Shown here one piece after another: positions 1 through 39,580 of a stretch of DNA of 39,580 nt. How positions within the stretch are numbered: the stretch's first letter is position 1; each line of letters opens with the position of its first letter. The stretch is taken from assembly GCA_024230295.1 (NCBI GenBank), contig JAAERN010000113.1, positions 1-39,580 of the forward strand. Direction: 5' to 3'. Below the pieces are notes generated by a model. It was not told the origin of the DNA. It was given only the letters and a program-made list of their open reading frames with translations, and searched no databases. The position numbers and the translations under genes were made by a program. Source of the stretch: Planctomycetota bacterium (GTDB lineage: Bacteria; Planctomycetota; Phycisphaerae; Phycisphaerales; SM1A02).

Positions 1-141
1 CCGCTTCCGGGACCGAACACGATTCGCATGGGTCAGCACCACGAGGCTCCGGTGAGCGACTCGCCGCACCGACCACTCGCCCACTGGGTGAATGAGTCGC
101 AGCAAAATAATGGGCATGCCGATGAAGGGGGCCATGAATGA
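1..141 (+). CDS. C-terminal end of an unknown His-rich protein (5' truncated)
   Basis: The frame starting at base 1 is open from the window edge to the TGA at 139-141, giving 46 residues that end in NNGHADEGGHE. The tail is rich in His, Pro and Asn, with seven histidines. Its stop overlaps the ATG of the next gene (138-140) in an ATGA junction. The same junction links the next two genes, which argues that this is the real end of an upstream member of the operon rather than chance. No domain is visible in the piece. From context it could be a cytochrome or an assembly or regulatory protein of the electron-transfer module, but that is inference. Confidence 0.55.
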   Translation, partial: PLPGPNTIRMGQHHEAPVSDSPHRPLAHWVNESQQNNGHADEGGHE

Positions 142-1151
142 AGTTGCCCGTACTGCGCCAGGATGATTGCGGCGGCGGAGGTGGTGGGGACGGCGTTCCA
201 CCTGCTGCCGGTCGGGGTTCCAGGCGATCTTTTTTGCGAAGTACAGTATCGGTGGGAGCAGGATTCGCTGCTCTTGGTGCCGCCATCTCGCCACTAGCCG
301 ATCTCGACACCGACAAGGTCTTTGCAGGCGAAGACTTCTTCCGCGAGCACTACAAGGAACTCTCCTCGGAGAACAAGGCCAAACTCTTTGCCGACATCGA
401 AGCCCAGATCGATCGGCAGTACGGCGTCAAGGCCATAGTCGGTGACCCGCAACCTATTCCGGAAGTTGAGTTCGTGTATGCGCTGAATCTTTCCCGCTGC
501 ATTGGTTGCCGTAAGTGTGTGCATGCCTGCGTGAAGGAGAACAACCAGAGTCGCAGCCCGGAGATCCAGTACATTCGAGTGCTGGAAATCCCCATCGGCA
601 CCTTTGATCTGGAACGAGGCAATCAGTACTACGACACGGAAACGCCCAAGCCCGGTTACTTCTACATGCCCATTCAGTGTCACCAGTGCGCGAATCCGCC
701 CTGCACGAAAGTGTGTCCCATCGAAGCGACTTGGCAGGAAGCCGATGGCATCACCGTCATCGACTATGACTGGTGCATCGGATGCCGGTACTGTCAGGCG
801 GCATGTCCCTACTGGGCGCGGCGGTTCAATTGGACCGATCCCGGGATCCCTTCGAGCGAAATCAACCCGGACATGGCGTATCTCTCCAACAGGCCCCGCA
901 GCCGCGGCGTCATGGAGAAGTGCACGTTCTGCTTGCAGCGGACGCGAAAAGGGCGGATGCCCGCGTGCCTCGAGGCGTGCCCGACCGGCAGCCGCAAGTT
1001 CGGCAATATCCTCGATCCGAACAGCGAGGTATCCCAGATCCTTCGGGACAAGCGGGTCTTTGTTCTCAAGGAAGAGGTCGGGACCAACCCCCGTTTCTTC
1101 TATTACTTCGATGAACTCACGCATCGTCTCGGAGAAGGGGGCGAGGCATGA
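138..1151 (+). CDS. Tat-exported four-cluster [4Fe-4S] ferredoxin subunit (NrfC/HybA/DsrO type)
   Basis: This 337-residue protein should carry electrons between a membrane quinol subunit and a periplasmic partner. A twin-arginine motif SRRSFL lies at residues 28-33, followed by a hydrophobic segment (about 35-54), so it is probably exported folded. It is preceded by an odd run of six glycines (12-17). Four cysteine groups typical of the NrfC/DsrO/HybA family follow: CIGCRKCVHAC (from residue 121), CHQCANPPCTKVC, CIGCRYCQAAC, and a last group CTFC...CLEAC with a wide spacing. That is enough cysteines for four [4Fe-4S] clusters. The ATG at 138 directly follows an in-frame TGA, has the purine-rich GAAGGGGG upstream and overlaps the preceding stop. 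The downstream NrfD-like gene overlaps its stop. Which family member it is cannot be decided without a tree. Confidence 0.93.
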   Translation: MKLPVLRQDDCGGGGGGDGVPPAAGRGSRRSFLRSTVSVGAGFAALGAAISPLADLDTDKVFAGEDFFREHYKELSSENKAKLFADIEAQIDRQYGVKAIVGDPQPIPEVEFVYALNLSRCIGCRKCVHACVKENNQSRSPEIQYIRVLEIPIGTFDLERGNQYYDTETPKPGYFYMPIQCHQCANPPCTKVCPIEATWQEADGITVIDYDWCIGCRYCQAACPYWARRFNWTDPGIPSSEINPDMAYLSNRPRSRGVMEKCTFCLQRTRKGRMPACLEACPTGSRKFGNILDPNSEVSQILRDKRVFVLKEEVGTNPRFFYYFDELTHRLGEGGEA

Positions 1152-2419
1152 GGGAATACCTGCGATTCCTGTATCGCTGCTTTCGCATGAGTTTCGTCGG
1201 AGACTGGCGATACAAGTTGTGGATGCTCCTGCTCACGATCGTGACGTTGCTCGGCGTCAATGCCTGGTGCCGACAATTTGTGCACGGGCTCATTGCAACG
1301 GGCATGACCGATCAGGTGTCGTGGGGTCTCTTTATCGCGAACTTCACCTACCTCGTCGGCATGGCGGCGGCAGCCGTAATGCTGGTCATTCCGGTATACG
1401 TCTATCGCAACAAGGAACTCCATGATCTGGTGATCTTCGGCGAGTTGTTCGCCGTGGCGGCCATCATCATGGCCCTGCTCTTCGTAGTGGTGGATCTCGG
1501 GAGGCCCGACCGCATGCAGCACTTGTTCATGCGATTCAACTTCCCGATTTCGATGCTGACTTGGGACGTCATCGTCCTAAACGTCTATCTGCTTCTCAAT
1601 CTACACATCTGTGGATACCTCATCTACAGCAGGTATCGAAAACGCGAACTCGGCCGCTGGTTCTATATCCCTTTCATATTCATTGCCATCGTCTGGGCGA
1701 TCAGCATTCATACGGTGACGGCCTTTCTGCTGGTCGGCCTTGGCGGCCGTCCGTTCTGGAACGCAGCCATCATCGCGCCGCGGTTCATCGCCTCGGCTTT
1801 CTCGGCCGGCCCTGCATTCATCATCTTGACGCTCATGGTCATTGACCGATTCACCCGGTTCTCGGTCCCCAAGAAAGCCTATCTCACGCTTCGGAATCTG
1901 GTGCTTGTCGCCATGACCATCAATGTATTTCTACTTGTCAGCGAAGTCTTCACGGAGTTCTATGCCGACACAGCCCATGGGGCCTCCTCCAAGTACCTCT
2001 GGATTGGGATTCACGACAACACGGCGCTGGTGCCGTGGATCTGGAGCGCTCTTGGGCTGAATTTGACCGCGCTGCTCATGCTGTACCTGCCAATTACCCG
2101 CAGCCGCAAACTGCTCGCAACAGCTTGCGTGATGTTGATCATCGGTATCTGGATCGAGAAAGGCTTGGGCCTCATCGTGCCCGCTTTTGTGCCGACGCCG
2201 GTTGGAGAGATTGTCGAGTACGCGCCTACTTGGAATGAAATCCTCATCTGCACCGGTATCTGGGCCTTTGGCCTGCTGATCTACACGATCTTTGTGCGCG
2301 TCACGATTCCAGTTCTGTCCGGGCAACTGGTCGCGGATCGCATCTTTCATACAACTCCGGAGTCGCCAGCCTCTGTCGCAGGCGACATGACAGACAGAAC
2401 ACAGGAGATACCGTCATGA
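1148..2419 (+). CDS. NrfD/PsrC-family membrane quinol-oxidising subunit
   Basis: This 423-residue integral membrane protein has about ten hydrophobic segments, for example around residues 23-42, 60-85, 96-115 and 140-160. The N-terminal third contains the SWGLFIANFTYLVG and VVDLGRPDR stretches typical of the NrfD/PsrC/DsrP family. Members exchange electrons between the quinone pool and a periplasmic Fe-S subunit such as the one encoded just upstream. The start is the ATG at 1148, which overlaps the previous TGA (ATGA) and has the purine-rich GGAGAAGGGGGCGAGG before it. The stop overlaps the start of the octaheme cytochrome gene in the same way, so the three proteins are almost certainly made together. 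No molybdopterin subunit lies in the window. Subfamily (NrfD, PsrC, HybB or DsrP) is uncertain. Confidence 0.92.
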   Translation: MREYLRFLYRCFRMSFVGDWRYKLWMLLLTIVTLLGVNAWCRQFVHGLIATGMTDQVSWGLFIANFTYLVGMAAAAVMLVIPVYVYRNKELHDLVIFGELFAVAAIIMALLFVVVDLGRPDRMQHLFMRFNFPISMLTWDVIVLNVYLLLNLHICGYLIYSRYRKRELGRWFYIPFIFIAIVWAISIHTVTAFLLVGLGGRPFWNAAIIAPRFIASAFSAGPAFIILTLMVIDRFTRFSVPKKAYLTLRNLVLVAMTINVFLLVSEVFTEFYADTAHGASSKYLWIGIHDNTALVPWIWSALGLNLTALLMLYLPITRSRKLLATACVMLIIGIWIEKGLGLIVPAFVPTPVGEIVEYAPTWNEILICTGIWAFGLLIYTIFVRVTIPVLSGQLVADRIFHTTPESPASVAGDMTDRTQEIPS

Positions 2420-3897
2420 AATACTCAGCGTATCTGGCGGGCATCGCCCTGACTGCCTCGACGGCCGTCGGCGCGATCACCCCGCAAACCGGCACCCCGC
2501 ACGGCACTGGGAGTACAGGAGGCGCCTTTGGCCTGCCTACCATCAGTGCAGCGACGAAGGCGTGCATCAAGTGCCATAAGCAGGAGAACCCAGCGATCTA
2601 TGCGCAGTGGGGCGACAGTCTGCACTTCCGCGCCAACATCGGCTGTTTTGAATGCCACTCGGCGCAGGAAGGCGACGCCGACGCCTTCAACCATCACGGC
2701 GAGACCATTTCCGTCATCGTCAGCCCTCGTGACTGTGCTCGGTGTCACGAGTACGAGGTGACCGAGTTCAAGTCCTCCCGTCACGCCAAGGCTGCTCTCA
2801 TCCTCGGCTCGCTCGACAATGTGCTCGCTGAGGTCGTTGAAGGCAACAAAGGCATGGTCACCGAGTCGTTCCCAATGGGTGTCTCCTCCGCAGCCGTCAA
2901 CGGCTGCTGGCAGTGCCATGGGAGCACGGTCAAGATACACGCCGATGGCAGCCTCGATCCAGCGACATGGCCCAACAGCGGTATCGGCCGGATCAATCCA
3001 GATGGATCCGAAGGTTCATGCACAGCTTGTCACGTACGGCATTCCTTCAGTGCTGCGCAGGCGCGGCATCCGGATACGTGCGGTAAATGCCATATGGGGC
3101 CGGATCACCCACAGAAGGAAATATACGAGGAGTCAAAGCACGGAATCCTATTCTTCGCCAACGAAGACGAGATGAATCTGCATTCGCCGAAGTGGATCGT
3201 CGGCGAGGACTACTCCGCTGCACCGACCTGCGCAACATGCCACATGTCCGCTACGACAAATCAACCCGTGACCCATGATGTAGGCATGCGGATCAGTTGG
3301 AACAACCGGTCAACCCTTTCCGTGCGCCCAGAGGTGAGCGATAAGAAGTTGGGTCTTCCAGGTGCCGATGTGCCATGGCAAGTTCGCCGCAGCAACATGC
3401 AGGATGTGTGCAGTTCTTGCCACAATCAATCGTGGATCGACAACTTTTACACGCAGTACGATAGCCTCATCGATCTGTACAACACCAAGTTCGCCATACC
3501 GGGCAAGAAGCTGTATGGCCTTGCCAAACCGCTCATGAAGCCGGTCAAATTTTCCAACAAGATTGACTTCGTTTGGTTTGAAATCTGGCATCACGAAGGT
3601 CGTCGCGCCCGGCACGGCGCCTCAATGATGGGCCCTGACTACACACATTGGCACGGAACCTACGTAATCGCCAAGAACTTCTACTCTGATTTCATCCCGG
3701 AATTAGAGAACCTCGTCGAGAAGGGACTGAGCTCTGGAGATGATGCGAAAGTTGCTGCCGCGAAGACGTTGCAAGCCGAAATTGACAAAGTGCTTCACTC
3801 CAGCGATCACAAGTGGTTCATCGGCGAGATGGATCCCAAAGAGGCGGCTGCTAGAAAGAAGGCCGCTAAAGAGTTCGAGAGTCGGTACAAGAAATGA
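2416..3897 (+). CDS. Octaheme cytochrome c, hydroxylamine oxidoreductase (HAO) family
   Basis: The 493-residue exported protein has a Sec signal peptide (about residues 1-20) and eight CxxCH haem sites, starting near residues 50, 77, 107, 164, 202, 222, 272 and 332. Number and spacing fit the HAO family. The block around haem 6, GPDHPQKEIYEESKHGI, and the block after the last haem, GRRARHGASMMGPDYTHWHG (397-416), are family-typical. HAO oxidises hydroxylamine, whereas relatives in other bacteria reduce nitrite or hydroxylamine. The direction depends on a tyrosine cross-linked to haem 4, which I cannot assign without alignment; Tyr409 in GPDY is worth testing. Coupling to ferredoxin and NrfD-like genes favours a quinol-driven reductase. 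The start at 2416 overlaps the previous stop and has AGGAGAT upstream. Confidence 0.93.
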   Translation: MKYSAYLAGIALTASTAVGAITPQTGTPHGTGSTGGAFGLPTISAATKACIKCHKQENPAIYAQWGDSLHFRANIGCFECHSAQEGDADAFNHHGETISVIVSPRDCARCHEYEVTEFKSSRHAKAALILGSLDNVLAEVVEGNKGMVTESFPMGVSSAAVNGCWQCHGSTVKIHADGSLDPATWPNSGIGRINPDGSEGSCTACHVRHSFSAAQARHPDTCGKCHMGPDHPQKEIYEESKHGILFFANEDEMNLHSPKWIVGEDYSAAPTCATCHMSATTNQPVTHDVGMRISWNNRSTLSVRPEVSDKKLGLPGADVPWQVRRSNMQDVCSSCHNQSWIDNFYTQYDSLIDLYNTKFAIPGKKLYGLAKPLMKPVKFSNKIDFVWFEIWHHEGRRARHGASMMGPDYTHWHGTYVIAKNFYSDFIPELENLVEKGLSSGDDAKVAAAKTLQAEIDKVLHSSDHKWFIGEMDPKEAAARKKAAKEFESRYKK

Positions 3898-3901
3898 TCC
3901 C

Positions 3902-4345
3902 GTGACCGATCCCATGGAGCAACTCGAGACCGATGCCGACGAGGCGCTTCATGAGCACATTCTGCGCACAGCCCAACTCGGCCGGCAGCGACATGCGCCC
4001 TTCTCGACGCTCGAGCGTCTGCAACCGCTGCTGGCCGATCGGAATGTGGTGCGGTATCCGGTGGAAGTCGTGTTTGACGCGGATCCACTGCAAGCGGATG
4101 AGTTCGCCTGCGCGGAACTCATCGGCAAGACGATCGCAGAAGGATTTCGGTTGAGCGTGCATCCGCACTACGAAGGCCACGCCTCCGCGCTGCCCATCCT
4201 GATCGCCTATCACATCCCGAGCATCAACTACGGACCGATTGTGACCGCTGAACATGCCGAAGCATTCGGTTCGACGTTGCTTGGGATGGATGCTGAGGAG
4301 TACTACCAACGCGTATGCGCGTTGGCGGACGGAATCGGTTCGTAG
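3902..4345 (+). CDS. Conserved-looking hypothetical protein, end of the HAO operon
   Basis: I do not recognise this family. The frame gives 147 residues from a GTG at 3902, or 143 from an ATG at 3914; neither has a convincing ribosome site. It lies only 4 bases after the octaheme gene and before a strong hairpin, so it is probably the last gene of the operon. The protein is soluble-looking, acidic at the N-terminus (METDADEALHEH-like), with no signal peptide, no cysteine pair for metal binding and no haem site. The middle (VRYPVEVVFDADPLQADEFACAE) suggests an alpha/beta fold. The wider open frame runs further upstream inside the cytochrome gene and is not used here. A cytoplasmic accessory role is possible but unsupported. 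Confidence 0.7.
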   Translation: MTDPMEQLETDADEALHEHILRTAQLGRQRHAPFSTLERLQPLLADRNVVRYPVEVVFDADPLQADEFACAELIGKTIAEGFRLSVHPHYEGHASALPILIAYHIPSINYGPIVTAEHAEAFGSTLLGMDAEEYYQRVCALADGIGS

Positions 4346-4349
4346 CGTG

Positions 4350-4375
4350 GGGTTCCGCCTATAAAGGCGGAACCC
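4350..4375. terminator. Bidirectional hairpin between convergent genes
   Basis: A perfect 10-bp stem (GGGTTCCGCC / GGCGGAACCC) encloses a 6-base loop TATAAA. It sits 4 bases after the stop of the HAO-operon gene and 8 bases from the stop of the opposing gene. Neither strand has a T-run after the stem, so termination efficiency is uncertain, but the position fits a shared terminator. Confidence 0.7.
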
Positions 4376-4383
4376 TGCGGTAC

Positions 4384-4863
4384 CTAAATTCCGTCCAGAT
4401 TCTCTTCAAGCCATGCGCAGTCCTCGTCCTTCTTGATATCTGCGCCAACCGTGCGAGCCTGCTCGATCTGAGCGGCGGCCTCGGCCGATCGGCCATCGGC
4501 TTGCAGCGCCCGCGCCATGCCTTCATGGGCAAATGCGAGATCGAAAGCACCGTAGTTATCACGCTGGCACGCCTCGAGGTAGAGCGATGCGTGATACAAC
4601 GCTGCTTCACACATGCCCGCCTGCGCGCAGCACCTGCTGATCTGCCACTCGCCTCGGGCGAAGTTGATCGGCTCACCAACGACGCCCCAATGCCATCGGC
4701 TGGCGTAGGCAGCGCGGACCATTTCGTCGGACTCCTCCCTCGTTCGGTCGTTCTTGTCCAGAAGCGTCCATGTGTAGTTAAAAAGGGACACCGCAGAGGC
4801 TCGGTGGGCGGCAGCGTCGATGGCTGCGTGGGGATCTTTATTCATCGGGGCAATATAGAACAC
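4384..4863 (-). CDS. Small helical (TPR-like) hypothetical protein
   Basis: This 159-residue soluble protein has no signal peptide. Its second half reads like two or three helix-turn-helix (tetratricopeptide-like) units, for example RCCAQAGMCEAALYHASLYLE and GMARALQADGRSAEAAAQIEQ, where small residues sit at TPR-consensus positions. Such proteins usually act as scaffolds; no catalytic motif is visible. The reading begins at a GTG (4863); the ATG six codons later (4845, MNKDPHAA) is an equally good start and neither has a clear ribosome site. It is a single gene, convergent with the HAO operon and divergent from the secreted protein at 4993. Function unknown. Confidence 0.72.
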   Translation of the reverse strand: MFYIAPMNKDPHAAIDAAAHRASAVSLFNYTWTLLDKNDRTREESDEMVRAAYASRWHWGVVGEPINFARGEWQISRCCAQAGMCEAALYHASLYLEACQRDNYGAFDLAFAHEGMARALQADGRSAEAAAQIEQARTVGADIKKDEDCAWLEENLDGI

Positions 4864-4940
4864 GATTTACGGCCATTGACCAACTTCTCGGGAGGAAGAT
4901 CGGAACCAGCACCCGATGAGGGGCGGATACTAATGTTGCG

Positions 4941-4970
4941 GCTTGTACAAGCCATTCCCGCATGTAGGAT
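4941..4970 (+). promoter_or_regulatory. Possible promoter with overlapping palindrome
   Basis: A perfect 12-base palindrome GCTTGTACAAGC (4941-4952) contains a -35-like TTGTAC (4943-4948). Sixteen bases later comes a -10-like TAGGAT (4965-4970), just upstream of the ribosome site of the gene at 4993. The palindrome could be an operator. This is pattern matching only. Confidence 0.3.
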
Positions 4971-4992
4971 TGACCATGAAGAGGAATCTCCT

Positions 4993-5823
4993 ATGAATTG
5001 CATTCTCAACCTTCCAAAAATCTGCTCTGTGGGACTGGTGATGCTGATTTGTGGATCTTCAAGCCTGCAAGGAGGCGCTTTTTCAGTGCTGGTGTCCGAG
5101 TCGCCTCTGCTCTACATCGAGGGCATCGCCACTCCGGTCGGGGATGGCACCGCGACGGTCGACTTTGCATGGGTACTGGATACATCGCCTTCGGGAGTGG
5201 GCTGGTTGCCGCTCAATACACGGCCGGGCGAGCCTCACGTCGACATGGTTCTCTACATGATCTGCGATGTGGACCCAATCACAGATATGTGCGACACCTA
5301 CACCAAGTTTGGTGTGTTGGATGTGCTCAACGTCAACTATCCAGATTCACCCGTCCCAAACGGTCTGTCATTCATGGCGGCGACGGCTCCCGGCACGGCT
5401 GGCGGCTGGTCGTGGTCCGGATTGCTCTGGGCAGATGAGACAGACATTCTGGACACCATCGGTGGCGCCGGCCCTCCGTCTGCCTCGAGCCCAGGATGTG
5501 AAACACCCGCCGATACGCTCGACGAGACGCGGCAATTGATCGAGTTGGGAAATGGACTTTGGCTACTCATCATCGTCCGCGATGGGCAGGTGATCATGTT
5601 GGTCTATCAATACGACCCTGAATCCGGCTGTTGGAGTTTTGGGTACTCGCCGAGCATGCCAGGTGGCCCCGGGCCGGGCGATGCCGAACCATGGTGGGGC
5701 GGGCCTGTGGATCACACGCTCTCCGAATCATTGGTCAGGGTGTGGCACTACCTTATTCGTCAGGTGGGCGATAATGGACTTGTGGAATGGCCTGATGGTC
5801 CGATCGGGACACCTGGGGGTTGA
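4993..5823 (+). CDS. Secreted hypothetical protein, Pro/Gly/Trp-rich
   Basis: This 276-residue protein starts at the ATG at 4993, preceded by GAGGA at a good distance. The same frame is open far upstream, but that part is antisense to the gene at 4384-4863 and is not used. Residues 1-30 form a signal peptide with a hydrophobic core (CSVGLVMLICGSSSLQGGA). The mature part is acidic and rich in Gly, Pro, Trp and Asp, with several cysteines in segments such as CDVDPITDMCDTY that may form disulphides. No family is recognised. Secreted proteins of this composition are common in Phycisphaerae. It converges on the kinase gene with 13 bases between the stops. Confidence 0.8.
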   Translation: MNCILNLPKICSVGLVMLICGSSSLQGGAFSVLVSESPLLYIEGIATPVGDGTATVDFAWVLDTSPSGVGWLPLNTRPGEPHVDMVLYMICDVDPITDMCDTYTKFGVLDVLNVNYPDSPVPNGLSFMAATAPGTAGGWSWSGLLWADETDILDTIGGAGPPSASSPGCETPADTLDETRQLIELGNGLWLLIIVRDGQVIMLVYQYDPESGCWSFGYSPSMPGGPGPGDAEPWWGGPVDHTLSESLVRVWHYLIRQVGDNGLVEWPDGPIGTPGG

Positions 5824-5836
5824 GGGCCGCCGAGTC

Positions 5837-8635
5837 TCAATCGCCCGCGTCGAGAATGCGAACCCGGCCATCCATGCTCAGCATCGCAACCTGCTGATCA
5901 TCCCCAATGAAACCAGCGGCCATGACGATGCCAGTTCGCCATGGAAGTGTCGCGAGAAGCATGCCAGTATGGGAATCCAGAAGCGTGACGTCGCCCTCAA
6001 GTGCTGTACTCAAGAGCCGCAAGCCGTCGCTGCTCAGTGCAATGTTGCGAATGCGCGTGTGGTGTACTTGTCGGCTCCAGAGTGTGACACCAGATGCGTT
6101 CTGAACGCTGACAACGCCATCGGCTTGCCCCAGAGCTACCAAGCCTGCTTCGCTGTCTGTGTTCCATCCCTGTTCGACATGTGTGTCGGAGTCCGGAACG
6201 ATGTCGCCGCCGGGAAGCCGGCGTCTGGTACGCACGCCTGACGATTCAATCACTGCGGTTCCGTCCGTCTCGATTCGGGCGTGCTCAATGGGGAGATTCC
6301 ACTGGACCTGCAACTCCGAGTCGCCTCGGCGTCGCCATCGGTGCAATGTGCCGTCCGCGCCCCGCGTGAGGATCCATGCGCCATCGGGGGAAAATCGGAC
6401 GGACCTTGCGGCCTGATCCTGATGCGCATCGGCGGACCACGACGTTTCGCTCCCAGTGAAGTCGGTCACACGAATTGTTCCACCGGCATCGAGACTTGCA
6501 AGCGATGCAGCGTCCGGGGCCAACTCAATGGAGACGATGCCTCGCTCGTGTGTGATGACAGGGAGTTCCTCGCTTGCCATGAGGGTGTCGGTTCGCAGCA
6601 CCCATGCGTTCGAAGTGCCAGCCGAGGCAGCGCCGACAGCGAGGAGTGCTCCATCCGGGCTGAGCGCGACGACTGCTGGTCCCTGGCTCATGCGAATGCT
6701 CCGCCTAGAGCCCGCTGGGTTGGCGGTCCAGATGGTCAGACCGCCAGTGACATCGCACGTGGCGATGGTTTGGCCGCCATCGGAGACCGTCAGTGCTGCG
6801 TCGGTGCCGAGCATTCGGTCGGAAATGATGTCGTCGAGGCGAACAGTTCCGTCACGCAGGTCCAGCACCAAAATACGCGTCTTGGCAGTCAGGCTGGCGG
6901 GGTCTAGGGGATTGAGTGGGGGTGCTGTTGCGATGGCGACGACTGTTCCGGCATGGTCAGTCTTGATGCCGACGATCTGTGACGAAGGAATGTTGCTGCG
7001 GAGGATACGGCGCTCGCTCAATCCATTTGAAACGCCAAGTGTGTTGTCAGCCCCGACGTCAATCACATCGCCAGAGTTAGCAAGTCGGCTGTGTACCCAG
7101 TTCGATGGAAGCGTAATGGTGCGACCGTTGCCGCTTGTTGAGGTTGTATGTTCCTTGCCGATCGCGGTGACATGTCCCATGCGATCGACTGAAGCATCGG
7201 CCCGATCTGCTGTGGTGAGGTTGACGAGTTTGTCGCTGGCCTTCCGGTTGATCCATGCCCATTCCCAGTGTCGGAGATCTTGAGGGCATGACTCGAGCAT
7301 CGTCATTGCGCTGGTGGCATCTCCGCGATCAAGTGCATCGGATGCTTGTTGAATAATGGCTCGGTATTCGGCGCGCCGCTTTGATGCCGACTCCGTGGCG
7401 GCTGAATCAATGGCCGTTTGCGTCTGTTCCATCTGTGTTGCAATGATGGCCGCTGCAATGACCGCGCCACCGATGAGCAGGGCCGTAGCAGCAGAGGCCA
7501 CTGGTGCTCGGCGGACGAGCCTTCGCGTTCGGTAGGCAATCGAGGCGGGCCGTGCGCTGATGGGTCTGTGATCAAGGAAGGCTCGGAGGTCCTCGGCTAA
7601 TGCGCCGGCATTCGGATATCTCCGCGGCGGCTCTTTTTCTAAGGCGTGCAGGACAATCGTTCGCAGGTCACGCGGCGCGGCGAACGATGCCGGGGGCCGT
7701 TCGGTGATGATTCGGCTCGCTGCGGCGAGATTGTCGCGTGGCAGCTCGTATGGGAGTACTCCTGCGAGTGCTTGATAGAGCAGTACACCCAGGGCATAGA
7801 CATCGCTCGTTGGTTCGATACCGGTCAGCCCCGAGATTTGCTCGGGGCTCATCCATGGGACCGTGCCAATGACGGTTCCCTCGGTGGTGGCGAGCGATCT
7901 GCTCGCGTGGCCGCCGTGGGCGATTCCGAAGTCGAGGATCTTCGGCCGACCATCCTCCGTGACCAGAATATTGGCGGGCTTGAGGTCACGGTGCACAACG
8001 CCTAGGGCATGGGCAGCCTGCACGCCGTCGGCGATTGATGCAATTAGGGACACGCGTTTGGCGAGTGATGGTTGGTGGGCTTCGAGCCATGTTGTCAGCG
8101 GCGTGCCTTCGATGAGCTCCATCGCGGCCCAAGGTCGCGAGTCCTCGAGTTCGCCAGCAGCGAGTACGCGGGCAACCGCCGGGTGATCAATGCCCGCGAG
8201 CGTCTCCGCTTCGGACTCGAACCGATTCCGTTGCGCGGCGTCGGCCATCGGATCGGCCATAACTTTGATCGCGACAGGTCGGTGGGGACGTTCCTGAATG
8301 CCTTCATAGACAACGCCGTCGCCGCCGCGGCCGATGATGCGTACGAGGCGAAATCCGGGAATCGTTTCGGTGACGACCGGCGCGGTGCGTTCTCGCGGCC
8401 CGGGGTGCGACGCGGCGTGCCCGGCGTGAAAGTCCGGCCCAAGGGCGGCAGATTCCATAAATCCGTCCGCTTGATCATTGGCCAAGAGGTCTTCGACCTG
8501 CTGGCGAAGCGTGTCATCGTTGCAACAGGTTTCGTCGAGGTATGCCGGGCGGGCCTCTGCACCGAGTTCGCGGGCGGCCTCGAAGATCTCGCGGACCCGT
8601 CGCCACTGCTGCGGAGTCAGCCCTTCACTGCTCAT
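5837..8635 (-). CDS. Transmembrane Hanks-type Ser/Thr kinase with WD40-like C-terminal domain
   Basis: The 932-residue protein has a helical N-terminal extension (LTPQQWRRVREIFEAA), common in planctomycete kinases, then a complete kinase domain. The glycine loop GRGGDGVVYEG lies near 102-112, the ATP lysine is in VAIKVM (Lys124), the catalytic loop is HRDLKPANIL (215-224), DFG starts near 236, and PWMSPEQ marks the activation segment. One transmembrane helix follows (about 385-407). The roughly 500-residue remainder has WD40-like blades, for example SPDGAWILTRGADGTLHRW and SMDGRVRILDAGD, and is probably an extracytoplasmic sensor or binding platform. The start overlaps the sigma-factor stop by an ATGA junction, so the two are translationally coupled. 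Such kinases are thought to signal to their partner sigma factor, but the target here is unknown. Confidence 0.92.
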   Translation of the reverse strand: MSSEGLTPQQWRRVREIFEAARELGAEARPAYLDETCCNDDTLRQQVEDLLANDQADGFMESAALGPDFHAGHAASHPGPRERTAPVVTETIPGFRLVRIIGRGGDGVVYEGIQERPHRPVAIKVMADPMADAAQRNRFESEAETLAGIDHPAVARVLAAGELEDSRPWAAMELIEGTPLTTWLEAHQPSLAKRVSLIASIADGVQAAHALGVVHRDLKPANILVTEDGRPKILDFGIAHGGHASRSLATTEGTVIGTVPWMSPEQISGLTGIEPTSDVYALGVLLYQALAGVLPYELPRDNLAAASRIITERPPASFAAPRDLRTIVLHALEKEPPRRYPNAGALAEDLRAFLDHRPISARPASIAYRTRRLVRRAPVASAATALLIGGAVIAAAIIATQMEQTQTAIDSAATESASKRRAEYRAIIQQASDALDRGDATSAMTMLESCPQDLRHWEWAWINRKASDKLVNLTTADRADASVDRMGHVTAIGKEHTTSTSGNGRTITLPSNWVHSRLANSGDVIDVGADNTLGVSNGLSERRILRSNIPSSQIVGIKTDHAGTVVAIATAPPLNPLDPASLTAKTRILVLDLRDGTVRLDDIISDRMLGTDAALTVSDGGQTIATCDVTGGLTIWTANPAGSRRSIRMSQGPAVVALSPDGALLAVGAASAGTSNAWVLRTDTLMASEELPVITHERGIVSIELAPDAASLASLDAGGTIRVTDFTGSETSWSADAHQDQAARSVRFSPDGAWILTRGADGTLHRWRRRGDSELQVQWNLPIEHARIETDGTAVIESSGVRTRRRLPGGDIVPDSDTHVEQGWNTDSEAGLVALGQADGVVSVQNASGVTLWSRQVHHTRIRNIALSSDGLRLLSTALEGDVTLLDSHTGMLLATLPWRTGIVMAAGFIGDDQQVAMLSMDGRVRILDAGD

Positions 8636-9189
8636 CCCGTCAGGCGTGATCGCAGCCAGGCGCGAGCGGTGCCCCAGTCGCCTTCGATCGTTCGCTTTGA
8701 AAACCCGAGGACCTCGGCCACTTCTCCGACCTCGAGTCCGCCGAAGAATCGAAGTTCGACGACTTGGGCCATTCGGGAGTCCATCTTTCCAAGTTCTCGC
8801 AGCGCGTCGTCGAGGTCCAGCAGGTCGACGCCATGCGGTCCGGCAATCGCTAACGCGTCATCCATCGGGATGCGAGCTCGCCCGCCGCCACGCTTCGCCG
8901 CAGACTTACTTCTCGCGTGGTCAATCAAAATACGTCGGATGGCCTCAGCGGCTGCGGCAAAGAAATGGGCCCGCGAGTTCCACTGGCGTCCCGACGCATC
9001 CAGGCGGACATAGATCTCGTTGACAAGGGCCGTCGCCTGAAGCGTGTGCCCCGGCCGCTCCTCGTTCATCGCCTTCTGCGCGATCCGGCGGAGTTCGTCA
9101 TAGACCTCGCCGACGAGTTCGTTCGTGCCCCGCTGGGCAGAATCCCCGTCGGAATCCGGGGTGGTTGGGTTGTGCGGCGTTGATGACAC
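8632..9189 (-). CDS. RNA polymerase ECF-subfamily sigma factor (TIGR02999-like)
   Basis: The protein has about 185 residues from a GTG at 9189 (VSSTPHNP). The open frame extends further upstream to 9405, but that would run across the divergent gene starting at 9290, and the extra N-terminus looks non-coding. Region 2 appears as VYDELRRIAQKAM through SRAHFFAAAAEAIRRILIDHARSK, which is diagnostic of the planctomycete-rich TIGR02999 group. Region 4 is VVELRFFGGLEVGEVAEVLGFSKRTIEGDWGTARAWL, a helix-turn-helix for the -35 element. It overlaps the kinase gene (ATGA). There is no anti-sigma factor; in this arrangement the kinase is the presumed regulator. The ribosome site is weak, so the exact start is uncertain. 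Confidence 0.9.
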   Translation of the reverse strand: MSSTPHNPTTPDSDGDSAQRGTNELVGEVYDELRRIAQKAMNEERPGHTLQATALVNEIYVRLDASGRQWNSRAHFFAAAAEAIRRILIDHARSKSAAKRGGGRARIPMDDALAIAGPHGVDLLDLDDALRELGKMDSRMAQVVELRFFGGLEVGEVAEVLGFSKRTIEGDWGTARAWLRSRLTG

Positions 9190-9289
9190 AGTCTGGGGTC
9201 TGAGTATAGGGGGTGGCCCACTATTCCTTGCGGCCCGAGGAGGGGATTCTCGCCTCTCGGGGTAACGGAATAACTCAGGAGTCTTGCAC

Positions 9290-10096
9290 ATGTTGACCAT
9301 CATTCGAAGCGAAATCCTCCCCTGTCTCGCAGCCATCACGCTTGCGGGCATTCTTGGAGTTGGCGCGGTGGCGAGCGCTTTGGGCTCGCCGTCCGGTGAC
9401 GGCACTATCGGCAGTTTGCCAATTCAGCAGATACTGCATGCCGCCCCAATCCCCGGTGGCGGGCAGATAGACCCGGTTCCGTGGGGCAATGGCGGCACCT
9501 ACGGCGGCCCCGGCGACATCGTGCCGCCCGGTGCGGGCGAGCACACGATTGGTATGTGCACCATGGAACTGCCGCCCACGGGCTGCGCGACCGACCCGCA
9601 GTGTGATCTTGGCTGGGAGTGGACCTTGGATGACGAGCGATGCGTGTGGCCGCGATTCGGACCCGGTAGCGGGCTGCCCCATGTGGCGCAGGGATACATG
9701 TTCACGATTGCCGACGTTGTTGCGATGCTGCAGCCAGGTTCTGGCTGCATTGACTGGCAGGGCAACATTACGATCTGCGTGGATGCTCCATTCGATGTCC
9801 ACGAAGTGCACGTCTTTCAGTCCGGTTGGATCAATGGCTACGTGCCGACCGCTGCGATCGAAAACGCTGTTTCGACCAAGGTGTGCATTGGAGGCGAGAC
9901 GGTGATGGCTGGCTGGTCCTTCGAGGAACTGGCCGAAGCTCAGAACTGTGACTTTCCGACCGTCTGTATCACCTTCAGCGCCGAATGCATGATGGCTGCC
10001 CTGCGAGACTGGGCCGCCTCCGGGCTCGATCCAAGCCAGTGGGCGGGCAGCTGGCTCTTTTATGTCGACTTCGTGAGCTGCACGCCCTGCGACTGA
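9290..10096 (+). CDS. Secreted hypothetical protein, cysteine-rich
   Basis: The protein has 268 residues from the ATG at 9290, which has AGGAG (9277-9281) eight bases upstream; a TTG two codons earlier is less likely. A signal peptide (about 1-30, ILPCLAAITLAGILGVGAVASA) is followed by a Gly/Pro-rich stretch and a mature domain with about 13 cysteines in short-spaced pairs (CTMELPPTGC, CIDWQGNITIC, CTPC), typical of disulphide-stabilised exported proteins. No catalytic signature is visible and I do not recognise the family. It is divergent from the sigma/kinase pair, with about 100 bases between the starts that must hold both promoters; whether the sigma factor controls it is a reasonable but untested idea. 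Confidence 0.82.
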   Translation: MLTIIRSEILPCLAAITLAGILGVGAVASALGSPSGDGTIGSLPIQQILHAAPIPGGGQIDPVPWGNGGTYGGPGDIVPPGAGEHTIGMCTMELPPTGCATDPQCDLGWEWTLDDERCVWPRFGPGSGLPHVAQGYMFTIADVVAMLQPGSGCIDWQGNITICVDAPFDVHEVHVFQSGWINGYVPTAAIENAVSTKVCIGGETVMAGWSFEELAEAQNCDFPTVCITFSAECMMAALRDWAASGLDPSQWAGSWLFYVDFVSCTPCD

Positions 10097-10126
10097 ATTT
10101 TGCTCTTCTCTCCTCGTCCTTCGATG

Positions 10127-10156
10127 CCCCGGTTGACCCATGGCCGGTCACCGGGG
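10127..10156 (+). terminator. Hairpin after the secreted protein gene
   Basis: CCCCGGTTGACC (10127-10138) pairs with GGTCACCGGGG (10146-10156), leaving one bulged T and a 7-base loop. It lies 30 bases after the stop at 10096 and before the zeta-like gene. There is no T-run, so it may be a terminator or part of a 5' leader. Confidence 0.45.
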
Positions 10157-10212
10157 TATCGGTGTAGAATGGCCAGTCCGCCGCGGGGCGCGGCGTCACT
10201 CGGAGTATCGAA

Positions 10213-10521
10213 ATGAGCGGTTTCCATGATCGAGAGCGAGGCTTCGAAGAGAAGTTTGCACGTGAGCAGGATCAGACATTTCGGGCGCACGCCAGAGCGG
10301 ACAAGATGCTCGGTCTGTGGGTTGCCGAGAAGATGGGACTCTCTGGCGATGAGGCTGATACCTATGCGATGACACTCGTCAAAGCCGACCTGCGAGAGCC
10401 GGGCGACGAAGATGTCATCGGGCAGGCGGTGGCTGATCTTGCTGCTAAGGGGTGCGATGTAGGCTTCGAAGAAGTGAAATCCAAGTTGCACAGCTTTCAG
10501 GCGGCAGCGCAGTCTGAGTAG
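10213..10521 (+). CDS. DUF1476 protein, ATPase inhibitor zeta-subunit family
   Basis: The 102-residue soluble helical protein matches the pattern of PF07345 (DUF1476). The N-terminal block is FHDRERGFEEKFAREQDQTFRAHARADKMLGLWVAEKMG; the C-terminal block includes GDEDVIGQAVADLAAKG. In alphaproteobacteria such as Paracoccus, members of this family are the zeta subunit, which inhibits ATP hydrolysis by F1-ATPase through an N-terminal inhibitory segment. That segment is present here in the first 20 residues. The start at 10213 has GGAG (10202-10205) seven bases upstream. It stands alone, with no ATP synthase gene in the window. The family assignment is by eye but strong; the inhibitory function in this organism is inferred. 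Confidence 0.85.
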   Translation: MSGFHDRERGFEEKFAREQDQTFRAHARADKMLGLWVAEKMGLSGDEADTYAMTLVKADLREPGDEDVIGQAVADLAAKGCDVGFEEVKSKLHSFQAAAQSE

Positions 10522-10644
10522 CGGGCAAAAAACGCACAAACGATCATTCCATCGCCGTAGTGGCTTCCTGTAAGGAGCCGTTTGCGAGGTTGTTCTGCGC
10601 TGTTGACCCCGGATCCTGTAGGGTATTCGGTCAAGGAGAGATCC

Positions 10645-12543
10645 ATGGCCAATCTGGTTCGCGGTTCAGTGTTGATTTCGATCGCCACAGTGGTAAGTGC
10701 AGCAGTGGGGGAGACCGTAGCCTATAAGCAGATCGGCGCCCCGCCATCCGACGTGACCTGCGGTTGGCTCCAGGCCCCCGACCCAGCCGAAGTCGGCGCG
10801 CGATCCAGATGCACGCAGATTCCATTTGTAACTGAAGACGGCGCGATAGACATTGCCTTTGACGTGCCGTCGTGCGGGCATCTCGCCGTCGTGCCGATGG
10901 GTATTGGATGCGCGGCGTGGAATGTCAGCCTCATTCGCCCTGACGGCTCAATCGCTGTCTCTGGCGTAGACGGCGTATTGCAGCGGACGGACTCGCTTAT
11001 GCCGATCGCCGATGAGTCGGGAACTCGGTTCGATGTCGGAAATCCGGCGCCCGGCAGATGGACCGCTTCGCTCTCTGGATTACCAAGTGCAGCGCGAGGC
11101 GTGCTGCTGGTCCGGGACGACGCTCCCTTCGAACTTCGCAGCACACTGGATACCTACAGCCTTCTTGAGGGCGCACCGGTCACACTCAAGTGTTCGCTGA
11201 TGGGGATCGATGGTGGTGAGGCACAGATCACATCCTGTACGGCGCAGTGGCGCGGCCCCGACGGTCGATGGCGGCCGATTGACGTGACGCAGCGAAACGG
11301 CGAACGGACCGTCACGCTGACACCTCCTGCGGGCGAACATGTGGTGCAAGTTGATGTCGATGCAATCGCAACTGACAGCGGCCAACTTCTGCACCGCACG
11401 CTCTTGCATCTGGTCAAGATCGAATCTTCGCCGCCGGTGCTGAGCGGCGAAGTGTCAATGGAATCAATTGACGAGGCCCGCATTGATGTGGCGCTGGGGT
11501 GCGCGGCAGCGGGGCCACGCGAAAAACTTCTCGCAGGTGCCGAAGTATGGGCAACGGGCGATCAAGGCGCGACGCTGTGTGGATGGATTGGCGGTATGGC
11601 CGCGGTTGATGAGCATGGCGTGCATCTGACGCTGGATACGCGGTGGATTGCTGCGGCCGGCTGCGACGGGGCTGGCGTGGAGTTGCGAGCCGTGAGGCTG
11701 GCGGATCCGAAGTCGGCGATCACGTTGGCAAAGGTCGCCTCAGTTTCTCTTGGAACGATCGAAGTTTGCCGCCGCCCGGTTACAGCCTCCGGCCAAGAAG
11801 CCATGCACATGGGCAAGCCTGACCGTGGCAGTGTGGACGTGACGCCTCCCGCGCGAGGTGGGCTCGGCGGCGGGCACAATCTCATGCTCGTTCATGGCTA
11901 CTGCTCGAGCGGCGTGTCGTGGCCCGCGGGACACTTCAGTGGTGATGTGTCGATGTACCAAAACTCGAATCAGAACTTTAGTCACGACGAGTTCGCAATC
12001 GACGTGGCGTCGTTCGGCTTGCAATACAAGAGTTACGGCATCGCCGGGCACAGTCAGGGCGGCCAGGCCGCCTTGCACATGTACAGTTTTTACTGGACAG
12101 GCCTTGACTGGGCGATGCCTTCGCCGCAGGACGGTGGCCGCATCATTCAGAACCTCGGTGTTCCTTACTACGGCACGGCTTTGGCCGGTGACTTAGCACT
12201 GCTCGGAGAGATCTTCGGAGCGGGCTGCGGCGTCAATTGGGATATGACCTATGACGGCGCGGCAAACTGGCTCTCGTATGTCCCGGGTTGGGCGAGAGCG
12301 CAGACATGGTCTTGGACGACGACGTTCTATGACGGGTGGGGATATGACTATTGCCATCTTGGCACGGATCTGTTTCTGTGGGATCCAGAAGATGGAGTCG
12401 TGGAGTCATTTTCAGGCGAACTTGATGGCGGCAACTTCAGGGGGCTCAAGGAAGGCTGGTGCCACATTCACGGCATGTCCGATCCGGCGCAAGTGGATGA
12501 CTCCAGTCGGAACAACGAAATCAACGTGGAGGCAGCACGATGA
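10645..12543 (+). CDS. Exported alpha/beta-hydrolase (lipase/esterase-like) with N-terminal beta-rich domains
   Basis: The gene encodes 632 residues from the ATG at 10645, which has AAGGAGAG (10633-10640) just upstream; the frame extends 21 codons further but without a signal. Residues 1-20 are a signal peptide. Residues about 25-390 are beta-rich, with Ig- or CARDB-like patterns (VTLTPPAGEHVVQVDVDA) and no known catalytic site. The last 240 residues are an alpha/beta-hydrolase: oxyanion HG in MLVHGYCSSG near 416 and the nucleophile elbow GHSQGG with Ser470. The final segment (HLGTDLFLWDPEDGVV ... CHIHGMSDP) supplies candidate Asp and His for the triad. It resembles extracellular lipases or esterases; the substrate is unknown. 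It overlaps the next gene by ATGA. Confidence 0.82.
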   Translation: MANLVRGSVLISIATVVSAAVGETVAYKQIGAPPSDVTCGWLQAPDPAEVGARSRCTQIPFVTEDGAIDIAFDVPSCGHLAVVPMGIGCAAWNVSLIRPDGSIAVSGVDGVLQRTDSLMPIADESGTRFDVGNPAPGRWTASLSGLPSAARGVLLVRDDAPFELRSTLDTYSLLEGAPVTLKCSLMGIDGGEAQITSCTAQWRGPDGRWRPIDVTQRNGERTVTLTPPAGEHVVQVDVDAIATDSGQLLHRTLLHLVKIESSPPVLSGEVSMESIDEARIDVALGCAAAGPREKLLAGAEVWATGDQGATLCGWIGGMAAVDEHGVHLTLDTRWIAAAGCDGAGVELRAVRLADPKSAITLAKVASVSLGTIEVCRRPVTASGQEAMHMGKPDRGSVDVTPPARGGLGGGHNLMLVHGYCSSGVSWPAGHFSGDVSMYQNSNQNFSHDEFAIDVASFGLQYKSYGIAGHSQGGQAALHMYSFYWTGLDWAMPSPQDGGRIIQNLGVPYYGTALAGDLALLGEIFGAGCGVNWDMTYDGAANWLSYVPGWARAQTWSWTTTFYDGWGYDYCHLGTDLFLWDPEDGVVESFSGELDGGNFRGLKEGWCHIHGMSDPAQVDDSSRNNEINVEAAR

Positions 12544-13319
12544 AACAGCACATGATTCTTATCAGTGTTCTTTCAGCGCAGTCGGCAGCAGTCGCCAGTT
12601 GGTGTGGGTCCGGAACGGCGAGCATTCCTGATGATGGGCAATCCGTTCGAGTGTGGACCGCGCAGGCCGATGAACTCTCGGACGCCCTGGTTGTGAACGC
12701 GAGGCTCTACGTGTCGCTTGAGCACTCATGGGTGGGCGACTTGACCATTGAAATCGCCTCGCCAGATGGCACAGCGGTGACTGTTCTGGATCGTCCCGGC
12801 ATGCCCGACGGTGGGTGGGTGGGCCCTTGGGGCTGCGGGGGTGATGACATCATGGTGCTCTTCGATGACTCGGCGTCTGAGGCTGCCGAGGACACTTGTA
12901 CGCAGTTTGATGTGCCGGTTCTCTCTGGCAACAAGCGACCACTTGAGCCGCTTTCTGCCATGTATGGCGTGCCAGCGGCGGGAGCGTGGCAGATCCGTTT
13001 CAGCGATGCCTCGCCCATTGATGCAGGTACGGTCTTGATTGCATGCCTCACCTTGGAGACGAGCCCGGATTGCAACGGCAATGGCATTCCCGATATCGAC
13101 GACATTGCCGGTGGGGGCAGCGAGGATGGCGATCAGGACGGCGTGCCGGACGAATGTCAGTGCGCGGCGGATCTTGATGGCAACGCGGTTGTCAACGTCA
13201 ATGACGTTCTCATCATGATCGGGCAGTTTGGATCGCCCGGCACTGCCGATCTCGATGGCGATGGACTGGTTGATACGGATGACCTGCTGATACTGCTCGC
13301 CGCATGGGGCAACTGCTGA
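12540..13319 (+). CDS. Secreted P-domain protein with dockerin-like tail
   Basis: The protein has 259 residues. A signal peptide (about 1-20) is followed by a proprotein-convertase P/Homo B domain (about 25-175), recognisable by VNARLYVSLEHSWVGDLTIEIASPDGTAVTVLDRPG and GAWQIRFSDASPIDAGTVL. A single DCNGNGIPDIDDI...DGVPDEC repeat comes next. The end is a dockerin-like pair of calcium loops: ADLDGNAVVNVNDVLIMIGQFG and ADLDGDGLVDTDDLLILLAAWGNC. P domains usually assist subtilisin-type proteases, but no protease domain is present here, so it may bind or stabilise the hydrolase encoded upstream, whose stop its ATG overlaps. The tail is shared with two other secreted proteins in the window. Confidence 0.9.
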   Translation: MKQHMILISVLSAQSAAVASWCGSGTASIPDDGQSVRVWTAQADELSDALVVNARLYVSLEHSWVGDLTIEIASPDGTAVTVLDRPGMPDGGWVGPWGCGGDDIMVLFDDSASEAAEDTCTQFDVPVLSGNKRPLEPLSAMYGVPAAGAWQIRFSDASPIDAGTVLIACLTLETSPDCNGNGIPDIDDIAGGGSEDGDQDGVPDECQCAADLDGNAVVNVNDVLIMIGQFGSPGTADLDGDGLVDTDDLLILLAAWGNC

Positions 13320-13323
13320 GGAT

Positions 13324-13875
13324 ATGAACATCGATCAGGCTCGAACCTTGATGCATGAGTGGGTGCAATCAGACTCGCTGCGTCATCACATGGAGTGCGT
13401 GTCTGCGTGTATGCGTCACTGCGCTCAGCGGGTTGCGCCAAGCGAAGTTGAGCGGTGGGGCGTGTGCGGCCTGCTGCATGATTTCGATTATGAGCGGCAT
13501 CCGACGATGGAGGAGCATCCCTTCGTCGGAATCGCGCATCTGCGAGAACACACCGATGTGGATGAGGAAATCATCGAGGCGATCCTCGGGCACGCGATGT
13601 ACAGCGGTGTGCCGAGGCAATCCGACATGGCCAAGCATCTCTTTGCGATGGATGAATTGGCTGGGTTTATCGTCGCGTGCTGCAAAGTGCGGCCTGGAGG
13701 AATCGAGGGCCTGGCGCCAAAGTCGGTACGCAAGAAACTCAAGACAGCAAGTTTCGCTGCTGCAGTGAGCCGATCGGACATTGCGATTGGCGCGGAGGAA
13801 CTTGGCATGGAGCCCGCCGAGCACATTCAGTGGTGCATCGACGGGCTACGAGCTTCGGATCTCATCGAATCGTGA
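13324..13875 (+). CDS. HD-domain (HDIG-type) predicted hydrolase
   Basis: The 183-residue soluble protein carries an HD superfamily domain: the HD doublet in LLHDFD (His52-Asp53), upstream histidines at 21-22, and downstream HPFVGIAHL and GHAMYSG segments that complete the metal site pattern. Such small HD proteins hydrolyse phosphate esters or nucleotides; the substrate cannot be read from the sequence. It starts 4 bases after the previous stop, with GAGGA overlapping that stop as ribosome site, so it is probably the last gene of the hydrolase/P-domain operon, although its predicted cytoplasmic location does not fit the two exported neighbours. Confidence 0.87.
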   Translation: MNIDQARTLMHEWVQSDSLRHHMECVSACMRHCAQRVAPSEVERWGVCGLLHDFDYERHPTMEEHPFVGIAHLREHTDVDEEIIEAILGHAMYSGVPRQSDMAKHLFAMDELAGFIVACCKVRPGGIEGLAPKSVRKKLKTASFAAAVSRSDIAIGAEELGMEPAEHIQWCIDGLRASDLIES

Positions 13876-13911
13876 CGTAGGCCTCAGACGCGAGAATCGT
13901 CTCATCCTACG
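13876..13911 (+). terminator. Imperfect hairpin after the HD gene
   Basis: CGTAGG (13876-13881) pairs with CCTACG (13906-13911), and an inner AGACG pairs with CGTCT, giving an interrupted 11-bp stem directly after the stop codon. No T-run follows. It may serve both convergent genes. Confidence 0.4.
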
Positions 13912-13998
13912 CTCGGTTGAGGTCGCCGATCGAGATCATGGCGGATGTGCGCGCCTTGCATGAGCGGGACGTTGGGGCCGCAATGGTGACGGGGGTGC

Positions 13999-14691
13999 TC
14001 ATTTCGATTCATCAACCGTTACAGCAACAATCGGAAAGACGCACTGTGGGGCGCCTCGCGACATCGTTTCGTAGCGGTCGTAATCAAACCGAAGGCCGTA
14101 TCTGCGGGCGTCGATTCGATCGAACCAGAGCGAATCGAGTCGGCACAGGACGGTTGTTAGCAGTGGCAGATCGTGCGCACGGAAGAAGTCCACGTAGAAA
14201 CATCGGCTGATCTGCATGTCGACTTCGGCGTCCTGCTCGAGCATGTCCCAGTCGAAACTCGCGCCGAACTGCGTGAGCATGGAGCCGAGTACTCGCTTCA
14301 CACGGCCGAGGTTCCCCCTGCATGCCCGGAGGACCAATCGCACGCCCAGCCGCATCAATCGTGTATTGAATCCCCGGAGCGATATATCTCCGAGGTACTC
14401 GATGGTCTTCTCGTCTGTGTCGAATCGTGGCCGAAGGACCTGATAGGCGGCGAGTATCCAGGCGCTCCACTCAAGGTGTCCTCGCGAAGGAGGGTCGATG
14501 ACCCGCATCTGGTCTGACACCATGATCTCGCCGGCCTTCCACGCAATCGACCGCATGACAGCGGTTCGCTCCGCGCGATCGAGCTGTAATGGCTGCTCGA
14601 GAAGCGACTTCGCAAACGCTCTGCGAATCGCCTTCACGGTGAAGTGGCCGAAAATCAAATGACGCACCAAGCCCGAGAGTTCCTTCTTCAT
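13999..14691 (-). CDS. ATC-hydrolase family protein (PF14196-like)
   Basis: The protein has 230 residues from the ATG at 14691 (MKKELSGLVRHLIFGHF); an earlier start at 14790 would add a Pro/Ala-rich segment lacking coding character. The C-terminal block matches the L-2-amino-thiazoline-4-carboxylate hydrolase family: CFYVDFFRAHDLPLLTTVLCRLDSLWFD, then YGLRFDYDRYETMSRGAPQCVFPI. The family includes an enzyme of bacterial cysteine production from ATC and many uncharacterised proteins. The three conserved positions I would look for (Cys in the VLC segment, Asp in RLD, Cys in QCVF) are all present. It is a single gene, divergent from the DUF4091 gene, with a strong hairpin in between. Substrate unknown. 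Confidence 0.68.
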   Translation of the reverse strand: MKKELSGLVRHLIFGHFTVKAIRRAFAKSLLEQPLQLDRAERTAVMRSIAWKAGEIMVSDQMRVIDPPSRGHLEWSAWILAAYQVLRPRFDTDEKTIEYLGDISLRGFNTRLMRLGVRLVLRACRGNLGRVKRVLGSMLTQFGASFDWDMLEQDAEVDMQISRCFYVDFFRAHDLPLLTTVLCRLDSLWFDRIDARRYGLRFDYDRYETMSRGAPQCVFPIVAVTVDESK

Positions 14692-14714
14692 GAAAGGCAG
14701 GGTAGCAGTTCGCA

Positions 14715-14873
14715 ATGCGACCACCCCCCGCGTTGCCGGAACAGACGACGCGGGGGGCGGTGCTTCGCAAATCCGTGTCTGATGCAGCAATCGTTGATTT
14801 TGCCTCCGAGATTGGATCAGACGTTGTTGCTGTTGATGCCTCGGGACGGCTGCACGTACTTCCCGGCTCCTGA
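14715..14873 (+). CDS. Possible small ORF (52 aa) in the divergent intergenic region
   Basis: An ATG at 14715 opens a 52-codon frame ending at TGA 14871-14873, ten bases before the DUF4091 start. The second half (SDAAIVDFASEIGSDVVAVDASGRLHVLPG) reads like protein, while the first half coincides with the GC hairpin at 14720-14761. No ribosome site is visible. It may be a remnant, a leader peptide or chance. Confidence 0.25.
   Translation: MRPPPALPEQTTRGAVLRKSVSDAAIVDFASEIGSDVVAVDASGRLHVLPGS
14720..14761. promoter_or_regulatory. Strong GC hairpin between divergent genes
   Basis: A 10-bp perfect stem (CCCCCCGCGT, 14724-14733 / ACGCGGGGGG, 14748-14757) is extended by three more pairs after one mismatch, with a 14-base loop. 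It sits in the 5' region of both divergent genes (29 bases above the minus-strand start, about 120 bases above the plus-strand start) and not at any gene end. A leader or operator role is possible. Confidence 0.4.
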
Positions 14874-14882
14874 TCGGGCATC

Positions 14883-16820
14883 ATGGGGGCCATGCTGCTC
14901 ACCGCACTTGTTGTTTCGACGGGATCTCTGAATGCGATCCTTGTCGATGAACTCGAGCCGATCTACCCGGATCGGGCGCCGCCAGCATTACGAAGCGGTC
15001 TTGATGTACCAAGAGGCGGTATTGCGAGCGCTCATGTGTGGATCGATGGAGTTGATGCGAGGTTGCCGATCGAAGTGTCTGTTCGTGGCGAGCACGAACT
15101 TCCTGCGCCGCGCTGGTATCGGCTCCTCGATGTGCCTGTCGAAGAAAACACCGGGTTGGGAAGCAGGACCGAGCGATTCAAGGGTGACGTTAACCCACAT
15201 GTCATTCGCCGCGCTCCGTTTCGGGTGTACGAAGTGCTCAAGCCCATCGAGGGTCGCGTCGATGATCCGGGAGATCAAACGGCACTGCGTGTGGAATGGA
15301 CCGCGCCGCTTGATGCGCCTCCGGCGGCGTATGACGTAGAGCTGGTGCTCTCGCAGGGTGACAACCTCACGGTTCTGCCCCTTAGTGTGATCGTGCACGC
15401 TGCGGCAGTGCCACCATCCGGCAAGGGCACGCTTGGCTACACCAATTGGTTCAGTCCAGCCAACATTGCCAAGTACCACAACCTTGATCTCTGGAGCGAA
15501 CCGTTCTGGGACATGCTTGGCAAGTACGCCGCGCTTATGCGCCGCGGACGACAGAACATGTTCTGGGTGCGGTGGCCGGATTTCTTTGATGAAGTGGACG
15601 GCCGATGGACTCTCAACGAGCCGCGACTGGTTCGATATATAGACACTTTCACCAACGCCGGCCTGCACTGGATTGAGGGTGCACCTTTTGCCGGTCGCCC
15701 CGGCGGCGACTGGGGCAGCCCGGTTCTGGAACTCAAACTGGGACGCCTGCCCATGACTGGCGAAGCGGGCCGCAAGGGCTTCGCTGATCAGTGCACGCAA
15801 CTTCACGCGGCGATGCAGGCCAACGAATGGTCAGATCGCTGGGTGCAGCATATTGCCGACGAGCCGACCGATACGAACGCTGCTGACTATGCCGTGGCCG
15901 CCGAAATGCTCCGCGCACATCTGCCGGATGTGCCGATCTTCGAGGCGACAATGAGCCGCCAACTTGTCGGGGCGGTTGACATGTGGTGCCCGCAAGTGCA
16001 GGCGTGGCAGGCGGAGCAAGCATTCTTCGACGAGCGCACGCAGGCGGGTGATCGTGTGTGGGTCTACACGTGCTTGAGGCCGGGAGGCCCCTGGCTCAAC
16101 CGGCTGCTTGATCAGGAGCGGCTCAGGCAGGTTTATTTTGGGTGGGGGGCTGCAAAGAACGGATGGGACGGCTACCTGCACTGGGGATTCAATCATTGGA
16201 AGGCGAATCCGTTTGCGCAGAGTGTGGTCGATCATCCAGCAATGCCGAACACAGACAACCGATTGCCAGCGGGTGATACGCATGTTGTCTTCCCTGGGCA
16301 GGAGGGGCCATGGTCCGGGCTGCGGTTCGAGGCGCACCGGATTGGCATGGAAGATCATGCGCTGCTCACCCAACTGGCCCAGCATGATCCGAAGCGTGCG
16401 AACTCGATCATGGCAAGAATCTTCCGGGGAGCTGACGACTACGAAACCGATGTGGCCGCGTATCGGGCCTCGCGGCAGTTGCTGTTGAAGTCCCTGGATG
16501 AAGGAGTGCATCCCATGCACATCGAGATACTTGGCTTTCCGGGTTGTCCGATGACACCGGAGATGGATCGGTCAGTCCGTACCGCCTGCACCGCGATCGC
16601 GCCGGGCGCCGTGGTTGTTTCAACGGATCTCTCAAGCCTTCCCTCGAGCGACCCGAGACTCCGATGGCCCTCGCCCACGGTACTCGTGAACGGTGTCGAT
16701 CTCTTCGGCGCATCGCCCGCCGCCACGCCCGCGATCTCATGCCGTGTCTACCCAGGGGGGCTGCCTGAACCCGCGGTCGTCTCAGCGTCACTCGCCCAGT
16801 TGGTGCGAGCGAGTCACTGA
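14883..16820 (+). CDS. DUF4091 (GH123-like) glycoside-hydrolase-type protein fused to a thioredoxin-like domain
   Basis: The 645-residue protein has a short signal-like N-terminus (1-18). Residues about 20-170 form a beta-sandwich, and about 175-540 a TIM-barrel-like DUF4091 region: WSEPFWDMLGKYAALMRRGRQN, QHIADEPTD (candidate acid Asp-Glu), WVYTCLRPGGPWLN, YLHWGFNHW, and the family-typical ending LRFEAHRIGMEDHALL. DUF4091/GH123 proteins act on sugars, often N-acetylgalactosamine. From residue 545 a different domain follows: MHIEILGFPGCPMTP ... PTVLVNGVDLFG ... SCRVYPGG, resembling small thioredoxin-like proteins that are normally free-standing. An AAGGAG (16501-16506) lies eight bases before an in-frame ATG at 16515, so the tail may also be made separately. 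The stop overlaps the opposing kinase gene by 7 bases. Confidence 0.85.
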   Translation: MGAMLLTALVVSTGSLNAILVDELEPIYPDRAPPALRSGLDVPRGGIASAHVWIDGVDARLPIEVSVRGEHELPAPRWYRLLDVPVEENTGLGSRTERFKGDVNPHVIRRAPFRVYEVLKPIEGRVDDPGDQTALRVEWTAPLDAPPAAYDVELVLSQGDNLTVLPLSVIVHAAAVPPSGKGTLGYTNWFSPANIAKYHNLDLWSEPFWDMLGKYAALMRRGRQNMFWVRWPDFFDEVDGRWTLNEPRLVRYIDTFTNAGLHWIEGAPFAGRPGGDWGSPVLELKLGRLPMTGEAGRKGFADQCTQLHAAMQANEWSDRWVQHIADEPTDTNAADYAVAAEMLRAHLPDVPIFEATMSRQLVGAVDMWCPQVQAWQAEQAFFDERTQAGDRVWVYTCLRPGGPWLNRLLDQERLRQVYFGWGAAKNGWDGYLHWGFNHWKANPFAQSVVDHPAMPNTDNRLPAGDTHVVFPGQEGPWSGLRFEAHRIGMEDHALLTQLAQHDPKRANSIMARIFRGADDYETDVAAYRASRQLLLKSLDEGVHPMHIEILGFPGCPMTPEMDRSVRTACTAIAPGAVVVSTDLSSLPSSDPRLRWPSPTVLVNGVDLFGASPAATPAISCRVYPGGLPEPAVVSASLAQLVRASH

Positions 16821-18970
16821 TCGTCTTGCGACCTTAGATTCTCCTTCGACACCTCAATGTCGTGGTGTACTTCCGCAAGGCGATCCGCCGCCCACTCGCG
16901 ATACTCCATCGCCACGCTCGGGTCTGCCACGTCCAAGTCTGTTTGGAACTTCAATAGGGCAGCTGCCTCATCGAGTCGCCCGATCCGGCGGAGCATCTCG
17001 CCGCGATACAGCCGATTGAATCGAGGCCACTTTTCATTCTGTTGAAAGCGATCAAGGCTGGGCGCAAGGCGATCAAGTATGTCGAGCGCTGCGGCCGGAT
17101 GGCCTCCGGTAACACCCAGTTGCCAAGCGATATTGTTGATCAATACGATGTGATTTGGCGGGATGTTCCGATTCCCTTCGGGAGCGAGTCGATCGACGAT
17201 CGCCGAGAGACTCGAAGACACTGTCGAGGTTGCCGCTCCCGAGAGAAAGTAGAGCGCGTCTTTTGATGACTGGCTCGATACCAGTTGCTCGTATGACATG
17301 TCTTGAAGTAGTTCCCCGATGAGTTGGGCGCCTTCGTCGGGGTAGCCGGCTTTCGTGATCGCGTCCGCAATCCCCCAGGCGGCCCCGAGTGTGTCAGGGC
17401 TCGATGCCTTGAGTCGATCCCGCTTGATATTGATGACCGCCCGCCCCTCATCCAAACCCTTGGCGGTGTGGCCTTCGGCAAAATCCACAGTCGCTGCGAC
17501 GATCCGGCTGTCGCCCACCGCTGGGTGATCCAATGGAAACCAATCGGTGAGCAGGTCAATCGACAATTCTGCCTGCGCTCGAGCCTTGGCTGTGGCACCG
17601 ATCAACAGATAGTTGTGCGCGAGGACCAGTGGGTACTTTCCGGTCGCGATGGCATCGTCCGCAGACTCAACCGATGCGATTATCGCCGGCAATCGGGCGG
17701 CGGCATTGTCGAGCACTTGTTCGTGCGTGACGCCGGAGCGCCATACCTCTGCCTGATCTGACGGTGGATCGAGCATGAACTCGACGCCATCGATGATGCC
17801 CTGCGAACGGATGCTCTGGCGGTGTGCTTCCTTCAGGGCAGCCGCTTGTCCAGCCGCGAGCAGGCTCAACGCGATGACGCTGACCACGAGCAGACAGATC
17901 ATTGCAATCGAGAGCACGACCGGAGTCCGGTGGCGGCGGTAGAGAAGTTTGAGGTGATAGCGGAGGGTTGGACGCCTCGCGATGATGGGCTCGCCTTGGA
18001 GAAGCCGATGAATGTCCTGGCGGAGCTCAACTGCGGACTGATACCGGCGATCGCGTTCCTTCTCCAGTGCCTTGAGGCAGATGGTCTCAATGTCGCCACG
18101 CAATACTCCAACGAGTTCACTCGGTCGTGTCGGTGGATCTTCCCGAACGACTCTGGCGGCTTCGTGAATCGGTCGATCTGCGATGGTGTAGGGGGGACGT
18201 CCCGTGAGTAGTTCAAACAGGACGACGCCGAGGGCGTAGACGTCGCTGCGCACATCGATGTCGTGGGGATCGGCGGCGCACTGCTCCGGCGACATGTACT
18301 GCATGGTCCCGATGAGTACGCCGACGTCGGTCTGCAGAGTCGTGACCGCCATGTCGCTGTCTGTGGATCGCGCGACTCCGAAGTCGATGATCTTCGGATC
18401 ACCACTGCTGGTTACCAGAATGTTGCCCGGCTTGAGGTCGCGGTGAATGATGCCTTTCTGGTGCCCGTGGTGGGCGGCATCGCACACGTGTTCAAAGAGT
18501 TTGAGTCGTTGGTGTGTGTCGAGATTCTTGTCGATCGCGTATTGGGTCAGCGGCTTGGATCCAGCGAGGTACTCCATGGCGAACCAGGGGATGCCGCCTT
18601 CTCCATCGTCGGTCATGCCCGCCTCGTAGATTTGGGCGATTCCTGGATGGCGGAGACGTGCCAGCGTCTGTACTTCGTATTGAAACCTCCGAAGTGCCGA
18701 ACGCGATGTCACGCCTGATCGCATCATCTTGAGCGCGACGATTCGACGAGGTGATTCCTGCATTGCCTCGTACACAGCGCCCATCCCGCCTATGCCGATG
18801 ATCCGCTTGATGGTGAAGTGCCCGATCGTTCGGCCGAGCATCGACCGTTCGCCATCGCCCCCTTTGGCATGGCCTCGGAGCATGGCTTCGGAGTGATGTA
18901 GAGTTGAGGCCTCAGAGTCGGGCGTTTCGCCCCGAGGGTGGTGGGATCCGGATTGATCGGGACCAGTCAT
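16814..18970 (-). CDS. Transmembrane Hanks-type Ser/Thr kinase with helical-repeat C-terminus
   Basis: The protein has about 718 residues from the ATG at 18970; a TTG at 19030 would add 20 residues. After a low-complexity N-terminus (1-45), a full kinase domain follows: GIGGMGAVYEA (59-69), ATP lysine in VALKMM (Lys81), HRDLKPGNILV, DFGVAR and GTMQYMSPEQ. A transmembrane helix (VVLSIAMICLLVVSVIALSLLAAG) lies near 355-380. The C-terminal 330 residues are helical and TPR-like (AHNYLLIGATAKARAQAELSI, RGEMLRRIGRLDEAAALL), typical of planctomycete receptor kinases. No sigma factor precedes it, unlike the kinase at 5837. The region upstream is gene debris, so its original partner may have been lost. 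Confidence 0.92.
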   Translation of the reverse strand: MTGPDQSGSHHPRGETPDSEASTLHHSEAMLRGHAKGGDGERSMLGRTIGHFTIKRIIGIGGMGAVYEAMQESPRRIVALKMMRSGVTSRSALRRFQYEVQTLARLRHPGIAQIYEAGMTDDGEGGIPWFAMEYLAGSKPLTQYAIDKNLDTHQRLKLFEHVCDAAHHGHQKGIIHRDLKPGNILVTSSGDPKIIDFGVARSTDSDMAVTTLQTDVGVLIGTMQYMSPEQCAADPHDIDVRSDVYALGVVLFELLTGRPPYTIADRPIHEAARVVREDPPTRPSELVGVLRGDIETICLKALEKERDRRYQSAVELRQDIHRLLQGEPIIARRPTLRYHLKLLYRRHRTPVVLSIAMICLLVVSVIALSLLAAGQAAALKEAHRQSIRSQGIIDGVEFMLDPPSDQAEVWRSGVTHEQVLDNAAARLPAIIASVESADDAIATGKYPLVLAHNYLLIGATAKARAQAELSIDLLTDWFPLDHPAVGDSRIVAATVDFAEGHTAKGLDEGRAVINIKRDRLKASSPDTLGAAWGIADAITKAGYPDEGAQLIGELLQDMSYEQLVSSQSSKDALYFLSGAATSTVSSSLSAIVDRLAPEGNRNIPPNHIVLINNIAWQLGVTGGHPAAALDILDRLAPSLDRFQQNEKWPRFNRLYRGEMLRRIGRLDEAAALLKFQTDLDVADPSVAMEYREWAADRLAEVHHDIEVSKENLRSQDDQ

Positions 18971-19062
18971 GGGCTTGCCGCAGCATACACGCCTGCCTGC
19001 AGCGGGGCCGACTTGGCAGTCCCGAGGCAAAAAACGCTGTAGAGAGTGTCCCTCGCGGTGTA

Positions 19063-19163
19063 GGCGTGGCAGGCGGAGCCGCGCATTCTTCGACGAGCGG
19101 ACACGGGCGGGTGATCGTGTGTGGGTCTACACGTGCCTACGCCCGGGAGGCCTCTGGCTCAAC
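19063..19163 (+). pseudogene. Fragment of a paralogous DUF4091 gene
   Basis: About 100 bases align with 16001-16100 of the intact DUF4091 gene at close to 90% identity, with one extra base near the left end. The longest common block is 27 bases (GGCGGGTGATCGTG... through TACACGTGC). At protein level it reads AFFDERTRAGDRVWVYTCLRPGGLWLN against AFFDERTQAGDRVWVYTCLRPGGPWLN. The codons for Leu-Arg differ (TTGAGG versus CTACGC) while the residues are the same. Similarity stops abruptly on both sides. It is in the same orientation as the intact gene, with the kinase gene in between, and is the relic of a second copy. Confidence 0.85.
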
Positions 19164-19174
19164 AGTGGTGCGGT

Positions 19175-19380
19175 CTACCAATCACTGAGCAAACCGAGGT
19201 CCAGCCTCAGCGTTTCCATACATTCCTGCATCATGGCCTGAACCGATGCCACCCCTCATTTGGCCACGATCCGATGTTTGGAGCAAGAAACCGCTGGAAG
19301 TTTCGGTCAATGCTGGACATGCTGCTGTCACCATCGATAATCCGGAGTGCGATCAGCCCTTGATCGGGACCGGAGGAGAC
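19175..19380 (-). pseudogene. Possible decayed minus-strand gene end with frameshift
   Basis: On the minus strand one frame reads GLIALRIIDGDSSMSSIDRN, continues FQRFLAPNIGSWPNEG and stops at 19231. The neighbouring frame then continues with VASVQAMMQECMETLRLDLG and stops at 19175. Adding one G in the GGGG run near 19254-19257 would join the two. The composition looks coding, but I do not recognise the family. The plus strand also has a 50-codon frame here (19246-19398), so this call is tentative. Together with the DUF4091 fragment it fills the space between the kinase and the protease. Confidence 0.3.
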
Positions 19381-19382
19381 TC

Positions 19383-22172
19383 ATGCGTCAAATTTTGATT
19401 GGTGAGTATGTGCTGGGACTGTGCAGTTTGGTGGTATCCATGCCAGCGATCGCTGGCGTCAGTGCCTCAGCTCCATCGCGGTGGATGGCGCTCTCGGGAT
19501 CAACGGAGCAACTGCCGACCCATATCACGATGGAGGCATCATCGCTTGGACTTCCAGAGGGACTCGACCTGGGACTTGTCAGAGGACCTGATCACCTCGC
19601 AGCGCTGCAGGTTGTTGTCGTTGGTGCTGACGGGGTCGAACGGCCTTTCGAGGCGCCGCACATCGCGGTCTACCGCGGAGACTTGGCCGGGGCCCCCGGA
19701 TCTAGTGCTGTGTTGTTTGTCGGGCAAACGATGTCGACGGGGTGGATACGGTTTTCGGATGGACGTCAAATGCCAATTGGGGACGCGCTTCACGGCGCGG
19801 CGCACATGGCAGAGCGTCCTCCAGTTCCCATGTGCGCAGTTGATGCGCACCCTTCGATCCGACGGGGTGAGAATCCCCCGGCGATCGGCATTGGTCCAAC
19901 GGACACCATGCTCGTGCGAGTCGCAGTCGAGACGGACTATGAGTATCGATTGCTCTTCGAGTCGGTTGATGCTGCGGTTGAATACGCCAGTTTTGTGTAT
20001 GCAGGAGTCGACGAATTGTTCCGCCGCGACATGAATGCGCGGCTGCCAATGACCTTCCTTCGCATCTGGGACACGGAGGACGATCTCTTCAATGAACCGG
20101 ATCCGCTCGGCGCACTCAAGAATTGGTGGAATCAGAATATGACAGATGTGCCGCGCGAGGCGGTGCAGTTCTTCTCCGGCCGGCGAGATTTGCCCTATGG
20201 CGGCGTTGCCTTCCTGTCTTCGCTCTGCAGCAACGGGCACTATTCCGTTGTTGGCTACGCCATGGGATCCAGTGGTGATCTCAGCGCCCCCAGCGCTTTC
20301 AATTACGACGTGCACGTGACCACGCACGAACTCGGCCACAACTTCGGAACGCTCCACACGCACTCATACGGCATCGACGATTGCATCAATCTCAACAATA
20401 CGCCGGTCCGCGGGGGCATCATGAGTTACTGCTCACAGACGGTCAGCGGTGGCAATGCCGTCACGGATCTTCGGTTCCACACCGTATGCCAGACGGAGAT
20501 GCGGATTCACCTGGCGGATGTTCAGGATTGCCTCGCCCGTGATTGCAATGGTAATGGCGTGGCGGACGAAGCCGACATAACGGATGGATTCAGTCAAGAT
20601 CTCAATGCAGATGCGGTTCCGGATGAGTGTCAGGACTGCAATGACAACGGCGTTCTCGATCCCGCCGACATTATGGCCGGAAACAGCACCGACCTCGACG
20701 AGAACGGTGTTCCGGACGAGTGCCAAGCAGATTGCAATCTGAATGGCGTCCCTGATGTTGCCGACATTCGCAATGGAGTCAGTCACGATCAGTGGGGCGA
20801 TGGTGTTCCCGACGAGTGCGAAGTGGACTGTGATGGCAATGGCGAGAGTGACTATTCCCAAGTTCAGGCGGAAATGTCACTCGACCTTGATCGCGACCTG
20901 GTGCTCGATGCGTGCGCCGATTGTGACCTCGACGGCGAGACCGATGTCGATGAACTCGACGGCGGCTGGGGAGCATGGGTGGCGAGTCTTTCCGATGGTC
21001 GCGTGCACCAACTTCATCCGATTGTGGGGACGGTGACTCGGGTCGGCGGTGTTGAGGGCGTTGGCAATCTCTCGTGGGATCTTGTGGTGGCCTCTGGCAG
21101 GCGAGTCATCGTTTCAATGCCTATGTCCGACGCGATTCGCGTTATTGATGACCATGGGGAAGTGCTGGCGGAGTGGTCGCCCGGTGATGCCATGCGTTCG
21201 CCTCGAGCCATGGCAATTCACAATGGAGTGCTCTTGGTGTGCAGCAGCGGCACGGGGAGCATTGTGGGGTTCGACTTGGCGAGCGGGCTTTTCATGGGCG
21301 ATATCGTCGAAGCTGGCGCAGGCGAGCTTGCAATGCCCATCGGCATTCATGTGCGAGGCGATGGAACGCTGCTCGTGGCAGACAGCGAGAATGCTATTCA
21401 TATGTTCGACAGTGAAACGGGAGCATCGCTCGGAGTTCTTGTCGCTTCTGAGAGTATGGGTGGTCTTGATGGGCCGCGTGGAATAGCCAGTACCGAGGAT
21501 GGTCGTCTGCTTGTGGCGAGCTATTACACGAACCAGATTCTGTCGTATGACATTGAATCCGGCGAGTTTCTTGGTCAGTTCAACGACGGGGGGACGGATG
21601 TCGCGCTCACCATGGATCAGCCATGGGGAGTTCGCCGTGGTCCTCGGGGTGGCATCTACGTTGTGCGAGCGAACACGCAGCCGGAGGAAGAACACGAGCA
21701 TGATGAAATGGAGCCATCATCCGAGGAACATCATCGGCATGTCTCCGATGCCGAAATCGGAACAGCCGAGTTGCACATCAACTCGACGCGTGTCTACATT
21801 TTTGATGAAGCCACCGGCAGGTTTCTTCGCTCCTACGTCACTGGGAACGACACCGATATTTTCAGGCCCAGCGGGATCGACTTTATGTCGGGTCACCCGA
21901 GCGATTGCAACGGCAATGATGTTGCCGACGACTGTGACATTGTGAGCGGTTTGAGCGAGGATAATGACGGTGATGGTGTCCCTGATGAGTGTGGCCCCGG
22001 GCCCTGCGTGGGTGACCTCTCGCTCGATGGCAGCGTCGGTACAGACGATCTTCTGATCGTTGTGGGCGCATGGGGAGCGTGCGCGGGTTGCGGTGCCGAT
22101 TTCGATCATGATGGACAGGTTGGAGCCGATGACCTGCTGAGGATCGTGGACGTCTGGGGCGTGTGCCCCTGA
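19383..22172 (+). CDS. Secreted metzincin metalloprotease with tandem calcium repeats, propeller-like domain and dockerin-like tail
   Basis: The protein has 929 residues from the ATG at 19383, with GGAGGAG (19373-19379) upstream. A signal peptide (1-24) precedes a prodomain and a reprolysin-like catalytic domain (about 170-400) with the zinc motif HELGHNFGTLH (His315, Glu316, His319, His325) and a Met-turn IMSYC (Met347). Five aspartate-rich repeats of about 31 residues follow (from about 387). Next is an NHL/SMP-30-like six-bladed region (PRAMAIHNGVLLVCSSGTGSIVGFDL and similar), interrupted by a His/Glu-rich insert EEEHEHDEMEPSSEEHHRH. One more DCNGN repeat and a dockerin-like pair ending WGVCP close the protein. 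It is probably a secreted or surface-held protease. Confidence 0.92.
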   Translation: MRQILIGEYVLGLCSLVVSMPAIAGVSASAPSRWMALSGSTEQLPTHITMEASSLGLPEGLDLGLVRGPDHLAALQVVVVGADGVERPFEAPHIAVYRGDLAGAPGSSAVLFVGQTMSTGWIRFSDGRQMPIGDALHGAAHMAERPPVPMCAVDAHPSIRRGENPPAIGIGPTDTMLVRVAVETDYEYRLLFESVDAAVEYASFVYAGVDELFRRDMNARLPMTFLRIWDTEDDLFNEPDPLGALKNWWNQNMTDVPREAVQFFSGRRDLPYGGVAFLSSLCSNGHYSVVGYAMGSSGDLSAPSAFNYDVHVTTHELGHNFGTLHTHSYGIDDCINLNNTPVRGGIMSYCSQTVSGGNAVTDLRFHTVCQTEMRIHLADVQDCLARDCNGNGVADEADITDGFSQDLNADAVPDECQDCNDNGVLDPADIMAGNSTDLDENGVPDECQADCNLNGVPDVADIRNGVSHDQWGDGVPDECEVDCDGNGESDYSQVQAEMSLDLDRDLVLDACADCDLDGETDVDELDGGWGAWVASLSDGRVHQLHPIVGTVTRVGGVEGVGNLSWDLVVASGRRVIVSMPMSDAIRVIDDHGEVLAEWSPGDAMRSPRAMAIHNGVLLVCSSGTGSIVGFDLASGLFMGDIVEAGAGELAMPIGIHVRGDGTLLVADSENAIHMFDSETGASLGVLVASESMGGLDGPRGIASTEDGRLLVASYYTNQILSYDIESGEFLGQFNDGGTDVALTMDQPWGVRRGPRGGIYVVRANTQPEEEHEHDEMEPSSEEHHRHVSDAEIGTAELHINSTRVYIFDEATGRFLRSYVTGNDTDIFRPSGIDFMSGHPSDCNGNDVADDCDIVSGLSEDNDGDGVPDECGPGPCVGDLSLDGSVGTDDLLIVVGAWGACAGCGADFDHDGQVGADDLLRIVDVWGVCP
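20541..20960 (+). repeat. Tandem 93-96 bp repeats coding aspartate-rich calcium-type motifs
   Basis: Five units begin at about 20541, 20634, 20730, 20826 and 20919 inside the metalloprotease gene. Each codes DC(N/D)xNGxxDxxDI...D...VPDEC or a variant; the last two have diverged and the fifth is cut short. Regular Asp/Asn spacing fits thrombospondin-type-3-like or EF-hand-like calcium binding. A related single unit recurs at 21904-21996 and in the P-domain gene. Confidence 0.85.
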
Positions 22173-22310
22173 TCGCAGTGGCATTGAGGGCCGATCCTCT
22201 GGGGCTGGCCACTCCCGCGGATGTGAGAGACGGAAGATGCGATTTAGCACCGTATAGGCAAGGATGATGCCGAGGCGTAGTTCCCGCACCCAGATTGTGG
22301 GGTGAAGGTT
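22173..22310 (-). other. Intergenic stretch with protein-like minus-strand frame (possible gene relic)
   Basis: Between the protease and the channel gene, a minus-strand frame reads HPTIWVRELRLGIILAYTVL followed by NRIFRLSHPREWPAPEDRPS. It continues without a stop into the antisense of the protease gene, so no natural end is defined. The ELRLGIILAYTVLNRIF stretch faintly recalls the C-terminal helix of IS4-type transposases, but this is weak. No start or ribosome site is seen. Confidence 0.2.
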
Positions 22311-22350
22311 TCCAGGATGAACCTCGGCCCGTCGCGGTATCCTCCGCCGC

Positions 22351-23520
22351 ATGATGCTGCCACACCTGCCGCTGTTCATGACCTTGACCGCCGATCCGAC
22401 CTCGGAAGAAACGATCAAATCTGGCGTGGACACCAATTTTGTCTCCATATTGACGATGCTTGGCATCGTGGTTGGCGCCGCGATCGTGTTGCACGTGGTG
22501 TTGAGTTGGCTGCTTGGTCGGCTCGCTCGGCTGTCACGCGGCCGGCTTCGGTGGGGCGGCGTACTTGCAGGTGCGGCGAGGATGCCGGTCGGGCTTGCGA
22601 TCTGGCTGCTTGCGGCGACGTGGATGTTGGAACACGGCGCGAGTCTGTGGGTCTTCTTTGCACCCGGCGATGGCACGGTGGCGACGGATGTCGACCACTT
22701 CGTGGACATGTCTCTTCCTGCTGGCAGAATCATCATCGCTGTCTTCTGCATGACGCTTTTCGCGGCTCGCACGGTGCGTCGCACGCAGCATCTGATCGAA
22801 GATCAAGCGCGGGACAGCGGCAGCGAGATGGACATGACGGCGCTGCAGGCCCTCTTTGGGATTGGCGTCGTGCTCGTGTGGATCGTCGGCATCATCGTCG
22901 GCATGCAGGCACTCGGCATGAATATGAGCGCCATCCTGACGATCGGTGGCATCGGTTCCGCCGCCTTTGCGTTCGCATCCAAGGATGTCATCGCGAACTT
23001 CTTCGGCGGCATCATGGTGCTCTTCAATCGACCGTTTCGAGTGGGGGATTGGGTTGTTGTCAAGGGTGTCGAAGGCGGCATCGAGCGGATTGGGCTGTAT
23101 GCCACCTACATCCGAACGGGCGATAAGCGGCTGGTCTACGTTCCCAACTCCGTATTTGTCTCAGGCGTGATCGAGAACACGTCTGAGCGAACCAATCGAC
23201 GGCTCAGCGAGACGATTGGTGTGCGGTACGACGACTTTGATGCGGTCGAGGCGATCATCGCCGACATTGGCGCCATCCTTGAAGCCGACGAGGCTATCGA
23301 TCACAACCAATCTGTTCGGGTCAGTTTCGGCGGCTACGGCGATTCGGCCATCGACATTGCAATTCTGGCATTTACGACCACGACGTCAATCGCTGAGTTT
23401 GTCAAGATCCGCGAACGACTCATGCTCCAAGTCGGCCGCATCGTGCAGAAGCATGATGCCGACTTCGCGTTCCCCACAATGACTGTCGACGTGGCGGCGA
23501 CTCCGCCGTTGGGGAATTGA
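22351..23520 (+). CDS. MscS-family small-conductance mechanosensitive channel
   Basis: The 389-residue protein has four or five predicted transmembrane segments (about 30-50, 75-95, 110-130, 165-185 and 190-210). They are followed by the MscS core: the pore-lining helix GIGSAAFAFASKDVIANFFGGIMVLFNRPF and the beta-domain entry RVGDWVVVKGVEGGIERIGLYATYIRTGDKRLVYVPNSVF. The C-terminal alpha/beta domain is complete. MscS channels open under membrane tension and release solutes on hypo-osmotic shock. The start is the ATG at 22351 or 22354; no good ribosome site is visible. It stands alone, with gene debris on both sides. Confidence 0.93.
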   Translation: MMLPHLPLFMTLTADPTSEETIKSGVDTNFVSILTMLGIVVGAAIVLHVVLSWLLGRLARLSRGRLRWGGVLAGAARMPVGLAIWLLAATWMLEHGASLWVFFAPGDGTVATDVDHFVDMSLPAGRIIIAVFCMTLFAARTVRRTQHLIEDQARDSGSEMDMTALQALFGIGVVLVWIVGIIVGMQALGMNMSAILTIGGIGSAAFAFASKDVIANFFGGIMVLFNRPFRVGDWVVVKGVEGGIERIGLYATYIRTGDKRLVYVPNSVFVSGVIENTSERTNRRLSETIGVRYDDFDAVEAIIADIGAILEADEAIDHNQSVRVSFGGYGDSAIDIAILAFTTTTSIAEFVKIRERLMLQVGRIVQKHDADFAFPTMTVDVAATPPLGN

Positions 23521-23568
23521 TGAGTGGGCGCTACCGGCACATGACTCTCCCGCGGCAAAGCCGCACCC

Positions 23569-23706
23569 TCAACCACACGCCCCCCAACGAGACAGCAGCA
23601 GCAGAAGATCGTTGACATTCGTATCACTGCTTCCGTTGATGTCACATGTCCTGGCGAACTCCGCCAAGATGTGCGAGCCGTCGAGATCAAGATGGGCTCG
23701 CGTCAT
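23569..23706 (-). pseudogene. Orphan dockerin-like C-terminal tail
   Basis: A minus-strand frame from 23706 to a TGA at 23569-23571 codes 45 residues ending ARTCDINGSSDTNVNDLLLL and LSRWGACG. This is the same ending found on the P-domain, metzincin and C25 protease genes here. There is an in-frame TAG just upstream and no domain before it. A further frame above it (23722-23925), with TWFIETDQLHRDASLQWMLTWIDAIAS before a TAG, may belong to the same dead gene. I read this as the 3' relic of a secreted-protein gene. The remaining bases of 23521-23941 hold only this debris and the hairpin at 23888-23911. Confidence 0.7.
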
Positions 23707-23887
23707 GGGGCCCCGCTGAGGCTAGGAGGCAATGGCATCGATCCAAGTCAACATCCACTGTAAAGAGGCATCGCGATGCAATTGATCGGTCTCAATGAAC
23801 CATGTCATGCCATTTCCCCAAGGCTGCTGCCAGCGAAAATGGGCAGATCGCACGACTGAGTTTCTCGGCGAGTTGGAAACCATGTCA

Positions 23888-23911
23888 CAAGGCCCCCCGA
23901 AGGGGGCCTTG
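23888..23911 (-). terminator. Perfect GC hairpin after the glycine-zipper lipoprotein gene
   Basis: CAAGGCCCCC and GGGGGCCTTG form a perfect 10-bp stem with a CGAA tetraloop, extendable by two more pairs. It lies 30 bases after the lipoprotein stop at 23942 on the minus strand. No T-run follows. Confidence 0.65.
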
Positions 23912-23941
23912 TGGTGAAGATCCAAGAGGTCATGGACGAGC

Positions 23942-24163
23942 CTACTCGTTGTTGGCGTCCTGCTTGTCCTGCTCGTTGCCGATCAACGCGCCGGTTACAG
24001 CGCCGGCTCCGCCGCCGACGACCGCACCAACTGGGCCAGCGATCAGAGCGCCGCTGGCTGCGCCGGCTCCGCCGCCGATGAGGGCATCGGTTTGGGTGTG
24101 GGTGTCACACCCGGCGAGTCCGGCTGCGGCGATGGTTGTCAGGATCAGGGTGATGCATTTCAC
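23942..24163 (-). CDS. Small glycine-zipper outer-membrane-type lipoprotein
   Basis: The 73-residue protein has a lipoprotein signal peptide with lipobox LAGC (Cys19) and a mature part made mostly of a glycine zipper: ALIGGGAGAASGALIAGPVGAVVGGGAGAVTGALIG, that is repeated GxxxG patterns (about 28-63), then a charged tail NEQDKQDANNE. Such short proteins resemble OsmB/YMGG-like or 'glycine zipper 2TM' lipoproteins that insert in the outer membrane. AAGGAG lies upstream of the ATG at a good distance. It follows the MsrB-MsrA gene by 45 bases on the same strand. Its function is unknown; envelope stress is a family-level guess. Confidence 0.85.
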   Translation of the reverse strand: MKCITLILTTIAAAGLAGCDTHTQTDALIGGGAGAASGALIAGPVGAVVGGGAGAVTGALIGNEQDKQDANNE

Positions 24164-24208
24164 GGGTTTTCTCCTTGTGGCGCTCAGACGCCGATATGGG
24201 GTGATTGA

Positions 24209-25282
24209 TTAGTGCATTGGACTGGTGGCGGCATTCGCCGGCCAGGGGTTCGTGATGTGGCAGGCGCGACCGGTTCGCGCCACGTAATTCTGATGGTACC
24301 TCTCGGCGGCATGAAACTTCTCCGCAGGCTCAACCTGAGTTGCGACGGGACCAGCCAGTGTGCCTGAGGCCTCCAGATCCGCGATCGCGGCTCGGGCGAT
24401 GGCTTCTTGTTCGGAGGAAGTCGTCCAGATTCCCGATCGGTATTGCGTTCCGACATCGGGGCCTTGCCGATCGACTTCGGTCGGATCATGCATGCGGAAG
24501 AAGGCATCCACGAGTTCGCGGTAGGAGATCGTCTTTGGGTCAAAGACGACCTTGACGGTTTCCGCGTGGTTGGTTTCGCCGCTGCAAACATCCTGATAGT
24601 TGGTTGGCCCTTCCACGCCCTGCATGTAGCCACTCTCAGCGTCAACAACGCCAACGCCCTTCTGCATGTAGTGCTCAATACCCCAGAAGCAACCGCCGGC
24701 AAAGTAGGCAGTTTCCAGCTCAATGGATCTGCTTGCCTCGGGCACTGGTTGTCCTTTCTCAAGGAACGTGAGAGACAGCGAGTTGAGGCAGTGCCGCTCG
24801 CCTGTCGGTGGGGGACCATCGGGGAACACGTGTCCGAGATGCGAGCCGCACCGGACGCAAGAGATTTCAGTCCGCACCATGCCGTGGCTGGAATCATCTG
24901 TCCGAGTGACGTGTTGGGGATCGACCTCGCAGAAGAAACTCGGCCATCCAGTACCGGACGTGAACTTGTGGTCGCTCGAAAAGAGTGGAAGCCCGCACAC
25001 GACACAGACGTATGTGCCGTCCTTTTTGTTATCCAGCAGCGTCCCGCAGAAGGCCGGCTCGGTGCCGTCTCTTTGAGTCACTTCAAAGGTCTTGGGGTCG
25101 AGTTTGGCTGACAGGGTTTGGCGATGATCAGCGGTCAGCGGGGTGATGTCGTACCCACTCTTTGAGATGGTCGCCATGGTCGAGGAGTCCTTGGACGTAA
25201 CTTTGTCCGCAGGCGGCTCGGCGCAGGCGGTGGTCAAGAGGAGGGCACAGAGGATCACGGGCAAGCATCGCATGGGAACCAT
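24209..25282 (-). CDS. msrAB: Fused MsrB-MsrA peptide methionine sulfoxide reductase, exported lipoprotein
   Basis: The bifunctional enzyme repairs both stereoisomers of methionine sulfoxide. The N-terminus has a lipoprotein-type signal (LPVILCALLLTTAC), so it acts outside the cytoplasm. The MsrB domain comes first (about 40-165): zinc pairs CVVC and CVRC, then GSHLGHVFPDGPPPTGERHCLNS with the catalytic Cys in RHC. The MsrA domain follows (about 180-357), with the catalytic AGGCFWG and the ETNHAETVKVVFDP and GTQYRSGIW segments. The B-A order is the reverse of the A-B order in PilB-type fusions. The start may be the ATG at 25282 or that at 25273; neither has a ribosome site. The 62 bases to the divergent queD-like gene must hold both promoters. 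Confidence 0.93.
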   Translation of the reverse strand: MVPMRCLPVILCALLLTTACAEPPADKVTSKDSSTMATISKSGYDITPLTADHRQTLSAKLDPKTFEVTQRDGTEPAFCGTLLDNKKDGTYVCVVCGLPLFSSDHKFTSGTGWPSFFCEVDPQHVTRTDDSSHGMVRTEISCVRCGSHLGHVFPDGPPPTGERHCLNSLSLTFLEKGQPVPEASRSIELETAYFAGGCFWGIEHYMQKGVGVVDAESGYMQGVEGPTNYQDVCSGETNHAETVKVVFDPKTISYRELVDAFFRMHDPTEVDRQGPDVGTQYRSGIWTTSSEQEAIARAAIADLEASGTLAGPVATQVEPAEKFHAAERYHQNYVARTGRACHITNPWPANAATSPMH

Positions 25283-25344
25283 ATTAGGGAGTGGTGGCCC
25301 CAAGTTCGCTCCGCGGCGCTCCGGCACGATATCCTGCGTCGGTT

Positions 25345-25704
25345 ATGCAGGTCACGCTCCTCAAGACGTTCCGTTTCGAAGCCGCCCACTGGCTGCCCAC
25401 CTTTGCCGAGGGCCATAAGTGCAGGCGAATGCATGGGCACTCATTCAAAGTGGATGTCGCGGTCTCCGGTGAGGTCGACCCAGCAAAGGGCTATCTGATT
25501 GATTACGGGGATATCTCGGTGGCTTGGGCGCCGATCGAGGCGCAACTCGACCACCACCTTCTCAATGAGATTCAGGGGCTGGAGAACCCGACGAGCGAGA
25601 TGCTCGCGGTGTGGATCTGGGACCGGCTGAAGCCGGTCCTGCCCATGATCGAATCGATCACGGTGCACGAGACCTGCACCAGCAGCTGCGTCTACCGCGG
25701 TTGA
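25345..25704 (+). CDS. queD: 6-pyruvoyl-tetrahydropterin synthase / QueD family enzyme
   Basis: The 119-residue protein matches the family length. Zinc histidines are His15 (FEAAHWL), His30 and His32 (MHGHSF), with the nucleophile candidate Cys26 in KCRRMHGH. The later DHHLLN, NPTSEMLAVWIWDRL and HETCTSSCVY motifs are all family-typical. QueD converts dihydroneopterin triphosphate to 6-carboxy-tetrahydropterin in queuosine/7-deazaguanine synthesis; PTPS relatives make tetrahydropterins. The Cys spacing before HGH and the short length favour QueD. No other queuosine gene is in the window. The start at 25345 (MQVTLLKTF) is chosen from the family N-terminus; the frame is open further upstream. 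Confidence 0.9.
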   Translation: MQVTLLKTFRFEAAHWLPTFAEGHKCRRMHGHSFKVDVAVSGEVDPAKGYLIDYGDISVAWAPIEAQLDHHLLNEIQGLENPTSEMLAVWIWDRLKPVLPMIESITVHETCTSSCVYRG

Positions 25705-25758
25705 GCGGCGCATGCGGCGCCTGAAGTACACTGCGGGGCCTCAAAAGGAGGTTTTCCG

Positions 25759-27246
25759 ATGTCGGTTGTTCCAGCGGTTCATGTCATCAATGGTGCTCGA
25801 GTCGAGGCGATGGGGGCGGAGTCCTCGTTTGCCGACATCAATCCAGCGACGGGCGAGGTGCTCGCCCAAGTTCCCCTTGACGGCGAGGCGGCAGTCGACG
25901 CCGCCGTGAGGGCCGCCGCAGATGCCTTTCCGGCGTGGTCCGCGACGCCTGTCGGAGAACGGTGCCAGGTGCTCTTCTCGTATAAACAGGTCCTTGAATC
26001 GCACTTTGACGAATTGACCGACATGATCGTCGAGGAGCATGGCAAGAACGTGCCGGAGGCTCGCGGCGATGTCCGCCGCGGTATTGACTGCATCGAGTAC
26101 GCGTGTAGTGCGCCCTCACTCATGATGGGTCGAACGCTTCCGAGAATTGCGGTATCGAGTTCCTTCAGCCGCGAGCGTGCCGAGAACATTCCGCTGGACA
26201 GCACGATGGAGCGCGTGCCGCTCGGAGTCTGCGCGGGCATCACGCCTTTCAATTTCCCGATCATGGTTCCAATGTGGATGTGGCCGATGGCGATCGCCTG
26301 CGGCAACACGTTTGTGCTCAAGCCCAGCGAGAAAGTATCTCTTTGCGCGGTGCGCGAGGTGGAACTCGCCAAGGAAGCGGGGCTCCCTGATGGCGTCCTC
26401 AATCTGGTACTCGGCGGTGTGGATGCTTCGACATCGCTCATCACCCATGAAGATGTCAAGGCCGTTTCATTCGTCGGATCGACTCCGGTTGCAAGGAAGG
26501 TCTACGCCACGGCGACCGCTGCAGGTAAGCGTGCGCAGTGCATGGGCGGGGCCAAAAACTGCATGATCATCATGCCGGACGCGAATCGCGAAGCCGCTGT
26601 TGACGGTGTGCTCGGTTCGGCATTTGGGAACACCGGACAGCGGTGTCTTGCCGGCTCGGTTGCGATTCCGGTGGGCGACGCGGCCGATTGGTTCGTGCCC
26701 GCGATTGTCGATGCGGCGAAAGGAATCAAGACGGCCGCTGGCAGTGACGCTGACTGCGGCATGGGGCCGCTCATCGATGCGGCAAGTTGCAATCGTGTGA
26801 CAACGGCTATCGTCAATGGCGTCGAAGAGGGAGCAGATCTGCTGCTCGACGGACGAGAGGCGTCCATGCCCGATGGTGACTGCTTTGTGGGGCCAACCAT
26901 CTTTGATCGCGTGACTCCTGGCATGATTCTGGCCGATCAGGAGATCTTCGGCCCAGTACTTTCCATCATGCGGCGCGACACGCTTGATGATGCCATCGAG
27001 GTCACGCGGCAGTCGCCCTTCGGCAATATGGCCGTCATGTTTACTTCGAGCGGCTACGCCGCCAACCGATTCCGCACCGAAGCGGGCGCGGGCATGATCG
27101 GCATCAACGTAGGTGTTCCCGCACCGATGGCGGTGTTCCCGTTCTCGGGCTGGAAAGATTCATTCTTCGGATCACTTCATGCCAATGGAGAGGATGCAGT
27201 TCGCTTCTTTACGGAGTGCCGCATCCTCGTCAGTCGCTGGTTCTGA
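25759..27246 (+). CDS. mmsA: CoA-acylating methylmalonate/malonate-semialdehyde dehydrogenase
   Basis: This is a 495-residue aldehyde dehydrogenase of the MmsA branch. Marks are the N-terminal NPATGEVLAQVP, EEHGKNVPEARGDVRRGIDCIEYA, the cofactor region PLGVCAGITPFNFPIMVPMWM, the VGSTPVARKVYATA segment, GGAKNCMIIMPDAN, and the catalytic cysteine in GQRCLAG. MmsA oxidatively decarboxylates methylmalonate semialdehyde to propionyl-CoA and malonate semialdehyde to acetyl-CoA. The latter is exactly the product expected from beta-alanine transamination by the gene four kb downstream. It opens the pyrimidine-degradation operon. The start at 25759 has AAAAGGAGG just upstream. Paralogues serve valine or inositol degradation, so the role in pyrimidine breakdown is inferred from the operon. 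Confidence 0.93.
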   Translation: MSVVPAVHVINGARVEAMGAESSFADINPATGEVLAQVPLDGEAAVDAAVRAAADAFPAWSATPVGERCQVLFSYKQVLESHFDELTDMIVEEHGKNVPEARGDVRRGIDCIEYACSAPSLMMGRTLPRIAVSSSFSRERAENIPLDSTMERVPLGVCAGITPFNFPIMVPMWMWPMAIACGNTFVLKPSEKVSLCAVREVELAKEAGLPDGVLNLVLGGVDASTSLITHEDVKAVSFVGSTPVARKVYATATAAGKRAQCMGGAKNCMIIMPDANREAAVDGVLGSAFGNTGQRCLAGSVAIPVGDAADWFVPAIVDAAKGIKTAAGSDADCGMGPLIDAASCNRVTTAIVNGVEEGADLLLDGREASMPDGDCFVGPTIFDRVTPGMILADQEIFGPVLSIMRRDTLDDAIEVTRQSPFGNMAVMFTSSGYAANRFRTEAGAGMIGINVGVPAPMAVFPFSGWKDSFFGSLHANGEDAVRFFTECRILVSRWF

Positions 27247-27261
27247 TACGAAAGGACTTCC

Positions 27262-28131
27262 ATGGCTCGCATCACTCGCGCCGCGATCATTCAAGCATCG
27301 AACGCGCTCTCGGACTCGACCGACGTGCACGCGATCAAGCAGGCGATGATCGACAAGCATATCCCCTTGATTGCCGAGGCCGCCGAGAAGGGGGCCCAGG
27401 TGTGCTGCCTTCAGGAGATTTTCTCCGGGCCGTATTTCTGCGCAGAGCAGGACATCCGGTGGTATGAGACCGCTGAGTCGGTGCCTGATGGCCCGACCGT
27501 CAAACTAATGCAGCAACTTGCCAAGGAGCACGGCATGATCATGGTCGTGCCGATCTACGAGCAGGCTATGACGGGTGTGTATTACAACACCGCCGCCGTC
27601 ATCGACGAGCACGGCGAGTACCTCGGCCGATATCGCAAGCACCACATCCCGCACTGCAACCCTGGCTTCTGGGAAAAGTTCTACTTCACCCCAGGGAATG
27701 AGGGGTATCCGGTGTTTCAAACAAGTGCCGGGAAGATCGGTGTGTACATCTGCTATGACCGTCACTTCCCGGAAGGGGCGCGGGCGCTTGGCTTGGCCGG
27801 GGCGGAGATTGTTTTCAATCCGTCGGCCACAGTCGCTGGTCTGAGCGAGTACCTCTGGAAACTGGAGCAGCCCGCGCATGCGGTTGCCAATCAGTTCTTC
27901 GTTGGTGCCATCAATCGCGTCGGGACCGAGGCGCCTTGGGACATCGGCAAGTTCTATGGCCAGTCCTACTTCTGCGACCCCCGCGGACAGATTATGGTTG
28001 AGGGCAGCCGGGATGACGATGAGGTTGTCATTGCGGACCTCGATCTGGACCTCATCGAAGAGGTTCGCAACACATGGCAGTTCTTCCGTGATCGCCGGCC
28101 CGAGTCGTACGGGCCGCTGACCGAGAGATGA
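27262..28131 (+). CDS. pydC: Beta-ureidopropionase (N-carbamoyl-beta-alanine amidohydrolase), nitrilase superfamily
   Basis: The 289-residue enzyme carries the nitrilase-superfamily Glu-Lys-Cys triad: Glu52 (CLQEIF), Lys126 (RYRKHHIP) and Cys164 (ICYDRHFPEG). Close similarity to the beta-ureidopropionase/N-carbamoylputrescine amidase group is seen in FSGPYFCAEQD, PGFWEKFYFTPGN and QPAHAVANQFFVGAINRVG. It hydrolyses N-carbamoyl-beta-alanine to beta-alanine, CO2 and ammonia, step three of reductive pyrimidine degradation. The start has GAAAGGA upstream, and the stop overlaps the transporter start (ATGA). The dihydropyrimidinase in the same operon makes this substrate choice much more likely than carbamoylputrescine. 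Confidence 0.92.
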   Translation: MARITRAAIIQASNALSDSTDVHAIKQAMIDKHIPLIAEAAEKGAQVCCLQEIFSGPYFCAEQDIRWYETAESVPDGPTVKLMQQLAKEHGMIMVVPIYEQAMTGVYYNTAAVIDEHGEYLGRYRKHHIPHCNPGFWEKFYFTPGNEGYPVFQTSAGKIGVYICYDRHFPEGARALGLAGAEIVFNPSATVAGLSEYLWKLEQPAHAVANQFFVGAINRVGTEAPWDIGKFYGQSYFCDPRGQIMVEGSRDDDEVVIADLDLDLIEEVRNTWQFFRDRRPESYGPLTER

Positions 28132-29579
28132 GTGGGCCACTGAGTAACGCCGATCTCGCGCCGGTTCCGCCCGATCAGCGGACCTGGTCGCGTTGGAATA
28201 TCGCGGCGCTGTGGATCGGCATGGCTGTATGTATTCCCACATATATGTTGGCGGCGGGCATGATCGCAGCTGGCATGACCTGGTGGCAGGCGGTGCTGAC
28301 TGTGCTGCTTGGGAACATGATCGTGCTGCTTCCGATGATCGCCAACGGCCATGGCGGCACGAAGTACGGCGTGCCATTTCCGGTGCTGGCGAGGGCGAGT
28401 TTCGGAACCGTCGGCGCGCACATTCCGGCGATCGCCCGGGCCGTCGTTGCCTGTGGTTGGTTCGGAATTCAGACGTGGATTGGCGGAGCCGCGATCTACT
28501 CCATTCTCGGGGCGCTCGGCTGGATTACGCCTGCGACCGAAGCGGACATCCTGCCGTTTCTTGGAATCTCGATTGGGCAATTCCTGTGCTTCTTCGCGTT
28601 CTGGATTCTCCACGTTGTGATTGTGCTTGCGGGGATCGAGTCGATCAAGTGGGTCGAGGCGTACGCAGCGCCTTTCCTCATCGCATGTGGCGTAGCGCTT
28701 TTGGTTTGGGCGTTCGTGGCGGTCGATGACACGGCATCGCTCTTTGCCAGCAGTGGGTCCCGCGACGAAGGTGTGTCGTTCTGGACGATCTTCTTCCCAC
28801 AACTCACCGCGATGGTTGGTTTCTGGGCGACGCTGAGTCTCAATATCCCCGACTTCACACGGTATTGCCGCAGCCAACGCGATCAGGCGGCCGGACAACT
28901 TATGGGGCTGCCGTCGACCATGACGCTTTTCTCATTCGTCGGCATCATTGTGACCGGCGCGACAGTGGCGCTCTACGGCGAGGCGATTTGGGATCCGGTG
29001 GCTCTTGTTGCTCGAATGGGATCGACGACCGTTGTCGTACTCTCGATGGTTGCGCTTCTGATTGCGACGCTTTCAACGAACCTAGCCGCGAACGTCGTGA
29101 GCCCCGCGAACGGTTTCTCGAATCTCTGGCCGAGCCGTATCGGTTTCCGCGGCGGAGCGATGATGACGGCTGCGATCGGCATCATCATCATGCCGTGGCG
29201 GCTGATGACCGATCTTTCGGACTACATCTTCGTGTGGCTCATTGGCTACAGCGCGCTGCTTGGACCGATCGCGGGCATCATGCTGTGCGACTACTTCATC
29301 GTTCGCCGCACGGAACTCAATGCCGATGCGCTCTACGACCCCGAGGGTGAATACGCCGGTGTATCCGCGGCAGCCATCCTCGCGCTTGTCATGGCAGTGC
29401 TTCCGAATCTTCCCGGGTTCATCAATGCAGTCACCGGTACCGCTGGCACCGAGGAAGCGTTTTTTCACGCATTCTTTGATCAGATCTATGGATACGCATG
29501 GTTCGTCGGGCTCCCGCTTGCGATGGCGTTCTACTGGCTCTTCAAGCAGTTGCCCATTACCGGAGACAATGGTAAATGA
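28128..29579 (+). CDS. NCS1-family nucleobase/hydantoin transporter
   Basis: The 483-residue membrane protein has about 12 hydrophobic helices and the NCS1 (Mhp1/PucI/FurE) pattern: WNIAALWIGMAVCIPTYMLAAGMIA in helix 1, GTKYGVPFPVLARASFG, ACGWFGIQTWIGG, SLNIPDFTRYCRSQRDQAAGQ and the late DYFIVRRTELN. NCS1 proteins co-transport nucleobases, allantoin or hydantoins with Na+ or H+. Its place between beta-ureidopropionase and the aminotransferase points to uracil, thymine or a dihydropyrimidine as substrate. ATGA overlaps occur at both ends (28128-28131 and 29576-29579). Exact substrate specificity cannot be read from the sequence. Confidence 0.93.
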   Translation: MSGPLSNADLAPVPPDQRTWSRWNIAALWIGMAVCIPTYMLAAGMIAAGMTWWQAVLTVLLGNMIVLLPMIANGHGGTKYGVPFPVLARASFGTVGAHIPAIARAVVACGWFGIQTWIGGAAIYSILGALGWITPATEADILPFLGISIGQFLCFFAFWILHVVIVLAGIESIKWVEAYAAPFLIACGVALLVWAFVAVDDTASLFASSGSRDEGVSFWTIFFPQLTAMVGFWATLSLNIPDFTRYCRSQRDQAAGQLMGLPSTMTLFSFVGIIVTGATVALYGEAIWDPVALVARMGSTTVVVLSMVALLIATLSTNLAANVVSPANGFSNLWPSRIGFRGGAMMTAAIGIIIMPWRLMTDLSDYIFVWLIGYSALLGPIAGIMLCDYFIVRRTELNADALYDPEGEYAGVSAAAILALVMAVLPNLPGFINAVTGTAGTEEAFFHAFFDQIYGYAWFVGLPLAMAFYWLFKQLPITGDNGK

Positions 29580-30928
29580 CCGATCAACCTGTGTTGCCTG
29601 CGTGCTTGCATCAACCACGGTCCTATGACGGCCCGTCCCGCGAAGCGGTGCTTGACATGCGGCGGGAGTTTCTCACGCCCGCGCTGGTTACGTACTACGC
29701 TGAGCCAATCATGATCGTTGAAGGCCACATGCAGTGGCTCTTCGATGAAACCGGTCGGCGGTACCTTGACGGTATTGCAGGAATCGTCACTGTGGCAGTG
29801 GGGCACTGCCATCCCAAGGTCGTCGAGGCGGTGCGGGAACAGAACGAGCGGCTTCAGCATACGACGACGATCTACTTGAATCCGAATATCGCTGAGTTCG
29901 GGAAGAAACTCATATCAACCTTCCCGAAGGATTCTGGACTTGGCGTGTGCTATTTCACCAACTCCGGCAGCGAGGCCAATGAACTCGCCATGCTCATGGC
30001 GCGGCTGCACACCGGCAACTTCGACATCTTGGCGCTTCGCAATGCCTATCACGGCCTGAGCAATCAGGCGATGGGTTTGACGGCCCTGCACTCGTGGAAG
30101 TATCCGTATCCGCACGGTTTCGGTGTGAAGCACGTGAAGTGCCCCGATCGCTATCGCGGGCCGCACGGCTATGACGATCCAGATGCGGGGGCAAAGTACG
30201 CCGTGGAAGTTGAAGACGTACTTCGGTACACCACATCAGGCCAAGTGGCAGGCTTCATAGCCGAGCCGATCCAAGGCGTGGGTGGGACGATCGAACTTCC
30301 TGATGGCTACTTGCCTCGCGTCTACGAGCTCATTCGAGAACACGGCGGGTTGTGCATCAGCGATGAAGTGCAGACTGGATTTGGCCGAACGGGCACGAAT
30401 TTTTGGGGCTTCGAGAACCACGGAGTCAAGCCGGACATTGTCACGATGGCGAAGGGCATCGGCAATGGCGCGCCGCTTGCGTGTTGTGTCGCGCGTGCCG
30501 AGATCGCAGACTGCATGAAACAGCGGCTGCACTTCAATACCTATGGTGGGAATCCTGTGTCAATGGCGCAGGGACTTGCAACGCTCGATGTACTCCTGGA
30601 AGACAACGTCCAGCAGCATGCCGCCGATGTCGGTGGCTATCTCAAGCAGGGGCTTGAAGAGCTCCAGTCGCGTCACTCCATCGTGGGCGACGTTCGGGGG
30701 CAGGGGCTCATGCTCGGCGTCGAGCTCGTGACGGACTGTGATGCCAAGACACCGGCCTCGGCGGAGACTGCCAAGGTCCACGAGCGGGCCAAGGATCTCG
30801 GACTCTTGATCGGCAAGGGTGGAGTGTTCGGCAATGTGCTTCGTATCAAGCCGCCGATGTGCATCCAGCGTGAGGACTGCGACTTCATGTGCGAGGTGCT
30901 GGATATGTGCCTGAGCGAGGTAGGTTGA
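29576..30928 (+). CDS. Class III PLP aminotransferase, probable beta-alanine aminotransferase (AGXT2-like)
   Basis: The 450-residue fold-type I enzyme shows the class III marks: YLDGIAGIVTVAVGHCHPKV, the FTNSGSEANELAMLMAR cofactor-phosphate region, SDEVQTGFGRTG with the PLP-ring aspartate equivalent, and the Schiff-base lysine in MAKGIGNGAPLA. Similarity is to the alanine-glyoxylate/beta-alanine-pyruvate group. In this operon the natural amino donors are beta-alanine and beta-aminoisobutyrate, giving malonate and methylmalonate semialdehydes for the MmsA-like enzyme. It overlaps both neighbours (ATGA at the start; the stop shares one base with the dihydropyrimidinase ATG). The amino acceptor, pyruvate, glyoxylate or 2-oxoglutarate, is not known. 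Confidence 0.9.
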   Translation: MTDQPVLPACLHQPRSYDGPSREAVLDMRREFLTPALVTYYAEPIMIVEGHMQWLFDETGRRYLDGIAGIVTVAVGHCHPKVVEAVREQNERLQHTTTIYLNPNIAEFGKKLISTFPKDSGLGVCYFTNSGSEANELAMLMARLHTGNFDILALRNAYHGLSNQAMGLTALHSWKYPYPHGFGVKHVKCPDRYRGPHGYDDPDAGAKYAVEVEDVLRYTTSGQVAGFIAEPIQGVGGTIELPDGYLPRVYELIREHGGLCISDEVQTGFGRTGTNFWGFENHGVKPDIVTMAKGIGNGAPLACCVARAEIADCMKQRLHFNTYGGNPVSMAQGLATLDVLLEDNVQQHAADVGGYLKQGLEELQSRHSIVGDVRGQGLMLGVELVTDCDAKTPASAETAKVHERAKDLGLLIGKGGVFGNVLRIKPPMCIQREDCDFMCEVLDMCLSEVG

Positions 30929-32307
30929 TGGCGATTCTTATCAAAGGTGGCCGGATTATCACGGCAGATGCGGATCGAGCCGCCGATGTGCTGATCGAAG
31001 GTGAGCGGATCGCCGAGGTGGCGGAGTCGATTGACTGTCCGGATGCGGACGTCATCGATGCGAGCGGCAAGTATGTGTTCCCCGGGTTCATCGACCCACA
31101 CGTTCACATCCACCTTCCATTTATGGGCACGAACGCAATTGACGATCACGCCTCGGCGACGAAGGCAGCGCTTGCCGGCGGTACGACGACTGTCATTGAG
31201 ATGATCTGCCCCGGCCCCGATGATGAACCTAGGGCAGCCTTTGAGGAGTGGAAGGCGCTGGCTGAGCAAGGCGCGTGCTGCGACTTCACATTTCACCTCT
31301 CTGTTGTTCGGTTCGATGAACTCGCCAAGCAACAGGTTCGCGAACTTGTAGCGAGCGAAGGCGTGGCGAGTTTCAAGGTGTTCCTGGCGTACAAGGGCGC
31401 GCTTGATATCGCCGATGAGCAGCTCTTCGAACTCATGGAGATCGCGAAGGAACTCGGCGTCATCATCACAGCCCACTGCGAGAACGCCGAGGCCGTCGAT
31501 GCGATGCAGAAGCGACTCATCGCCGAGGGGAAAACCGGTCCAGAGTGGCACGAGCCGTCGCGGCCGCGATGCGTCGAGGCCGATGGAGTGAGTCATCTGT
31601 GCGCCTTTGCCGAACTCACCGGTGCGCACGTGTACATCGTGCATACGTCGTGTGATGCCGCCGTCGAGCAGGCCATGGAAGCGAAAGATCGCGGTGTCAA
31701 CGTGTTTGTCGAAGCCGTCGCGCCCCACCTGGTGCTGGACAAGACCTGCGCGGAGCGGCCAGATTTTGAAGGCGCGAAGTATGTCATGTCACCACCGCTT
31801 CGGGATGCCGAGGAGCACGAGCATCTCTGGAAAGCACTGGCCTGCGGAAAGATGCTCACGATTGGAACTGACCACGCACCGTTCAACTTTCAGGGGCAGA
31901 AGGACATGGGACGTGACGCGTTTACGCTTATCCCAAATGGCATACCCGGTATTCAGGAACGCGTCGATCTCATTCACACGCACGGCGTGTGCGAGAACCG
32001 AATCGACTTGCAAACCATGGTGCGTGCTTGCAGTACCAACGCTGCCAAGATATTCGGCATGTACCCCCGCAAGGGAGCGATTGCCCCAGGAAGCGATGCG
32101 GATCTGGTGATCTACGACCCCGCCTACGAGGGCGTCTTCACCCAATCAGAGAGCGAGAGCCAAGCCGACTACAGCGGCTACGAAGGGACGCCGCAAAGGG
32201 GCCGGCCATCGCTCGTACTCCGCCGCGGCGAAGTCGTCGCCCGTGATGGCCGCTACATCGGCGGCGAGGGTGGTGGTCACTACATCGTTCGCGAGCCGAC
32301 GCACTGA
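30928..32307 (+). CDS. hydA: Dihydropyrimidinase (D-hydantoinase family)
   Basis: The 459-residue amidohydrolase shows all binuclear-metal ligands of the family: His58 and His60 (DPHVHI), the carboxylated lysine Lys150 (SFKVFLAYKG), His183 (TAHCENAEA), a further His in YIVHTSCDA, and Asp in IGTDHAPF. The C-terminal PRKGAIAPGSDADLVIYDP is typical. It opens the ring of dihydrouracil or dihydrothymine to give N-carbamoyl-beta-amino acids for the ureidopropionase. The start at 30928 overlaps the preceding stop (TGATG); the open frame extends upstream inside the aminotransferase gene but has no signal there. The stop is 9 bases from that of the convergent preA-like gene. Hydantoinase activity is a usual side reaction. 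Confidence 0.94.
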   Translation: MAILIKGGRIITADADRAADVLIEGERIAEVAESIDCPDADVIDASGKYVFPGFIDPHVHIHLPFMGTNAIDDHASATKAALAGGTTTVIEMICPGPDDEPRAAFEEWKALAEQGACCDFTFHLSVVRFDELAKQQVRELVASEGVASFKVFLAYKGALDIADEQLFELMEIAKELGVIITAHCENAEAVDAMQKRLIAEGKTGPEWHEPSRPRCVEADGVSHLCAFAELTGAHVYIVHTSCDAAVEQAMEAKDRGVNVFVEAVAPHLVLDKTCAERPDFEGAKYVMSPPLRDAEEHEHLWKALACGKMLTIGTDHAPFNFQGQKDMGRDAFTLIPNGIPGIQERVDLIHTHGVCENRIDLQTMVRACSTNAAKIFGMYPRKGAIAPGSDADLVIYDPAYEGVFTQSESESQADYSGYEGTPQRGRPSLVLRRGEVVARDGRYIGGEGGGHYIVREPTH

Positions 32308-32316
32308 GGATGTCAG

Positions 32317-33444
32317 TCAGTCATTCGACACAAGACGATCCGACTGCTCGACAAACTTCTCGCCTTCCCACTCGGTGTCCTTCTCCACCATGCCTTCACG
32401 CCGCGCTTTAGCCGCTGCCTTGGCCTCGGCTTGTCGGCGAACGAGATCGGCGTGTGTGCTGAAGTATGGCAGGCTCGCCCCCCGGAAGTCGTCGATGGAT
32501 GCAAACCCGTGCTGGTCCATGAACGCCGAGAGTTGCTCGCACATGTCCTTGACCATGCCGTAGCCGTGGATCATCACGCCGGTGCACACCTGAACCGTAT
32601 GTGCGCCGAGCAGGATGAACTGGGCGGCATCGTTTCCGGTTTCGGCGCCACCAATGCCGCTGATAGTTCGGCCGGGATACTCCTCGGCGATCATCCGGGC
32701 GAGTTCCATGACCATTCGCAGCGCGATCGGCCGCACTGCCTTGCACGAGTAGCCGCCAGGCACGGCGTACCCTTCGACGGTCGGCATCGGGCGGAGCGTT
32801 TCGAGATCGACGCCCATGACGCTCAAGATCGTGTTGATTGCCGCGAGGCCGTCGCACCCGGCGCGGAGCGCGCTACGGCCAGGGTCTGCGATGTGTGTGA
32901 CGTTGGGCGTCATCTTGGCCCACACCGGAATCTTCGCAGATTCCATGGCCCACCCGCTGACCTCTTCGACAATGTCCGGGTTCTCACCCATTGCCATGCC
33001 CATTTTCCGTTCGGGCAGGCCGTGTGGACATGAGAAGTTCAGTTCGAATGCATCGACGCCCACTTCTTGGCATCGTTCGACGATTTCAATCCAGGCGTCA
33101 CGCCGATACTCCTCCATGATCGAGGCGATGAGCATGCCCTCTGGGTGCGCATCCTTGATGGCTTTGAATTCATCGAGCCACGTCACAAAGGGTCGGTCGC
33201 TGATGAGTTCGATGTTCTCCCAGCCGAAGACTTCCTTCGAACCCTCTGCTCGCATGCGGGCATACCGCGGCGCGACGTTGGTGACCTTGTCGGCCTCCAG
33301 ACTGATCGTCTTGGCGACGACGCCGCCCCAGCCTTCGGCAAAGGCCTTGTTGATGACGTTGGCGTTGGTTCCGGGAGGCCCCGAGCCGATGACGAAGGGG
33401 TTCTTGAATTGAAGGCCGTTGACGACGGTTGAGAGATCTGCCAT
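32317..33444 (-). CDS. preA: Dihydropyrimidine dehydrogenase catalytic subunit (PreA-like) without ferredoxin tail
   Basis: This 375-residue FMN-dependent protein has the dihydroorotate/dihydropyrimidine dehydrogenase fold. Marks are KNPFVIGSGPPGTN, the active-site loop NFSCPHGLPERKMGMAMGENPD (137-157), AKMTPNVTHIADPGRSA, NTILSVMG and the phosphate site GIGGAETGNDAAQFILLGA. It would reduce uracil or thymine. Two oddities are visible. By hand alignment the general-acid cysteine of mammalian DPD (in GLACGQ) is Met152, though I recall bacterial homologues also vary here. The C-terminus (ADLVRRQAEAKAAAKARREG) has no CxxCxxC clusters, whereas E. coli PreA ends in a two-cluster ferredoxin domain. 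No PreT flavoprotein is in the window. It lies 13 bases after the asd-like gene on the same strand. Confidence 0.9.
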   Translation of the reverse strand: MADLSTVVNGLQFKNPFVIGSGPPGTNANVINKAFAEGWGGVVAKTISLEADKVTNVAPRYARMRAEGSKEVFGWENIELISDRPFVTWLDEFKAIKDAHPEGMLIASIMEEYRRDAWIEIVERCQEVGVDAFELNFSCPHGLPERKMGMAMGENPDIVEEVSGWAMESAKIPVWAKMTPNVTHIADPGRSALRAGCDGLAAINTILSVMGVDLETLRPMPTVEGYAVPGGYSCKAVRPIALRMVMELARMIAEEYPGRTISGIGGAETGNDAAQFILLGAHTVQVCTGVMIHGYGMVKDMCEQLSAFMDQHGFASIDDFRGASLPYFSTHADLVRRQAEAKAAAKARREGMVEKDTEWEGEKFVEQSDRLVSND

Positions 33445-33457
33445 GCGAGCGATGATA

Positions 33458-34354
33458 TCAGTGGGGGAGTCGCTCAGCGATTCTCACCGCATTGAGTGCT
33501 GCGCCGACGCGAAGTTGGTCTCCAGCTGCGACTATTGAGATGCTCTTTGCACTGTTCTGCCGGAGATGCCCGGCGATGACGTCATCTCGGCCGTCCGCGA
33601 TGATCGCGGTCGGGCAGCGATCCTCAAGAAACGTGACTGCGTTACTCGATTTGTATGCGTCGAGCACTTCCTTGATAGAAGTGGCTCGGTCCAGCTCCAC
33701 TGTCAGGGACTCCAGATGTGAGCGGCGAACCGGAACGCGCATGCAGGTGGCGGTGATCGGTGTTCTGGGAAGGTCGAGAAGCCGCCTGGTCTCATCAATG
33801 AGTTTCTGCTCCTCGCCTGTCCGCCCGGTCATGGAGTCCACCGGCGATTCGTGTCTGAAGACGTTGCGGCTGAGCGGCTCACCGAGGATTGGATTCTCGG
33901 TTGGAGTATCTCCGTCGAGTTCTTGGAGCGCCGCCTGCCCTGCACCAGAGACGGCTTGGTAGGTACTCACGACAATTGATGTGATGCCGAAAGGTCGAAG
34001 CGGGGCAACAGCAAGGGACAAGATCGTCGCAGTGCAGTTCGGACTCACCACAAGGCGTGGCGCCGCATCGAGCAAGGTGCCGTTGATGTCGGGAACGATG
34101 AGCGGGATATCTGCGTCCGATCGAAAGGCCGAGGAGAGGTCGATGATCGTGGTGTCGTTACTTCGAAGTTCGGCGACGAGCCTGCGTGATGCGTCTGCAG
34201 GAGTCGCGAGAAACCAGAGGGGGCAATTCTCGCTCGGTTCCGTGATAATGCACTGCGCATCGACTCCGCGAGTATCGAGGATCGACACAAGTTCACTGCC
34301 GACGAGTCCAGTGGATCCGATGACACCAATTCGGGAAAGACTAGGAAGGTGCAT
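33458..34354 (-). CDS. asd: Short aspartate-semialdehyde dehydrogenase
   Basis: The protein has 298 residues from the ATG at 34354, somewhat short for the family (about 330-370). The NAD(P) loop is GVIGSTGLVGSELV (10-23). The catalytic Cys107 lies in SPNCTAT, the STYQAVSGAGQAA segment at 130-142, and the substrate arginine/histidine block RVPVRRSHLESLTVEL with His213. GEEQKLIDETRRLL is also typical. It reduces aspartyl phosphate to the semialdehyde, feeding lysine, threonine or methionine. Its start overlaps the aspartokinase end by 14 bases, so the two enzymes are made together. The start has no ribosome site; translation may rely on coupling. The downstream preA-like gene is 13 bases away. 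Confidence 0.88.
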   Translation of the reverse strand: MHLPSLSRIGVIGSTGLVGSELVSILDTRGVDAQCIITEPSENCPLWFLATPADASRRLVAELRSNDTTIIDLSSAFRSDADIPLIVPDINGTLLDAAPRLVVSPNCTATILSLAVAPLRPFGITSIVVSTYQAVSGAGQAALQELDGDTPTENPILGEPLSRNVFRHESPVDSMTGRTGEEQKLIDETRRLLDLPRTPITATCMRVPVRRSHLESLTVELDRATSIKEVLDAYKSSNAVTFLEDRCPTAIIADGRDDVIAGHLRQNSAKSISIVAAGDQLRVGAALNAVRIAERLPH

Positions 34355-35105
34355 GTGAGGTATCGTCTCGAACCAGGCGAGCAGCAACATCGCCGACGAG
34401 GGTCCGCCCTGGACTGCTCAATCCAGAGACGATGAACGGTTGCTTCCGCTGCTTCGCCAGCCGCACCGCCTTGGCTTGCACGACTTCGCGTTCCATCTCG
34501 ATTAGATCGTCCCAGTGCATCTGCTCGAATCGCGGACCTTCTGCTCGAACTGGATCAATCTCATAGATTCCAGGTGCTGCCTGCACCAAGTGGCAGGATG
34601 CCCCGAGTTCAGCAGCCAGAAAAATGGCCGTCAAGTCTGAACCGCCGCGTCCGAGCAGTCGAATGTCACCTGCGGAACTCATCCCAGTGAATCCGGGAAT
34701 GACCAAGGCTGGTGATTCGGCGGCGGCCTTTGCGATCAGCTCAACATCAACCGACACCGGATCGGCATCAAGCGGGTTGCCGGCGGCTTGAAGGCCGATT
34801 TCTCGCACGCTCAGGCTGCGGGCGGGAAGGCCTCGCGATTGCAGATGATCGGTCAGAGTTTCCGCCATGTGGCGCTCACCTGACGACACGTGCTCGGCAA
34901 TCTGCTCGCCGGTCGTGGAAGCGTTGAGCGAGATCGATGCGAAGAGTAAATCGGTGACGCCCGCCGGAGCGCTGACGACCACAATGAGTGTGCCGGGTTC
35001 CTTGGCGAGCCCCGCGACCCAGTCCGCGACAGCCTCTACTTCGCGCGATGATCCGAGGATCGAACCGCCGCACTTGATGATTCTCATTGGACTGGCTGCT
35101 GGCAT
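34341..35105 (-). CDS. Aspartokinase catalytic domain only, no ACT domains
   Basis: The protein has 254 residues from the ATG at 35105 (248 from the ATG at 35087, which aligns better with family N-termini). The amino-acid-kinase core is clear: MRIIKCGGSI in place of the usual KFGGTS, LIVVVSAPAGVTDLL, the FTGMSSAGDIRLLGRGGSDLTAIFLAAEL block, and LVQAAPGIYEIDPVRAEGPRF. Aspartokinases usually have about 400 residues or more with two C-terminal ACT domains for feedback control; here the frame stops right after the kinase fold at TAG 34341-34343. It overlaps the asd gene. The phosphoryl acceptor could be aspartate or another acidic metabolite. The terminator at 35173-35205 separates it from the protease gene. 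Confidence 0.85.
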   Translation of the reverse strand: MPAASPMRIIKCGGSILGSSREVEAVADWVAGLAKEPGTLIVVVSAPAGVTDLLFASISLNASTTGEQIAEHVSSGERHMAETLTDHLQSRGLPARSLSVREIGLQAAGNPLDADPVSVDVELIAKAAAESPALVIPGFTGMSSAGDIRLLGRGGSDLTAIFLAAELGASCHLVQAAPGIYEIDPVRAEGPRFEQMHWDDLIEMEREVVQAKAVRLAKQRKQPFIVSGLSSPGRTLVGDVAARLVRDDTSHAPS

Positions 35106-35172
35106 GAAGTGCAGCGTACCCCGATCGATTGCTGCGTGTCGTTGAAAGATCGCGTTCTGCCCCAACAGAAAA

Positions 35173-35205
35173 GGAGGGGCGTCCGCTTCCTGCGAACGCC
35201 CCTCC
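35173..35205 (-). terminator. Rho-independent terminator of the C25 protease gene
   Basis: On the minus strand, GGAGGGGCGTTCGC and GCGGACGCCCCTCC form a 14-bp stem (one T-G pair) with loop AGGAA, followed directly by TTTTCTGTT. It lies 61 bases after the protease stop at 35267. It is the only hairpin in the window with a proper T-run. Confidence 0.88.
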
Positions 35206-35266
35206 GGTGGGATCCGTCATCGGATCGCGAGATCGGTGACGGAGGTGTGGGCACTGTAGCTTCCGA

Positions 35267-37525
35267 TCAGCAGGGGCCAAACTCGGCAAGCATATTGAGC
35301 AGGTCATTGAGATCCACGAAACCATTGCCGTCTGTGTCGGCTTCGCAGTCGTTGGTGCACGGGCCCCACTGCGAGATGAGTACGAGCAGATCTTCGACTG
35401 CAACCATGCCGTCGCCATCGATATCACTTTGGCACGGAGCTTCCTCGACTTCGCCGCGTGCAACACACGCGTTTGAAGCGTCGCCGGTCGTCCGGTCAAA
35501 GAGCACGATGGAGGCAAGGTGCTCACCGAGATCCATCTGGCCAAGGGCTGTTTCATCGATGGTGACGGTGATCTCCTTGATTTCGCCGGGCATCAGGGTG
35601 AGTTGCGAGGGGTAGACGTCGATCCAGGGGCTGTTCCACAGGAACTCGACATCGCGGGGAAGTTGATCCTGCACCTCGACAAGCATCGTGATCGGTGGCA
35701 GGGGATCCATGTTGGGATACACGCGGATGAGGGGCCAATCGAAGGGAATGAGGGAGAGTTTTCGAGGCATGAGCCGAAGTGCCGGATCGCCGAAGAGGTG
35801 CCATGTCTTGGCATTTCGCGGTCCGGCAGTTGGATAGGCGGTGATCATCGAGTTGGTACCGGATGCGCACCGGGGGCCCATTCGAGGGAGTGTGCCGGCA
35901 GCTTCGTGTGCGTTGATGACATCCTGGCCTTCCATCGGCGGAGCCCAGTTTTGGTTAATCGTCGACATGAAGGCCGCGACGGCGCCTGCCGCTTCGCCAT
36001 CATCGGTTGTGGCGCGGAGCCAAGCCTCGGCGAAGCAGGATCCGGAGTTGAAGCGACCGACGTCGCAGGCGACGCTGATGATCCAGGGCCACATGGACTT
36101 GTTGTTCAGACCATTCACGTCGTTGCTGTCGAATCCAGTAGTTGTCCAGCGGTTCTTTAATCCATGGCCTGTGTAGTTGATCAGGCCAACTCCGTTTTCA
36201 ACTGCGGCGATCGCAGCTGCGTTGGTCCCTGTCGGATCGTATACCTGGGCGATGTCCGTATAGGTACTTGCAAGTAGGTCAGTACGAATGTTGTTGAGAT
36301 GTACCCAATCCAGCTCGTTTTCGTCGGCATCGCTGCCGTCGCCGTCATTCGAAGCAATGCCCAGTGCGCGGGTCCGGTGCGGACTGAAATTGTCGACCTG
36401 TCCCTCGTATGCGAGCGTTCGATCGACCATAAGCGTTGCTTCGGTAGCGCTTGCTGCCGGGAACCTGCCGATGAACACTTCCGGCCTTTGGTCACTGCCG
36501 AGGATGTAGCCGTATTCTGGATCTAAGCCACCGATGTCACCCTTCCAAGTCATGGTGTTGGTCGTGATCTGACTGTCGTCGCCAACGAGGAGTACGTAGG
36601 TGAGATCGTTGCCATAGAACCCGAAGTTGGGAAGAAGATATTCACTCTTGATGTGATCCCTGATCTGGGCGGGTGTATTCCCGATTGATTCAATGGAGCG
36701 ACTGGCAGTGATGATGCCTTCGGCATTGCGGTGGTCGACCAGTGGTTGCACTTCGTCGAGCCAGTCTTCTGGGGCAATGACAAGCATCTCGATGCCCAGT
36801 GGGCAGATCGGCGTCTCTTCCCAAATATCCCAATTTAGAAACACCTGACCGTACATTTCGCGGAAGCCGAGCCTGCTACTTCGGAGGACCTGTTCGGTCA
36901 GTGCATTGGCGACTGCTGGGCCATCCTGTGTGACCTTGATCGTGATGCTTTGAACGAAACGTAATTCCTTCTCCGTTGGGCTGTACATGAATGGAGAGAT
37001 TCGAAGGTCGACGCCTCGCGTGTTTCGCATGATCCAGGGCTCACCCAGCGTTGCGGGGCTCTCCGGGTAGAAGTTGGGCTTCTGATAGGTGTCGCCGAAG
37101 AAGTAGGGGACATCCCGGGGGTCGTAATCGCGGTCGATCGCGCCTCGGTTCGGCGCAATGAGAATGTCGGGAATGGACGTGGTCGTCATGTCCGCAATCG
37201 AGACCTTCATGTGGGCGTCGCCTGGAATGCGGAGACTGCGAACGAGTTCAGGCAGATCAGGGTCGCCTGGGTTGGCCTTGGACGCGGTTGTGCCGGGCAT
37301 GACCGGCTTGTAGTAATCGATGCCGTCGATCTTTACTTCTTCAAGTGTGAAGTCGGGCATGGTGACGCTGATGAGGGTGTAGTCCTTGGTTGAGTCAAGC
37401 ACTCTGACGTCAGGCTCCTGTTGGGAGGAGCCGGCAAGCGAAGGACCAGCCGTGAAGAGGGCGGTTGTTCCAAGAATCAAGGCCAATGCAAGGTGATGTC
37501 TAGGTGTTGGTACAGCATGTCTCAT
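35267..37525 (-). CDS. Secreted C25 (gingipain-like) cysteine protease with dockerin-like tail
   Basis: The protein has 752 residues from the ATG at 37525. A signal peptide (1-32) is followed by a beta-rich propeptide (about 40-240) and the peptidase C25 domain (about 245-600): YVLLVGDDSQI, the catalytic His454 in NYTGHG and Cys487 in SVACDVG, matching the gingipain His-Cys dyad order. TWHLFGDPALRLMP closes the domain as in other C25 members. An Ig-like domain (about 610-690) precedes two calcium loops (SDIDGDGMVAVEDLLVLISQWGPC and ADTDGNGFVDLNDLLNMLAEFGPC). It is probably activated by propeptide removal and retained at the surface, but the retention route is unknown. A terminator follows. 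Confidence 0.92.
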   Translation of the reverse strand: MRHAVPTPRHHLALALILGTTALFTAGPSLAGSSQQEPDVRVLDSTKDYTLISVTMPDFTLEEVKIDGIDYYKPVMPGTTASKANPGDPDLPELVRSLRIPGDAHMKVSIADMTTTSIPDILIAPNRGAIDRDYDPRDVPYFFGDTYQKPNFYPESPATLGEPWIMRNTRGVDLRISPFMYSPTEKELRFVQSITIKVTQDGPAVANALTEQVLRSSRLGFREMYGQVFLNWDIWEETPICPLGIEMLVIAPEDWLDEVQPLVDHRNAEGIITASRSIESIGNTPAQIRDHIKSEYLLPNFGFYGNDLTYVLLVGDDSQITTNTMTWKGDIGGLDPEYGYILGSDQRPEVFIGRFPAASATEATLMVDRTLAYEGQVDNFSPHRTRALGIASNDGDGSDADENELDWVHLNNIRTDLLASTYTDIAQVYDPTGTNAAAIAAVENGVGLINYTGHGLKNRWTTTGFDSNDVNGLNNKSMWPWIISVACDVGRFNSGSCFAEAWLRATTDDGEAAGAVAAFMSTINQNWAPPMEGQDVINAHEAAGTLPRMGPRCASGTNSMITAYPTAGPRNAKTWHLFGDPALRLMPRKLSLIPFDWPLIRVYPNMDPLPPITMLVEVQDQLPRDVEFLWNSPWIDVYPSQLTLMPGEIKEITVTIDETALGQMDLGEHLASIVLFDRTTGDASNACVARGEVEEAPCQSDIDGDGMVAVEDLLVLISQWGPCTNDCEADTDGNGFVDLNDLLNMLAEFGPC

Positions 37526-37789
37526 GGATGTAGTTCTCTCGTCTGAAGTTATTGGGGCCACAGCAGCCTTCCCGCCCGTACCTCATAGCGTGGATGAAGT
37601 CGTTGCAGTCCACATAGGTGGTTGCTGCCGGCGTTGTGAGACGATCAGGGTTAATTATCTTGAGGTGGACCGCCGGTCACTCACTTTCCGTTGGTGTTTG
37701 GCGCTGGCTTCGCAAGCGGCGAGCCTTGTAACACCTTTCGGTGCAAGGGAATAAAGTGATCAGCGGTGGTTTGCTACCCTGCGTGGCAC
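37526..37789. promoter_or_regulatory. Divergent intergenic region of the C25 protease and transglutaminase genes
   Basis: About 260 bases separate the divergent starts. It holds a perfect 11-base palindrome GACCGCCGGTC (37668-37678), an AT-rich patch (TTAATTATC, 37651-37659) that gives a GATAAT-like -10 on the minus strand, and a bulged hairpin (CCTTG...CACC / GGTG CAAGG, about 37723-37749). No open frame here looks coding. The promoter and operator roles are guesses. Confidence 0.3.
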
Positions 37790-39178
37790 ATGAAAACATT
37801 TGGACGTATCGGAATTGGGTTTGTGCCGGGTCTGGCATTGCTTGCCCTGGGACTCCTGACGGCGGTGGCGACAGCCGCAGCGAGCGATGACTCGCCAGCG
37901 ACTTCGCTCGGCACGATCCCCCATGTCGTCACCGACGACATCAAGGCTGGTATAGAACGCCACATTGCAGAGCAGACCCGCCGCGGTGGTGGGTATTTTC
38001 TGCTGGAGTTCGAAGGCGAACAACTTCAACTGAAACTCGTCCGTGTTCACATGGAGTATCTCGCCAACCTCGGTCCCCGACGGCATTTCGCCTGCGTCGA
38101 TCTTGCGAGCAAGGCTGGCAATGTCTACGACGTCGACTTCTTCCTCGAAGGCGATCCCGGCGACATGCAGGTGACCGAGACCACCATTCACAAACTCAAC
38201 GGGCGGCCCTTCTATGTCTGGAAGCAGCAGGACGACGGCACGTGGGTCCATGCCGAAGCGGACGATGCCTCCCGCGAGTTGCTCGGTGTGGTGGAGGGCA
38301 CGGACGCCTTCGAGTTCATCTATGAAGGAACGCTTCCGACGCTCGGCGCAGATTCAAGGATGTGGATACCGCTTCCCGAGAGCGATTCGTTTCAAGAAAT
38401 TTCAATCACCGAGATTGATGTGCCGGGGACGCATCAGGTGCTGACTGACAAGCAGTTCGGAAACAAGGTGCTCTTTGCAGAGATGACTGAGCAGGATGGG
38501 GGAAGCCCGTTTTCGATTCGCTTTACCGTGAGTCGTAGGGAGAAGGCTGTGTACTCGGACGCCGGATCCGAGGCAACGTCCTTCCTTTCGGCAGACCAGA
38601 ACGTGCCCGACACAGAAGCGTTCCATTCAATCGTGGCCGAAGTGTTGCAAGGGAAGAACGGCGGTGATCTGGTCCGCGCCCGTGCGCTCTACGATCATAC
38701 GATCGACACGATGCGGTACGCGAAGTTTGGCGAAGGCTGGGGGCAAGGCGATGCGGTCTTCGCCTGCGATGCCGCCCGCGGTAATTGCACCGACTACCAC
38801 TCGTACTTCATCGCGCTTGCACGAGCGGCGGGCATTCCCGCGAGATTCGCGATCGGTGCTGCCGTTCCGTCCAGTCGCGACGACGGTGGGGTCAACGGCT
38901 ATCACTGCTGGGCTGAGTTCTTCGCCGAGGGAAAGTGGTGGCCGGTCGACATCAGCGAGGCGGACAAGTACACCAGCCTTTCGACCTACTACTTCGGCCA
39001 CAACCCCGCCAACCGTGTCGAGTTCAGCCGCGGCCGCGATCTGGTCGTCGAGCCGGGGCCACAATCGGGTCCGATCAACTTTCTTGCGTATCCCGTATTG
39101 GAAGTTGATGGCGAGCCGGTGCCAGTGAAGCCGAGATTTGGATTCAAACGGTTCACCGAAGTCCAGACTCAAGGATGA
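37790..39178 (+). CDS. Exported transglutaminase-like superfamily protein
   Basis: The protein has 462 residues from the ATG at 37790 (MKTFGRIGIGFVPG). A signal peptide covers about 1-31. Residues about 45-250 are a beta-rich domain of unknown type. The transglutaminase-like core (about 295-395) has the Cys-His-Asp triad: Cys333 in GNCTDYHSYFIALARAAGIPARF, His372 in NGYHCWAEFF, and Asp387 in WWPVDISEA. Many bacterial proteins with this core are cysteine proteases or amidases, not cross-linking enzymes, so the reaction is unknown. It has no dockerin-like tail, in contrast to the divergent protease. A start eight codons earlier is possible but would spoil the signal peptide. Confidence 0.88.
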   Translation: MKTFGRIGIGFVPGLALLALGLLTAVATAAASDDSPATSLGTIPHVVTDDIKAGIERHIAEQTRRGGGYFLLEFEGEQLQLKLVRVHMEYLANLGPRRHFACVDLASKAGNVYDVDFFLEGDPGDMQVTETTIHKLNGRPFYVWKQQDDGTWVHAEADDASRELLGVVEGTDAFEFIYEGTLPTLGADSRMWIPLPESDSFQEISITEIDVPGTHQVLTDKQFGNKVLFAEMTEQDGGSPFSIRFTVSRREKAVYSDAGSEATSFLSADQNVPDTEAFHSIVAEVLQGKNGGDLVRARALYDHTIDTMRYAKFGEGWGQGDAVFACDAARGNCTDYHSYFIALARAAGIPARFAIGAAVPSSRDDGGVNGYHCWAEFFAEGKWWPVDISEADKYTSLSTYYFGHNPANRVEFSRGRDLVVEPGPQSGPINFLAYPVLEVDGEPVPVKPRFGFKRFTEVQTQG

Positions 39179-39193
39179 CCCAAACTGACATAG

Positions 39194-39261
39194 AACTGGT
39201 CAGGCCCACAAGGGCAGGAGGACCAGGTGGCGTATGGTTCGGTCGGTGTGTCTGACCAGTT
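39194..39261. repeat. 10-bp inverted repeat with 48-base spacer
   Basis: AACTGGTCAG (39194-39203) and CTGACCAGTT (39252-39261) are perfect inverted copies. They begin 15 bases after the transglutaminase stop. There is no coding frame between them and the arms do not extend. They could form a long-loop hairpin or be protein-binding half sites. Confidence 0.4.
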
Positions 39262-39277
39262 ACTCGTTCTCGACTGA

Positions 39278-39376
39278 TGGGGCCTCGCTGGCTTGATGGT
39301 AGACATCGGCAGTTCGGGAACGGTTGACGTCGGAGATCAACTGAAACTTATCGCATCATGGGGTGGCTGCGGCTGA
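39278..39376 (+). pseudogene. Second orphan dockerin-like tail
   Basis: After an in-frame TGA (39275-39277), a short frame reads WGLAGLMVDIGSSGTVDVGD followed by QLKLIASWGGCG and a TGA at 39374-39376. The VD...G.VDV.D.L.LIASWGGCG pattern is the last half of the dockerin-like module seen on three proteins in this window. There is no first calcium loop and no upstream domain, so this is the 3' relic of a lost secreted-protein gene. Apart from the listed repeats and the edge frame, 39179-39580 contains nothing else I can support. Confidence 0.65.
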
Positions 39377-39431
39377 GTTGCGATTCGGTGCTCAGCATGA
39401 TGACTTCTCATGGACTTCGACCATATGGTGA

Positions 39432-39472
39432 GAGCCCTTCCCGTTTCCTTAAAGTGGAAATGGGAAGGGCTC
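39432..39472. terminator. Long hairpin near the right edge
   Basis: GAGCCCTTCCC and GGGAAGGGCTC form an 11-bp perfect outer stem. After a G-T pair, five more pairs (TTTCC / GGAAA) close on the loop TTAAAGT. It lies 55 bases after the orphan dockerin tail and 27 bases beyond the likely end of a minus-strand gene at 39500. No T-run occurs on either side. Confidence 0.6.
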
Positions 39473-39499
39473 CCAGGAGTTCAGATTGTGGAAGTCAGA

Positions 39500-39580
39500 T
39501 CAGTGCGTATGTGCGGTTGCTTCAGTGAGCGCTTCGATGGCCCACGCCGTTTTTCAGAGTGCCATGGAAATGCAGGTCAA
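39500..39580 (-). pseudogene. Probable C-terminus of a minus-strand gene, apparently frameshifted
   Basis: From the right edge one minus-strand frame reads DLHFHGTLKN and another, after the A5 run at 39550-39554, reads KTAWAIEALTEATAHTH and stops at TGA 39500-39502. Removing one A from the run would join them as HGTLKTAWAIEALTEATA. The uninterrupted alternative stops at 39522-39524. The strand is also supported by the hairpin 27 bases downstream. No family is recognised, and it may be an assembly error rather than a true lesion. Confidence 0.3.

Follow-up and report, generated by a model that had tools for sequence, protein, structure and literature searches.

A tetraheme–ferredoxin–NrfD–octaheme operon of Phycisphaerae as a putative quinol:nitrite oxidoreductase

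A planctomycetal operon joins a ferredoxin/NrfD pair to a tetraheme cytochrome and an HAO-family octaheme cytochrome. From its sequence, it probably encodes a periplasm-facing quinol:nitrite oxidoreductase in which electrons would pass via NrfD, ferredoxin and the tetraheme to the octaheme, with ammonium as the most likely product. The gene content, the motifs, the conservation of the module, its linkage and the patterns of exclusion described below are directly observed in the genomes.

Composition of the operon

The window, that is, the whole analysed stretch of 39,580 nucleotides (Planctomycetota bacterium, Phycisphaerae; Phycisphaerales; SM1A02; GCA_024230295.1, contig JAAERN010000113.1, positions 1 to 39,580, forward strand), begins at the contig start. 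Bases 1–4345 of the plus strand hold the end of one gene, followed by genes for a Tat four-cluster ferredoxin, an NrfD-family protein, an octaheme HAO-family protein and a fifth small protein. On re-reading, all four frames and the ATGA junctions (138, 1148 and 2416) reported in a sequence-only reading of this DNA were found in place: the stop of the first frame (139–141) overlaps the ATG at 138, and the other two junctions occupy 1148–1151 and 2416–2419.

The first frame (1–141, plus strand) comprises the C-terminal 46 codons and the stop of a gene for a membrane-anchored tetraheme cytochrome c (TET), the remainder of which lies off the contig. Its His-rich 46-aa end (PLPGPNTIRMG...) is the conserved C-terminus of tetraheme ORFs located 5' of the ferredoxin gene in relatives. 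Another contig of this genome, C63, breaks off within a likely N-terminal piece of TET (130 aa, two CxxCH, 41% identical) that sits behind a porin gene; the middle of the protein, with two hemes, is absent from both contigs. A molybdoenzyme or NrfA 5' of base 1 is ruled out, because relatives and contig C63 show the tetraheme cytochrome there; this is consistent with the octaheme being the only candidate catalyst of the locus, as had been supposed from the sequence. Four CxxCH motifs and four further invariant histidines, as expected for an electron carrier, are present in the 36 aligned tetraheme sequences (36 of the 45 ORFs found; nine were omitted, one of them, L118, for a frame error). Membership in the NapC/NrfH family was rejected, the tetraheme of one relative scoring 21.2 bits against PF03264 (Cytochrom_NNT; cut-off 24.1), and a tetraheme AlphaFold model of mediocre quality (pLDDT 75, hemes absent) matched no PDB fold at E 0.001.

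The second gene (138–1151, plus strand) encodes a 337-aa DsrO/NrfC-like ferredoxin (Pfam Fer4_11), whose twin-arginine motif SRRSFL, identified by visual inspection, predicts Tat export. It has 16 cysteines in four [4Fe-4S] cluster motifs plus one extra, in agreement with the initial assignment, and its top NCBIfam model is DsrO (177.4 bits, short of the cut-off of 200). The third gene (1148–2419, plus strand) encodes a 423-aa integral membrane protein whose NrfD-type nature, also recognized at the outset, is borne out by PF03916 (133 bits). It is DsrP-like, passing the DsrP model NF045798 (397.8 bits, cut-off 350), and manual merging of its 18 overlapping hydropathy segments gives ~10 hydrophobic helices. 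Thus, the NrfD-family membrane subunit, the putative quinol-site subunit, and the four-cluster ferredoxin that characterize NrfD-like quinol complexes are both present. O- and P-like subunits and a multiheme cytochrome are likewise shared with DsrMKJOP, but that complex has a three-heme J and includes M and K, none of which is seen in the window operon, where the adjacent genes encode tetraheme and octaheme cytochromes.

The fourth gene (2416–3897, plus strand) encodes the presumed catalytic subunit, OCC, a 493-aa protein with exactly eight CxxCH motifs and a match to PF13447, which upholds its description as HAO-like. Its best PDB match is 4qo5 (E 2.3e-54, and 1.9e-79 in the search that also gave MccA); 6h5l and HAO are matched as well. 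D230/H231 of OCC, conserved in 120 and 121 of 121 aligned rows, respectively, correspond to D267/H268 of Nitrosomonas europaea HAO (numbering read from the printed alignment), a pair that we take to be active-site residues of HAO. M404 and W412 are invariant (121/121), His413, adjoining Trp412, occurs in 116 of the 121 rows, and no row has Tyr in the W412 column. PMC8940962 describes, as a reductive Hao pattern, a Trp in the cross-link position preceded by a Met eight residues earlier; the cross-link position is the one given in that paper's account of Haase et al., as no alignment reached the C-terminus of HAO, and the C-terminal octaheme profile aligned to 4qo5 and not to HAO, so that the Tyr column follows that account. 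No CxxCK, the catalytic heme motif of ONR/NrfA, occurs in the 121 rows; some NrfA clades carry CxxCH instead (PMC8840924). OCC thus has the residue pattern of the reductive epsilon-Hao and lacks the cross-linking Tyr of oxidative HAO/HDH at the reported site; by its Trp, its Asp-His pair and the absence of CxxCK, it is assigned from sequence to the reductive type. The closest solved structure, 4qo5, an octaheme protein that we take to be IhOCC of Ignicoccus hospitalis, likewise lacks the Tyr, because a Phe aligns with Trp412, but it has Asp-Val in place of Asp-His and so is without the His of the pair.

The fifth gene (3902–4345, plus strand; start GTG 3902 or ATG 3914) encodes a small conserved protein that has homologues in 25 of the 80 named loci, usually directly 3' of OCC. 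A PDB fold search with its AlphaFold model (pLDDT 95.9) gave nothing at E <= 0.001.

Conservation of the module and its nitrogen-gene context

The same four genes recur in 16 other genomes of the class, and the set is therefore beyond chance; the gene order recurs too. Among the 80 best named loci, ferredoxin and NrfD genes lie <=5 kb from the octaheme gene in 47, 43 of which have a detected tetraheme; a further two are truncated at contig ends, 15 are without the module although enough flank is present, and 16 were left unscored. Module-bearing relatives span several phyla and orders. According to PMC11266412, the cultured Poriferisphaera corsica (Po. corsica in that paper) also encodes a related octaheme. 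Linkage outlives gene order, since the module genes are 3' of the octaheme in five loci and divergent in one. Moreover, the module label (56 with, 23 without) requires five changes on a quickly built octaheme tree, against a shuffled mean of 20.1 (0 of 500 shufflings as low); rows L077, L096 and L128 of this tree repeat genomes G154, G166 and G200, and the two contig-end-cut loci are counted as module-bearing. Octaheme and NrfD distances also correlate (r 0.58, 46 sequences). The association is not obligate, because no close NrfD is encoded anywhere in 11 of the 28 informative genomes with a close octaheme; six of these 11 have NarG, and it follows from such genomes that the octaheme can use another donor. 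Clusters 8, 9 and 14 of the neighbour clustering consisted of minus-strand ORFs and were set aside as antisense shadows.

The octaheme and NrfA families are mutually exclusive in the class: among 298 sampled genomes, 65 have the former, 54 the latter and none has both (expected 11.8, hypergeometric 3.6e-7, shared ancestry ignored). NarG is matched in 11 of the 298, above the curated cut-off in eight and in pieces below it in G000 (the window genome), G252 and G275. Close octahemes are present in nine of these 11 (expected 1.07, 1.1e-8, shared ancestry ignored), and the other two have NrfA. NapA (E 1e-200) is encoded in the flanks, up to 8 kb, of 14 of the 80 named loci; one of 15 proteins in the NapA-like cluster, that of L125, had no NapA match and was dropped from the count. 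Within the class, 15 genomes have NapA-like matches, and in six of them the match lies <=1.4 kb from an octaheme gene; only one of the 15 passes the NapA cut-off, and five of the six carry the more distant octaheme group. NapA accompanies a close octaheme no more often than chance predicts (1/29, expected 1.5).

The window genome itself encodes NarG pieces, NarH, NarI and two NarK-like proteins, and at the thresholds used gave no match for NapA, NrfA, NirK-type or Hcp proteins. PF02239 (NirS) was unmatched both there and in the control genomes, and therefore carries no information on NirS. A third molybdoenzyme was ruled out as a nitrate reductase, as it belongs to the FdhF/YdeP family.

Proposed electron route and substrate, and competing readings

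We infer the electron path, the substrate, the product and any proton translocation by NrfD as follows. Quinol would be oxidised at the NrfD/DsrP-like subunit, and electrons would move by way of the exported ferredoxin, with its four [4Fe-4S] clusters, and the four hemes of the anchored tetraheme to OCC, where nitrite would be reduced at heme 4, devoid of the tyrosine cross-link, most likely fully to ammonium. In the window organism, the NarGHI nitrate reductase would supply the nitrite and the NarK-like carriers would export it; in some other genomes Nap may supply it. Nitrite fits the gene context, which singles it out as substrate. The quinol-driven reductase of the sequence-only reading is accordingly retained in the form of an NrfCD-like pair serving an octaheme, while its suggestion of a sulfur substrate is disfavoured. 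Counting against our reading are the DsrO/DsrP-like character of the ferredoxin and NrfD subunits, the non-obligate donor link, the chance-level co-occurrence of close octahemes with NapA in the class, and the 19 of 29 close-octaheme genomes in which NarG and NapA both went undetected at the chosen thresholds.

The alternative that survives best, although we consider it unlikely, is that the same module feeds an octaheme that makes NO from nitrite and serves partial denitrification. KsHAOr, without a Tyr cross-link, is reported to convert nitrite to NO (PMC12758564), and for UBA1845 genomes with narGH and norBC and no nitrite reductases an Onr-like protein was proposed to form NO or ammonium (PMC11266412). 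In the window genome, a RIC gene (iron-sulfur repair) near narG would suit NO formation. However, no NorB was seen there: PF00115, a family that presumably also holds NorB, has two matches at E 1e-10, and the best NCBIfam model of both is cytochrome c oxidase subunit I, one of them scoring just below the cut-off of that model. The mutual exclusion with NrfA, an ammonifier, also argues against NO.

Release of free hydroxylamine for another enzyme, or a role mainly in hydroxylamine/nitrite detoxification, is somewhat less probable still. The former corresponds to the reverse-HURM proposed for Nautilia profundicola, with a Tyr-less HaoA and Hcp (PMC3701875). By contrast, the Hcp family is represented in only 7 of the 29 genomes with a close octaheme, below the expected 12.9, and gave no match in the window genome, so that dependence of the module on Hcp is unsupported. 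Possession of a membrane quinol module of its own also suggests a respiratory role.

Reduction of a sulfur compound (sulfite, polysulfide or tetrathionate) is very improbable. It would agree with the DsrP match of the NrfD subunit, with the sulfur-oxidising lifestyle that we assume for some octaheme-bearing genera, and with the precedent of MccACD/SirA, likewise an octaheme enzyme, in MccACD a sulfite reductase, with an NrfCD-type pair (PMC8076601). However, MccA (4rkm) is barely detectable from OCC (E 0.024 over 29 residues only), compared with E 1.9e-79 for 4qo5, Nap genes are among the recurrent neighbours, and the octaheme excludes NrfA. Finally, operation in reverse, with hydroxylamine oxidised into the quinone pool, also raised initially, draws on HAO family membership and the conserved Asp-His pair but is scarcely credible given the lack of Tyr at the reported site in every row, the linkage to Nap/Nar nitrate reductases and the NrfA exclusion.

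Related systems and significance

The preferred reading, a quinol:nitrite reductase, has precedents. As described in PMC5276818 (2017) and PMC4911364, loci TDIS_0606-0609 and DBT_2326-2329 of two deep-sea thermophiles, Thermosulfurimonas and Dissulfuribacter, lie beside nap and likewise comprise genes for an HaoA-like multiheme cytochrome, an NrfD-family protein, a periplasmic 4Fe-4S protein and a transmembrane cytochrome c; nitrite reduction was proposed, and PMC5276818 left sulfur metabolism open. Homology with the window operon rests on these descriptions. The epsilon-Hao/reverse-HURM systems of Nautilia and Campylobacter, and also of Caldithrix and Deferribacter, are described as sharing an HAO-family octaheme near Nap, the absence of NrfA and a quinol donor; the octaheme is stated to be Tyr-less in Nautilia and Caldithrix, as is OCC. 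Their proposed donors are a NapC/NrfH-type cytochrome in Nautilia, where the HaoA of N. profundicola is regarded as quinol-linked through a NapC-type cytochrome (PMC3701875), and a Rieske/cytochrome b or ACIII complex in Caldithrix, whereas the window module has an FeS/NrfD pair and a tetraheme below the NapC/NirT cut-off. Enteric NrfABCD shares an NrfC-like ferredoxin, an NrfD-like subunit, a small multiheme carrier and a multiheme nitrite reductase, but its catalyst and carrier are the pentahemes NrfA and NrfB, in place of the HAO-family octaheme and the tetraheme, and the NrfD of the window is closest to DsrP. The direct quinone module that the sequence-only reading singled out is thus a real pairing, but its novelty was overstated, because the PMC5276818 locus, MccACD (PMC8076601) and the quinol-linked HaoA (PMC3701875) precede it. 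The arrangement is common to several bacterial phyla and, as far as these sources go, hardly described.

More tentatively, and with somewhat less than even confidence, we propose that tetraheme–ferredoxin–NrfD–octaheme modules may form a distinct energy-coupled, ammonium-forming class of quinol:nitrite reductases that replaces NrfA in several phyla and is hidden under hao, Onr-like or dsrP labels, the DsrP-type subunit linking ammonification to proton translocation. The fate of nitrite is an issue in Planctomycetes and other uncultured groups that have NarG and no recognised nitrite reductase. If our reading is true, the module offers a specific answer, in which ammonium formation would retain the nitrogen. 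It would also provide reductive HAO-type enzymes, the donors of which are a matter of debate, with a quinol route of their own. Automatic labels may mislead on these genes, hao suggesting nitrification or anammox and dsrP sulfate reduction.

The operon and its upstream cytochrome

The four reading frames joined by ATGA overlaps that the sequence-only reading had described are all present on the forward strand of contig C113, which the window covers wholly: the C-terminal tail of an upstream gene (1–141, open at the contig start), a Tat ferredoxin of 337 aa (138–1151), an NrfD-family protein of 423 aa (1148–2419) and a protein of 493 aa with eight CxxCH motifs (2416–3897), hereafter the octaheme. 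That reading also called for the gene order to be sought in related genomes and for the missing upstream part. The four-gene set was found in 16 other genomes of the class, in which an ORF of 231–325 aa with four CxxCH lies 5' of the ferredoxin gene. The N-terminus of this tetraheme ORF is a hydrophobic stretch (judged by eye in class relatives), and the C-terminal part of many of them contains PLPGPNTLRMG, the first codons of the window encoding PLPGPNTIRMG. In the 2.7-Mb draft genome itself (G000), a 130-aa N-terminal tetraheme piece with two CxxCH and 41% identity to that of a relative follows a Porin_O_P gene and is truncated where contig C63 ends. Alignment of 36 of the 45 tetraheme relatives found revealed that four CxxCH and four further histidines are invariant, which fits a predicted electron carrier with four bis-His hemes; the one relative's protein that was scored did not reach the NapC/NirT cut-off.

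The ferredoxin has 16 cysteines within four motifs, and its top model is DsrO, with a score below cut-off. The NrfD-family protein exceeds the DsrP equivalog cut-off (397.8 versus 350 bits) and falls far under that of NrfD's own model (25.7 versus 347.6 bits). It has about 10 hydrophobic segments (overlapping ones merged by eye), the same number as predicted for DsrP in PMC8076601. Since the gene passes the DsrP cut-off, pipelines may call it a sulfate-reduction subunit; such a label may be wrong, as its relatives occur in a nitrate/nitrite context.

A fifth frame (3902–4345, forward strand) encodes a small conserved protein of a family (alignment A2, 26 sequences) that is without a Pfam match and recurs alongside the octaheme at 25 of the 80 named loci, the best 80 of at least 559 relatives. 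Its AlphaFold model is confident (pLDDT of 95.9) and matched no PDB fold at E ≤ 0.001. Further along, two minus-strand genes (5837–8635 and 8632–9405) overlap at their ends; by Pfam, an ECF sigma factor gene is followed there by one for a protein kinase that has a WD40-like repeat region.

The octaheme and its nitrogen context

The octaheme matches PF13447. Its closest solved structure is 4qo5, which we take to be an Ignicoccus protein, followed by HAO and other HAO-like entries; the match to MccA (E 0.024) covers 29 residues only. We aligned 121 rows, namely the window, 80 named loci (the best 80 of at least 559) and 40 class loci, with a few genomes represented twice. CxxCK occurs in none of these rows. 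Asp267-His268 of HAO correspond to D230 (120 of 121 rows) and H231 (all rows), M404 and W412 are invariant, and His413, next to W412, is found in 116 rows. According to Haase and co-workers, as cited in PMC8940962, in reductive Hao a Trp replaces the cross-linking Tyr and a Met precedes it by eight residues, a spacing equal to that of M404 and W412; in PMC12758564 the key site of the reductive forms is a His. The check for the cross-linking Tyr thus has the same outcome on either account (W412 or His413), Tyr being absent at the reported site, with the column placed after the PMC8940962 account because the HAO C-terminus would not align with the octaheme.

G000 encodes NarG in pieces on contigs C64 and C121, followed by NarH and NarI, both above cut-off, with a cytochrome c fused to NarI. 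A RIC gene lies 5' of narG, and two NarK-like carriers score below cut-offs. The narG ends (L166 6389–7208, the end of C64; L168 1–820, the start of C121) overlap over 820 bp with 90% DNA and 97% protein identity, the DNA identity pointing to two copies or two strains in the draft. No match to NapA, NrfA, NirK-type or Hcp proteins was obtained in its contigs at the thresholds used (3 of 8 NapA candidates scored), the sole other molybdoenzyme (E 1e-10) is FdhF/YdeP-like, and both PF00115 matches are cytochrome c oxidase subunit I by top match. For the nitrite that Nar would produce, the searches made found no reductase besides the octaheme.

Among 298 sampled Phycisphaerae genomes, 65 have an octaheme match (E 1e-10), 29 of them, including G000, at ≥65% identity ('close'), and 54 have an NrfA-family protein (PF02335, E 1e-30). 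The two never co-occur (0 genomes versus 11.8 expected, hypergeometric P = 3.6e-7; close octaheme, 0 versus 5.3, P = 0.002; kinship ignored), a count to be read knowing that PF02335 may take in octaheme ONR-type proteins. Both kinds have members within ten of the family codes, so the exclusion is not one deep split. NarG (E 1e-100) is found in 11 genomes, eight over the curated cut-off and three (G000, G252 and G275) with pieces. Nine of the 11, including G000, carry a close octaheme (1.07 expected, P = 1.1e-8, kinship ignored), six of the nine being without the module, and the remaining two carry NrfA. NapA-like matches (E 1e-150) occur in 15 genomes, one above the NapA cut-off; seven have an octaheme (P = 0.025), and in six the two genes are ≤1.4 kb apart, five of these belonging to a more distant octaheme group. 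At the same thresholds, 19 of the 29 close-octaheme genomes have neither NarG nor NapA.

Proposed electron path and product

The module is probably a quinol:nitrite reductase. Electrons would pass from quinol to the NrfD/DsrP-like subunit, on to the four-cluster ferredoxin and the tetraheme, and then through the octaheme to nitrite. With less certainty, ammonium appears to be the most probable product, since the octaheme and NrfA are mutually exclusive, only 7 of the 29 genomes with a close octaheme have an Hcp match (12.9 expected) and no Nor was seen in G000. Release of NO, as by KsHAOr, or of hydroxylamine, as in reverse-HURM, is possible. The module accompanies 17 of the 29 close octahemes; 11 lack it and one (G245) is a fragment. 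No close NrfD was found anywhere in those 11 genomes (two have matches of 31–33% identity), implying from gene content that other electron donors can serve the octaheme. In G089, a prismane-family gene (PF03063; C66, 13776–14798, opposite strand, matching only profile positions 159–503) adjoins the octaheme gene (11978–13384).

The respiratory module is real, conserved and under-described. PMC5276818 describes TDIS_0606-0609 and DBT_2326-2329 (HaoA homologue, NrfD, 4Fe-4S protein and transmembrane cytochrome, clustered with nap) and proposes nitrite reduction or sulfur metabolism, PMC4911364 draws this locus as an unnamed oxidoreductase, PMC5317091 and PMC6896113 report Nap-Hao pairing with other partners, and PMC10732223 annotates hao in tunnel MAGs, whose OFTM isolate names resemble those of L077, L080, L093 and L149. 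PMC3701875 notes that, of the genomes known at the time, a single one combined NrfAH with reverse-HURM genes, which already hinted at the exclusion. In the literature searched, mostly without subscription papers, we saw no paper that treats the module as a conserved unit shared across phyla, nor one that describes octaheme/NrfA exclusion in planctomycetes.

Distribution across phyla

One scan of a species-genome collection gave at least 559 confirmed octaheme relatives, of which the best 80 (57–83% identity) were kept. Ferredoxin and NrfD genes lie ≤5 kb from the octaheme in 47 of these 80; in two more a contig end interrupts the set, in 15 the pair is missing despite enough flank and 16 are undecidable. 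Five have the order octaheme-tetraheme-ferredoxin-NrfD and one a divergent set. NapA is in the flanks of 14 of the 80, eight also with NapG, NapH or NapB genes as assigned by cluster. Carriers among the 80 include Planctomycetota (one contig filed under Scalindua), Verrucomicrobiota, Bdellovibrionota, Myxococcota, Acidobacteriota, Cloacimonadota, Aminicenantes and Thermodesulfobacteriota, names taken from database titles or NCBI rank for metagenome-assembled genomes and possibly wrong.

On a quick octaheme tree (56 with the module, 23 without), the module label changes 5 times versus a shuffled mean of 20.1, with 0 of 500 shuffles as low. Distances between octahemes correlate with those between NrfD proteins (r 0.58), and the nearest neighbour is common to both in 25 of 46 cases. 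The module of L104 (Candidatus Scalindua sp. SCAELEC01) is nearest to that of L122 (Desulfobacteraceae), with about 80% identity each for octaheme, NrfD and ferredoxin, reflecting either lateral transfer or mis-binning. Seven gammaproteobacterial loci (L124, L129, L131, L135, L138, L146 and L148) have the octaheme without the pair despite sufficient flank, and several gammaproteobacterial octahemes have an FNR-like regulator nearby. In five of the seven (L146, L135, L129, L138 and L124) the octaheme adjoins a TPR-like protein, and four of these five have an FNR-like regulator inside the flank.
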